Below, in pieces: positions 1-64,000 of a stretch of 64,000 nt of DNA. The stretch spans positions 46,740,353 to 46,804,352 of the forward strand of contig NC_133387.1 of NCBI RefSeq assembly GCF_047511655.1, written 5' to 3'. Source of the stretch: Castor canadensis. Taxonomy: Eukaryota; Chordata; Mammalia; Rodentia; Castoridae. The translations under genes and the position numbers were made by a program. The notes under the pieces were generated by a model. The model saw nothing but the letters and a program-made list of their open reading frames with translations. It did no database searches and was not told the DNA's origin. Position 1 is the stretch's first letter. Each line of letters starts with the position of its first letter.

Positions 1-185
1 TTGATCTGATGCAATGAATGGGCCTAAGCGTTAAGTAGCTCCAGGGACAGTCACATCCACACTCATGGCAGAGGCCCTAGCAAAAGATTCACAAGGCATT
101 CTTCTGTTAAGGAACAGGAAAGTACTAACTTAAGTGTGACCTCATTTAATTTGGAGCTTGTAAGGGATCCATTATGGCACACAGT

Positions 186-310
186 ACAGTCTCTGTAAAC
201 CCCATTTTAAAGCTAAGGAAGCCAAGGCTCGGAGTGGTAAGTGACATGCCCAAGTCTTCATGTGAGTGAGCTCTGCAAGTAGGCCTGACCCCAAATCATG
301 GCTCTTACAG
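186..310 (-). repeat. MIR SINE, reverse
   Basis: CCCATTTTAAAGCTAAGGAAGCC and a run like gaggctcagagaagtgacttgcccaag in decayed form, the reverse of the MIR core. Confidence 0.6.
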
Positions 311-1958
311 CAACTTTCCCCTGCATGTGACTCCATCTCAAGACGGAAGCTTTCCTTCAAAGGTGTTCCTGAGGCAACTTAGAATATCACCGATGACTCG
401 ATATTTCATTGAAAACATGATTTCACTTTGTTTCATAAAACTGATTTGGCCACATAAGCAAAGGAGCTCTGAACAAAAACACTGCCCCACAGAACAGTCC
501 AGGACTTGAGGGCAGAGGCTGAGTGTGAGGTGCTCAGATCAGAGGATCTTGCAATTGCGATGTTGCTCAGGGTGGGAACCTCGGCAGAATCAGGATATCT
601 TCTGCCTTCAGTTTACAGTTGGAGCCATCTTTCACCTCCTTCACCTGACCTCCCTTCCCTGAGCTTTTATGGCACTCTGGGTTTGCATGCCATTTCCAGA
701 CATTTTTGTCACCAAAACCCTGCTGCACCTTAGTCATTGTGGTCATGGTAGCACTTTTATCTCTCCCTCTGTTTCTAGTGAAATGTCATGCCTTTCTACC
801 TTATATTCTCATACTTACATATATTTTTATATTCCCTCTGAACCTAAAAACCCTTGAAAATGCATCTGTGATAGAATGTTCTCTCTTAACTAACCAGCAT
901 GAAATCATTAATTTGATAAGCACCCAGGTTGAATAAATGAAAGAATCTTTGGCTTCCAATCACCCCTCTAGCTTCTTCAGAGGTCTTCTGCTTGGTTTCA
1001 ACAGTCTTGCATATACAAAGTCCTTCTTCACTAGTTCTCTTTATTTCTCCAACTCTGTAATATTTATTTGTTTAAGTATTTTTGAGCCCATCAAAGGAAA
1101 GTTCATATAGTTTTTCATTCTCTCAAAAATGATACTGGTGATCCAGTCGAACCAGGATTATGACAGATGAAGAAAAATTGCCAATTGATATTTGAGGGAG
1201 AAGCCCTTTTTTTCGACTACTGTTGAAATGCACAAGTGAGATAAGGTGTAGATTTATCTCAGCCCTGAATCTTTGGATCTCCTGGTAAATCAGGGACCGC
1301 CTAGCAAAACACCTTGAACAGAGAGATGGGAATTGGGAGAGACCGTACATCAGGAAAGTCAATCTCTTCTTTTTACTATGAAAAACAAACCCAAAAGGGT
1401 GATATCACTGGCCCAAACTCAACCCACTCCTCAGTGAAATATCTAGGACTATAAGCCAGGTATAGATCTTCTAGGGCTCCAAGGCCTCTGAGGTCACTTT
1501 TTTCTACCCTCACCATCCCCAACTGCCTGAGTTAAAGAAGATAAGTCCTACTGATATTTTAGTTCCTGCTTTTGTTTAATCACTTTCATTCATTGGGTCC
1601 TTCTGTTCTCAAGCCTGCCCAGAGTGCTGGGCCACCGTGAATCATGAGTGTCAATTTCTATGGCTCAAGAGGCTGCCATGGAGGGAGCAGACCCTTACCT
1701 CACAGCCATGGCAGTAGCACTCCCCATCCTAATATAAGCAGGGGTTGCTTGTTCTAAATCTGTCTCCTAGAGTCCCTTCATACCTGGCAGGGCTACAAGG
1801 CCATGTCCAGACTTATGTTGGTCAGGATGAAGCTACTGTACCACAAATGGGTCAGGGAACACTATGCTTGCTCTCACATACTTTGTTAAAAATAAAATAG
1901 CTTTATAGGAATCCTCTGCGGTTGTGTTAGTGTCTTACTGATTTCATTTTTTTCTAGT
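311..1958. other. Unassigned non-coding sequence
   Basis: No repeat or exon recognised. The longest frames are under 100 codons and overlap each other in different frames with no domain. Confidence 0.5.
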
Positions 1959-2012
1959 CTGCCTTCCTTCCTTCCTTCCTTCCTTTCTCTTTCTCTCTCT
2001 TTCTCCCTCTCT
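1959..2012. repeat. Pyrimidine microsatellite (TTCC and TCTC units)
   Basis: CCTTCCTTCCTTCC followed by TCTCTCTCTTTC units. Confidence 0.9.
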
Positions 2013-2157
2013 CACTTATTTTTTTCTTCCATATGTATTTGTTTTGAGATGCAATTATTTTATGAAACACTTAAATTTGAAAGAAAAAGCACAAAAACAC
2101 TTTATGCAAAAAAGATAAATATATCCAATTCAATTTATTGGAACAATTTATAATGGA

Positions 2158-2300
2158 AAGGGCCCTAGATATGAAATCAGAAGACTGGAGTTCAAATTTA
2201 GCCTCTCACCTGCTGCGTGACTTTACTAGTGGCTGAACTTCTCTGAGCCTCAGTGTGCTTATTTATAAACTAGAGGGAATCTGATATTACAAAGTCAAGG
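2158..2300 (+). repeat. MIR SINE
   Basis: GACTGGAGTTCAAATTTAGC, then GCGTGACTTTACTAG and CTTCTCTGAGCCTCAGTGTG, the MIR tRNA-like and core segments in order. Confidence 0.8.
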
Positions 2301-3218
2301 GAGAGTTGAATGAGAAGCCATTGGTGGGCTCGGTGTGTTACAACAGACACAGCAGCAGACTCATTGTGACACATGGGTCTGAAGCAGAGGTGCTCAGAGA
2401 CCTGGTTTATCAAAGTTTCTTTCTCTGGCTTCTCTTTTCTTACATGTCATTGGCGCTATTCATAGTGTGTTTTGGAAATGACAAATTAATATTAAAAATC
2501 AAATTTAAATGAAATTAAAAGATATCATTGCACATGTTATTGTCCTATGTATTACACATGCACCACTTAAAGATCTTAGCAAAGTTTTTACTCAAGGGAC
2601 ACATTAAATATTTGTTCAGTTTAGTCTGTATTGCACTTAGGAGGGTAGTGGTAGTAGGACTTTGTATATCCCCCTCCAGAGAAAAACATTAAACAGCATG
2701 ATACAAAAGTTTTCAGAGTTACAAGAAAATAAAATTTTAAAAAGCCTGAAATGGAACATTAAAGAGGTCCTGGATATTTTTTTTTTGTTCATTTTTATGG
2801 TGAACAAAATGGCAGTCTAAATAACTGCCATTTTTAACTGAAAAAAAAAAAACCGAACATAAATTTAAAATATAAAAAGAGACAGTACTGAAACTGATGC
2901 TATTAGCACGCATATAACCGTAATTCACATTCTTCCTTTCCACATTTTATCTTCCACTTGTACATAGATTTCAGATGATGTACAATCATATTTGTAATTC
3001 TAACTTCCCCTGACATTGTATTGTAACATTTACTATTTACTTAAGTGGCTGGGTAATAGCTCACCATGTTGTTTAGTCCTGGTTTAACTCTTCCCCTAAT
3101 CCAAGACATTTATGTGGAAGATGAATTATATTTGGTGATTAGAGGTTTTTAAGTAGCTCCTATAGCTTTCACTTTAGAATTCACAGTTCCTGTGACTGAT
3201 TCATTTATGCAGAGTAGG

Positions 3219-3292
3219 ACTGAGGGTGTGGCTCAAGCAGTAGAGCCCCTAGCAATTGTGAGACCATGAGTTCAAACCCTCGTACCACAAAA
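3219..3292 (+). repeat. ID-like tRNA-derived SINE
   Basis: TGTGGCTCAAGCAGTAGAGC then GAGTTCAAACCCTCGTACC, the A- and B-box regions of a tRNA-like head, followed by an AC microsatellite (3299-3330). Confidence 0.75.
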
Positions 3293-4289
3293 GCACATGC
3301 ACACATGTGCACACACACAAACACACACAAGGAAATTTACAACGTAAGGTGTAGGACATAGGAGCTCCACCTGCTCTTGTTGGGGAGAAGAGGCCCAAAA
3401 AACAAACCAAAATCCATGTGGTAATATTTGCCTTCAGTTATTAGACTGCGTGATTATTTGGTTGCTTTATATGGATCCATTTCATCAGGCACTTGTTTTA
3501 ATCCTGTATTCCCTTTGGCCAGGTTGACTCAGCCTAAAAATATTTGCAGAAAAGACTTCTGGACTAAACTTTCATGTGTGTTTGTCTGCACTTGTTTATA
3601 TCCTGTCTTGTTATGAAAAGAGTTTAAGGCAGCTCATGTAGGGGATTATCTGAAGGACTCAAGGGCTTTAATAATCCAATTTTTTTCTGTTTTTGCTTTT
3701 CTGTTCCTAGAACATATCTGTTATATAAGTTTAATTTTATTTCTTAGAGTCTAACTTCGTATTACAGATATATAACATTCTAAATATTTTTTGTCCTGCT
3801 TTCTATAGTGATCAGTTTTGTGTAGTTTCACATCAGCACTCAGGGTTCTTACAACTGTCTCACATTTGCCTTTGTTATATCTCTTGTGTAATTACAACTT
3901 GGATGGAGTGTTGTTTGCTCAACCTTCTGAGGTCACAAACCAGTCCTTTCTGGTTTATATCTGCGCTGATCAGGTAGGAAGCAATAGCAATGAAAAAGCC
4001 AAGTTCAAGATTTCTGAGTACAGAGCTTTATATAATCACTTGCATCTAGCTTGGCTTTGGGATACCAATTGTATAGAAAGGAAATAAGACTGGAATGGTC
4101 TCAGTTTCATTGCAACATGAAATCATTCCACCGATACATTTGCTCATCTCTCTCTCTCTCTCTCCTCTCTTAGTATTAAATACGTATAAAATTTCTGTAT
4201 TCTGTACGTGGCAGGGAGGTATTTTGGAAAAAAGGAGAAAATCAATCTCATCTCTAGCAGATCTAAATCTTCACACTTGTGTAGAACTT

Positions 4290-4470
4290 TCGAATTGACA
4301 TACTGTTTTCCCTGTGTGGCTCTCACAACAACCCAGTAAGGGAAGCAGGACAGTCACAAGTATTCCCAATTTGTGGTAGTGAAACTGAGACTCAGAAATA
4401 CTGTGATACACTCAAATCCATCAGAACTAGAAAATGGGAGACCCTTGACTCAAACCCAGTCATTCCCATC
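4290..4470 (-). repeat. MIR SINE, reverse
   Basis: CTCACAACAACCCAGTAAGG, GTGAAACTGAGACTCAG and CTTGACTCAAACCCAGTC are the reverse of the MIR consensus. Confidence 0.8.
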
Positions 4471-4474
4471 CCTA

Positions 4475-6095
4475 ATTCATCTTATTTTCCATGACTTACA
4501 GCTGTAATTAAGAATTTCCACTAAGTAATCTTTCCCTCTGAGGAAAGTCTGTAATTCTTACACATTAGTTTTGCAAACAATCTAAGTCATAGAGAACTGT
4601 GCATTCATAAAATAACTTTTTTTTTTTAATGTGGCTTCTGCTTTCCATGGGATAGACCCAAGAGTTAGTTCCCTCCTTTACTAAGGAGCCCATCTTGTTT
4701 AGTGAGATGATATTCTAGACAGATGGAGATATCCAAAAGCAGCTAACAGACTGGGGCTGCCTAAACTGCTTCTTGAGGGATCAGACACTTCATCCTTCCT
4801 GGCTAGTGGTAGCTTTCTTCTCAGTTCTCATATTTCCTCTCTTCACTTAGCCAAAATACACATTCCTTTCCCTGTCACCACACACGGTTTAACCCCAGGC
4901 CACGATGGCATCTTCCTTAGTCCCTTTGAGGTCAAAGCCAGTGCTGTCCTGTGGACTTATTGACAGTGGGCATTTGGGGACAGCTGTGCCCAAGCCTCCC
5001 AGCAGCAGCCCCTGCACCTTACTTCACAGAGGCCTTGTGTTCTCCCTTGCTCTCTGGGAGGAAGACCCATCCTGCTCAGCCCAGGCCTCCCACCAAGTGT
5101 GTGACTTGGGGCCCTCAACCAAAACAGGATGGCGGTTGGGTGTTGATGATTATTTGACCACCATTCCCTCCTCCTTTCTCCACCTCCAGCTGCCTAATAT
5201 AGCCAAAGGTGTTAGGAGCCCATTCCAAAGAGGTCTGGATTGTTTTGTTTCCAAAACAGGAAAAGGGTGAATGTTTCCTTTTTTTTCCTTTTTTCCTATA
5301 TTGCATTGAAAAGACATGAGGAGTGGGCCCAGGACAAAGAGATAGTTTTGTATCTAGTTTGGAATAAAATACCCAAATGTCCAAATGTCTAAGAACAATT
5401 TTTTTTTTTTTAATGAAAACCTGGGATGAACCACATTGAGGAAAGATGGCCTCATCAGTAAGGCTGGAGTACAACAGCGCCGTCTACTGGACAGAAGACT
5501 AAGCTCATTGATGGCGTTCTATACAATTACCAAGAGGAAAATATGGCTGACACTATGGGCCAGTGCACAGAAAGAGAAGCCATGAAAGAGGACTTGACCC
5601 TTTCTCAACCCAGTGTTTCTGGTAAAAGGCAACTACTATGGGTCACTGCTTCCAAAACAAACTCCAGACCTTGAAAATTGCTCTTAAATTTCAAGAGATT
5701 TACTCCCTATACACTCACCCCCCCATCTACTGTCATTTTTATGAAGCTGCCCCAACCATCAACCTTTATTAAACACCCTATTACCTTGACACCCATACAG
5801 TCATTCTTTCATTCATTCATTAAGCACCAGACCCTGTACTAGGCATTTGGGATATAATAAGTAAGATTCAGCATCCTTAAGCCAGTTGGGTTCAGGTGTG
5901 GGCCTGGGCAGGAACTACTGATCCTAGTCTTCCTCTTTTAATTCTTTTTTTTAACTTCAGTTCCTCTCTGAGCCCTGTTCTCTGTTAAGAGATAAGTGAA
6001 ATACTGGGGTAATATTCATATAAATGAACCAGGCAACTATATTAACCAGGGAATAGATTTCTTCTCCCATATAAATTTGAATCCTTGACTCTTTA
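4475..6095. other. Unassigned sequence with a moderately GC-rich block
   Basis: About 4890-5160 is more GC-rich than its neighbours and carries a 121-codon plus-strand frame from 4905 with no recognised domain. A short decayed repeat head (CATTCATTCATTAAGCACC) is at about 5810. Nothing else is supported. Confidence 0.45.
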
Positions 6096-6222
6096 AGATG
6101 GCTTTATGATGTTGGTGCATGCTTCTAAACCCAGTACTTAAGAAGCTAAGACAAGAGGATGGTGAATTCAAAGCCAGCCAGGGCTACATAGCAAAACTCT
6201 GTCTCAAAACAAAACATAACAC
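6096..6222 (+). repeat. B1-like SINE
   Basis: GATGGTGAATTCAAAGCCAG and GGGCTACATAGCAAAACTC, ending in TCTCAAAAC. This is a diverged 7SL-derived monomer. Confidence 0.75.
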
Positions 6223-6765
6223 ATAAAGAACGATTCTAATGTTAAGATCTTTAGATGATTTGAAAGAAATATACATGAACATCAAAGAGCAACCAGTCAT
6301 CACAGTCAGCAAATGGTCAGCTTTGGCCAACAGTTTAGAATACCAAAAAAGTTTGAATTTTCTTAGGCATAATTATTTTCCAGTATTAATGAATCCATAT
6401 GTAAAATGTGTAGTTAGGTTTTTAAAATTGAGTAGGCTACACAAATAGCATGAGAAGAGAAAATAAATAACATTAATAATGAGACAAGATGCCTGTCTAT
6501 ACATGTTGGGAAAATGGAAGAAAATGAAAATGTTCTCCATACATATTCATTATTAGAACAGAGATTCACCATAATATTGATTATTTGCAAAATGACAAAG
6601 GGTAACTGCCCAGGGCTTCCTAGCACTCAAGATGAGGCAAAATCAAGTATGGTCGCAGGAATCAAAGGACTGAAAAGTTTTTTAGATTCCTTCATTCATC
6701 TATCTCTTTTAAGTCAAGTCAAACCAATCAATTATATCAATTTCATTATTAAAAATTTTCTAGCT

Positions 6766-6912
6766 TGTCAGGCTTGTTAGCACTTACTTTTACTTTCAGC
6801 ATTTTGGAGGCAGAAGCATGATGATCATGAGTTCCAGGCCAGCCTGAGCTACATAGCAAATTCTAGGCAAGCCTGAGCTAAGTAGCAAGACTCTGTCTAA
6901 AAAAAAAAAAAT
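6766..6912 (+). repeat. B1-like SINE with a partial internal duplication
   Basis: AGTTCCAGGCCAGCCTGAGC then CTACATAGCAAATTCTAGGC. The block GCCTGAGCTA-ATAGCAA appears twice (about 6843 and 6871) before TCTGTCTAAAAAA. Confidence 0.75.
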
Positions 6913-6986
6913 AAGAAATTCCTAGGGAAATTGAGTTTATGTGATGTTTGTAGTTAAAATATATTCATCATCAAAAATTTTTTCTA

Positions 6987-7070
6987 GGGGCTAAAGATAT
7001 AACTCAGTGGTAGAGTGGCTCACTTAGCATATGTGAGGCTTGGGTTCAATCCCCAGCACCATGAAAAAAA
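6987..7070 (+). repeat. ID-like tRNA-derived SINE
   Basis: GGGGCTAAAGATATAACTCAG and GGTTCAATCCCCAGCACC with an A tail; the B-box GGTTCAATCC is well kept. Confidence 0.8.
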
Positions 7071-8160
7071 TTATAATGGTAATTTAAAGCTCTACGTTAA
7101 ACTTAAACCTGTGTTCTCATGTGTGAGGAGGGTGAGAGGAGATGGAATAGGGACAGAGTTCACAAATTAATCAAGTTGGTTCTTAAAATAGTGTTGTATT
7201 CTTGAAGTCCAAGTCTAATTCCATTTATAAACATTTATTTCCGATTATAAGCAATTCCAGATTGACAGGTTGTCTCAAGTGAGTATAGTCTCTTCAATTT
7301 TTCATTAAGTGTGTTAATAATAGCTCACAGTGGCATGGCATCTTACAGTCACAAGACAGCTATATCTCTTGTCCCTTCCATTTATTCAGTAGAGAATGAT
7401 GGGTGATTTGAGTATTTGTGGGCAGCTATTAATTAATGCTTATACAGACTTCCTTTATTAAAAGAGTCACATGGTTTCAAACTAAACCAGAAACTCTTGG
7501 TTTATATTTCTAATTTCTGCAAAGGATGTGAAATCTTGAAGTAATGACAGCAGTGTTTTTAGAAATGAGAAACAGTTGTCCACAAATCTCAAATGATGTG
7601 TGTTATGCAGAAGAACCATTTCTGTGGAAGGTACTGTACACTCCTATTTGTGCTAGGATTAGTTTTCCTTCTGGCCTGGAGTGTCTGTGTCCCAGTGCCT
7701 GGCACAGGAACTCTATCATCCACACCGACTCCTGCCTACAGCCATAACTTTCTAGAGATCAAAGTGGGTCCCCTGTTTGTGTTGTCACTATGAGTGACAG
7801 GCCAGCATTGTGCAGTGCAATAGATCAATCCATAGTACAAAAATAATAGTACTTCTTCCTTCACTGGTTGAGTAAAATCAAAGTGATGGTCTCAAACAAC
7901 TTAATTTCATCCTTCAAGGGCAAGTCCATCTTGAACCCCCTGCAACTTAAGAGGGACAGGTTGTGCTCTGATTGCTTCCTGGTTAACTTTTTTACTGCTC
8001 TACATCAACCTGGCCCTATTTTTGTCTGCATCCAATCATCGTTTTAACATGAAGGGTCGTGTATTTTTTAAAAAATAACAATGATAGGAGAGAGGGAATT
8101 ATTCTCGATGAACAAGGAAAAGGGATCTACATTCCTTGAATTTTAAAATAGTCATAAACC

Positions 8161-8362
8161 AGCTGGGCATGCTGGTCCAGACTTGTAATCTTGACACTCA
8201 GAGGCAGGAGGATCACCAGTTCAAGGCCAACCTGGGCCATGTCGCATGTTTCAGGCTAGTTGCATAGCTGAAGGTAGGGTCCAGGAATAGTTTTAGAATA
8301 CTCACCACGTTTTTATTATGCAGCTAGCAGCTACTTGGTGAGACTATCTCTCAAAAATTAAT
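8161..8362 (+). repeat. B1-like SINE with an 85-bp interruption
   Basis: Starts CAGCTGGGCATGCTGG and GGAGGATCACCAGTTCAAGG. After about 8245 the B1 text is broken by unrelated sequence, then resumes as GAGACTATCTCTCAAAAA. Confidence 0.65.
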
Positions 8363-8364
8363 GA

Positions 8365-10270
8365 ATGGATTAATTAATTAACTAATTAATTAAAATGGTC
8401 ATGAACCTAGAAACCCACTATTCTAGCTGGGAAGCCAATTGTATAATTATCTGGTCATTTTTTTCCTCAGTGAATTATGAGTCTTTTCAGAGCATTTAAT
8501 TTGGGCCTTGAGGAGCAAAGACTATGCAATCTAAGTCCATAAGCAAGTGATTTTAAGAGGTAGTGCTATTCTATTTCCTAGTAGAAAACCAAGAACCACT
8601 CAGTATTTCCATTTTACTAATGTAGATTATATCATCTTTCTGCTGGCCAATATTAAAAATTTAAATGTATGAACAATTTGACTAAGGTGTTCAACTTAAA
8701 AAATATATAGCCAATAGAAAGAATTGGACACATACACTAAAACATGTACAAAGATATTCAACACATTGTTGGTTATAAAAGTAAATATCAGGAAAACTAA
8801 ATTCCATCAATGAAAAATTTGATGATGCCTTCATGAATTAGAATATAGTATAATGACTGAAAATGATAAAAATCTATCCATCTGTATGTATATAAGGGGT
8901 GTGGGGGGGTGTTTTCAGGATACTGATATTTTTAGGATATATATATATATATATATATATACTATATTAACTATAAGACCATTTTTTCAAATGTGTGTGC
9001 CTTTTTTTTCAAAAAATGTTTTATGTGATGTATGCATAGAAAAACTTTCAAAGAAATGTGTCAAATGTTAACAGCAATTAAACTTGGTGGCTAAGATTAT
9101 GGGTGAAATCATTATTCTACTTTGTATATTATATAATTTTTTTTAGTAAGCATGTATATCTTTCATAGTTTTAAAAAGCTGTTTTCACTCTGAAAAAAAC
9201 CTAACTCTTAACCACAGAACACATTTTATTTTATTATGGCTTTGTTTTTTTTAAATGAAACTACTTATGTGAGGGACAAGTTCTGTACACAAAATACAGT
9301 AAATTTTATGTAACAAAAATGATTAAGAAATAGGGGACTATAGTTAACTGGGAGTATACAGAGTCTATGTGGTCACAGGGCAAGGGCACATCAAAGGAAC
9401 ACTACAGAGTGGCTTTCATCCAAACTTTTAAGACCTTCTATTTTTAATGACTGGACCCACACCAAAAATAGGCATCTCTCACTCCAGCACAGTAGTCACT
9501 ACCCACACTGCTTAGCTAAAAACATCCAGTTTCTCCTCCCTGCTCTTGCCCACAGACTCTTGTATATGAAAACGACTTGAAGGATTCATAAAGCTGTTGA
9601 CCAGGCTTGTCAGCAGAGGAGAGAAGGCCTGAGGTTCTTCTAGAGCTTTTAAATTCTGGAATGATGCATAAAGCAGTTTTCATAGCACCATCCATAGTGC
9701 TTAAAAGAAAGAATCCCGGCAGGGCAAACAGATCAGACATGGTGAAATACAACTGTCCTTGTCTCAAACTCAAGTTAGTTCTTTTCTGGCTGAAGAGAAC
9801 ATGTAACAGTGTTTCAAATTCTTATAGAAGGTAGCAAACCAAATTATTAAAGTCTTTAGAATGTCTAATGCAAGACCTCTGAGCAACCATTGTGTTAAAC
9901 GTCACAAGAGATTTCCATCTCAGTATTTAGTGGCTGGCAGGAGATGACTCAATACCATGGAATTTAATTTTAAATTGTTTTCAAATAAACTCAAAGCGTC
10001 CAAAGCATGAAACTTTGGAAGGTGACAAGGTGGCTTTGGAGATTTGAGAGTTTTAAAAGTCATATATCAAAGGTTACTTCTGACAGTTGTGGGGATTTAT
10101 CATGCTCTCTACACTAATTGTTTCTAAAAGCTCTCAACCATGCTTCCCTGTGCAAGAAAATTACATTTGGAATTCTTGTCATCTTTGCCTGCCTGGGACC
10201 TCAAAGTATCAGCCCCATATACGCCTAGAAACTGCTCGAACATTCCTTTCTGGGGGTTCTCATTAAATTC
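8365..10270. other. Unassigned AT-rich sequence
   Basis: Apart from the TA microsatellite I see no element. The short opposing frames at 9516-9834 have no domain. Confidence 0.45.
8936..8960. repeat. (TA)n microsatellite
   Basis: About twelve TA units between GGATA and CTATATTAAC. Confidence 0.9.
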
Positions 10271-10274
10271 CTGT

Positions 10275-10385
10275 TTTCTGGATGCAAATATTGAGGGTGC
10301 AGCTCTTGGTCAAGGTCATGCAGTGAGTCAGTGGCAAAGTTGGGAACATAACCCAGACTTTCTGACTCCCTCACCCATCCCCTGA
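10275..10385 (-). repeat. MIR SINE fragment, reverse
   Basis: CAAGGTCATGCAGTGAGTCAG then GGCAAAGTTGGGAACATAACC matches the reversed MIR core. Confidence 0.65.
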
Positions 10386-10389
10386 CCAT

Positions 10390-12365
10390 CAAACCACATG
10401 CTCTTGACCAGGACGAAACAAGCTTGTCTGTCTCAGCATTCAGAGCGAGCCCAGGAAAAGAAACTGCAATTTATCCATTTCCTTTTTCAACATTCATGTG
10501 TAGTTTATTAGGCAAATGGCTTCAACTCATCTGCACACTTTAAAAAAAAAAACCAAATTTATTTCTTAATTAATTTGTCAAGAAAATGCTATCTTCATTT
10601 GGAAGAGAAGAAAACCACATCCCCCTCTACCCCTGCTCCACCATACCATATTGTGTAACAGTGGCTGTGGCCAAGGAGAAAACCCACAGAAGCTGCTTCC
10701 TGTGCTCTACCAATGGCTGGCTCTTTTGCCAGCCTCTCCATGTGGCCTTTCTTGTACTGGGGTCGGGCATCCCGTGGTTTCTGGCAAAGGAAGGTTCCAC
10801 GAACAAGCCAGGCCTTGACGTGGCTATTCCTTCTTCTGCTCTTTTGGAGGCTCCTTGACCACAAGAGAACCCAGTTCTCCCGCCAGCTGAACCCCACACA
10901 CCACTTGAAATGGAGTCAGTGGTGACTGTCCAACGAGGCGCCAGCCAGAGTCCAAGATGACTTTACTAGGGACAAGAGAAAAGCAGTACAACCATCCCCT
11001 GCCAATGACCACAAGGGGACAGAAAGACTGTCAGCACTGTGCTCAGCAGGACAGGCCTGGTGGGTTAACAGTCCCACTTTTTCTCATGGCTATAAAGTTG
11101 TTTCTCTCAGCATTTTATACCTGTCCTGTTTGATCATAAATACTTCTGTCTCCAAATGAGCTAATTTGTTTATTCCCAAAAGCCTGTTAGTATTCTGGGG
11201 ACAACTTTCCAAAGTCTGAGTTAGGATTTTCAAAGAGCCAGCTCCATCCATTGGCAGTTAGTACTAAGTTCTGCATGACATGGATCCCAGAAGTTGCCAG
11301 CAGAAGCATGAAGCAACAGAGTTGGAATCAGGGAAGAAGAGAGATGTTTTGTTGTTGTGCTGTTGAGGTTCCTCTGCACCCTCTTACATATTTGTTAATT
11401 TCTCTGTCCAGATCAATCAGTCAACTGAATGTCCCCAAAGGCATCTCAAATTTTAGCACAGTATCCCAGAGTATTGCCACATCTGCCCCTGCCACCCCAA
11501 ATGCCTGTCCTTGCTCTATGACAGACTTTGAGGGCTAAGTCCATCCCACTAACATTGTAGAACAAAGTCCCCACTGACACATGGGAAGGGAAGCTCCAAA
11601 TCAGTTTTCCTACAGTTCTTAAAATTGCGAAAGCATAAAAAAACAGATCCTGAAGTCTTTCCCTTCACACGTGCCTCCAAATGCTTCATATTATTCTTTT
11701 CTTTGGCTCTTTCTACCAGCACAAGTCATCAAGCGCTATGTTCCCATGAGAAGAAATGTTTGCTCAACGTGACAGCACTGGATGTACTCCAGGGAGAGTG
11801 ACAACATAATTTTGTTTACTATTCACTCCAAGTTCTAAAGAAGTAAACTTCATTAACTTTTCTGATAAAACACAAAGACTCTATTATTTGCCTTACCCAT
11901 AAAATTAAAAAAGAAAAAAAAAATCTTTGATGTCCCCAAGAGGGCAGGCTTTTTTGAAGTTTCTTTTAGAGGCTGATACTGCTTCTGTTGGCCCCTGACC
12001 TGTGATGGAAATGCCCAGGTAGGCAGCCTGTGTGATACTCAAGATAATTCTGCCCATCATGTATATTTAATGGTCTACCTTTGCTATCAGAACAAAGAGG
12101 CTTGGTTACACTCTTACTAAAATTACAGTAGACGTACATTTTTCTTTCACAGAATAACAATGCTATGGAGACAGATATGTCATCCCAAGCAGTCTCTCAA
12201 TCCAAAAATAACAGACTTAAAAGTATTACATGGTGCATCATAGCCCTGACATCAGGCAAAGATGAGGTCAGAGAAGTGGAAACCCCAGCCAAGGTCAGGC
12301 TGAGTGAGGAGATCATGGGGAGAATGAACCAGCCAGGCCCTTCACTTTCTAAATCTGCTGCAAAA
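10390..12365. other. Unassigned sequence
   Basis: Three overlapping frames of 90-100 codons at 10586-10899 lie on both strands. None shows a recognised family, start context or splice pattern. A decayed pseudogene or repeat is possible. Confidence 0.4.
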
Positions 12366-12386
12366 GATTAAAGGTCCTGTTTAGAC

Positions 12387-12795
12387 ACCTAAAAAACTAG
12401 CTAGCATTTGTTGCCCTTAACGCAGAGAAATTAAAGCAGATACCTTAAAGCAACTGAGGCCAATAGGAAAAGGGGACCAGGAACTAGAGAAAAGGTTAGA
12501 TCAAAAAGAATTAACCTAGAAGGTAACACCCACGCACAGGAAATCAATGTGAGTCAATGCCCTGTATAGCTATCCTTATCTCAACCAGCAAAACCCCTTG
12601 TTCCTTCCTATTATTGCTTATACTCTCTCTACAACAAAATTAGAGATAAGGGCAAAATAGTTTCTGCTGGGTATTGAGTGGGGGGAGCGGGAGGGGGTGG
12701 AGTGGGTGGTAAGGGAGGGGGTGGGGGCAGGGGGGAGGGATGAACCAAGCCTTGTATGCACATATGAATAATAAAAGAAAAATGAAAAAAAAAAA
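12387..12795 (+). mobile_element. 5'-truncated L1 3' end
   Basis: A 409-bp fragment of the young L1 3' UTR starting at ACCTAAAAAACTAGC and ending in an A-tail. It is flanked by the exact 18-bp duplication TAAAGGTCCTGTTTAGAC (12369-12386 and 12796-12813). It retains the G-rich tract and shows no A-to-G bias, so it serves as a nearby unedited comparison for the copy at 13478. Confidence 0.95.
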
Positions 12796-12900
12796 TAAAG
12801 GTCCTGTTTAGACTTGTATCGTCTTGATTCTCTGTCCACATGGTAGAAGTTGACTCCTAAAATAAAACATCATAATGGAAAGGCATTTGGAAATTATGAA

Positions 12901-13200
12901 TTTTTTTGGCAGTATTGGGGCTTGAACTCAACACTTGCTAGGCAGGTGCTCTTCCACTTGAACCATACTCCCAGCCCTTTTTGCTTTAGTTTTTCAGATA
13001 GGGTCTCACGTTTTTGCCTAGATCAACCTGGACCACAGTCTTCCTAGTTATGCCTCTTGCCTCACTGGGATGACAGGAGTGGACAACCACACCCAGATCA
13101 TTTGTACAGAGGGGGTCTTATTAACTTCTTGCCCAGGCTGGCTTCAAACCACAATCCTCCCAAGTAGCTGATATAGGCATGAGCAATCACTCCTGGCCTA
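12901..13200 (-). repeat. Three-module composite SINE (B1-like, B1-like, ID-like), reverse
   Basis: In plus-strand order: reversed ID-like head (12906-12978, GGGGCTTGAACTCAAC), reversed B1-like unit (about 12979-13105, AGATAGGGTCTCACG), and a second reversed B1-like unit (to 13200, CCCAGGCTGGCTTCAAACC). The architecture recurs at 36451-36770 and 39164-39490. Confidence 0.8.
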
Positions 13201-13477
13201 TAATTTTTTTTAAATTGCTTTCATTATTTTATTTTTAGGAAAAACTAGAACATAAATCAACCTTCCCAAAATTAGATATTAGAATAGATTACCTTATTTT
13301 TTTATGAGTTTATTCTCCCCTCAAAAAGGAAATGGTTTAGTATATGATTGTGTTGGTGAGCACAGCCCCAGCCTCTGACTGACCAAAGAAACTAACTTTT
13401 CAAAACAAGTAGCAGGCTAGAAAGTTCAAGAACAGACGTTTAAGGCCTTTCACACCCATTAAATTGTCCTTGGTGAT

Positions 13478-13870
13478 TGGTTGCCCTTAATGCAGAGAAA
13501 CTGGAGCAGATGCCTTGAAGCAACTGAGGCCAGTGGGAGGGGGGGAACAGGTACTGGAGAAGGGGTTGGATCGGAAAGAGTTGACCTGGAGGGTGGCACC
13601 CACGCACAGGAAATCTGTGTGAGTCAATGCCCTGTATGGCTGTCCTTGTCTCGGCCAGCAGGAACCCTTGTTCCTTCCTATTGTTGCTTGTACTCTCTCT
13701 GCAACAGGATTGGAAATGGGGGCAGGGTGGTTTCTGCTGGGTGTTGAGGCTGGGGGAGAGGGAGGGGGCGGAGTGGGTGGTGAGGGAGGGGGTGGGGGCA
13801 GGGGGGAGAGGTGGGCCGGGCCTTGTATGCACATATGAATAGTGAAAGAGAAAGAAAAAAGAAAAAAAAA
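13478..13870 (+). mobile_element. 5'-truncated L1 3' end, A-to-G hypermutated
   Basis: A 393-bp L1 3' UTR fragment inserted with its own duplication (ATTGTCCTTGGTGAT at 13463-13477 and 13871-13885) and an A-rich tail. Aligned by eye to the 3' UTRs at 24360-24735, 12415-12795 and 45330-45710, it shows about 51 A-to-G differences and only about three other substitutions. About 47 of the changed A bases follow T or A, three follow C and one follows G, while about 25 A bases after G are nearly all unchanged. The flanking DNA looks normal. The pattern fits adenosine-to-inosine editing of L1 RNA before reverse transcription. Confidence 0.9.
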
Positions 13871-14145
13871 ATTGTCCTTGGTGATGGATAAATCTTCCAT
13901 ATTTGTCAAATAGTCATCTTTATGCTTTATTTTATGAGCAGTATTTAAAGATCTGAGAGTCAACAATGATGTGAAAGTTTTCTTCACAGGACTTTCTTGT
14001 TCTTGTATTCTGTTTGTGGCAGAATACAAGGACTTGGAAAGAAAGGATATGCATACAGAGGCAAAAAGATTTCAAATCTACAGACTTTAGGAACTATATT
14101 GGGAGGTTGAGCTTTTTTAAAAAAAAAGTAAATGTTTTTAAATTT

Positions 14146-14490
14146 AATCTTTTTATTCTGATAAGATCTGCATAACACAGTATTCAACATTTAAGCCATT
14201 CTTAAGTGTACAAATCAATGGTATGAACACATTCAATGATGTGTAACCACCGTCACTACCTATATCCTAAACTTTCATCATCCCCATTAAACAACTCTGC
14301 ACTCACTGAACAATAAATGCCCCAATCCCCTCTTTCCAGACCCTGGCTACCTTTTTTCTATTTTCTTTCTTTTTGAATTTACCTATTCTAGTACCTTGTC
14401 TCAATTGGAATCATGTAATATTTGTCCTTCTGTATCTGACTGATGTTTTCAAGGTTCCTTTATGCTGTAGCATGTAGGGAAGTTTCATTC
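14146..14490 (-). mobile_element. Old L1M fragment, reverse
   Basis: Matches the reverse complement of old L1 3' regions: AGTGTACAAATCAATGG, then a pyrimidine-rich stretch, then TGGAATCATGTAATATTTG and a segment like the old L1 text about a warmed-in promoter-distal end. No reading frame remains. Subfamily is not assigned. Confidence 0.6.
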
Positions 14491-15347
14491 CTAAAAAAAG
14501 ACAAATTTTTACCTATAATGGAGTCAGAATTGTGATCTGCTTTCTTCTTATTTCAGCCCCTGATCTCTGGGCTCTGAAATCTCCACAAAGGAACTAAGAA
14601 GACCTTTTGATCTTACCTGCTCAGGTTAACTCAGTCTTTTGAGCACTTGGAAGCCTTTCCTGGTTGCCTGAGAAGCCCAAAGAGGGTCCAGGTTTTGTTT
14701 TCATTTTTCTTTCAGCTCTTCTGGCATTATGGACTAACATGCTGCTATCTTCAAAGCAAATGATTAAAAAATCTTACATTGAGACACTATGGTCGACACC
14801 AAAAGCACTTTTTTTTTTTTGCTCTCCTTGACCTAATATTTGTTGCCATTTTCCTTTGGTTGAACCAGGGAGGGGCACAATGTGTGGGCAACAGGCATGT
14901 AACACAATCCATGTTCATGACTCCTGCATTTCCCAGCACCTATCTGTTTCTTTGTTTAGTCCTCTGTTTCTCAAGCCCATCAGAACCAATGCCACCTTCA
15001 TACTACAAATATTTTCTTAAACCTCCTTTATGAAATTCATAGTTGATTTAACCTATATATACTTCCATTATTTTTAGTGCAAGATAATGTCTTAAGAATA
15101 TAAATTAGAAATAAAAAGAAAATGAATGCTATAAATAATATATATTCCAATATGTAAATGCTTGGGAATAACTACATTAGAAGATATAATGAAGTAGCCA
15201 GAAGCTGCATTTAGATGGAGACTCCATCAACTACAAACACAAACCATGGTGCTGCTGTGTAGACAACTAAGTCCTTTGAGTAATGGTGTACTTTTCTAAC
15301 ATTTTTTGCAAATTTCCAAAATAATGAACAACTTTTAAAAAACGTTC

Positions 15348-15468
15348 TGGCTGGCTATGTTGAATTATGCCTGTAATTCCATCCCTTGGGAGGTTGAGAC
15401 AAAAAGATTAGGAGGTTGAGGCCAGTGTTGACTACCTAGCAAGATCTTGTCTCAAAAAAAAAAAAAAA
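15348..15468 (+). repeat. B1-like SINE
   Basis: TGCCTGTAATTCCATCCC, GGAGGTTGAGGCCAGTG and AGATCTTGTCTCAAAAAAA. Confidence 0.75.
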
Positions 15469-16430
15469 GTTCTAAACAAAGCTAAAATACAAACTTTTAT
15501 CCCTAGAAAATTTAGGGTATATTAGATCTGTTTACTACATACTTTGTGTTTGCATGAAAAATGGAGTTAGGCTTTTGAATAATTATACCTAGATTTCCCC
15601 AAATTCATAACTGCCAGTTACACATACAAAGGTGACATGAGGCACAGGACAATTCTCCACCTTGCAGGACTACCTCAAACTTGCACAACATTGACACCTG
15701 CACAGCAAATGTTACTGATAAACTAATCAGTGCAACGATCAAAAAACTAACTTAAAATCATTTTTAAATGACGAACAGGGGAAATATAACTAGTCTAGTC
15801 TTTTTAGAGGTAGAAAGTCATCAGATAATTCTACATGTCTCTAAGAATTCCCAAGTGTTTTGATACACCCCATTTCCGGAATGGGAACTAGAAAGAGAAA
15901 AGTCCAATGGACAAATCAGGCAGGATTGCTTCTTGGACAGATTGTCTTTTGGGTAATATTTGTGTCCTTGCCCCCAGCATGGGACTAAGATCTATCCCTT
16001 GCCTTTCTCTTAGGGTGCTTCACCTACTTCCTAAGTGCCATAAAGCAATTTTGCTGTGGCATGGTGGGAGCCATGAGCTGAACCTGCAAATTATGTCGTT
16101 ATTACTTCAAAAAGGGGTTGAACTGTCTTTTATTTAATTTTTTCCTTCAAAGTTTACCCCTAATTGCAGCCTCTAGAACAAAGCTGCAGGTCCTGGCATA
16201 GCTCCTGTACTATTAGAAAAATTCTAATAATTCCTTTCTATCTGTGTCTCCAGTCTTCTTCCAACCTGGCTCCATGCCCTACTGCTCTACTCAGACTTTG
16301 CCTGAACCAAACCCAGTGGCTTCTGTATCCGGTGTGTGCCTCGTTCCAACACCTCAGCTTCCTAAGCAGTCCTCAAGAGTGGCCAATTTCACCACATTTC
16401 AAAAACACGTTCTAAAAGAGCAGATTCCGG

Positions 16431-16480
16431 GCTGGGGTGCAGCTCAGCAGTAGAGTAGTTGCCTTGCAAGTTCCTAAAAA
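16431..16480 (+). repeat. Truncated ID-like SINE
   Basis: GGGCTGGGGTGCAGCTCAGC AGTAGAG is the first half of the tRNA-like head; it is followed by an AATA microsatellite (16482-16502). Confidence 0.65.
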
Positions 16481-16559
16481 TACATAAATAAATAAATAAT
16501 AAAATAGCAGATTCCCTTTATGCCTCCATAAAGTCAATCCATGTTGCTTATTTTATAAA

Positions 16560-16680
16560 CTAGATCAGGAAGGCAACGTTTTATCAGTGAGGTCACTGAG
16601 GTACAGAGAGATGTGTTGATTTGCCAATAATTATTATTTCACAACTAATAAGTAGCAGAATAGGGAAAATCACACAGGTT
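16560..16680 (-). repeat. MIR SINE fragment, reverse
   Basis: GTCACTGAGGTACAGAGAG and ACTAATAAGTAGCAGAATAG match the reversed MIR core. Confidence 0.6.
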
Positions 16681-17291
16681 TTTATTTGTGCATTCTTTTT
16701 TATTTTTTAAATCTTAGTTCAGTAAGCATTTCAGTCATCTGTTCACTAACACCATTAACATAAGAATCTCCTTGGTGAACTAATTTGTATTTACCTTTTC
16801 CACACTCCTTTGAGACTTAGCAAGTCTCTCAAAATGTCTTCCTGCTTTTCTTTTTGTCGGTACAGTTAGAAACCCCTTCATTTTCTAGTCTATCATCATA
16901 TTCCCAGAAGTGCCTCTGCCCTTTTGAAGATTTAAGGTACCCTTCCTTTGACCTTTTCTAACATTATTATTTTTTCTGGTTATATAGAAGCTGGACTTAT
17001 AACACTAAGAGATATGTATGTACTACTTTGAGCACATAGGTATGATAATAGTTTCCATTTTATTTCTGAAGCATACTACAGGCTGAAGAGTACTTTGGAC
17101 TTGAGATTTCTCAGAAGAGGAATCATTGTATGTTCACCATTCACTAAGGACACAGCTTTTCATGTGTTGCATCCTGTTCTTTCAACCCTTTCTTTACCTT
17201 AAATCCTATCAAACTTCAAGGCCTAGCAGGAATGCTACCTTCTCTATTGTGTTAGTTGGTATTCTCCAGAGAAACAGAACCAATAGGAGAT

Positions 17292-17292
<1 letters not shown>

Positions 17293-17330
<38 letters not shown>
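17293..17330. repeat. (AC)n microsatellite
   Basis: About 18 AC units inside the left part of the MLT2-type LTR. Confidence 0.95.
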
Positions 17331-17332
<2 letters not shown>

Positions 17333-17517
17333 CTCAAAGAAATTGGCTCATATGATAATGGAAGCTGAGAAGTCCCAAGATCTGCCATCCACAGAACGAG
17401 TGAGCTCTTTGAAAGCACGCGGTATAGTTCCAGTCTTAGTCTGAAGCCCTGAGAACCAGAACTAATGGTATATGTTCTAGGGCAAATCCAAAGTCTTGAA
17501 AACTGGACAGCCCCTAG

Positions 17518-18003
17518 TGTAAGTCTGTCATGAAGTGTCCCCTAAAAAGTCTGTGTTGAAGACTTGGTTCCCAATGCCATAGTGTTCAAAGTAAAGTGTT
17601 GGGATATAACTGAACTATGAGGACTCTGACTTCATCAGTGGATTAATCCACTGATGAGCTCACAATTTGGTAATATTATTAGAAGGTGGTAGAAACTAGG
17701 AGGCGATGCCTAGTTGGGGAAAGTAGACCTCTGGGGAATTGCTCTGAAAGAGTATAACTTGTCCCCGACCCCTTCATTCTGCCCTCTCACATTCTGCTTC
17801 CTGGGTGTCGTGAGGTGAGCAGCTTTGTTTCACCAGGCATTCCCTGCCGTGATGCTCTGCCTCACCTTAGGCCTAAAAGCAGTGGAGTCAGCCAACCATG
17901 GACTGAAAACTCTGAAGTTCAGAAGAACCAAAATAAACCTTTCCCCATTTTAAATTCTTTCTCTCAGGTACTTTGCCACAGTGACAGAATGCTAACTAAT
18001 ACA
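17518..18003 (+). repeat. ORR1-like MaLR LTR nested in the MLT2 LTR
   Basis: Contains AAGTGTCCCCTAAAAAG, GTGGATTAATCCACTGATGA, CTGCCTCACCTTAGGCC, AACCATGGACTGAAAAC, CCAAAATAAACC and GCTAACTAATACA. These are classic ORR1 landmarks in order. The exact left edge is uncertain by about 10 bp. Confidence 0.78.
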
Positions 18004-18082
18004 AAATCCCAGTCCTACAAAAAGAGATGATGTCCCTGTTCAAATAATTGATGTGAGAAAAAGAGAAATAGAGACAGGGGAG

Positions 18083-18088
18083 AGGGGG

Positions 18089-18117
<29 letters not shown>
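18083..18117. repeat. (GA)n microsatellite
   Basis: A purine tract grading from GGGGAG into GA units. Confidence 0.92.
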
Positions 18118-18120
<3 letters not shown>

Positions 18121-18334
18121 CTCCCTTTCCTCAACATTTTTGTTCTTTTCAGGCCCTCAATTGAACAGAAAGAATTGGATTAGATGATGCCCAATCACCT
18201 TGAAGAAAGCAATCTTCTTTACTTCATCTACCAATTTAAAAGTAATCTCTTCCAGAAACATCTTCAGAGACATACCCAGAAATAATATTTATCCTGATTA
18301 TCCGGCCAGTTAACACATAAAATTACCCATCACA

Positions 18335-19261
18335 TCTAGGAAGCCTTTCAACTTCCAACATAATATCCTTATTTTTCTCATAGCATAATTTCTAAAATCT
18401 GTTTAGCACTTATTTAATTTTGCAAGATATAATACCTAATTGCTCACAAATATTTATGCTATGTTAACTTTTACTTATACTTAGCACTAAGTTTCACTTG
18501 TTTCCTTGCTCACCAGTGTTCTTGTATCCTATTGCTTCTTCCTGACTTCATCTTTCTTCTTTCTGGAGTAACTTCTGTGAGAAGGTCTGTGAATGATCAC
18601 TTGTTTTGAGTCCTGTTCATTTCAGTTAAGGACCTTATAGCTAAAAGTAACAGAAAAATACATACTCAAATGCTTTGTTTGGTTTCATTTTGTTTAGTTT
18701 TGCAATGGTGGGGATTAAACCCAGGGCTTCATGTATGCTATCCACACACTTTAACCCTGGACCACATACTTAGCCCCTCAGGTGGTTTTTAAAACAAAGA
18801 AATCTAATTATGTCACTTACCAGGCAGTCTTGAGATAGGGCAACTCCATGTCATGTATAGGAAAGGTCTTCTCATTGAATACGCTGATATCTTCTACCTT
18901 TCTGTTCAGCTCTGCAGCTAACTCCCTTCTGGGCAATGGATGCTACAGTTCAGGAATTATAGGCAAACATGACAATGTCCAAGGGAAGTGGACTATATAT
19001 CTTCCTCTCTTAATCTTTTAAAAGAAAAAGAGACCTTTTACGTAGCCAGCCAGCAGACTTCTCACCTAACTGGGCAGGACTAAATTGTCCAGCCCTTTCT
19101 ATACCAACCAATGTCAAAGAAAATGAGATTATAATTAGTGTACACTTATTTATCCTGTTTTGGACCAGAAGGTAGGGCCAAACACCAACATCATCTTGAG
19201 ATACGACTAATGTTTTGTGATTAATTGATGCCTATTGAATATCCACCTTTTTGCTGTTGTT
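18335..19261. other. Unassigned AT-rich sequence
   Basis: Holds one reversed ID-like SINE (18699-18778). The rest has no recognised repeat or frame. Confidence 0.45.
18699..18778 (-). repeat. ID-like SINE, reverse
   Basis: GGTGGGGATTAAACCCAGGG is the reversed B-box side; CATACTTAGCCCC is the reversed head. Confidence 0.7.
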
Positions 19262-19620
19262 CATTTAATAAATATTTATTGATCACCTGCTGTGCTCCAG
19301 GCTGTTTTAGGAGCCATCATTGATATAATAGGAAAGATGACACCTTGCTTTGAAGGAAATTCTCATTTAGTTAAAAGCCAAACACAAACAAAGCAAATAA
19401 CAGAAAAAATCATGTGCCTAGAGCACCATAAACAAATGGCATTGGGAGTGGATTGTCAAAAGAAGGAGCTCATTCCCAGATCAATAGTCCAGAATGGCCT
19501 CGTGGAATATGGCATTTAGAATGAATGTTGAAATGTGGTAGGATTTTGACAGGGATGAGGGCACAAAAATCATTCCAAGAAAGCAAACTTCATAATAGGG
19601 TGGCACAAGGGTATATAAAG
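19262..19620 (+). repeat. Ancient interspersed repeat, class not assigned
   Basis: AATAAATATTTATTGATCACC then TGCTGTGCTCCAGGCTG and a decayed body. The same head and body recur at 48575-49031 and, body only, at 26085-26400. The truncated L1 at 19772 landed just downstream. Confidence 0.5.
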
Positions 19621-19706
19621 TAGTTATGTGTGACTAGAATGAGAATTGAGACAAATAAGCAGAGGTAGGGTTTTTTTTTTTAAGTTAGTCTAGGTGCATC
19701 ACACTT

Positions 19707-19771
19707 ACAAATTACAACTCTAACCAATAGCCAGTAGAAGCTATAATATGCAAAACAAACTCTTTAAGTCA
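19707..19771. repeat. 65-bp target duplication of the truncated L1, left copy
   Basis: Begins ACAAATTACAACTCTAACC and ends CTCTTTAAGTCA. It matches 24736-24800 base for base except two adjacent positions (ATATG here, ATACT there). Confidence 0.9.
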
Positions 19772-19773
19772 CT

Positions 19774-20373
19774 GACTCCATCAAAAGACCAAACTTGAGA
19801 ATCATGGGCATCGAAGAAGGAGAAGAGGTGCAAGCGAAAGGAATGCGTAATATATTCAACAAAATAATAACGGAAAATTTCCCAAATCTAGAGAAAGATA
19901 TTCCCATACAAATGCAAGAGGCCTCCAGGACACCAAACAGACCAGATCAAAATAGAACTACTCCATGACATATCATCATTAAAACAACAAGTTCAGAAAC
20001 TAAGGAAAGAATATTGAAGGCTGTAAAAGAGAAAAAACAAGTAACATACAAAGGTAAACCCATCAAAATCACAGCAGACTTCTCAACAGAAACATTAAAA
20101 GCAAGAAGAGCATGGGGTGAGATCTTCCGGGCACTGAATGAAAATAACTTCAACCCCAGGATACTCTACCCAGCAAAGCTATCATTCAAAATAGATGGAG
20201 CAATAAAAGTCTTCCATGATAAGCAGAAACTAAAACAATATGTGACCACAAAGCCACCATTACAAAAGATTCTGCAAGGGATCCTGCACACAGAAAGTGA
20301 CACCCAACTTAACCATGAAAAGGCAGGCAGCACCAAACCACAGGATAAGAAAAAGCAAGACAGTAGAGAGTAA
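19774..20373 (+). pseudogene. L1 ORF1 fragment (RRM and C-terminal domain)
   Basis: The frame opens at the insertion junction with DSIKRPNLRIMGIEEGEE. It is interrupted by a TGA at 19966-19968, where the minus-strand copy has CGA (arginine). That is the CpG-to-TpG change typical of methylated DNA. From 20014 the frame is open to the normal ORF1 stop, through KGKPIKITADFSTETLKARR and YPAKLSFKIDG. Without the coiled coil it could not form the usual trimer. Confidence 0.9.
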
Positions 20374-20423
20374 CATCAAGTTAGGTACACACAATCAAAC
20401 CTTCAAATAACTAAGACAACTAA

Positions 20424-22799
20424 ATGGCAGGAATCACCACATACCTATCAGTACTAACACTTAATGTTAATGGACTTAATTCACCCATCAAAAGACAGCG
20501 TTTGACAAAATGGATTAAAAAAGAAGATCCAACAATTTGTTGCTTACAGGAGACTCATCTCACCGACAGAAATAAGCATAGGCTTAGGATGAAAGGCTGG
20601 AAGAAGATTTACCAAGCCAATGGCCCCCGAAAACAAGCAGGAGTAGCAATACTTATCTCTGACAAAGTAGACTTCAAACCTACATTGATCAAACGAGATA
20701 AAGAAGGACATTCCATACTAATAAAAGGGGAAATAGACCAAAAGGAAATAATAATCATCAATTTGTACGCACCCAATGTCAACGCACCCAATTTCATCAA
20801 ACATACCCTGAAAGACCTAAAAGCATATATAAACGCCAACACAGTGGTTGTGGGAGACTTTAACACTCCATTATCATCAATAGATAGGTCATCCAAACAA
20901 AAACTCAATAAAGAAATCCAAGATCTAAAATATGCAATAGATCAAGTGGACCTAGTAGATGTCTACAGAACATTTCATCCAACCTCTACACAATATACAT
21001 TCTTCTCAGCAGCCCATGGAACCTTCTCCAAAATAGATCATATCCTAGGGCACAAAGCAAGTCTCAGCAAATATAAGAAAATAGAAATAATACCATGCAT
21101 ACTATCTGACCACAATGCAGTAAAAGTAGAACTCAACAACAAAAGTAAAGACAAAAAACATGCAAACAGCTGGAAACTAAATAACTCATTACTTAATGAA
21201 GAGTGGATCATCGATGCAATAAAAGAGGAAATTAAAAAGTTCCTGGAAGTCAATGAAAATGAAAACACAACCTACCGGAACCTATGGGACACAGCTAAGG
21301 CAGTCTTGAGAGGAAAGTTTATAGCCATGAGTGCATATATTAAAAAGATTGAAAGATCCCAAATCAATGACCTAATGAAACATCTCAAACTCCTAGAAAA
21401 ACAAGAACAAACAAATCCCAAAACAAATAGAAGGAGAGAAATAATAAAAATAAGAGCTGAAATCAACGAAATAGAAACCAAAAAAACCATACAAAGAATT
21501 AATGAAACAAAAAGTTGGTTCTTTGAAAAACTAAACAAGATCGATAGACCCCTGGCAAACCTGACTAAAATGAGGAGAGAAAAAACCCAAATTAGTAGAA
21601 TTAGGAATGCAAAAGGGGAGATAACAACAAACACCATGGAAGTCCAGGAAATCATCAGAGACTACTTTGAGAAGCTATATTCAAATGAATTTGAAAATCT
21701 TAAAGAAATGGACAGATTTCTAGATACATATGATCATCCAAAACTGAACCAAGAGGAAATTAATCACCTGAAAAGACCTATAACACAAAATGAAATTGAA
21801 GCAGCAATCAAGAGTCTCCCCAAAAAGAAAAGTCCAGGACCTGATGGATTCTCTGCTGAATTCTATCAGACCTTTAAAGAACTGATACCAACCCTCCTTA
21901 AACTGTTCCATGAAATAGAAAGGGAAGGAAAACTGCCAAACACATTTTATGAAGCCAGTATTACACTTATCCCAAAACCAGGCAAAGACACCTCCAAAAA
22001 GGAGAACTATAGGCCAATCTCCTTAATGAACATTGATGCAAAAATCCTCAACAAAATAATGGCAAATCGAATTCAGCAACACATCAAAAAGATTATTCAC
22101 CAGGACCAAGTAGGCTTCATCCCAGGGATGCAGGGGTGGTTCAACATACGAAAATCAATAAATGTAACAAACCACATTAACAGAAGCAAAGACAAAAACC
22201 ACTTGATCATCTCAATAGATGCAGAAAAAGCCTTTGATAAGATCCAACATCATTTCATGATAAAAGCTCTAAGAAAACTAGGAATAGAAGGAAAGTTCCT
22301 CAACATTAGAAAAGTTATATATGACAAACCTACAGCCAGCATTATACTTAACGGAGAAAAATTAAAACCATTCCCTCTAAAATCAGGAACCAGACAAGGA
22401 TGCCCACTATCTCCACTCCTATTCAACAAAGTACTGGAATTCCTAGCCAGAGCAATTAGGCAAGAAGAAGGAATAAAAGGAATACAAATAGGTAAAGAAA
22501 CTGTCAAAATATTCCTATTTGCAGACGACATGATCCTATACCTTAAAGACCCAAAAAACTCTACTCAGAAGCTTCTAGACATCATCAATAGCTATAGCAA
22601 GGTAGCAGGATATAAAATCAACATAGAAAAATCATTAGCATTTCTATACACTAACAATGAGCAAACGGAAAAAGAATGTATGAAAACAATTCCATTTACA
22701 ATAGCCTCAAAAAAAAATCAAATACCTAGGTGTAAACCTAACAAAAGATGTGAAAGACCTCTACAAGGAAAACTATACACTTCTGAAGAAAGAGATTGA
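20424..22799 (+). pseudogene. L1 ORF2 protein, endonuclease and reverse transcriptase part
   Basis: A 791-residue frame starting [17 protein letters not shown], 50 bp after the ORF1 stop. The endonuclease residues (E43 in CLQETH, GDFN, IDHILGH, SDH) and the reverse transcriptase motifs ([25 protein letters not shown]) are all present. It has lost one codon relative to the minus-strand copy near 21880 (KELIPTLL instead of KEELIPTLL). It also carries a one-base gain in the A run at 22709-22717 (nine A, where the other copy has eight), which throws the frame off after about residue 763. The last 28 or so residues are out-of-frame sequence. Confidence 0.94.
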
Positions 22800-24240
22800 G
22801 GAAGACTATAGAAAGTGGAGAGATCTCCCATGCTCATGGATTGGTAGAATCAACATAGTAAAAATGTCTATACTCCCAAAAGTAATCTACATGTTTAATG
22901 CAATTCCCATCAAAATTCCAATGACATTCATCAAAGAGATTGAAAAATCTACTGTTAAATTTATATGGAAACACAAGAGGCCACGAATAGCCAAGGCAAT
23001 ACTCAGTCAAAAGAACAATGCAGGAGGTATCACAATACCTGACTTCAAACTATATTACAAAGCAATAATAATAAAAACAGCATGGTACTGGCACAAAAAC
23101 AGACATGAAGACCAGTGGAACAGAATAGAGGATCCAGATATGAAGCCACACAACTATAAGCAACTTATCTTTGACAAAGGAGCTAAAAATATACGATGGA
23201 GAAATAGCAGCCTCTTCAACAAAAACTGCTGGGAAAACTGGGTAGCAGTCTGCAAAAAACTGAAACTAGATCCATGTATATCATCCTATACCAAGATTAA
23301 CTCAAAATGGATCAAGGATCTTAATATCAGACCCCAAACTCTTAAGTTGATACAAGAAAGAGTAGGAAATACTCTGGAGTTAGTAGGTATAGGTAAGAAC
23401 TTTCTCAATGAAACCCCAGCAGCACAGCAACTAAGAGATAGCATAGATAAATGGGACCTCATAAAACTAAAAAGCTTCTGTTCATCAAAAGAAATGGTCT
23501 CTAAACTGAAGAGAACACCCACAGAGTGGGAGAAAATATTTGCCAACTATACATCAGACAAAGGACTGATAACCAGAATATACAGGGAACTTAAAAAACT
23601 AAATTCTCCCAAAACTAATGAACCAATAAAGAAATGGGCATGTGAACTAAATAGAACTTTCTCAAAAGAAGAAATTCAAATGGCCAGAAAACACATGAAA
23701 AAATGCTCACCATCTCTAGCAATAAAGGAAATGCAAATTAAAACCACGCTAAGATTCCACCTCACCCCTGTTAGAATAGCCATCATCAGCAACACCACCA
23801 ACAACAGGTGTTGGCGAGGATGCGGGGAAAAAGGAACCCTCTTACACTGTTGGTGGGAATGTAGACTAGTACAACCACTCTGGAAAAAAATCTGGAGGCT
23901 ACTTAAAAAGCTGGACATCGATCTACCATTTGATCCAGCAATATCACTCTTGGGGATATACCCAAAAGACTGTTACTCCAGAGGCACCTGCACATCCATG
24001 TTTATTGCGGCACTATTCACAATAGCCAAGTTATGGAAACAGCCAAGATGCCCCAGCACTGACGAATGGATTAAGAAAATGTGGTATCTATACACAATGG
24101 AATTTTATGCAGCCATGAAGAAGAATGAAATGTTATCATTCCCTGGTAAATGGATGGAATTGGAGAACATCATTCTGAGTGAGGTTAGCCTGGCTCAAAA
24201 GACCAAAAATCGTATGTTCTCCCTCATATGTGGACATTAG
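22750..24240 (+). pseudogene. L1 ORF2 protein, C-terminal part after the frameshift
   Basis: This is the continuation of ORF2 in the +1 frame after the A-run expansion, from about [18 protein letters not shown] to the natural stop after SLICGH. It includes the thumb-like region and the cysteine motif [18 protein letters not shown]. The true continuation begins at about 22718; the listed start is only the first ATG in the frame. Confidence 0.92.
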
Positions 24241-24735
24241 ATCAAGGGCAAACACAACAAGGGGATTGGACTTTGAGTACATGATAAAAGCGAGAGCACA
24301 CAAGGGAGGGGTGAGGATAGGTAAGACACCTAAAAAACTAGCTAGCATTTGTTGCCCTTAATGCAGAGAAACTAAAGCAGATACCTTAAAGCAACTGAGG
24401 CCAATAGGAAAAGGGGAACAGGAACTAGAGAAAAGGTTAGATCAAAAAGAATTAACCTAGAAGGTAACACCCACGCACAGGAAATCAATGTGAGTCAATG
24501 CCCTGTATAGCTATCCTTATCTCAACCAGCAAAAACCCTTGTTCCTTCCTATTATTGTTTATACTCTCTCTACAACAAAATTAGAGATAAGGGCAAAATA
24601 GTTTCTGCTGGGTATTGAGGTGGGGGGAGAGGGAGGGGGCGGAGTGGGTGGTACAGGAGGGGGTGGGGGCAGTGGGGAGAAATGAACCAATCCTTGTATG
24701 CACATATGAATAATAAAAGAAAAATGAAAAAAAAA
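24241..24735 (+). other. L1 3' UTR with G-rich polypurine tract
   Basis: About 495 bp after the ORF2 stop. It ends with a G-rich purine tract (about 24600-24685, many GGGG or longer runs), then TGTATGCACATATGAATAATAAAAG and the A-tail. The same module is present in every young L1 copy in this window. G runs of this type in mammalian L1 3' UTRs can fold as G-quadruplexes; folding is inferred here. Confidence 0.8.
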
Positions 24736-24800
24736 ACAAATTACAACTCTAACCAATAGCCAGTAGAAGCTATAATACTCAAAACAAACTCTTTAAGTCA
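24736..24800. repeat. 65-bp target duplication of the truncated L1, right copy
   Basis: Lies directly after the A-tail and repeats 19707-19771 with two mismatches. It is much longer than the usual 7-20 bp L1 duplication. Confidence 0.9.
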
Positions 24801-24959
24801 ATGCAAAGTGCTAAGATGAACCCTTTCTTTAAGGAGTCTTGTTTTCAATGAACGGATTAGAGAAAGCAAAAATGCCCACAAAATACGATGACTACAGAGT
24901 TAGGTCTGGTTGAGAGGAACATGAAAAGCTTGATAAAAATGCACATTTAGACAAGTCTT

Positions 24960-25225
24960 TTTTTTTATTATTGTCCTGGGTAGGGGTACATTGTGGCATT
25001 TACAAAAGTTCTTGCAAATATCAAATGTATCATATTGGAATTCACTCCCTCCCCTCCCTTCATTCCTGGAATAGTTTCAACAGTTATCATTTTTCCATTT
25101 CCATACATGTGTACACAGTACTTATACTATATTTACTCTCCTACACCCTTTTCCCATCTCTTCCCTCTTCCCAACCCCCCAGGCAGGACCTGTTCTGCCC
25201 TCCTGTTCTCTGATTTTGTAAATGA
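24960..25225 (-). repeat. Unclassified rodent-type repeat, reverse
   Basis: Starts with a T run, then GGGTAGGGGTACATTGTGGC and a pyrimidine-rich stretch. A shorter relative lies at 38785-38850 (GGGTGGGGGTATACTGTAGC). A leading poly-T in both suggests a reversed retroposed 3' end. Confidence 0.45.
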
Positions 25226-26084
25226 AAAAAAAAATTACATTTTTGTTTGTTTAAGATAGCTACACAGGGAGTTTCCTTTTAGACAAGGTTTTGAATGGTG
25301 AGACTGGGGCTGGAAAAGATGGAAGTGAGAAGGTCAAGCTCCCCCTCTATTTGCCAAGCTCAGGGAGGACTAGCAGGAGCTTATGGGGACATTGGTGTTT
25401 CTGGTGTCACTTGTCCTTCAGGAAGCAATCTGACCTAGCCAATTAACTATGGTTTTAAATGAACTTTTAATTAGCATATCAAAGGACAAAAATTACAACA
25501 AATTAGCTGTAACAATCTCAACTGGCTATATTTGGGATTTTAGAATCAGACACCCTTCATTTTATGAAATAGAGTAAGTGTTGTCATGGGCTGCACAGAA
25601 GAGGTTGGTTTTATAACCAGAAAAAGGCTGAAGAAAGCAGAAACAAAGAATGAAAAGCAAATAAGTCATTTCAAAGTTACTTTCCTTGTAAGGCAAGGAC
25701 AGGCAGGCATAACAATAGAAAAACAACTGATTGGTAAACATTGGTTTACCTTTTTGGTAAGGATTAAAGCAGAAGGAAATTCATTATCATGCCAGTTGAA
25801 ACTTGGCTGTTACCTGTCTCTCCTGATTTCTGTTAAGATCAGGTAGCAATTTAGTTTTAATTTGGTGATGCATAACTTTAGTATGAGTGACTTTATTTTT
25901 ATTTTAAGCTAGTCTTTTGAGACTTAGATCAAAAAATTTTGCTTTCTATAAATTTTATTTAGCAAGCACAAATTGTTATGAGTAGTGGAAAAATAATCTA
26001 TGAACCTTGGGAAATTTTCTAGGCATTCAAATAAGGCCTTTCTTTAGATTTAAAAAGCATTATTATTTGTAACATATGTGACTA

Positions 26085-26400
26085 CCAGCCCTGCAATGTG
26101 AAAAAGAGAGTAAGATGTTGGAGAAGGCTTTTGGGAGAAGTGTGTGACCCCCTTGAGCTCTAAAAGGCAGAATGGAAAATACAGAGAATGCATGGCAAGT
26201 GGAGAAAGCAGGGGCGATGCAACCAAGAAATGCCAGTGGTTCTGAAGGACTGAAGTATAGAAGACTAAAGGAGAGAAGGGACCAAAATGAGGTATAAGCC
26301 CCATCTTTTAAGACCTTATAGACAACATTCCTGTTCTACAAACAATGGGAATCACCAAACCATTTTAAACAGGAGCACTTTAGAAAAATCACTCTAGCAA
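26085..26400 (+). repeat. Ancient interspersed repeat, class not assigned
   Basis: GCATGGCAAGTGGAGAAAGC, CTTATAGACAACATTCC and AAAAATCACTCTAGCAACTG resemble a widespread old mammalian repeat related to the one at 48575. Similarity is by eye only. Confidence 0.45.
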
Positions 26401-27478
26401 CTGAAAGAAAAAGATAAGTGGTAGTATAGGAAGACAGAGAGACTAGTCAATGTCCGCCTGCAGTCCACAGCCAAAGCACAGTGGGGGTAACCAAGGCATG
26501 TTACAGAGCTGGAGAAAGAATCTGTGTTTGAGCTGCCTGCTTCTATCATTAAGGTCTCTCACCACCCGTTTGTCTCACTTCCCCATTACTTCAGCCAATT
26601 CTTTAAACCATAAGGCTTAAGAATAAGAATATCACATACATTGAGGAAATTTTAATTTAACTTGCCTGAGAGCTGGAAACTCACCTCTTGCAGAGTTCAG
26701 CACATTCCTCAAAGCTGCTCTCACTTCCCTGCCTGGCTCAGTTAGGCAGGAAAGGCCTTCGTTGCTAAGACAACTCCATCCTAGGCCTCCACACTGCGCT
26801 GCCCTCTGCTGTGCTCTCAGTCTAAACCCTCTGAGATTGCTTGGAAAATTGCAAACTCAAGCTATGAATACTGCTTCTTCCCTTATCTTTTCCAGAAATT
26901 CCATTTTGATGTCCCTTTCAATCATCCATTTTATTTCCATTACCCATTTCATCAGCCTAAACTCTCTCTTCTTTAAAAAGGAACACAGGATTTCCAGTCC
27001 AATTAGAATTTATTTTCTGACTCCTTTGCTATCATTTGTTTGAAAACCTAACAAGGGAAGATGCAGAGAGGGGGGGAGAAAGCATACATTTTTATGTAAT
27101 ATATGTTGCTCAGGATGAGGTACTACAAGGCACACGGTACTGAATCTAAGCTCATTTCCTTGCTAAAACATATGACACCATATATTAAATAATAGCAGTA
27201 AAGTGCATTTGGATTTCAAAAAGGTATTTGGCAAAGTTTCTGGACAAGAAACAGGGTGAAGAAATGAGGACTGGGTAAGTTTTTATGGCTAGAATACTTC
27301 AAATGTGACAATACCCAGAAAGTGTTGATTAATGGATTTTGCCCACATTTTATAGGAAACACTCAAATTTTAACCCTGTCTTGATCATCAAATTTGTAGT
27401 CACTAAAATAGACACATGATAGTAATTCTGCAGATGACCCAATTTAAGACATTTAGCAATTGCTCAATAAATGTTGAA

Positions 27479-27843
27479 TGTTATGGTTTCTGTATGAAAT
27501 GTCCGCCCAAAAGTCTCCTGTATTAGGGGCATGGTCCCCAGCTAATGGCACTATTTGGAGAGCTTCTGGAAACTTTAGGAGAAAAGACCTCGCTGGATGA
27601 AGTAGGTTATGTGGATGGGTCCTTGGGGGTATCTTGCCCTGGATCTTTCCTCTCCTCCCTCTGCCATGAGGCAAGCAGCTCTTCTCCACCACATGCTCTT
27701 GCTGAGCTAACCCCATATGCTTCTGCAACCATGGTTCAGTTCATGCAACCATGGACTGAACCCTCTGAAATTGTGAGCCAAAATAAATCTTTCCTCCTTT
27801 AAGTTGGTTATATCCTCACGGTACCGAGGAAAGCTCCTAAACA
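27479..27843 (+). repeat. Left LTR of the MaLR element
   Basis: Begins TGTTATGGTTTCTG, contains GGTCCCCAGCTAATGGCAC, GCAACCATGGACTGAACC and the poly(A) signal AATAAATC (AATAAA), and ends near CTCCTAAACA. These are the landmarks of ORR1/MaLR LTRs. Confidence 0.75.
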
Positions 27844-29872
27844 GAAAATTAGTAGCAGAGAAGTGGGATCAGGTTTAGTCAAACCTGATCGTGTGGTTAC
27901 TAAGCCTTTGGAGATAATTTGCAGGAAGAATATGGAAAAGATATGGGGTAGAGAAACTCTAGAATGCTTGTAATATCAGCTTAATCAGCAATTCTGGTAG
28001 CTCTCAGAAGACCAGAATACAGGAATGTGAACAGTGAAGGTCAGGCTCATGAGGCTTCACATGGAAGAAAGGACTCTTTGGAATTGGGCTAGAAGCCATT
28101 CGTGTTATATTTTGGAAAGGAAATGTGTCTATATTCTGTGTCCTGAGCTTTTTGAGTGAGGTTGACTTTAAAAGTAATAGACTAATGAATTTGGCAGAGG
28201 TAATCTCAAGTCAGCGCAGCATTTGGGATATTACATAGGTATTGCTGGCTGCTTTTAATCAGGTTTATAGTGAGAATTGGGAGCAAAAATCAGAGTGGAG
28301 AGATTTGAAAAAATGTGAAGTTTGTCCAGAAAAGGGAGCATGTTTAAAGCTGTAGACAAGGAAGGTATGGTTATTAAGAGATTAGCACCATTAAAAATAA
28401 ATCAAGTACTTTTCACTGGGACAACAGGAAAGATGCCTTGAGGACATCTCAGGAATTGACCAAATGCTACCCAGCACAGGATCAAGTGTGTAAAAATTTC
28501 AACTCACTTGAAAGACTTTATTTTGAAAAGGCACAGCCACTGGGACACCTTACTCACACAGAGCCGCCCAGGAAAATGTTTTCCTAGGCACGCAGAGGCT
28601 GCAGCAGTCAGGACCCCCTGGAACCTGGATACAACTCAAGATGGTTGCACACCTTGGCATCTGACCACTTGATGCTGACTTTGCAGGCATACAGAATGAA
28701 GGTGTTACAGATTTCAGTGGAAGTTCTGGAAAGCCAAACAATGTGTGGTAGAGTAAGGATCTCTGCAGTCAGACCTTGAGAGAACAGTGTGTAAAGCTGT
28801 GAGGGAAAAGCCTAAGCTATTATGGAGACCCCAGAATGTTGAAAATGATAGGAACATGTAACCTATGCTGAGGGAAGTTGCAGGAAATAAGAGGAGCTAA
28901 AATGGGAGTTCTGAATCCAAGGCCCAAAGTCCTGAGATTCCATATGCCAGGTCCTGCTACTTCCTCTAAAAGTCAAATAAAGACATTTCTCCATACATGC
29001 CATGGGAAGAGGCAGAGTAAGCACTCAGTTCATCTTCAGTCATCTTCAAGGGTACAGACATGAGTTATAGATTTAAATAGACAAAGAACTGGGGGTAGGA
29101 GATAAAAAGTATGCATAGTTAAACAGTTCAGTCACAGGTATGGTTGGATTGGCCATTATCTTTGTTCTTGTTCTAGGAGAGGTTCCAGAGTTGTTATCTG
29201 TAGCCAGGCAGGTGATCCATCCAAAGAAGAGTCTATTGTTGAGGGCAGTTTTAGTCCCTTGTTTTGAAGATGTTATGAATCATTCCTGTCCTTTCTTGAT
29301 TTCAAGGTGGTTGCAAGGTGACTGCAGAAAGAATGGCTCAGAGCAAAGACAGATACAAAATGGAGGATGGGGTCATGCTTTTCTCCTGCTTTTATTTAAT
29401 TCATGGACCTGAATAAAGAGTACATGCTTTTCAGCAAAAACAGTTTGATCACGTCTTACAGAGCCAGCCCAAGTAAGGAGCTATGTGGGGCAAGGCTATA
29501 GGGGTGGAGCTGCTCAAACACAGTGGACATCATATCACAGCATATGCCCTGGATGCCAGACATGGAATTACAAGATTTAATGTTTGTCATACTGCATTTC
29601 AGTCTTGCTATCATCCCATTAATCCTTTGTATGCCCCCATTTTGCCCTTTCAGAATGGGAATGTTTATTCGTGCTATTTTATCTTGGAACTATGTAACTG
29701 TTTGATTTTACAGGGGTTCTTAGCTAAGAGTTTGCTTGAGTCTCTGGGGAGACTTTGAACTTGGGCTTTTGAGCACTATTAGAACTATTAACACTCTGGA
29801 GACCCATGGAGATGTACTGGATCCATTTTGCATTATGAGATGGACATGAGCCTTTTGGGGCTAGAGACAGAA

Positions 29873-30187
29873 TGTCATGGTTTGGATGTAAAGTGTCCCC
29901 TAATAAAGCTCATGAGTTAAGAGCTTGATCCCCAGATGATGACTTTAGATGAAGACTTTAGGAGGTAGGACCTAGCTGGGATGAGTCCTTAGGTATATCT
30001 TGTTCCTGGGCCCTTGCTTTCTTTCTTTCTTTCTTTCTTTCTGCTTCCTGTCTGCCAAGTGGTGACTAGCTCTCTTCCACCACATGGCTCCTACAATGTT
30101 GCACCCAAGCACATTTATAACTGAATAAAACATAATACTTGACCACAGGATTTTATCGTCTTGTGTTAGAAAATGACCTGAATAAAT
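29873..30187 (+). repeat. Right LTR of the MaLR element
   Basis: Begins TGTCATGGTTTGGATGTAAA, contains CTTGATCCCCAGATGATG, a TTTC microsatellite at about 30019-30042, CCACCACATGGCTCC and AATAAAAC. It ends near CTGAATAAATA. The end is placed by analogy with the other MaLR LTRs. Confidence 0.7.
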
Positions 30188-30278
30188 AATTTTAATATTT
30201 CCTATGATTGCTTGCACATTGTAGTACTTATATTAGTTTCAAGTTGCTGCTGTAACAAGTTATCAAAATTTAGGGGTT

Positions 30279-30360
30279 TTTTTGGTGTTGGGTTTAAACC
30301 TAGGACCTTGTGCATGCTAAGAACATCCTCAACCACTGAGCTACACCCTCAGTCCCCACA
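30279..30360 (-). repeat. ID-like SINE nested in the MLT1 LTR, reverse
   Basis: GGTGTTGGGTTTAAACCTAG and CCACTGAGCTACACCCTC; the surrounding MLT1 text breaks at this point. Confidence 0.75.
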
Positions 30361-30759
30361 TTTCTATCCTTAAAACAAGAAAAGTTTAGTATCTTAAAGT
30401 TCAGATCACAAATCCAAAATATATTAAATTAGCTCTTGGTAAATTAAAACTAAATGTCCTCTTGGTGGTTTCTTCTGGCTCTAGGGGAAAAGTCAATCTC
30501 CTTGGCTTCCCCAGGTTCTAGAAGTCATTTATTGTTTTATTGCTCCATTCCTCCAACTTCAAAGCCAGCAGTGTGAGGCATAGACCATTATACACTGCCA
30601 TCTCTGTAGTCCTCTATTTTCTGCCTCTCTCTTTCACACTTATGGACACTTGTGATTATGTTGGGCTTACACAGATAATCCAAAATAATCTTCCCCACTG
30701 CAAGATCAGCTGGGTAGTAATCTCAGTTCCACCTGCAACCTCAGTCCCTGTGCAACTGG

Positions 30760-31111
30760 AAAATTAGTCAACTGGGGCTAGCATGACAAGTCATGACTTA
30801 AACAACAACAGCAACACATTTTATTTTTCAAGGTGCTGGCTGGGTTTGTTTCTGGTGAGGTCTATCTTTCTGGTTTGCAGATGGCTGCCTTCTCACTGTG
30901 CCCTCACAAAGCCTTCCCTCTGTGCCTGTGACTATACTCCCGGTGCCACAACCTCTTATAAGGACAATAGTTCTGTTGGATTAGGGACCATCTGTTATGA
31001 TTTCATATAACCTTAATTATCTTCTTAAAGGTCATATTCCCAAATACAGTCACACTGTAGTGAGGACTTGAATATCAGAGTTTGGAGGGGAACACAATTC
31101 AATCCATAATA
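30760..31111 (-). repeat. MLT1A-type LTR nested in the MLT1 C/D-like LTR
   Basis: Starts AATTAGTCAACTGGGGCTAG and CTTAAACAACAACAG, contains CCTCTTATAAGGACAATAG and TCCCAAATACAGTCACACTG, and ends ACACAATTCAATCCATAATA. These are MLT1A landmarks in reverse orientation. The outer LTR resumes directly after it. Confidence 0.75.
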
Positions 31112-31619
31112 GCCATGTAACCTAACATATTCCCAGTTTCCAGGGATTAGGACATGGATATTTTTAGGGGCTACTTTCATTTAACACAAAACTTAAGAAA
31201 TGTTTGTTAAATAAATGAATGATAAAGCAGGAATATTCATAGAAAAGCTCAGAGGAAACTCTCAGTCCAACTTCATGTCCCAAGGTAAGATTTGTAGAAG
31301 AAAATTCTGGACAAATAAAATATTAAGCAGGAAAAGAGTAGGGGAAAATATTAAGCATCATTTAGTCAAATGCTCAAATTGCAAATTTAAAAATTAAGGC
31401 TTAAGGGGTTAAACACCTTGCTCTGTTCCTACCCTTGGTCTAGTGTGGGGTAGTACTGCCTGTGGTAGGAGGAAAAGGTAACAAACACCAGCTAACATAA
31501 TAGAAGAAATCTTCTTCTTCAGGCAAAAGCATCTCTCTGAGGATGTGGGAAACAAATTAAATGGAAATGTTATATTTTAAAGATGAAATGAGGAGAACTT
31601 AGACAAGAGTAAGAACCTC

Positions 31620-31710
31620 TTTCTCCTCATCTACAAAATGGGATAATAACAGTTTCTAATTTATAAGATTATTGTCAAGTTCAAAAACTAAATGGGATTA
31701 AAACAGCTTC
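31620..31710 (+). repeat. MIR SINE fragment
   Basis: CTCCTCATCTACAAAATGGG ATAATAAC is the conserved MIR core end. Confidence 0.7.
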
Positions 31711-31752
31711 TTATGTATCATAAATACACAATAAATAAATTATTATTACTAG

Positions 31753-31838
31753 CATTCTTGAGGTGCTGTGGACCAATCCAGGGCCTTGTACATGCTAGAC
31801 ACACACTCTACCACCAAGCTACACCTCAGCTCCTACTA
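31753..31838 (-). repeat. ID-like SINE, reverse
   Basis: GAGGTGCTGTGGACCAATCC AGGGCC then CCACCAAGCTACACCTCAGC. Confidence 0.75.
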
Positions 31839-32447
31839 CTAGCAATTTCAAATACATTTCTTATAAAACTACAATTGAACACCTACCCACTGCCTGGCAC
31901 TGAACTGTATATTATGTAACACATAAATAAGTGAGATGGTTTCCACCACTCATATCCACTATGGATTCAATCAATGCAGTAGGTCACAAGCCTGAATACC
32001 TACAATGGTCTCATAGGTGGTACATGTAGGGGAAGTGAGCCAGAGGGACCCAATGGCCTGAGGGTTCATTTCCAGTGTATTCAGAACAGCTGCTATTTAT
32101 TTCCAGTTAATGTTTTCCATGTAGTATTTAGCCCAGTGTTGTCATTTCAAAGGAAGTTCAAACTGTATATTTATATATAAAGCATCAAAATTTTGATACT
32201 GCAAACTCCTATCAGACACATCTGTGGGCCATATTTGGCCCATTGTCTACTAGTTTGTATCCTATACTCTAAGAAATTACTTGGGTTAATTAATCCACAA
32301 TTCATATCCTAGAGCCCAAGATAAAATTCAGGGTCTGTGGACCAGCATGTGAGGAAAACTATTTTTACTTGTATAACATAGTTCATATATATCTTTATAC
32401 ATTCTTATATTTAAAAACATAAAATAAATTGTATACTTGTTATAATT

Positions 32448-32799
32448 TGGCTCTTAAATATCTCCCCCAAACCATGATGCTATTGGGAATTGGTAGAACC
32501 TTTAGGAGGCAGAGTCTAGTGGGAGGAAGTTAGGTCATTGAGAGTGTGCCCTTGAAGAGGATATTAGTATCCTAGCCCCTCCCTCTCCTTTCTCTTTGCT
32601 TCCCAGTTGCAATGAGGTGAGCGGCTCCTCTGACTCATGCTTCTGCCATGATGTACTGTGTTGCCACAGGCCCAAAGGCAACAGAGACAAACAATCATGG
32701 ACTGAAACCTCTGAAACTGCCAGCCAAAATAAACCCTTCCTTCTTACAAGTTATTAATCACAAGTGTTTTGTCACAGTAACAGAAAGCTGACTTACACA
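32448..32799 (+). repeat. Solo MaLR LTR (ORR1-like)
   Basis: Begins TGTTATAATTTGGCTC and contains GTCATTGAGAGTGTGCCC, CAATCATGGACTGAAACC, CCAAAATAAACCC and TTTTGTCACAGTAACAG. It ends CTGACTTACACA. It is flanked by ATACT and ATATT, a 4-of-5 match to a possible 5-bp duplication. Confidence 0.75.
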
Positions 32800-33277
32800 A
32801 TATTTTACTTTTACTAACCAGTAATAGAAATTTAACATCTTATTTCTGGCCATCAGATACACACCAAGAAGTATTGGGGAGAACTGTAAACATCACCTAT
32901 AGAAATCACAAATATTTCACATCACATTACCACATTGCAGCATCTCCAAATATCTTCTATGCTTAAGACAACACTGAAATGATGCAATTTGCATATCCAC
33001 CCAAGATCTTATTTAATATATTAAAAAAGAAGCACATATAACACCATTTCATGAATTTACTATTAATATTTTATAAGTATATTTGATTACATTTGTAATG
33101 CTATTTCATTTAATGAGTTTAGAAAGATTATTTCAAGAAGGGCTCTATATGCCTCACCAGACTGCAAAGGGGTCCATTATACATATTATGGCATGCATTA
33201 GAGAGAGAGAGAGAGAGAAAGCTTCTGAACCAAATGGAAAGAAAGAATGAAGAAGTCAAGACCAAAGATTACTCCAT

Positions 33278-33430
33278 CCCAGGGTGCTGGTGGCTCACAC
33301 CTACAATCTTAACTAGAGATCAGGAGGATCGCAGTTTGAGGTCAGCCCAGGCAAACTGTTCACGAGATCCTACCTTGAAAAACCCCATCACAAAAAGAGC
33401 TGGTGGAATAGCTAAAAGTGTAGGGGAAAA
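33278..33430 (+). repeat. B1-like plus partial ID-like composite SINE
   Basis: GGGTGCTGGTGGCTCACACC and AGGAGGATCGCAGTTTGAGG form the B1-like part; GAGCTGGTGGAATAGCTAAA starts the ID-like part, which is cut short. Confidence 0.7.
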
Positions 33431-34505
33431 AAAAACTACTCCAAAAGTTTTTGATAAAAATGTTTGGGTGTGGCCATGTAGCACTTGTCAGTCACCAGCT
33501 ATCACTGAGGCACTCTCATTATCTCCATTAGGCCTCTCAGGCACTCTGGTGAAGTCTAATATCACAACAAGGAGTTATTGCATCTGGGTGAAAACTGACT
33601 GCTCTTGTCAAACTCTATCATTCAAGTTGGCTACCCTAAGAACCACATTCTGCTTAGTAAATAGGTCATGCTGGAACTTAAGCTGCTTAGTTAGAGATGC
33701 AGCTCTTTGGTTTGAGGTCTTGCTGGGCTGTGGAGTTGCTGCTGGCTTTCCCCCCATTCCAGTTAACTAAAGCCTCTCTCCGCTGGTGGATGATCACTGC
33801 TTACTTTGCAGGTTTGGGAAATGTGCTTGGCCTGGTCCCCATCAGGGCTGCCTGCTCTGCATGCTGGATTGTGAAAATCTGAGCTCAGTTGTGGGTTTAT
33901 TTAGTTCCAGGAGACTGGGGTTGGCTTTCCACATTCCGAGGTCTTGTGTGTCTGAAAAACCTTCAGTGTGGATTTACAAATAATTCTATGGTGTAACATT
34001 AGCTCCTGAATGGTAACATAAATTTGGTAATAATAATAAAGCAGAAATAGGAAACTATCAAAGATTATTAGCATAGGCATATGAATTAAGCCAGGTTGCA
34101 ACAAATCTGTTTCAAGGGTATTAATCTTAGTTTGGACAGAATTGAAATCAAGACCTCAGTCTTGCTGGCATTTCCCACATCCACTTCTAAATATGAAGCT
34201 TTCCAGATATGTACTTAAATGATACATGTTCCCAACTTGTGTTCAGATGATCCTCTAAAAGGAAGTCACTCCTCCCATCTTTTTCCTTGTGCCCTGATAC
34301 TTTTTAAGTTCCAAGTAGCTGAAAACTCCTTGTGTATACACATGTCCCTTTCTTCTCTATGGTCCCCAAAGACACAAAGATTTATTTCTTTTGTCATAGT
34401 GGTATCTCTATCCTGGCACATGACAAGTGTTGAAAAATATTGATTTAATAAATGAATTAATTCAATGTGAGTAATTCCAGTTAAAATTCTTATTTGAAAG
34501 ATAAT
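33431..34505. other. Unassigned sequence, possibly LTR-derived in part
   Basis: A 178-codon plus-strand frame (33234-33770) starts upstream of the SINE at 33278, crosses it and enters this region; it has no domain. The block around 33755-33790 (CCATTCCAGTTAACTAAAGC, CTCTCTCCGC) is faintly like a retroviral R/U5 end but lacks AATAAA. Confidence 0.35.
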
Positions 34506-34510
34506 TGAAA

Positions 34511-34640
34511 GGAGCCAGGCATGGTGGTGCACAGCTGTAATCCTAGCACACAGGAGGCTGAGAAAAGAGGATCATGAGTTTGAGACCAGCCTGGGCTACA
34601 TAATGAGACCCTGTCTCAAAAAACAAAAACAAAAGAAAAA
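34511..34640 (+). repeat. B1-like SINE
   Basis: GGAGCCAGGCATGGTGGTGC, GAGTTTGAGACCAGCCTGGG and GACCCTGTCTCAAAAAAC; one of the least decayed copies here. Confidence 0.85.
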
Positions 34641-34644
34641 GCTA

Positions 34645-36445
34645 ATTGAAATGATTATTAGAGATACCATATCTAAAAACAGCCTTAAATTCTAAGTCTC
34701 ATCTAAGTGAATAAACCATGGTTGCCTTCACCAGTGTCTTCATGCTATGTCCAATAGAAAGTGCAGAAACACACTTATACCAGCTCTAATATACTTTGGT
34801 TGTATAAAAATCTGTTTCTAAGCAACACGTGCACTTGATACATTTTGTACTTGTTGCTATTCATTCTTCCTTTTATCAATAATTCCCTATTTGAGGGGAT
34901 CCCAACTTCCAGGGGCCCAAGCACTCTCACAAAATCTCCTGCAGTGCATTTTACATAATTAGTTTTGTGGATTCTCCCATCTGTACTCTAGACACTGGAC
35001 ATCTTAGTATTGCCTGTCTACAGTCAAAACGTTCCTTTCCTATGTTATACATAGCCTTTCTCTGCATTACAAAAGCAACTGAAAAGCTTTACGTATGCGG
35101 CAGTTATCAGCATATTACTTCCATGTGTCTTTCTTGCTAAGTGTATGTATCTTATTAGAAGCAGCTACTTCAGCCATCCTGGCAAAATGGCAGGGAACAT
35201 CAGCCCTTCCAAGTTGTACCATGTCACCAGCTACCTACTTTAGGTGTGCATAATTGCTGCCCCAGGATCAAATGTGAGGCCTTTGTCACTTCTGGGCTCC
35301 ACCTAAGTCTCTTCACCTATAAACTGAAGAAAGAGGAGTGGAGTGCTGGAGGCAATCTAGTAGTTCTGGGGTTTTCTACAGTACATTTCACATGAAATAA
35401 ACAGGTGAAAAGAGAAATCTATAAGAGATGCCTCTGACCTTCTCACTCACACTTAATATCACAATCTTAATAATTGAGTACTCTAGGAACCAAAAGGTGT
35501 AACGTGTGTGTGTCTTTGTGTGTGTGTGTGTGTGTGTGTGTTGTATGTGTGATATGATAGATAGGCTTTATGAAAGGAAGAATGTGATTTTTGAAGAATG
35601 ATCAAACTCACATTCCACAAAGAATACTACTTAAATCTTGCTGAACTATAAACATGCTTTATACTACGTGGTGTATTCCGATAACTGATTTTAGTTCTGC
35701 ATTCTTAGGCTCTTGTGACACTTACAATGATTCTTCAGGTCACTTCTTAGGTCACACAGTTCTGTGACAGGTTTCAGTATGTCTAGCCTAAGCTTAGTTT
35801 TCAGCCTCATCCGCATTATTGTCTTCATTAAAAAATAATAATAATAAAAAAGGAGGCCTAAATTCCCTTTGTGTGTGTGTGTGTGGAGAAATTACTTTTT
35901 ATTTGAGAATCTTCCAATGCACAGAAGCAGGACAGCACTGTACTTCACATTAAGTCACTGTCAGAGGATGGGATTGTAATGCAGTTATTCAGTCACTTTG
36001 TGCCCCACGAATGTGCTCACGTGCACATTTGGTACTTAGAGCAAGGTCAAACTACTGTGCCAAAGACAAGTCCCCACAGAGCTTAGTGGCTTTAAGAAGC
36101 AAATAAATTGACTTCTTGATCATGTTGCAGTCTAAGGTGAGTGTTGCCAGGGGGTAACCCTGTGGCAAGGTGATAATTCAGGAGTCCAGGCTCCGGGTAT
36201 ACCATTCAGCTATCTTCAATATTTTCCCCCTAATAATAACCCAAATTACACTTATGAGCTTTAAAACAACCACAAGCTGGTAGTTTATCACTTTGTAGTT
36301 TTTAAAACATGTTCTATAAGTCATCTTATCTCTTCTCCCTATAAATCTACCCTTTGTTTTCCTTTAAATCGTGGGATGGTAGTTATTTTTATACCTTCAT
36401 GGGTAGCTAGCAAATTGTTGATTAAAAGAATGTATTTCTCTTTTT
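34645..36445. other. Unassigned sequence with TG microsatellites
   Basis: No frame or element beyond the simple repeats. A stretch near 36060-36190 is vaguely LTR-like (GAGCTTAGTGGCTTTAAG) but too weak to call. Confidence 0.4.
35503..35541. repeat. (TG)n microsatellite, interrupted
   Basis: GTGTGTGTGT, a CTTTG interruption, then about eleven TG units. A shorter TG run lies at 35868-35884. Confidence 0.9.
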
Positions 36446-36450
36446 GTGGG

Positions 36451-36770
36451 GGGGCAGTGTTGGGGTTTGAACTCAGTGCTTCTTGCTTGCTAGGCAGGTG
36501 TTCTACTGCTTGAGCTATACCTTCAGCCCTTTTTGCTCTAGTTTGTTTGGAGACAGGGTCTTACTTTTTGCCTAGGCAGGCCTGGACCTTGATCCTCCTA
36601 TTTTATACTTCCCACTGTAGCTGGGATGACAGGCACACACCACCATCCTGCTATTGGTTGAGATGGGATCTCAGGAACTTTTCCCTGTGCTGGCCTTGAA
36701 CTGAGATCCTTCTAATCTCAGCATCCCTAGTAGCTACAGTTACTGCCGTGAACCACTGGCACCCAGTTTG
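36451..36770 (-). repeat. Three-module composite SINE, reverse
   Basis: Reversed ID-like head (GGGGTTTGAACTCAGTGC, TGCTTGAGCTATACC), then two reversed B1-like units (GAGACAGGGTCTTAC and GCTGGCCTTGAACTGAG). Same module order as 12901-13200. Confidence 0.8.
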
Positions 36771-37003
36771 TAAGCTCTCTCAAGGAAACACATTAATTTG
36801 AAGGCTTATCCCTTGCATATACAATTTCTCTGTTCGATAAAAATGTGAAAAATTGATAATAAAGGTCCATTTTTAATGTCTTATTTGCAAACATGTTGGT
36901 ATACCAATGTCAGACTATTATTTCTAGAAAGGAACACAAACTTTAAAATACAAAGGAAATGTGTTCTTTTGTATTCTGTTTTTGTCAACATCAGATTTTT
37001 GTC

Positions 37004-37030
37004 CTGAACAACAACAACAACAACAACAAA
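37004..37030. repeat. (AAC)n microsatellite
   Basis: About eight AAC units followed by AAAAAGG. Confidence 0.9.
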
Positions 37031-38274
37031 AAGGCTTTTTTGCATAAATAGTGACTGGACCAAAAAGGAAACAAAAAGACAGCAATGTGTCAATACAACC
37101 CAGGAGGCAGTAATGACTTTTTATTTTTACTGTGCATGGTAAAAGACATTAAAAAAAATTGAAACTGCTAAGAACAAAATACTTTTAAAGCTTATGCCTC
37201 TTTTAAAAAATATGACGTGTAGACTGAACAGCATTCGTCTCTGAGGAATACATAAAAAGTCAAGAAAATGCTTACATATGAGCATATTTACCTATCCAGA
37301 AAAAAAGCTATGTTCTTCACATTTATGGAATAAAAACTTATTGACTGCCATGGAGAACCAAGATATTCTATTGGTTACAACTTGTCACGTGGTTCCTTCT
37401 TGAGCTAGATATCTTGGGCAAGGAGACCATGGCACTGAGCAAACACTCTGGAGTAGGCAAGGGCCATGGGAGAATTTGATGATCTCAGGGGTCAGAAGCC
37501 TGGCTATGCATGTCCACCTTCAACCTGCTGATGAGCCCAGTGGTTGGCGCTGAGAATCCCAGATCTGCAAGGATCCAGACGCCTCACTCTCAAGACACTT
37601 GACACTGGGAGCAAAATCCCAGAGAACTGCTTCTCAGGCCTCTATGGCTGTCTCCCAGTAGTTTTGGCCCAAATCATTTCCTGCTACATTTCCTTTCTCC
37701 ATTGCCATGTTGAAAATTGTGATGGGGCATGAAAAGTAGTATCATGAGCCAAATAATACACTCTATTTGAGAAGACTGTTCAAACATCCTTCAGTAAAAA
37801 ATAATTTGGCTTGTAATTTCAAATATCAGGCTACAAACTTGCAAAATACCCCAAAAGACCACAGGATGGGGTGGTTCAGACTCCAGTGCAGAACAAAACA
37901 GAGGAGACATCAAAAATACCTGGGAAGAAAGAATCCTTAATTAGAAGCTGTAGGTTTGATGTTCTACTTTGAAGGTAGTCAGCTATAGCTAAACCTCACC
38001 ATGGCACAAAACATGAGGTTATTACACACAGAGTCTCTGCTTATATTAAGCCTATAAGAATAATTATATCAGTTAATAACTAGTTTGTATTACTAAGCAT
38101 AGTTAGGAATCAGAATCAGTCTTACATCTTGTTAGTATAGTAGATAATAGCAAAGCACTTGCAAACTAGGTTATCAAATATTTGAATGTATTACTAATTC
38201 AAAACATTCTTGGCAAGCAATTCAACTGGATGGTAGTCATTTTCTTCTTTTCTTTCATGTGTACACATGTGCAC

Positions 38275-38277
<3 letters not shown>

Positions 38278-38326
<49 letters not shown>

Positions 38327-38332
38327 ACACAG
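38278..38332. repeat. (AC)n microsatellite
   Basis: About 20 uninterrupted AC units, then ATACACACACAG. Confidence 0.95.
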
Positions 38333-38859
38333 AGCACTGAGGAAGGCCTGAAAAGAGAAAGATGAGTAAGGAAAACTGAGGAAAAAGTGCAGCACAACTG
38401 GAAATCAAAATAAACTCACAAGAAATTATGTGATTAATAAAGTAGCCAAGGAATGGTCCTCAGACATCAAAGCAATGCAAGAACAGGGAGCTTTTCCAAA
38501 GCTCCAATGTAGAATAAGGGAATCATTTCAGTCTACCAACTACAACAATATACACAAAACTAGTCTCCCTTTCTAGTCATAACAAAAATTACTTAAAACA
38601 TATACAGAGCAAAGCAAAAAATTTTGGTTTTGAATATTGAGAACTCAAGGAGAGAGGTTATTTCCTCTGAAGGCTGAAAATCAATCCATCTATATATACA
38701 TATGTTGACATCTTCTGTGACTATATAAAATTATTTTTTCTCTTTTATATCAAGAACCTATAATAATTTAATCTTCTTGCAATTTTTAAATTTTTTATTG
38801 TGCAGGGTGGGGGTATACTGTAGCATTTAAAACTTGCAAATTTTTTAGAAGAGAGACTG

Positions 38860-38960
38860 TAAGGGCTGGTGATGTAGCTCAGTGGTAGAATACTTGCTTA
38901 GCATGTCCAAAGCCCTGGGTTCCACTCTCAGAACGGCAAAACAAAACAAAGAAAGAGTAT
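38860..38960 (+). repeat. ID-like SINE
   Basis: GGGCTGGTGATGTAGCTCAG and CTGGGTTCCACTCTCAG with an A-rich tail. Confidence 0.8.
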
Positions 38961-39021
38961 AAGTGTTCACATGATTAGGCTTGGATTTAATGAAAACAAA
39001 AATAACAAGAACAGATATCTT

Positions 39022-39150
39022 ATGTTGTCTTTTTGAGACAGGGTCTCATCAGGCTGGCCTCCAACTCAATATGGCTTTGAAACCACAATCCTTCTTCCTC
39101 AGTCTCCTGAGTGCTAGGATTACAGGTGTAAACTACCACACCCATCTCAA
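39022..39150 (-). repeat. B1-like SINE, reverse
   Basis: TTTTTGAGACAGGGTCTC, CTCAGTCTCCTGAGTGCTAG and GATTACAGGTGTAAACTACC. Confidence 0.85.
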
Positions 39151-39163
39151 CAACAGAAATTTT

Positions 39164-39490
39164 AGCCAAGAAAGATGGCTTAAACCTATAATCCTAGCTA
39201 CATGGAAGACAGGGATCAGAAGGATTGAGGCTCAAGGCCAGCCCAGGCAAAAAAGTTCTTGAGACCCCATGTCAATCAATAAAAGCTGGGTGCAGTGGCA
39301 AATACCTGTCATCCCAGCTATTCTGGAAGCATAAATAGGAGGATCACGGTCCAGGCTGGCCTGGACATAAATATAAGACCCTATTTGAAAAATTCTTCAA
39401 AGCAAAAGGACTAGGGGAAGTGGTAGAGTACCTGCCTAGCATGCAGGAGGCCCTGAGTTCAAACCTCAGTACCATCAAAAAAGAAAACCA
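39164..39490 (+). repeat. Three-module composite SINE (B1-like, B1-like, ID-like)
   Basis: First B1-like unit about 39164-39285 (GATTGAGGCTCAAGGCCAGC), second about 39286-39405 (GCTGGGTGCAGTGGC), ID-like unit 39406-39480 (GTGGTAGAGTACCTGCCTAG, GAGTTCAAACCTCAG), then an A tail. Confidence 0.85.
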
Positions 39491-40132
39491 GGATAAAAAT
39501 TTTAACAGAATAAAATTTTAATTTTAATTAAAATTTAAATTTTAATTTTTTTTCGAAGAAAAGGTCTCCTGAGTAAGTTTTGTGATGCTTTGGGAAAAAA
39601 AAAAACCCGAGTAGGACTGTGTACATTACAGCCAGATAGTGTACGTGTGTATGGAGAGGCATTGGCAAATGCTGCACAGTGTTAAGAATTGGTGAATCTG
39701 AGCAAGCCTATAGTTTTCATTTCATTCTTTCAACTTCTCAGGAGGTTTGAAATTGTTTAGGGACACTGTATTACTAAAGAGTAGATAAGCAAGGGCTAAG
39801 GAAATATAAGGAGGGATAAACTTGTTCAAAGCCCACCAAATGCATCAATGACATTTTCACAATGCTACATTATTAATTTCACAATGTACTACTAATGATA
39901 AAATAATTTGTTAAAAAAGTAGATAGGCTCAATTTCTCCTTATGGAGGTGCTGCATATTGAATGAAGAATAATAGACAACCTCCATTTTGCAATCTCTAA
40001 TATCCAAGCACTGAGCATCAGTGGCCATAAAAGGAAAATAATCAGATGCTATGTGCTTTTTAAACATACCACCTGGAATTAGTCTTACCAAAAACCACCA
40101 AACCTTAAACAGACCAAATCTCTGGGTCAATC

Positions 40133-40312
40133 ATTCTCAAATACCAGCAGAATCCGGATCACCTGAAAGCCTGTGAAGTCACAGATGGTTGCACCACAAG
40201 CCCATTGCTTCTAAATGAATCAGGCTAGAGATGAGGCTCATTTGTTTTCATTTCTAGCAGGTGCTAACGGTGAGTCTCTGGTCCAAGACCACCTTTGAGA
40301 ACAAGTTCTTTA
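40133..40312 (+). mobile_element. MER5A-like DNA transposon relic (hAT-Charlie)
   Basis: Starts ATCATTCTCAAATACCAGCAG, contains GGATCACCTGAAAGCC and AAATGAATCAGGC, and ends CACCTTTGAGAACAAG. The ends carry the short inverted repeats (TCTCAAA and TTTGAGA) of MER5A. Non-coding. Confidence 0.75.
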
Positions 40313-40545
40313 GATCAACCCACTAATTTATAGGAAGAGAGAAATATTTTATAATATCATGGGGATGCTATCAACAAAACAAGACTTTGGATAAATCTAA
40401 AGGAAAAGAAAAGAAAAATAAAGTGTCTTTGCTTCTTAAATGAATACATTACATTTTAAATAAGGATGAAAGAAGAACATATAGAGTTACAAGATATACC
40501 AATCAATTACAGCATGTAAAATTATACTTGAATTCTTCTTTTTTG

Positions 40546-40602
40546 GCAATACTAGGTTTGAACTCAGGGCCTCCCACTTGAGCCATGCCCAGGGCCCTGT
40601 AC
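40546..40602 (-). repeat. ID-like SINE with internal loss, reverse
   Basis: TACTAGGTTTGAACTCAGGG then CTTGAGCCATGCCC; the middle of the unit is missing. Confidence 0.7.
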
Positions 40603-41239
40603 TGAAATTCTTCTTTGGTGACTTTGTTTTTGTTTAGTGTTTCCTGACTAGATGAACTGTTGACTTTTTAAGTGCATCAGTGATATTTTTTAAAGAGTTC
40701 TTACCTATTAGATGAACATATTAAAATATTTATGGATTAAAAATTAGAAGGCAAAAGAAAATTACATAAAAATAAAGATAAGCCTATAATTTTTAATGGA
40801 TTCATTGATTTTTATTCTCCAGCAAGAATATTTTTTAATCTTCATTTGTTTTATCTTGGACATTCCTGTCTGGTTCTACTTTGTTTTATAATCTTCTTTT
40901 CCTCAGCTGTTGACTCAGTCCTTGGAACTCTGAGGAGGCTTTTCTAACTCTTTGCATAGTTAAACTCTGTGTTGGTGCCAACAAAAGTCTCTCCTGAATC
41001 CATTATTTCACATCCTAAATGTCAAAATACTAAAATCAAATACACTCATATTCAATATAAGTTCTCTTTTAATTGCAAACAAAGATATCAAAAATAGTTT
41101 GATTTAATTGCAAAAATATCACCTATGAAGACTACACAATGAGTGTATAGCTTAAAGATAATGACAAAATAAAAACCACCTGGCCTAAGAAGTTGATCAT
41201 TGTCAGTACCCAGGAAGATCTCTATGTGCATCTACATCA

Positions 41240-42900
41240 CTCCCCCTTTCCCTGCTGAAAAAAACCACTCTGCTGAATTCTGTACCTACTATTCCTTTGC
41301 AATGTTATATGGTTTTACTGCCTAACACTGTAGCTTTATCTGTTTGGAGGTCTGTATAATAGAATCATATCATAAGTGTTCTTCTGTGTATTAGTTATTG
41401 TTGTTGTTTCACATTGTGTTTTTGAGATTCCACCACATAAACATCAGCACTTTTGAGCTGTATAGTATTCCCCTGTACATATATTACAAGGTTTACCAGT
41501 TCTTATGTTGATTCATGTTTTACCTCTTCCTTTCCAAATCAAATCCTGCTGTTTAGTGATTAGCAGAATAGTGAGGGAGAGTTGGCTTTTTTGAGTCGGT
41601 TCTTCCTGACTCAAGTGGAATACCTCAAATGTTTGTCATTAGTTACAGTGCTGCCTCCCAGACTGAAATATACATCTATATCCTATTAAGGAAATATTCA
41701 TAGATTCCTATTTAATTGAGTGTTTTTGTCAAAATCATTGCAGAATTTTGGCAGGTGCCTGTTCATCATTTATGGAGATGATGGTATGATTTTTCTAATC
41801 AGCTCCTTCAGTTTAATAATTTTAAAATATATTACTGTGATTGATTCATGGGAAAAGCTCCAAATGATTCTTTAACCTTACAATTTATTGCTAGAGTTTA
41901 TTTAGGAGTTTGGCATCAGTATTTGCAAGTCAAATTGGCCTACAGCCACCCCCACCTTTTATTAAAATTTGTCAGATTTTGGAATCAATGTCATAGTCAC
42001 ATCATAAAAATGATTTGGATAGTACTTTTTTATATTCCATGGGCTGTCTAAACAGTGCTAGCATTATCTTCCCCTGAAAGGTTTAGCATAACTCTGCAGA
42101 AACCAATAGGCCTGAAACTTTTCTTTGTTGTTTTTTCTATTTCTTCTAAGGAGATTATTTTGTTTAGGTTTGCTGTCTTCTGATGTCAGGTTGAATGTAG
42201 TATACTTTTCTACATAAAAGTTATTTTTTCTTCCAGGTTTTTAAATATATTTTCACAGAGCTAAGTGAAGTTTTCTTATGATTCTTTTAATTTCCTGTTA
42301 ATTTTTATTTCTCTACTATCATTTCTTCTATTAGATTTTTGTCCCTACTTTTAATTAGCTTACCTACTGTCTTACCTATTTATTGCTGCTCTAAAGAACT
42401 TTTAATTTAATATTGAAACTATATTTCCTATATTCTAGATCACTAGTCACTTTGTTATTAAATTCTTCCATTTGCTTTGCTTCATTTTTTTTTTCAGCCA
42501 AATGCCCAAACTATTAGTTTTTCAGTCTTTGGGTTCGCCTAATAAAATAATTTTTAAAACTACCAAGTATGTTCTTTAGAGGTTGCTTTGGTCTCTATCT
42601 CATATGTCTGGATATTTGGTATTCTCAGTATTGTTCTTTTGTATTAATTTTATGATTTAACTTTGTTTTTTGACTCAGAAGTTGTTTTAAAGGGAACTTT
42701 TAAAATTCTACATGAAAGAAATTTTCCCCATGAATTACTTTGCAATTTATAATTCATATCATTGTATCACATAATGTTGATTGTAACATTTCTATATTTT
42801 CAGTTTATTGAGTTTTTCTTTTAACTTACTTAACATAGAGATGATTCTGGTGAATATTCAGAAGTAACTGAAAAGATACATATTCTATGTTCAGGGTAAA
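41240..42900 (-). mobile_element. Degraded old L1 ORF2 region, reverse
   Basis: About 1.6 kb of T-rich sequence whose reverse complement resembles decayed L1 ORF2 (for example TAGAATCATATCATAAG, GATTCCACCACATAAAC, and the ATTTCTTCTA and TTTTGACTCAGAAGTTG blocks). Stops occur in all frames and there are likely several fragments. Identification rests on word-level similarity only. Confidence 0.5.
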
Positions 42901-42904
42901 ATTT

Positions 42905-43094
42905 TCGAGATGCATGTGTGTTTGTGTGCGGTGTGTGGTGTGTGTGTGCGGTATGTGTGTGGTGGGTGTGTGTGGCATATGGTATGTGTGTGTGGTATGT
43001 GTGTGGTGTGCGTGTATGTGTGTATGTATTGTGGTATGTGTGTACGTGTGTGGTATGTGTGTATGTGGGGTGTATGATGTGTGTGTGGTATGGG

Positions 43095-43144
<50 letters not shown>
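42905..43144. repeat. TG-rich minisatellite ending in a pure (TG)n
   Basis: Imperfect units such as GTGTGTGGTATGTGTGTG to about 43096, then about 24 pure TG units to 43144. It abuts the solo MaLR LTR. The frames on both strands here (Val/Cys-rich and Thr/His-rich) are repeat translations, not genes. Confidence 0.95.
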
Positions 43145-43146
<2 letters not shown>

Positions 43147-43448
43147 TGTGTCCTGAGTTCAATCCCCAGCTTGGTACCATCGGGAGGTGATTGTAACTTT
43201 AAGAGGTGAGGACCACTGGGAGGTCTTCAGGTCATTTGGGAATGTTTCTAGGTCATGAGACAAGAGGCTTTGCTCTGCCACACACTCCCCACATTATTGT
43301 ATCTCCACCCCTGCCAGATGCCCAAAAACAATGGGGTCAACTGACCATGGACTGAAACCTCCAAAACTGTAAGCCAAAATAAACCTTTTCTCTTTGAAGG
43401 TTATTATTTCAAGCATTTGTTACAGAATCAGAAAGCTGATTAACTGAG
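43145..43448 (+). repeat. Solo MaLR LTR, left end lost in a TG repeat
   Basis: The recognisable part starts at TTCAATCCCCAGCTTGG and runs through GACCATGGACTGAAACC and CCAAAATAAACC to CTGATTAACTGA. The 5' end merges with the TG minisatellite at 42905-43144. Confidence 0.7.
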
Positions 43449-43523
43449 ATGCCAAACTCAATGATTTCATGAATAGCAGATAACCTCGATTAAAACCTAC
43501 CACAGAAAGAAAACATTATTTTA

Positions 43524-43625
43524 TTTTTTGAGGCAGGGTCTCACTATGTAGCCCAGGCTAGCCTCAAACTCACTATGTGGCCCAGGATGTCCTTAAACTC
43601 GAAATCCTCCTGCTTCCACCTCCCA
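43524..43625 (-). repeat. B1-like SINE, reverse arm of an inverted pair
   Basis: TTTTTTGAGGCAGGGTCTC, TAGCCCAGGCTAGCCTCAAA and an internal repeat of CTCACTATGT. Confidence 0.8.
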
Positions 43626-43735
43626 GGTTCTATGCCTATAATTCCAGCAGTTGATAGGCTGAGGCCAGAGGATTGAGAGTTCAAAGCCAGCCTGGGTTAT
43701 ATAGCAAGACCCTGTCTCAAAAATGAAACAAAACA
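43626..43735 (+). repeat. B1-like SINE, forward arm of an inverted pair
   Basis: CTATGCCTATAATTCCAGC, GAGTTCAAAGCCAGCCTGGG and GACCCTGTCTCAAAAATG. It abuts the reverse copy with no clear spacer. Confidence 0.8.
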
Positions 43736-44108
43736 AAAAATGAAACCAATGCTGGCAAGGATATGGAACAACAAGGAGTCTCATTCATTGATAGTGGGAA
43801 TGCAAAATGATGCAACCATTTTGGAAGACAGTGTGTCAATATCTTACAAAACTAAACATACTCTTATTTATCCTAAATCTAGCAACTGTGCTCCTATATA
43901 GTTACCTAAAGGAGGTGGGAACTTGTGTCCACACAAAAACCTTCACACAGATGTTTTTTAGCAGTTGTATTTATAAGTCCAAAAACAAAAGTAACAAAGA
44001 TATTCTTTAGCAGAGAAATTTATAAACAAACTATAATACATCCACAGAATAGAATCTTATTCATTGCTTAAGACAAATCAGTTATCAAACAAGAAAAAAC
44101 ATGGAGGC

Positions 44109-44555
44109 ATACATACTGAGGCACTATTCACAATGCCAAGTCATGGAATCAGCCTGGGCACTCATCAACAGATGACTGCATAATGAAAATGTGGGCTCTA
44201 GATAGGTGATAGATGATTGATTGATTGATAATGGAGTATTATTCAGCCAAAAAGAAAAAACAAAATTATGTCATTTGCAGGAAAATGGAAGTGTAAAACC
44301 ATCATGTTTGTTATGTGAACTAAGCCAGACTCACAAAGCCAAATATTGCATGCTTTCTCTCATGTGGAATCTAGATTTAAAAAAAAAAACATGAAAGTAG
44401 AAGGGGGAATATGAGGGAGGATTACTAAGAGAGAGGAGGACAAGGGAAGAGAAAGGAAGAGTGACTATAATTGAAGTACATATTATGAAAGTATGAAAAT
44501 ACCATGATGAACAAATTATTTTGTACAATTAATAATAATAGTAGTAATAATAATA
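44109..44555 (+). mobile_element. L1 3' fragment nested in the old L1M
   Basis: Starts at GCACTATTCACAATGCCAAG and continues through ATTATTCAGCCAAAAAG and CTTTCTCTCATGTGGAATC into an A-rich 3' UTR ending in AAT/AGT repeats. The surrounding L1M text resumes at AAATGCATG. It is diverged and of intermediate age. Confidence 0.65.
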
Positions 44556-44737
44556 CCTTCCAAAAAATGCATGGGGGAAACTTAAATGCATATTACTAAG
44601 TAAAAGAAGCCAATATGATAAGACTACATAGTGTATGTTTAACTATAGGACGTTGTAGAAAAGGAAAAGGTATGAAGTAAAGGATCAGGAATTAGAGGAG
44701 GAAAACAGAGAGAGAGTGATGGACAGGTGGCACACAG

Positions 44738-44852
44738 GAATTTTTTTTTTGACAAGGTCTTATTATTAACCCAGACTGGCCTCAAACTTGTGATCCTCCT
44801 GTCTCAAGTTCCTGAATCCTGGGATTATAGGTCTGGGCTACCATGACCACTA
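44738..44852 (-). repeat. B1-like SINE nested in the old L1M, reverse
   Basis: Poly-T, GACAAGGTCTTATTATTAAC, CCTCAAACTTGTGATCCTCC. Short ACACAG-containing flanks on both sides suggest its duplication. Confidence 0.8.
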
Positions 44853-45239
44853 CACAGAGGATTTTTAGGGAAGCCCAAATATTCTATATGATATGATAGT
44901 GGTGAACACATTTCATTATAGGTTTATTGAAGTTCTTACAATGTACAACATCAAGAGTGAGCCCTAATGTAAACTATGGGCTTTGAGTGACAATGATATA
45001 TCTACATAGGTTCATCTAGTACAGCAAATGTGCTACTCTAGTGGGAAAGAGTCATAATGGGAGAGGATATATATATGTGTAGGGCAGAGGATATATGGGG
45101 GATCTTTATATCCTCCTCTTGTTTTTGCTGTTAACCTAAAACTGCTCTAAAACTAAAGTTTTCACATATTCAAATAGTATTTATTTAAAAATAAGGCATT
45201 TACCATGTTAAAATATATAGGCAAAAAATATATTTTACT

Positions 45240-45712
45240 ACATGGGATTGGACTATGAGCACATGATAAAAGCGAGAGCACACAAGGGAGGGGTGAGGAT
45301 AGGTAAGACACCTAAAAAATTAGCTAGCATTTGTTGCCCTCAACGCAGGGAAACTAAAGCAGATACCTTAAAAGCAACAGAGGCCAATAGGAAAAGGGGA
45401 CCAGGAACTAGAGAAAAGGTTAGATCAAAAAGAACTAACCTAGAAGGTAACACCCACGCACAGGAAATCAATGTGAGTCAATGCCCTGTATAGCTATCCT
45501 TATCTCAACCAGCAAAAACCCTTGTTCCTTCCTATTATTGCTTATACTCTCTCTACAACAAAATTAGAAATAAGGGCAAAATAGTATCTGCTGGGTATTG
45601 AGGGGGTGGGGGGGAGAGGGAGGGGGCAGAGTGGGTGGTAAGGGAGGGGGTGGGGGCGGGGGGAGAAATGACCCAAGCCTTGTATGCACATATGAATAAT
45701 AAAAGAAAAAAT
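45240..45712 (+). mobile_element. 5'-truncated L1 3' end
   Basis: Young-family L1 3' UTR starting in GGGATTGGACTATGAGC, which follows the ORF2 stop in the longer copies. It runs through the G-rich tract to AATAATAAAAG and an A-rich end. The duplication is ATATATTTTACT (45228-45239 and 45717-45728), and the right side has grown by extra TA units. It is inserted just past the end of an old L1M element. Confidence 0.88.
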
Positions 45713-45769
45713 ATATATATATTTTACTGAGGCAACTGTTACTACTTATTTCCTATGTATTTTTATAGG

Positions 45770-46080
45770 AACAATATTTGTACATAGGTATATGCCATTT
45801 GTTTACATAGAGATTGTTCCCCATTAGTACATAAGTCCTTTTAACATTTATGTTGTATTATTTTGTATGGCTGTACCTTAATTTAATCTGTTCATTCTTG
45901 TCCCCATTTATATGTACAGAAATTATTTCCAGTCTTTTGAAAGCATCAATGAAATTTAAACAAGCATGTATTTTTGCACACTTCTGTATTTGTGTTTCTA
46001 CCAGTTTACATACCAACAGTGTATAAGAGTCAGGCTTGGCATTTTTAAGACATTAATCCAGAGTGTCTATTCTGAAATGA
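45770..46080 (-). mobile_element. Possible decayed L1 fragment, reverse
   Basis: Contains GTTGTATTATTTTGTATGG, TTTGTGTTTCTACCAG and CATACCAACAGTGTATAAG, which are like reverse-complement old L1 C-terminal ORF2 text. It is very diverged and could be chance similarity. Confidence 0.4.
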
Positions 46081-46084
46081 ATGT

Positions 46085-47122
46085 CATTAAAAACATTTAA
46101 TTGACTAATAAGATGAGATAAATGCTGAAATACCCTATCCTGTATGGAAACACATCTCTGTCTTTATTTCACCTTTTTTTCCTTATGAGTTCAACCTGTT
46201 AACATTACCACAAAATGGTTTATTCATGATCTCCTAGGCAACTTAATTAATTTTTAGGGTTTACACATATTTTATAGACTTTAAAATCAGCAAGTAAATG
46301 GCCTTTAAAAACAACAGAATAAATATTATCAGCAGGAATTTATGAGCAAAAGAAAGTAGTTTGAAAAATGATGCTTTCCAAATTTTCCTGTTTGGTTCAG
46401 AACATTTCTCATTTACATTACCTTACTGTGTTTTAAAAATGTTTTATGGGTCCTTTGTGAAATACTGAAGAAGGTTAGTGAATATATGACTTATTTTTGC
46501 AAAGCAAATGTATCTTTAAAATTCAACAAATTTTCAATGAGGTTTAATTAGGCAGAGAAATGGTTCAGAACTCATTTTAAAACATGCATGGTAATTAGGG
46601 AACATCAAAGAGTATTGTTACATTTGAAACTATAAACAACTGACTGTTAATTATTTAACAGATTCCAAATATTATCTGAGTGTACAGAGGACCAAAGCTT
46701 ATTTTTTAAGGAAAATGTATATTAAGCTAATGATTTACTCAATTCCTAAAAATAGTTTCACCAAATATGGCATCTATCTGTGCCTGGCCAAAGTTCATGC
46801 AGTTTTGGAACTGAGAGGGACCTTAGGACACTGACTTGGCTAATGTCATACTTGATGACCAACAAATTTGAACTAGGACACAGTTGTCTTGCCTCTCAAG
46901 CTGAATTACTTCCTACTACATTTTGCTTTATCTTTATTAACATATGTAGAAGTAAAAGCACTAACAAGACTATCTAACAAGTTTACCATGGCATATTTTG
47001 ACACACAAAAAAAATCTTTCATGATAAGAATCCTTGTGATATGTCATATGGACACACTGGAGGGGAAAAAGTTTCTCTCATTCTGGATCCCATACTCTGG
47101 TGAGAAGACCCCACCCATGATT
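46085..47122. other. Unassigned AT-rich sequence
   Basis: A 149-codon frame (46889-47338) runs into the old L1 3' end at 47136. Its terminal part is translated L1 3' UTR, so it is not a gene. Confidence 0.45.
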
Positions 47123-47135
47123 AGAAAATGTTCTG

Positions 47136-47391
47136 TATATTTCTGTATAGCTATCCTTAACTCAACTGGCAAAACACTTTGTCTTCCTTATGATGCTTAT
47201 GTCTTTTCTTCAACAAAATTAGTGATAAGGGCAGAACAGGTTCTGCCTGGAAGTGAGTGGGGGAGGAGAGAAGAGGGTGGGGGAGGGAGGCAGGAGGGAG
47301 AAATGACCCAAAAAATGTATGCACATGTGAATAAATGAATAATTTAAAAATTTTTTTTTTAATTTCCCTAGAAGAAATAAAAAAAAAGAAA
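47136..47391 (+). mobile_element. Short older L1 3' end
   Basis: About 250 bp matching the L1 3' UTR from TATAGCTATCCTTA onward but with scattered changes of all kinds, including in the G-rich tract, so it is an older insertion. The 13-bp duplication AGAAAATGTTCTG flanks it (47123-47135 and 47392-47404), with a mixed A/T tail inside the right copy. Confidence 0.85.
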
Positions 47392-47580
47392 AGAAAATGT
47401 TCTGGGGGAAAGAATGGGAACTCTTGCTAGGATTGATTAGGCTGTTTCCTCTGGGCTTATTAGGATGGTGGTATGCCTGTCCCATATATGTCATGGCCAT
47501 CCCAAAATCTGCCATGCTTTAGTTACAATTATCATTTTTACATTTACATTGTTCTTCATAAGTTTTAAAACACGTATCTG

Positions 47581-47672
47581 GGGCTGGTGAAGTGATTTAA
47601 GTGGTAGAGTGCTTGCCTAGCAAGCATAAGGTCCTGAATTACAACCCCAGTACCACCAAGAAGAAAACTATA
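47581..47672 (+). repeat. ID-like SINE
   Basis: GGGGCTGGTGAAGTGATTTA, GTGCTTGCCTAGCAAGCATA and CAACCCCAGTACCACC. Confidence 0.85.
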
Positions 47673-47689
47673 AAACATGTATCCATTAC

Positions 47690-47860
47690 TGTTTCTGATC
47701 CCCATAATAACTTGTGAGGCAGGTATCATCTCCATTTCCCAACTGAGAAACCCACAGCTCAGAAAGAGTGACTTAGTCAAAGCTTCATAGTCAGAAAACT
47801 ATAGAACTAGCATTAGAACCCCAGGCTTCTTGCCTTTAGTCCAATGCTTTGGCCATAATA
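47690..47860 (-). repeat. MIR SINE, reverse
   Basis: AACTTGTGAGGCAGGTATCA, CCCAACTGAGAAACCCACAG and GAACCCCAGGCTTCTTGCC. Confidence 0.8.
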
Positions 47861-48465
47861 TTAATCTGAATTTCCCAAATTTCAAATATTTATATTTTCT
47901 GGAAATTCTGAGATCACTTTAGAAGGGAGATCCTTCAGTGGAAAGTTGAATAATTTAAATATCCAAATTATAACATGCTTCCTTGGAAAAGGAAAATAGT
48001 AGCGCCTAAAAATTCCATGGAAGTGCTTGTGGCTGTTGGGGAACTGTAAGGATGGCACTTTGCTAGAAGAAGGAAACCACAGTCAGTTTTGGGTTCCTCA
48101 GTTTGTTTGTTTCATTTCTTGTCATGGGGATAAGGAAACTTGAAAATAAAAATTCACTGAAATTAAATATGTTTGGAAAGAAGGATACCAAAATATTAAC
48201 AGTCTCTGGGTGGTTGGGTTACTAAGCTAATTTTATTTACTTTGTTTTCATATTATACACTTCCTACAATAATTACTTTATTCTGATTATCAGAAATTAC
48301 ATAATTTATTTATCTGTACATAGTTCCCAAACTATTAGAGAAGGAAAGAAATCCAAACTCTCTTAACCTATATACTGAGATGTACAGAAACTTGGAAACT
48401 CCTCTGACAAATGAACATTCTTTTTAAAATATCAATCTATGAGTAGCTAAAGAGTTGATTTGGGG

Positions 48466-48558
48466 AGCAGGTAGAGTGGCTCAGTGGTAAGAGCATTTTC
48501 CTTCCTAACAAGTGTGAGTCTCTGAGTTCAAATCCCAGTGCTGCCAAAAAAAAAATTG
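48466..48558 (+). repeat. ID-like SINE
   Basis: GTAGAGTGGCTCAGTGGTAA and GAGTTCAAATCCCAGTGCTG then an A run. Confidence 0.85.
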
Positions 48559-48574
48559 ATTTAGGCATATTTCC

Positions 48575-49031
48575 ATTCTTTTAACAGGTATATATTAAAT
48601 ACCAACTATGTGCCAGACAGTTTGAGGTATAGGCATATAGGACTGAACAGAACAGACAAAAATTCATCCATTCATGGGCCTTTGATCTTAGAGGAAATAG
48701 ATCATACAAACAAAATTAAGAATCACAATTATAAATGCTGTGTTAAATTATTAGAAAAAAACAAAACAAAGAAGAGGAATAAAGTACTTGCAGGGACAGC
48801 ATTTTGGATCAGGTATTCAGGTAAGGCCTCACTGAGGAGGGGATAAAATGTAGACATCTAGATATGCTTTGAAGGTGAGATCAACAGGATTTGCTTATGG
48901 GTTGAGTGAGTGTTGCAAAAAGACTGTAAACATTGATTCAAAAGTCTATGGCTGAGCAACTAAAATTTGGAGATGTTATTTTCTAAAACAAGGTAGACTG
49001 TGAGAAAAGCAGATTTGAGGTGGACATAAGT
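48575..49031 (+). repeat. Ancient interspersed repeat, left half
   Basis: Starts near AATACCAACTATGTGCCAG and has GTAAGGCCTCACTGAGGAGG, GATCAACAGGATTTGC and GGCTGAGCAACT. It is cut by the full-length L1 and resumes at 55914 (GATATGCTAAATTTGAGATG). Class not assigned. Confidence 0.6.
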
Positions 49032-49046
49032 GGGAGCTCATTTTTA
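49032..49046. repeat. Target-site duplication of the full-length L1, left copy
   Basis: The sequence GGGAGCTCATTTTTA lies next to the L1 A-tail (poly-T on the plus strand). It is identical to 55899-55913, which abuts the L1 5' end. Confidence 0.95.
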
Positions 49047-49555
49047 TTTTATTTTATTTATTTTTTTTTCATTTTTCTTTTATTATTCATATGTGCATAC
49101 AAGGCTTGGTTTATTTCTCCCCCCTGCCCCCACCCCCCCTCCCTTACCACCCACTCTACCCCCTCCCGCTCCCCCCCTCAATACCCAACAGAGACTATTT
49201 TGCCCTTATCTCTAATTTTGTTGTAGAGAGAGTATAAGCAATAATAGGAAGGAACAAGGGGTTTTGCTGGTTGAGATAAGGATAGCTATACAGGGCATTG
49301 ACTCACATTGATTTCCTGTGCGTGGGTGTTACCTTCTAGGTTAATTCTTTTTGATCTAACCTTTTCTCTAGTTCCTGGTCTCCTTTTCCTATTGGCCTCA
49401 GTTGCTTTAAGGTATCTGCTTTAGTTTCTCTGCATTAAGGGCAACAAATGCTAGCTAGTTTTTTAGGTGTCTTACCTATCCTCACCCCTCCCTTGTGTGT
49501 TCTCGCTTTTATCATGTGCTCATAGTCCAATCCCCTTGTTGTGTTTGCCCTTGAT

Positions 49556-50344
49556 CTAATGTCCACATATGAGGGAGAACATACGATTTTTGGTCTTTTG
49601 AGCCAGGCTAACCTCACTCAGAATGATGTTCTCCAATTCCATCCATTTACCAGCGAATGATAACATTTCATTCTTCTTCATGGCTGCATAAAATTCCATT
49701 GTGTATAGATACCACATTTTCTTAATCCATTCGTCAGTGCTGGGGCATCTTGGCTGTTTCCATAACTTGGCTATTGTGAATAGTGCCGCAATAAACATGG
49801 ATGTGCAGGTGCCTCTGGAGTAACAGTCTTTTGGGTATATCCCCAAGAGTGGTATTACTGGATCAAATGGTAGATCGATGTCCAGCTTTTTAAGTAGCCT
49901 CCAAATTTTTTTCCACAGTGGTTGTACTAGTCTACATTCCCACCAACAGTGTAAGAGGGTTCCTTTTTCCCCGCATCCTCGCCAACACCTGTTGTTGGTG
50001 GTGTTGCTGATGATGGCTATTCTAACAGGGGTGAGGTGGAATCTTAGTGTGGTTTTAATTTGCATTTCCTTTATTGCTAGAGATGGTGAGCATTTTTTCA
50101 TGTGTTTTCTGGCCATTTGAATTTCTTCTTTTGAGAAAGTTCTGTTTAGTTCACATGCCCATTTCTTTATTGGTTCATTAGTTTTGGGAGAATTTAGTTT
50201 TTTAAGTTCCCTGTATATTCTGGTTATCAGTCCTTTGTCTGATGTATAGTTGGCAAATATTTTCTCCCACTCTGTGGGTGTTCTCTTCAGTTTAGAGACC
50301 ATTTCTTTTGATGAACAGAGCTTTTTAGTTTTATGAGGTCCCAT
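49556..50344 (-). pseudogene. L1 ORF2 protein, C-terminal part after the frameshift
   Basis: This frame continues ORF2 from [16 protein letters not shown] to the natural stop after SLICGH. It holds the cysteine-rich C-terminal segment [18 protein letters not shown], the CX3CX7HX4C-type motif of L1 ORF2p thought to bind nucleic acid. It overlaps the upstream frame by about 57 bases around the one-base deletion. The whole ORF2 spans about 1273 codons, normal for mammalian L1. No other break is visible in this part. Confidence 0.93.
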
Positions 50345-53300
50345 TTATCTATGCTATCTCTTAGTTGCTGTGCTGCTGGGGTTTCATTGAGAAAGTTCTT
50401 ACCTATACCTACTAACTCCAGAGTATTTCCTACTCTTTCTTGTATCAACTTAAGAGTTTGGGGTCTGATATTAAGATCCTTGATCCATTTTGAGTTAATC
50501 TTGGTATAGGATGATATACATGGATCTAGTTTCAGTTTTTTGCAGACTGCTACCCAGTTTTCCCAGCAGTTTTTGTTGAAGAGGCTGCTATTTCTCCATC
50601 GTATATTTTTAGCTCCTTTGTCAAAGATAAGTTGCTTATAGTTGTGTGGCTTCATATCTGGATCCTCTATTCTGTTCCACTGGTCTTCATGTCTGTTTTT
50701 GTGCCAGTACCATGCTGTTTTTATTATTATTGCTTTGTAATATAGTTTGAAGTCAGGTATTGTGATACCTCCTGCATTGTTCTTTTGACTGAGTATTGCC
50801 TTGGCTATTCGTGGCCTCTTGTGTTTCCATATAAATTTAACAGTAGATTTTTCAATCTCTTTGATGAATGTCATTGGAATTTTGATGGGAATTGCATTAA
50901 ACATGTAGATTACTTTTGGGAGTATAGACATTTTTACTATGTTGATTCTACCAATCCATGAGCATGGGAGATCTCTCCACTTTCTATAGTCTTCCTCAAT
51001 CTCTTTCTTCAGAAGTGTATAGTTTTCCTTGTAGAGGTCTTTCACATCTTTTGTTAGGTTTACACCTAGGTATTTGATTTTTTTTGAGGCTATTGTAAAT
51101 GGAATTGTTTTCATACATTCTTTTTCCGTTTGCTCATTGTTAGTGTATAGAAATGCTAATGATTTTTCTATGTTGATTTTATATCCTGCTACCTTGCTAT
51201 AGCTATTGATGATGTCTAGAAGCTTCTGAGTAGAGTTTTTTGGGTCTTTAAGGTATAGGATCATGTCGTCTGCAAATAGGGATATTTTGACAGTTTCTTT
51301 ACCTATTTGTATTCCTTTTATTCCTTCTTCTTGCCTAATTGCTCTGGCTAGGAATTCCAGTACTATGTTGAATAGGAGTGGAGATAGTGGGCATCCTTGT
51401 CTGGTTCCTGATTTTAGAGGGAATGGTTTTAATTTTTCTCCGTTAAGTATAATGCTGGCTGTAGGTTTGTCATATATAGCTTTTATAATGTTGAGGAACT
51501 TTCCTTCTATTCCTAGTTTTCTTAGAGCTTTTATCATGAAATGATGTTGGATCTTATCAAAGGCTTTTTCTGCATCTATTGAGATGATCAAGTGGTTTTT
51601 GTCTTTGCTTCTGTTAATGTGGTTTATTACGTTTATTGATTTTCGTATGTTGAACCACCCCTGCATCCCTGGGATGAAGCCTACCTGGTCGTGGTGAATA
51701 ATCTTTTTGATGTGTTGCTGAATTCGGTTTACCATTATTTTGTTGAGGATTTTTGCATCAATGTTCATTAAGGAGATTGGCCTATAGTTCTCCTTTTTGG
51801 AGGTGTCTTTGCCTGGTTTTGGGATAAGTGTAATACTGGCTTCATAAAATGTGTTTGGCAGTTTTCCTTCCCTTTCTATTTCATGGAACAGTTTAAGGAG
51901 GGTTGGTATCAGTTCTTCTTTAAAGGTCTGATAGAATTCAGCAGAGAATCCATCAGGTCCTGGACTTTTCTTTTTGGGGAGACTCTTGATTGCTGCTTCA
52001 ATTTCATTTTGTGTTATAGGTCTATTCAGGTGATTAATTTCCTCTTGGTTCAGTTTTGGATGATCATATGTATCTAGAAATCTGTCCATTTCTTTAAGAT
52101 TTTCAAATTTATTTGAATATAGGTTCTCAAAGTAGTCTCTGATGATTTCCTGGACTTCCATGGTGTTTGTTGTTATCTCCCCTTTTGCATTCCTGATTCT
52201 ACTAATTTGGGTTTTTTCTCTCCTCATTTTAGTCAGGTTTGCCAGGGGTCTATCGATCTTGTTTATTTTTTCAAAGAACCAACTTTTTGTTTCATTAATT
52301 CTTTGTATGGTTTTTTTGGTTTCTATTTCGTTGATTTCAGCTCTTATTTTTATTATTTCTCTCCTTCTATTTGTTTTGGGATTTGCTTGTTCTTGTTTTT
52401 CTAGGAGTTTGAGATGTATCATTGGGTCATTGATTTGGGATCTTTCAATCTTTTTAATATATGCACTCATGGCTATAAACTTTCCTCTCAAGACTGCCTT
52501 AGCTGTGTCCCATAGGTTCTGGTAGGTTGTGTTTTCATTTTCATTGACTTCTAGGAACTTTTTAATTTCCTCTTTTATTGCATCGATGATCCATTCTTCA
52601 TTAAGTAATGAGTTATTTAGTTTCCAGCTGTTTGCATGTTTTTTGTCTTTACTTTTGTTGTTGAGTTCTACTTTTACTGCATTGTGGTCAGATAGTATGC
52701 ATGGTATTATTTCTATTTTCTTATATTTGCTGAGGCTTGCTTTGTGCCCTAGGATATGATCTATTTTGGAGAAGGTTCCATGGGCTGCTGAGAAGAATGT
52801 ATATTGTGTAGAGGTTGGATGAAATGTTCTGTAGACATCTACTAGGTCCACTTGATCTATTGCATATTTTAGATCTTGGATTTCTTTATTGAGTTTTTGT
52901 TTGGATGACCTATCTATTGATGATAATGGAGTGTTAAAGTCTCCCACAACCACTGTGTTGGCATTTATATATGCTTTTAGGTCTTTCAGGGTATGTTTGA
53001 TGAAATTGGGTGCGTTGACATTGGGTGCGTACAGATTGATGATTATTATTTCCTTTTGGTCTATTTCCCCTTTTATTAGTATGGAATGTCCTTCTTTATC
53101 TCGTTTGATCAATGTAGGTTTGAAGTCTACTTTGTCAGAGATAAGTATTGCTACTCCTGCTTGTTTTCGGGGGCCATTGGCTTGGTAAATCTTCTTCCAG
53201 CCTTTCATCCTAAGCATATGCTTATTTCTGTCAGTGAGATGAGTCTCCTGTAAGCAACAAATTGTTGGATCTTCTTTTTTAATCCATTTTGTCAAACGGT

Positions 53301-53373
53301 GTCTTTTGATGGGTGAATTAAGTCCATTAACATTAAGTGTTAGTACTGATAGGTATGTGGTGATTCCTGCCAT
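50287..53373 (-). pseudogene. L1 ORF2 protein, main part (endonuclease and reverse transcriptase)
   Basis: This 1028-residue frame covers most of L1 ORF2p, which nicks DNA and reverse-transcribes L1 RNA at the nick. The apurinic-endonuclease-like domain (about 1-235) has N14, E43 in CLQETH, Y115, D145 and N147 in GDFN, D205, D229 and H230. The reverse transcriptase (about 500-770) has D600 in [21 protein letters not shown] near 659-669, and FADD with D702 and D703. Each of these matches the usual L1 numbering. The start is the ATG 50 bp after the ORF1 stop and reads [17 protein letters not shown], a standard ORF2 start. A missing A near 50319 (compared with the plus-strand copy) shifts the frame after about residue 1018. 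The last ten or so residues of this frame are out-of-frame sequence. Confidence 0.95.
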
Positions 53374-53423
53374 TTAGTTATCTTAGTTGTTTGAAGGTTT
53401 GATTGTGTGTACCTAACTTGATG

Positions 53424-54625
53424 TTACTCTCTACTGTCTTGCTTTTTCTTATCCTGTGGTTTGGTGCTGCCTGCCTTTTCATGGTTAAGTTGGGTGTCAC
53501 TTTCTGTGTGCAGGATCCCTTGCAGAATCTTTTGTAATGGTGGCTTTGTGGTCACATATTGTTTTAGTTTCTGCTTATCATGGAAGACTTTTATTGCTCC
53601 ATCTATTTTGAATGATAGCTTTGCTGGGTAGAGTATCCTGGGGTTGAAGTTATTTTCATTCAGTGCCCGGAAGATCTCACCCCACGCTCTTCTTGCTTTT
53701 AATGTTTCTGTTGAGAAGTCTGCTGTGATTTTGATGGGTTTACCTTTGTATGTTACTTGTTTTTTCTCTCTTGCAGCCTTCAATATTCTTTCCTTAGTTT
53801 CTGAACTTGTTGTTTTAATGATGATATGTCGTGGAGTAGTTCTATTTTGATCTGGTCTGTTTGGTGTCCTGGAGGCCTCTTGCATTTGTATGGGAATATC
53901 TTTCTCTAGATTTGGGAAATTTTCCGTTATTATTTTGTTGAATATATTACGCATTCCCTTCGCTTGCACCTCTTCTCCTTCTTTGATGCCCATGATTCTC
54001 AAGTTTGGTCTTTTGATGGAGTCGGTGAGTTCTTGCATTTTCTTTTCACAGGTCTTGAGTTGTTTAATTAGTAGTTCTTCAGTTTTTCCTTTAATTACCA
54101 TTTCATCTTCAAGTTCTGAGATTCTGTCTTCTGTTTGTTCTATTCTGCTGGATTGGCCTTCCGTTTTGTTTTGCAGTTCTGTTTCGTTCTTTTTTCTGAG
54201 GTTTTCATATCCTGGCTGTTTTCTTCTTTATTGTTGTCTATTTTTGTCCTGAGTTCATTTATCCATTTATTCATTGTGTTTTCTCTTTCATTTTGGTGTT
54301 TATACAGTGCTTCTATGGTTTCCTTTATTTCTTCTTTTGCTTTTTCAAATTCTCTATTTTTATTGTCTTGGAATTTCTTGAGTGTCTCCTGTACATTTTG
54401 GTTGACCCTATCCAGTATCATCTCTATAAAATTCTCATTGAGTACTTGTAGTATGTCTTCTTTTAAATTATTCTTGTAGGCTTCATTGGGTCCTTTGGCA
54501 TAGTTTATCTTCATTTTGTTGGAGTCTGGCTCTGAGTTTCTGTTCTCTTCATTCCCCTCTGGTTCCTGTACTAATTTTTTGCTGTGGGGAAACTGGTTTC
54601 CTTGTTTTTTCTGTCTTCCTGTCAT
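53424..54625 (-). pseudogene. L1 ORF1 protein (RNA-binding chaperone), one frameshift
   Basis: L1 ORF1p is a trimeric coiled-coil RNA chaperone that coats L1 RNA. The chosen start is the ATG at 54625 reading MTGRQKKQGNQFPHSKK. The same frame is open for about 60 more codons upstream, but those are hydrophobic and lie in the 5' UTR. Residues of roughly 50-190 are charged and helical as expected for the coiled coil. The RRM begins near KRPNLRIMGIKEGEE, and the C-terminal domain contains KGKPIKITADFSTETLKARR and RILYPAKLSFKIDG. The span is about 400 codons, longer than human (338 aa) or mouse (about 357-371 aa) ORF1p. Two overlapping frames are needed: the first ends at 54140 and the second has its first ATG at 54101. 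The frame change fits loss of one base in the A6 run at 54190-54195 (T on the plus strand). Confidence 0.9.
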
Positions 54626-55898
54626 TGTCCTTGGTGTTGTTACTGTCCCTGTACTGTGTGTAATTAAGTATTTTCTAGCTTGTAATAATAACAATGGTAA
54701 TATTGAGAATGGAAGAGTGAGCTGAGATGGAAAGCAAGAAGTTAAAGAAAAGGGGAAAACAAATATACAGACAAGAGGGAGAAAGCAGAACAAGGTATCA
54801 GACAAGAGAGTTTCAAAGGTATAAACAGGGAGTGTTAGTGTACTAATCGACAGTAAGCTGAACAGACAATAGAGAGACAGAGAGAGGATTGAAAATCAAA
54901 GATAAAAAAAATAAAAAATAAGTATATGAAAGTAATATCTATTTATAAAAATGAATTAAAATAAAATGGAAAATAGAAAATTAAAAAAAACAAAAAAAAC
55001 CAAAAAACCAAAAAACTTCCAAGTTTATATGCAATGCAATTTCAGTCTTAATAATTTGGATGTCCGTCTCAATCTCCAGTCCTGGAGTTGGTGCCTCAGA
55101 TGTTGTTCTGTAGTTGTCTCATCAAAGGGGATGCATATAGTAGAACAAAACTACACTCACACACACACAGAAGAAAAAAAAAAAAGCCCCACCAAGTGTC
55201 CCCAGTTCAAATGCAATACAGTTTCAGTAAGTTTTTCGGCTTGCAGGTGTAATTCGGTTGTTCTCTCATCAAAGGTAGGGAGAAAAAGAAAAAAAAAAAG
55301 CGTCTGGAGGCAGTTCTGAGAGTGGTATCTGCAACTGTGGCTTGCCTGCCTGCTGCTCTCAGCCTGTAGCTGGCGGCGTTATTTATGCAGATCTCTGGGG
55401 TGAGCTAGCACTCACCTGGTCCCACAGGCTTTGTTTGCTCAGAGTTCTCCTGTGCGGGGGAGGGGGGCCTCTGCTACAGGCTTTCCCCTTTCCAAGCACT
55501 GGGAAAGGCGACACTGCCCCGCGTTGTCAGGCCTGCGTGTTTGTTTACAGTTCACGTGGGAAGTGGGTCTTCCCTCCTCTCACAAGCGTCCCCGCTCCTG
55601 GTTGCTGGGCGCGCCCCGCTCCCGCCAGAGCCTCTCCAGCCCGCCCGGCTCGTTTATTTACAGTCCCGGGAAGGGTTCCCTTCCCCCAATCTTCAGCGCT
55701 CAGGGCGCCCCACCCTCTTTCCAGCGTGTCTTAACTGTTCTTATTGCTTAGTACTCCGTTTCTCTTTTTTTCCCGGGTGGAGGTCAGTCTGTCCAGGGGG
55801 CTATGCTGCTCTGGCCCAGGCTTGTCTGTGGGGCTACCGCGGTACCGCGAAGCTCACCTGGTCCGCGTCTTCCCAAGCCGTATGGGCGCCGGCCACTC
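54626..55898 (-). promoter_or_regulatory. L1 5' UTR with GC-rich promoter-like end
   Basis: This is about 1.27 kb between the TSD and the ORF1 ATG. The outer third (about 55330-55898) is rich in G, C and CpG, unlike the AT-rich surroundings, as expected for an L1 internal promoter region. The inner part is A-rich on the plus strand and holds two diverged copies of a unit of about 110-170 bp (55020-55190 and 55203-55310). They share the words TGCAAT(G/A)CA and TCTCATCAAAGG and A-rich ends. Promoter activity is inferred from position and composition only. Confidence 0.7.
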
Positions 55899-55913
55899 GG
55901 GAGCTCATTTTTA
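55899..55913. repeat. Target-site duplication of the full-length L1, right copy
   Basis: Exact 15-bp match to 49032-49046. It shows a complete insertion with no 5' truncation and no deletion at the target. Confidence 0.95.
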
Positions 55914-56225
55914 GATATGCTAAATTTGAGATGCTTGTCCTCTGTCAAAGTAGAAACGTTAGTTTGATACTCACTGGGAATTCAAGGGAGTGATTTAAAC
56001 TAGAGATATAAAGAGAGGACTTGTAAGCATGGAGATGACATGGAAATCCATGAGACCATATGGGAGCAGCAAAGACCAAGTGAGAATTAGATACATAAGA
56101 GCAGAAACTCATCTACGGCTACCTATCAGGGAAATAAGGATAAGTACATGACAGTGTCCTGAAGGGCAAGTGAAGAACATGTTTCAACAAAGACATGATC
56201 AGTTGAAGATAAGTCATGTGCACTA
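55914..56225 (+). repeat. Ancient interspersed repeat, right half
   Basis: Continues the repeat interrupted by the L1: CTAAATTTGAGATGCTTGTC, then CTAGAGATATAAAGAGAGG and GAAGAACATGTTTCAAC. Joined order and orientation agree with the left half. Confidence 0.6.
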
Positions 56226-56344
56226 GGAGTGTGCTAAAGACCAATTATTTCTCAGATAGTTCTGCATAGGGTTTGTTCCTGGGTATAACTACCCATAACT
56301 AGAGGAAAAATATTTTAGAGACCATGGTCTAACAGAAAAATGAC

Positions 56345-56545
56345 AGTTGAAAGTGTGCGTTTAAGGACAGCTCCACCATGTACTAGCTGTGTGATCTGAG
56401 GAGTCATTTAACCACTTCACTCTTAGCTTCCACATCTGTGAGACAGACACTGTACCAGACTTCTTATTCTGCTGCTCTGTGGAGTGATGGGAATGAAATC
56501 CTTACCATTGCTCCTAACAAACAATAGACACTCAATGAATGTTGA
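56345..56545 (+). repeat. MIR SINE
   Basis: CATGTACTAGCTGTGTGATC, TTCCACATCTGTGAGAC and ATAGACACTCAATGAATG, close to full length. Confidence 0.82.
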
Positions 56546-56790
56546 CTTTCTCTGTTTTATTAGATGGGATAGTTACTGGGTTAAGTAATGAATATAGGTA
56601 TGGGAAGTCTCGAAGATCTCTATGAAGTTTGTCTTTGATAACTCAATTCCTCATTTTTCCTTCTTTCTAATTACTCAGGGGCCAAATACATGCTCCTTAC
56701 TAAACTTTTAACTCAGCTTCTCGAACCAAAAAATCTCAAACTGGGGAATATTTATGAACTAACTGGTCCATGTCCTCCAAATTCATTTTT

Positions 56791-56918
56791 GCTGGTGTTT
56801 TGTTTTGAGATAGGGTCTTAGTATGCAACCCAGGCTCACCTCACACTTTTGATCCTCATACTTCAGCCTCCTGAAGTATTACAGAATTATAGGTGCGCAA
56901 CACCACACCTCCTGTCTC
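56791..56918 (-). repeat. B1-like SINE, reverse arm of a spaced inverted pair
   Basis: GTTTTGAGATAGGGTCTTAG, CAACCCAGGCTCACC and AATTATAGGTGCGC. Confidence 0.82.
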
Positions 56919-56970
56919 CAAATTTTTAATGTCAAGAAAAGCTTAGGAACCGTTCTATAAGAAAGTAGAC

Positions 56971-57118
56971 TAAGAGTCAGTCATGGTGGCCAGCACCTGT
57001 AGCTCCAGCACTCTTGGGGCTAAGGTGGGAGGATCACTTGAATCCAGGAGTTTGAGGCCAGTTTGGTCAACAAAGTGAAACCTCTTCTCAAAAAATAAAA
57101 ATAAATAAAATTTAAAAA
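56971..57118 (+). repeat. B1-like SINE, forward arm of a spaced inverted pair
   Basis: CAGTCATGGTGGCCAGCACC, GTGGGAGGATCACTTGAATC and CCTCTTCTCAAAAAATAAAA. Confidence 0.82.
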
Positions 57119-57119
57119 T

Positions 57120-58855
57120 TAAAGTAGAATAAAATGACCTGACAATAAGAACAATATGTGATCCTGGACTGAATTCTACATTGCTATAGAAGGAGGGAGG
57201 ATACCATAAGTTCATAAGAGGGATAACTGACAAACTTGATATGAGCTACATAATAATATGAACTGCATATTAACTGCATATGCAGTTAGCATGTTAAATG
57301 TACTGAATTAGATAACTACATGAATGTCTCAGAGAATATCCTTGATTTATAAAATAAACACTAAGGCATTATAGAGTAACAATTCACTGAAAGTAACTAT
57401 ATATTACAGAGAAAGAAACACATTAATGTAATAAAATGTTAAAAATGCTAATCTGATAGAGGGTATACATAGTATCTCTGTATCATTCTTGTGACTTTGC
57501 TATCAGTTTGAAATGTTTTTAAAATAAACATTGACAAACATTTTTCCCTGGAGTATGTAGTTAATGACTTTACGCAGAAAGCCTCTCTCTCAGACCAAGT
57601 TTTGGGTAACTTCATTTTCCCATACATTTTACATATTCTTTTATATGTATGATACATTTCATGACAAAAAATTAAACAGAAACAGTAAGAAATGTTTATG
57701 TCTGTATTCCTATGGAAATTTGTTGCTACAAATAAAAAGAAGTTGCAGGCTTTGAAATTGTGGGTTTCTTTTGGTTAAAGAAACATAGCACATGCACACA
57801 TAGCACACATACATACATGTACATATATGATACATTTGGTACCCTATTTGGTTAATGTAACCAGTGATGTAAGCAGTGATTACCTCTGGGCACTTCAATT
57901 GTCATTTTCTCCTGTTACTTTTGTTTTCGTTTAAATTTTTTTAATGATGATTGCTTTTCTAATTTAAATACATTGCACAGTAGATAATAAATGATGCTGT
58001 TAGAATCTAAGAGCCAAATGACACTGTCAAAATTTGTGAGCCAATAATGAGGAAGTGGGTTTGATGAGTTCCTCCTGCTGCAAATATAGATAAGAAAAAG
58101 TGGAATTCTGCAAATCTTCATCATCAATGACTTCACTGTGCAAGAAGCAAAATTATGACTAAGCATAGAAGGATGCAACTGTAATTTAGGGCCTCACTGA
58201 ACTTTGCATAATTAGGTAAATTATTCTGAAACTCCCATTTCCTGACCTACAATCAGAGCTTCCCTGTGACTTTTCCTAATGTCTGACCTCAGGATCCTGG
58301 GGTTTTTGTTTTTGTTTTTGTTTGTTTGTTTCTTTCTTTGTTTTTTGTCTTTTTTGTTTGTTTCTCCATCATCAAGGGCCACATCACTCCTGTCTAGAGT
58401 CATTTTGCTGCTTTTCACAAGGAATGTCAGCACACTCGTGGCTTTGAATTGAATAATTTAAGGAAATACTTGTCAAGTCTCTGCTTTCTGTTTCCTTCAC
58501 ATTCTACTGCCATCCACAATTACATGCTCTACCTGTGATCCTACAGCCATACACATACCTTCAGAAACAGTCAAATTCCTCCTGCAATTTTTCTCTTCAT
58601 TGGACCAGCGGACCAGGTTAACCTCCTTGCCCAACTTGCCTTTAAGTTCTGATAAAAATAAAAAGTGCTCATAAGTTTTAATCATTTGATCATAACACAT
58701 TGGGTCAGACACATGGTTATCATTTGTAAATGAAATATTCAAGTACAGTTGTGGCAAAAAGTGGAACTGACTCTTCATGGAAGCCAGTAGATCTGAGTTA
58801 TCAAAACATTATACCATAACATTATACTCTTTTTACCCTCTATACTCATCCCTCT
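57120..58855. other. Unassigned AT-rich sequence
   Basis: Only the GTTT-type simple repeat is recognised. The frames here are short and scattered on both strands. Confidence 0.4.
58303..58362. repeat. T-rich simple repeat (GTTT units)
   Basis: TTTTTGTTTTTG and TTTGTTTG units for about 60 bp. Confidence 0.85.
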
Positions 58856-58859
58856 ATTT

Positions 58860-58970
58860 TATTTTTCTTAAGATTGGGTGCTGCTATGTAACCCAGGCTG
58901 GCCTTGAACTCATGATCCTCCTGCCTGCCCCTTCCAGGTGGAAAGACAGGTGTATGCCACCATAGCCAGC
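58860..58970 (-). repeat. B1-like SINE, reverse (first of a tandem pair)
   Basis: CTATGTAACCCAGGCTGGCC TTGAAC and GACAGGTGTATGCCACC. Confidence 0.8.
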
Positions 58971-59090
58971 ATTTTTTTTTTTCTTTTTTGACCATGCTGG
59001 TCTGAAACACCCAGGCTCAAGCGATTCTCCCACCTCTGCCTCTCAAGTAGTTGAGATTATAAGTGTGTACCACCATACTCCTCATTTTTT
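58971..59090 (-). repeat. B1-like SINE, reverse (second of a tandem pair)
   Basis: Poly-T, then CCATGCTGGTCTGAAACACC, AAGCGATTCTCCCACCTCTG and TACCACCATACTCC. Confidence 0.75.
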
Positions 59091-59229
59091 AAGAAGCAGA
59101 TCTGGAGGCACTTTCTCATGGAAACTTTTTGTAACTCTCCAAGCTGATCATCTTTAGAAACTTATGTTAATTGGAATCACTCAAGGTAAGTGAAGCAGGT
59201 GAAGGGTCTCTGAAGAACAGAATAACAAC

Positions 59230-59340
59230 AGTAATAAGTAACAGTGGTTAGAGATACAGACTGTAGAGCTCAACTGTCAGTGTTCAGTCCTGGATCTCCT
59301 GCTTTATAGTTAGTTCTATGTCCTAGAAATTTGTTGGACT
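59230..59340 (+). repeat. MIR SINE fragment
   Basis: AGTGGTTAGAGATACAGACTG, CAGTCCTGGATCTCCTGC and TATGTCCTAG suggest a decayed MIR. Confidence 0.5.
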
Positions 59341-59462
59341 TAGAAGAGGAGAAAGAGAGTTATAGATATTGCTTTGAGGATTTTGGAGAATCACTCTATT
59401 CTCAGACAAATGAGGAGATATAGGCACGTGAGGGAAGTTGACAAGAATTTCTATTTTCCAGG

Positions 59463-59545
59463 TTGGTGGAGTGGCTCAAGCAGTAAGAGCGCCTACCTAG
59501 CAAGCATGAGGCCATGAGTTCAAACTCCAGTGCTGCCAAAAAAAT
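59463..59545 (+). repeat. ID-like SINE
   Basis: GGAGTGGCTCAAGCAGTAAG, CTACCTAGCAAGCATGAGGC and GAGTTCAAACTCCAG; the clearest copy of this family in the window. Confidence 0.9.
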
Positions 59546-59739
59546 TTGTTTTCCAATAAATTGCTGCCCTTATTTCTCATTCTTAAGTATTCCATACCAT
59601 TTTTTCATTCTTTTTCCCAGTTAAAGCTGTCAACCAAAACATTTGTATGCTTCTCACTTAACAAGAAAAAAGGTCGTGAGAGATTTTTTAAAGACAAATC
59701 TCAGTAGGGGGCTTGTAGCTAGCACTCCTCAGCAAGTGT

Positions 59740-60590
59740 GGTGAGCAGAATAATGTCTTCCCAAAGACATACTCCTCCAACCCCTAAACTTTTAAATATG
59801 TTACTTTGTAAGGCAAAAAGAATTTGGTAAGCATGAATAAATTAATGATACTGAGATTGAGAGATTATCCCTAGATAATCCAGGTGGCCCAATTGTAGGA
59901 GTCAGAGGGTTTTAAAAATGCTGTGCTGATGGTTTTAGAGATGGAAGAAGGAGCATTAAGCAAGCCAAGGAGCATAGGAGGCCTTCAGAAGCTGGAAGGG
60001 CAAGGAAACGGACTCTCCCCAATGCAAAGTCTTTCTTCTTATTGTGTAAGTTGGTTGAGATAGTGCACTCTGCACAAGTCAGGAAAAACCTATTTCTTAC
60101 ATATAGGCAGCAAGGATAAACAGAAGTTTAGGATCCATGGCAAACTAGACTCAGTACACTAGTTAAAGCAAATAGAGTTGTGTCTTTATACATACCCATT
60201 CCACCTTGATTTTATATTCCCTGGGCACCATTCGGCTCACTGAGCTCAAACATTACAGAACATCTTGTTCTAGGAGGAATGACAACACAGCCCAGGTTGT
60301 TCCTGACATTTCCTCCTGGTCTCAGGGTGTTACATTCTTGGTACAGTCTGCACAAGAACTTCAAGCAAGAGTGGAAGAGCTGGTTCAGCCAAGTTCATCT
60401 GAAGACCTGTTTTCCTATACTTTAGAGGCAGAAGGAACACAACTCCACCAACACTTTTATTTTAACCAAGTATGATTCAGTTTGGACTCTTTTGGACCTC
60501 CAGAGCTTGAAAGGTAATAAATATGTGTCATTTTAATCTAGTAAATTTGTGACAATTTATTTCAGCAGCAGGAGGAAACTAATATACCAA
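59740..60590 (+). mobile_element. MLT1 (C/D-like) LTR with a 400-bp interruption
   Basis: The left part (59740 to about 60020) has GTGGTGAGCAGAATAATG, TATGTTACTTTGTAAGGC, GAGATTATCCCTAGATAATC and GCAAGGAAACGGACTCTCC. The right part (about 60425-60590) has GACCTCCAGAGCTTGAAAGG, TAATAAATATGTGTC and AGCAGCAGGAGGAAACTAAT. The interior between them does not match this LTR and is not assigned. Confidence 0.75.
60021..60424. other. Unassigned sequence inside the MLT1 LTR
   Basis: About 400 bp separating the two halves of the LTR. A plus-strand frame of 89 codons starts at 60206 and runs into the LTR, but it shows no domain I recognise. It is probably a diverged insertion; its class is unknown. Confidence 0.4.
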
Positions 60591-61124
60591 GTCATCCATG
60601 CAATTTTCTTCTCATACTTATCAGTAGTTAAAAACTTCATTACTTATTTGCTCACTCTCTTCTTACCATTCCTTCCATCCTCCAGGAATATAAGATCCAT
60701 AAGATGAGATGCATCGTCACACTGAACCCATTCTGACTTTAGACACTTCCCAAATACATGAATTTTTGTGTGCTTATGTGAGTGCATGAATTACTAATAA
60801 TGTATTTGAATTTTTTTAACATTAGTCACTGGTGCTAGATATCAGGAACACAACATTCATTCTGATGTGTTCTTATAAACCCACTGTGCACAGGCAACAT
60901 GTAGGTGTTGGAGATCAAGAGAGGAATAAATACAGGTCCTGAAATCCAAAGGATCTCAATCCAGAGCAACAAGATAATACTGATTGAATTTCTGAGATTT
61001 TATTAAATGTAAAATTTCATTTGAGCAACTAAAATATAAATTGAATAGAAGTATTTTGAAAGCATTTTAGGAGAGAGGTACTGTGGGCATCATGGGTTAC
61101 GAGTAGCAACTATAGACTGAAGAG

Positions 61125-61310
61125 TCAGAATACTTTGCCTTATGATGACCTTGGGTAATTACTCAATACCCTTGATATTATTTGCTCATCAGTAAAATGG
61201 AGATAATGAGATCCATGCCTCAAAGTTGTGATAATTCAATGCAAAAATGTATAGGAGAGACTAGCATAATACCTGGCACAAAATAATAGCTCAATAAATG
61301 GTAACTTAGA
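61125..61310 (+). repeat. MIR SINE
   Basis: GACCTTGGGTAATTACTC, CATCAGTAAAATGGAGATAA and ACCTGGCACAAAATAATAGC. Confidence 0.82.
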
Positions 61311-62281
61311 GACTGGTTCATTTCTCAGTATGCAGAGGCAGTTTTTATGAAACTAGATGGCTTCCCAACTTTCCCTCATCAGGAACCACTGGAGCTGAGT
61401 TATCTTATTTTGAAGAGCCTCAATTCCCACATTTCCCCACTCCCAAATCCATAATTTCTGCTCAGTGCTGAAATGATTTGCCAAACCAGATTCTGTCAGC
61501 TAGGGTTTCCCTTTGCCTACTTTCCATCAAAGGATGGGCCTCAGCCAATACAAGGATTTTGGAGGTTAGTTAGGAGCCATTCCAACTAAAAACACAAGTG
61601 TGGTTTTGGGAGTATGGTAAGAAAGCAGAAATATAAGGACAAAATGATTCTTTCTTTGTGGTCAAGATGGATCAGCTACATTTGTTAGGGCAATTTTGTT
61701 TGCCTGTGTTCTTTTTTTTTTTTTAAACACTATATCCATCAGCATAAAATCCCTTATTATTCATAGTCTACTAGATTTTCTCAATATTATTTTTGCTGCT
61801 TTATTTCCAATATCTCATGCCATGCAGATTGGAAAGGCAATGGTTCTATTTCTCACAGGTTACCTTGTGAAGTTATACACATAGTCAGATTTCCTCTTTA
61901 TTGACACATAAACATGTTTTGCCTTATCTCTCTTCCATGTAACAACATGCTAACACTCAGTCTCATATTCTAAATTCTCACTGGCTGATGGGGGAAATAA
62001 TTAAGAATGATCAAGTCCCCTGATTCTTTGGAGGCTTAAGTGGTGTGTTTTTACAATATGGGGCAAATATGTCTTCTCACCTTTGTTTCCCAAATATAAA
62101 GAAATCAGATAGCAATCCCATCCATGAAGATGGAGCTGTGGAATGGAGTTGTCTTCTGTAATCTCCTCATATGCTGGAATCTTTCAGAAACTCCAACCTG
62201 TCCACTGTACAAAGGAACTTTCCCACTCAGTAAAGGATTTCAATAATTCCTGAGGTTTCAGAAGGCAATCGAAATCAACTT

Positions 62282-62380
62282 CTCAGCACTTGGTTGAAAG
62301 AAGAATGAGGATCTCAGGTTTGAGGACAGTCTGGGCTACATAGCCAGACCCTGTCTCAAAAAATAAAATAAAATAAAGTT
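62282..62380 (+). repeat. 5'-incomplete B1-like SINE
   Basis: TTCTCAGCACTTGG, GGTTTGAGGACAGTCTGGGC and GACCCTGTCTCAAAAAATAA. Confidence 0.75.
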
Positions 62381-62499
62381 TTAAATAAGCACTCCTTTGA
62401 TTCAGAATTCCACATCTCAGAATTAATTCTGTGATATACTTATGCAGATCACAAAGATATGAGTATGAGGCTATTCACTTCTATTTAGTTGTGTTATTT

Positions 62500-62920
62500 T
62501 TAAGCAGCTTTATTAAAATTTAATTTATGTAATCATAAAAATTGTTCATTTTCAGTATACAAATCAGTAAATTTAAAACCATACAACTATTAGCAAAAAT
62601 CCAATTTTAGGACATTTCCTTCCATTCCTATATGAAGTAATTGCCTATTCATACCCTCCCCCTAGGCAACCACTAGCATAATTTTGTACCTACAGATTTG
62701 TCTTTCCTCAATATTTCTTAATATCCAGGAATGCATTTTAGTGGGTTTGTTGTTATTTGATTATTTTTTTTGAGACAGAGTCTCCCTTTGTAGCCCAGGC
62801 TGGCCCAAACTCACACTTTTCCTGCTTCAGATGCCAGAGTCCTGGGATTACAGGTATGTGCCACCACATCCAACCTGCATTTTAGTTTTAATTGGGATAT
62901 GACTCGTACTCAACATCATA
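62500..62920 (-). mobile_element. Old L1M-like fragment, reverse, split by a SINE
   Basis: Runs TTTATTAAAATTTAATTTATG, AGTATACAAATCAG, CCCCCTAGGCAACCACTAG and on to TGCATTTTAG. It resumes after a reverse B1-like SINE (62744-62875), which is flanked by TGCATTTTAG duplicates. Confidence 0.6.
62744..62875 (-). repeat. B1-like SINE in an old L1M, reverse
   Basis: GAGACAGAGTCTCCCTTTG, TAGCCCAGGCTGGCCC and GGGATTACAGGTATGTGCC. TGCATTTTAG flanks it on both sides (about 62734-62743 and 62876-62885). Confidence 0.88.
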
Positions 62921-64000
62921 AATTTTTTCCACTAATGATCTAGTATCAGATATGGATACAATTTAAAATCACGCTCAAACATAGCCTAAAAGCATCAAGA
63001 ATACAGCTTCAATAAGGACATTAAATAGCACATAAGAGAAACCTGGTATTAACACATTTACATGTCTTTCTTCAGAACTTGATAAGCAAAATCAGTTGAA
63101 CTTTGTCAGAGTAATGCCAAGCTGCTGTTATACTTCTCCCCATCCATAGGGTGATACAAAATTGATCTGTGTATTTTCAAAGCAGGAGGCATTGGTACTT
63201 TGACAGAGTTCTATTACAACGGCAGTATTCTTATTATGCCAAATGTCTAATGTACACCTAATGATTGTATTATACACAGAAAGCTGTTACACACTGATTA
63301 CCTACTGCTGTTTATAATCCTTTAAATGCATTTTTCTGGTGCTGAAAAAATACTGGAAAAAGTCACAAGAGGAAGAAAATGGAAAAGAAAGTGATCCATA
63401 AACAATGGGGCTTCATATAACTCCATGTGGCTACATCAAACCTCATGATGCCTGAGAATCACTGACAAGTTTTAGGAGCATGATAAATTTCTAGGCCTAA
63501 CGACAATAAAGAAAATAGTAGCCTTTGATCTAATATGCCCATGGGTGCCAGCAGTGTGGCAGCATACAATACCATGAGTTCTGTGCTGCCTGGGCTGAAT
63601 AGCAACTGAAAAGTAAACCATCAGTCCTCCCAACCAATCAGGGATCAATTTTCCCATGGAGAAACTGATGGTTTAAATGTTCAGAGATATTTTCTGTGTT
63701 GGTTATGATCCAAGTATGTTTTCAAATATTTGAGAGGTTCAGTAGAGAAGAAAATAAAAAGATTTGGTTCTACTGAACAGGGCAGGTGTTGTCGGTACCA
63801 AGAAATATCCTGATAGATGGCAAAAAGCCCCAGGATGTTCCCAAATGGAACTAGATGCTGAAACTCTGTTACCTTTTTGCTGTGTAGCATTAGACATCAG
63901 AACGCAACCATTTTGGAAGGACAGTAAGTCCTGAATGAGCAGTAAAAAAAGGTTGGCTGGGTCTTCAAAAAGTTAAACACAGAATTTCTACATGATCCAG
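62890..64000. other. Unassigned sequence to the window edge
   Basis: Only the tail of the old L1M-like fragment is recognised, up to about 62920. The last 100 bp (from about 63905, AACCATTTTGGAAGGACAG then AAGTTAAACACAGAATTTC) resemble decayed L1 ORF2 3' text in plus orientation and may start another fragment. Confidence 0.4.

What the first reader, a model, noticed from the sequence alone, without database searches (positions are those of the whole stretch)
13478..13870. L1 copy carrying an A-to-G hypermutation pattern with ADAR-like context
Aligned by eye to four normal relatives in this window, this fragment shows about 51 A-to-G changes and about three other substitutions in under 400 bp. 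Ordinary decay would give mostly CpG and C-to-T/G-to-A changes. About 47 of the changed A bases follow T or A, three follow C and one follows G, while about 25 A bases after G stay A. That is the known 5'-neighbour preference of ADAR enzymes. The fragment has its own 15-bp target duplication and A-tail, so an edited L1 RNA appears to have been reverse-transcribed into the genome. Known retroelement DNA editing (APOBEC) gives G-to-A on the sense strand, the opposite pattern.
Basis: partly seen in the sequence, partly recalled or inferred. Interest (0 to 1): 0.88.

Follow-up and report, generated by a model that had tools for sequence, protein, structure and literature searches.

The report
Edited L1 RNA copied into genome
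A mobile element's RNA was heavily rewritten by an RNA-editing enzyme and then pasted into the chromosome, leaving a heritable trail of A-to-G changes; other copies in the same genome show the same scar, including one in which both sides of the edited RNA hairpin were pasted in together.

Summary
At 13478-13868 a truncated L1 3' end, flanked by a 17-bp target-site duplication, carries 52 A-to-G changes among 58 substitutions; its four relatives in the window carry 8-13 substitutions with 0-3 A-to-G each. Changed A's follow T 21/28, A 27/55, C 3/21, G 1/26, the ADAR order.

No copy examined shares its set of G's. Independently edited copies exist: four of the 39 further copies fetched and one more young copy by pattern.

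The strongest evidence is on contig C1 (L100). One insertion, bounded by one 13-bp duplication, holds a sense L1 3' end, an inverted L1 fragment and a 3' transduction with its own A-tail. Both arms carry A-to-G on the transcript strand. In the sense arm 41 of 110 A's changed within the span of the other arm and 2 of 105 elsewhere. I read this as an edited RNA hairpin reverse-transcribed into the genome.

I conclude ADAR editing of L1 RNA before target-primed reverse transcription. Nine older copies sharing about 20 G's may descend from one edited founder; this is less certain. The hairpin's source locus could not be searched (tool unreachable).

The parts
13478..13868 (+). L1 3' end (truncated 3' UTR plus A-tail) with 52 A-to-G changes
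   Evidence: alignment to four relatives; limits from the duplication
13461..13477 (+). left copy of the 17-bp target-site duplication AAATTGTCCTTGGTGAT, preceded by TT (TT/AAAT, close to the L1 endonuclease site; site preference recalled)
13869..13885 (+). right copy of the target-site duplication, directly after the A-tail
12387..12795 (+). unedited control L1 3' end, independent insertion with its own 18-bp duplication TAAAGGTCCTGTTTAGAC (12369-12386, 12796-12813)
19707..24803 (+). long L1 copy between direct repeats (30 bp exact, the limit of that search; 65 of 69 positions alike); its 3' UTR at 24347-24740 is a control and the window copy closest to the edited one outside A>G (9 other differences)
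49061..54048 (-). part of a long L1 copy in inverted orientation, 98.4% identical to 19749-24735; ORFs at 50287-53373 and 53424-54227 match L1 ORF2 and ORF1 domains in Pfam; 3' UTR used as control
45244..45710 (+). fourth unedited control L1 3' end
47143..47334 (+). older, about 73% identical L1 3' end used to polarise the changes

Best explanation
An L1 transcript (or a read-through transcript ending in an L1 3' end) formed double-stranded RNA over its 3' UTR with an antisense L1 fragment. An ADAR enzyme converted about 40% of its adenosines to inosine, choosing A's after U or A. The L1 machinery then reverse-transcribed the edited RNA into the chromosome by target-primed reverse transcription, and inosine was read as G. 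Shown here: the strand-specific A>G burst, its ADAR-like neighbour order, its place inside an insert with a target-site duplication, bursts in other copies with different site sets, and, at one other locus, changes in both arms of an inverted pair limited to the paired span. Inferred: the enzyme (ADAR; which of the two active ones stays open), and the partner strand of the window copy itself, which is not preserved.
For: 52 of 58 changes A>G, 5' order T>A>C>G. Derived state. Duplication and A-tail. Five other young copies with A>G bursts: L042 35 of 38 substitutions, L009 25/31, L063 25/32, L019 15/22, L012 11/18, with partly overlapping site sets and 12, 4, 7, 4 and 0 private sites (with another consensus and trimming, gives 39/42, 26/32, 15/22, 11/18 for the four it holds). 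Without the window copy, 95/233 A's after T/A are changed against 16/136 after C/G, p = 1e-9. A 5.65-kb L1 match (L052) has 16 of 17 changes A>G in one 200-nt stretch of the 3' UTR and 12 of 66 elsewhere; a 1.5-kb copy (L051) has its burst only in the last 500 nt or so. Hairpin insertion L100: sense arm 41/110 A's changed inside the span of the antisense arm, 2/105 outside, p = 5e-12; antisense arm 37/61 A's changed on the same transcript strand, T 20/24, A 10/15, C 4/12, G 3/10. One 13-bp duplication, AAGATCACTGCGA at L100:4696-4708 and 5890-5902, encloses both arms, 218 nt of other sequence with AATAAA, and an A-run.
Against: The window copy carries no inverted partner, so its double strand is inferred. 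ADAR activity was not measured. Some T/A-preceded A's near both ends stay unchanged. Of the other young edited copies only L051 has a clear duplication (16 bp); L049 and L052 have 10-bp candidates, L063 a weak one and L050 none. One normal-looking L1 insertion (L098) shows the mirror pattern, T>C on the L1 sense strand (18 of 22), which editing of the sense RNA cannot give. In L100 the sense arm is unedited over part of the paired span, its neighbour bias is weaker (T 13/26, A 18/40, C 5/21, G 5/23), and the antisense arm has 21 other differences from the young consensus, 11 from the older one.
Confidence: 0.92

Rival explanations
1. The copy belongs to a distinct L1 subfamily whose source had G at these sites; no editing of this RNA is needed.
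For: Nine older copies do share a set of about 20 G's, so G-rich subfamilies exist. The window copy has G at 15 of the 25 sites found against the young consensus. Only 40 of 4060 candidates were scored.
Against: None of the 39 other copies shares more than 22 of its 51 sites. It carries 1 of 27 of the older set's other diagnostic bases. It has only 6 changes besides A>G, like its young relatives.
Confidence: 0.03
2. An error-prone DNA polymerase (Pol eta, which favours A after T or A, or Pol iota, which puts G opposite T; both recalled) copied the sense strand during second-strand synthesis of the insertion.
For: Pol eta errors also favour A's after T or A (recalled from somatic hypermutation).
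Against: 52 of 54 changes at A are to G; Pol eta also gives many A>T and A>C (recalled; at an assumed 55% the chance is 1e-11). About 40% of A's changed. It does not explain why changes in L100 stop at the paired span and appear in both arms on one strand.
Confidence: 0.02
3. ADAR deaminated deoxyadenosine in DNA, in an RNA:DNA hybrid at or after insertion, rather than adenosine in the RNA.
For: ADARs act on DNA in DNA:RNA hybrids in vitro (review PMC12925331, passages seen). L098 shows changes on the cDNA strand.
Against: In the first cDNA strand it would give T>C on the L1 sense strand, the opposite of the window copy. In L100 the changes follow self-pairing of the transcript, not the whole insert.
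Confidence: 0.03
4. Ordinary decay, sequencing error or misassembly.
For: Not examined at read level.
Against: Four relatives in the same window and 35 of the 39 further copies have 0-3 A>G each; the duplication and tail are intact; ordinary decay is mostly C>T and G>A (recalled).
Confidence: 0.01

Closest known systems
ADAR hyper-/ultra-editing of inverted-repeat RNAs (Carmi, Borukhov and Levanon 2011, PMC3197674; passages seen)
   Same: Clusters of A>G, G depleted 5' of the site, need for inverted repeats able to pair.
   Different: That work finds editing in cDNA of RNAs, against unedited genomic DNA. Here the edited sequence is itself genomic. Its ultra-edited sites are poorer in TAG and AAG, called ADAR2 motifs there; here TAG (20/30) and AAG (20/32) are among the most changed triplets.
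A-to-G hypermutated avian retroviruses RAV-1 and ALV (Felder 1994; Hajjar and Linial 1995; not held or not read, described in PMC8586724 and PMC12925331, passages seen)
   Same: Edited retroelement RNA; nearly 50% of A's changed in an inverted-repeat region, as the review puts it.
   Different: Exogenous retroviruses with LTRs; here a non-LTR L1 inserted by target-primed reverse transcription and present in a genome assembly.
APOBEC DNA editing of retrotransposons (Zaranek 2010 PMC2873906; Lindic 2013 PMC3880073; passages seen)
   Same: Clustered one-type mutations left in retroelement copies by a deaminase.
   Different: Those are G>A on the sense strand from deamination of cDNA. Lindic screened G>A with C>T as control, so A>G copies were outside the screen as described in the passages seen.
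ADAR1 restriction of L1 (Orecchini 2017; seen only as described in PMC5974252 and PMC12925331, passages)
   Same: Links ADAR1 to the L1 ribonucleoprotein.
   Different: Reported as not depending on editing; here editing is recorded in inserted copies.

Membership tests
L1 retrotransposon insertion by target-primed reverse transcription | target-site duplication (about 7-20 bp, range recalled) | tested here: met
   17 bp
L1 retrotransposon insertion by target-primed reverse transcription | A-tail at the 3' end and 5' truncation | tested here: met
L1 retrotransposon insertion by target-primed reverse transcription | sequence of an L1 with ORF1/ORF2 in the same genome | tested here: met
   long copies share this 3' UTR; ORFs match Pfam RVT_1, Exo_endo_phos, Transposase_22
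ADAR-edited RNA | one-type A>G changes on one strand | tested here: met
   52/58
ADAR-edited RNA | 5' neighbour T/A over C over G | tested here: met
   pooled six copies T 60/116, A 80/195, C 15/97, G 5/84
ADAR-edited RNA | excess of G 3' of the site | tested here: not met
   no significant 3' effect in the window copy (p = 0.56); pooled six copies G 43/118, A 65/199, T 33/99, C 17/72. I treat this as a weak feature, not a defining one (recalled)
ADAR-edited RNA | double-stranded substrate | tested here: inconclusive
   partner not preserved for the window copy; inverted pair present in hairpin insertion L100
ADAR-edited RNA | loss of editing without ADAR | not testable with these tools
   needs an experiment
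APOBEC-edited retroelement | G>A excess on the sense strand | tested here: not met
   1 G>A of 58
Distinct L1 subfamily | same diagnostic bases in many copies | tested here: not met
   0 of 39 other copies share more than 22 of 51 sites; the catalogue is incomplete (40 scored of 4060 candidates)

The most novel reading that the evidence does not exclude
In this genome ADAR editing of L1 RNA is a recurrent germline mutator that writes A-to-G bursts into new insertions. It has done so through a whole RNA hairpin (L100). At least once the edited L1 stayed mobile and founded a lineage: nine older copies share about 20 derived G's clustered in the same 3' UTR segment. In at least one case (L098) the cDNA strand itself appears to have been edited during reverse transcription.
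Probability: 0.42. Interest if true: 0.93.

Novelty: new variant of a known kind. Interest (0 to 1): 0.86.

Why it matters
RNA editing is normally thought to leave no trace in DNA. These insertions look like DNA fossils of edited RNA. They suggest that heavily inosine-containing L1 RNA can still be reverse-transcribed and inherited, they map past double-stranded L1 RNA in the germ line, and they make it possible to ask genome by genome how often editing feeds back into DNA. Where edits follow the paired segment, a fossil also records which part of the transcript was double-stranded. If the shared-G set really descends from an edited founder, RNA editing has also supplied variation on which an L1 lineage continued to amplify.

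Tried and rejected
Rejected: APOBEC editing (1 G>A of 58); CpG decay; gene conversion from the older shared-G copies (1 of 27 of their other diagnostic bases); DNA-polymerase error (see rivals).

Tried without result: a pattern scan of IMG/VR for host copies (none). The Rfam scan gave three tRNA hits only, probably SINE-related (my guess). A tree of the older copies, with the columns where the consensus has A and a shared-G copy has G removed, does not make the nine shared-G copies a clade, so their common descent rests on the shared G's and on the haplotype 5381C/5390T (9 of 9; 7 of 30 A-type copies). The 5'-neighbour test for their founder is 16/49 after T/A against 6/33 after C/G, p = 0.20, not significant, with the seven C/T-haplotype copies as reference; against all 30 A-type copies 17 of 20 changed A's follow A or T.

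Sampling: one search scored 40 of 4060 candidates ranked by likeness to the edited copy, which favours edited copies. The 35 copies that I call normal also show more A>G (47) than T>C (5), G>A (14) or C>T (29), as that ranking would give. The 30 A-type copies were likewise ranked by likeness to an A-type copy, and one of them (L066) is that query itself; 10 of the 40 scored were not fetched. No genome-wide frequency can be given; the count of unedited copies did not complete. The T>C pattern was meant as a negative control; of its 4 hits 2 are not in this L1 region, 1 is the antisense arm of L100 and 1 is L098. Duplications of the older shared-G copies were sought in four (L056, L059, L060, L065) and found in two (L059, L060, each with one mismatch).

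Literature: all ten full-text searches are used. None listed a paper whose title or start of abstract reports A-to-G edited L1 copies in a genome; I read passages of six papers only, and most subscription papers are not held. Carmi 2011 (Nat Commun), Hajjar and Linial 1995, and a third paper asked for by DOI (recalled as the Knisbacher and Levanon LTR study) are not held, so I cannot say the finding is unpublished.

Full report
Observation. The insert at 13478-13868 is a truncated L1 3' end in a genome of 2.81 Gb (B1-like SINE sequence suggests a rodent, by recall). Four other copies of the same 3' UTR lie in the window. Against their majority the insert has 58 substitutions, 52 of them A>G; the four copies, each against the other three, have 11, 8, 9 and 13 with 1, 3, 0 and 1 A>G. 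Changed A's follow T in 21 of 28 cases, A in 27 of 55, C in 3 of 21 and G in 1 of 26. Such a run of one-type changes is not chance (one search gives 6e-41 against the control share of A>G). The old fragment at 47143 shows A at 26 of 34 covered sites and G at 4, so most of the G's are new in this copy.

The insertion. A 17-bp duplication, AAATTGTCCTTGGTGAT, flanks the copy and its A-tail. It reads as one target-primed insertion. A neighbouring L1 copy 0.7 kb upstream (12406-12799) has its own 18-bp duplication and no excess of A>G. A SINE 0.3 kb upstream (12934-13163) shows no excess of G either. So the changes go with the insert, as expected if the RNA was changed before it was copied; the unique flanks themselves have no reference here. 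L1 identity rests on long copies at 19707-24803 and 49061-54048 that share this 3' UTR and on Pfam matches of ORFs of the second.

Is it a subfamily? The genome search found 4060 candidates and scored 40: this copy at 100%, one at 88%, the rest at 84-86%. I fetched the 39 others and aligned them. Thirty-five of the 39 and the four window controls have 0-3 A>G each. Four have bursts of their own: L042 39 of 42 substitutions, L009 26 of 32, L019 15 of 22, L012 11 of 18. They share 22, 20, 10 and 10 sites with the window copy and, in that comparison of five, have 16, 4, 4 and 0 private sites; the window copy has 14. The sets differ, so I take these as separate events on a common set of favoured sites; L012, with no private site, is the weakest case. 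The sample was ranked by likeness to the edited copy and is enriched for edited ones; even the 35 normal copies show 47 A>G against 5 T>C.

Footprints. In L052 the match to the L1 runs 5.65 kb; 16 of 17 changes in one 200-nt stretch of the 3' UTR are A>G, against 12 of 66 in the rest. In L051 (the same place as L042) a 1.5-kb copy has its burst only in the last 500 nt or so. Editing therefore covers only part of the transcript, as expected if only that part was double-stranded.

Pattern searches. A pattern asking for G at three favoured sites found 13 places; the same pattern read backwards found none. One is the window copy, one is L009, one (L063) is a further young edited copy (25 A>G of 32), one (L058) is an older copy with 24 A>G of 44. 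The other nine are older copies that share their G's. Pooled over six young copies, within their footprints, changed fractions are T 60/116, A 80/195, C 15/97, G 5/84. Leaving out the window copy, A's after T or A are changed 95/233 and after C or G 16/136, p = 1e-9. Which ADAR is open: there is no clear 3' effect, but TAA, TAG and AAG are the most changed of the well-sampled triplets, and Carmi et al. call TAG and AAG ADAR2 motifs (PMC3197674, passage).

The hairpin. A mirror pattern (T>C at three sites) gave four places. One, C1:3042415, opened the key locus (L096, L100). One insertion between two copies of AAGATCACTGCGA (L100:4696-4708 and 5890-5902) contains a sense L1 3' end (L1 5016-5644), a short A-rich spacer, an antisense L1 fragment (about 5170-5475), 218 nt of other sequence with AATAAA at 5856, and an A-run. 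It reads as a retrocopied read-through transcript. On the transcript strand the sense arm has 41 of 110 A's changed within the span of the antisense arm and 2 of 105 outside it (p = 5e-12); the antisense arm has 37 of 61 changed, with T 20/24, A 10/15, C 4/12, G 3/10. In the sense arm the 5' order is weaker (T 13/26, A 18/40, C 5/21, G 5/23). The antisense arm also has 21 other differences from the young consensus; against the older consensus 42 of 53 differences are of the edited type, so it probably came from an older L1. Changes in both arms on one strand, limited to the paired span, are what editing of a folded RNA gives; I know of no DNA process that gives this. Part of the paired span in the sense arm is unedited. 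The source locus was asked for many times and never answered.

The older shared-G copies. Nine copies have G at 12-18 of up to 18 clustered sites, with different 5' ends where the copy starts inside the fetched stretch and, in two of the four examined, different duplications (L059, L060). Compared with 30 older A-type copies their consensus differs at 32 sites, 20 of them A>G; 18 of the 24 differences between L1 5310 and 5560 are A>G against 2 of 7 between 4900 and 5309. The 30 A-type copies have G at 0-4 of these 20 sites, but they were ranked by likeness to an A-type copy. All nine carry 5381C/5390T, found in 7 of 30 A-type copies with 0-2 G's. The simplest reading is one edited L1 that went on to amplify. 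Against it: the neighbour bias is not significant with the closest reference (p = 0.20), and a tree without the A>G columns does not group them. I hold this at about even odds.

An exception. L098 (C20:57031984) has an ordinary duplication (AAATGCACAAATCTT) and a tail on the L1 sense strand, but shows T>C on that strand, 18 of 22 changes; read on the other strand, 17 of the 18 changed A's follow T or A (17/30 against 1/28, p = 9e-6). Editing of the sense RNA cannot do this. Deamination of the cDNA strand in the RNA:DNA hybrid could; a review says it is unknown whether this happens for retroviruses (PMC12925331, passages).

Judgement. ADAR editing of inverted-repeat RNA and A-to-G hypermutated avian retroviruses are known. 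Heritable L1 insertions made from edited RNA, with the hairpin preserved, were not described in any passage I read; the held library lacks key subscription papers, so I call this a new variant of a known kind and make no claim of a first report.

Noticed in passing
L098/L101, C20:57031984 region (L101:4759-5037): L1 insertion with the mirror signature, T>C on the sense strand (18 of 22) and ADAR-like neighbours on the cDNA strand; candidate for DNA-strand editing in the RNA:DNA hybrid.
   Followed up: partly
L053, L055, L056, L057, L059, L060, L062, L064, L065: Nine older L1 copies share about 20 derived G's clustered in the 3' UTR; possible lineage founded by an edited L1.
   Followed up: partly
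L051, about 7405-7485 of the reverse complement (C5:25903200-25911200): The edited copy L042/L051 continues past its A-tail into a piece resembling an old U6 pseudogene (U6 identity recalled) and a second A-run, all inside one 16-bp duplication AGAAAGGTTTCTCCAA: a 3' transduction or template switch.
   Followed up: no
window 19749-24735 (+) and 49061-54048 (-): Two 5-kb L1 stretches, 98.4% identical, in inverted orientation 24 kb apart; a common transcript could form long double-stranded RNA.
   Followed up: no
window 19707-19775 and 24736-24804: The direct repeats around the long L1 are 65 of 69 positions alike, far longer than a usual L1 target-site duplication.
   Followed up: no
window 12387-12795 and 13478-13868: Two independent same-orientation L1 3' ends inserted about 0.7 kb apart, each with its own duplication.
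   Followed up: partly
window 42826-43226: Long TG/CA-type repeat stretch, seen as histidine/threonine- and cysteine/valine-rich ORF translations.
   Followed up: no
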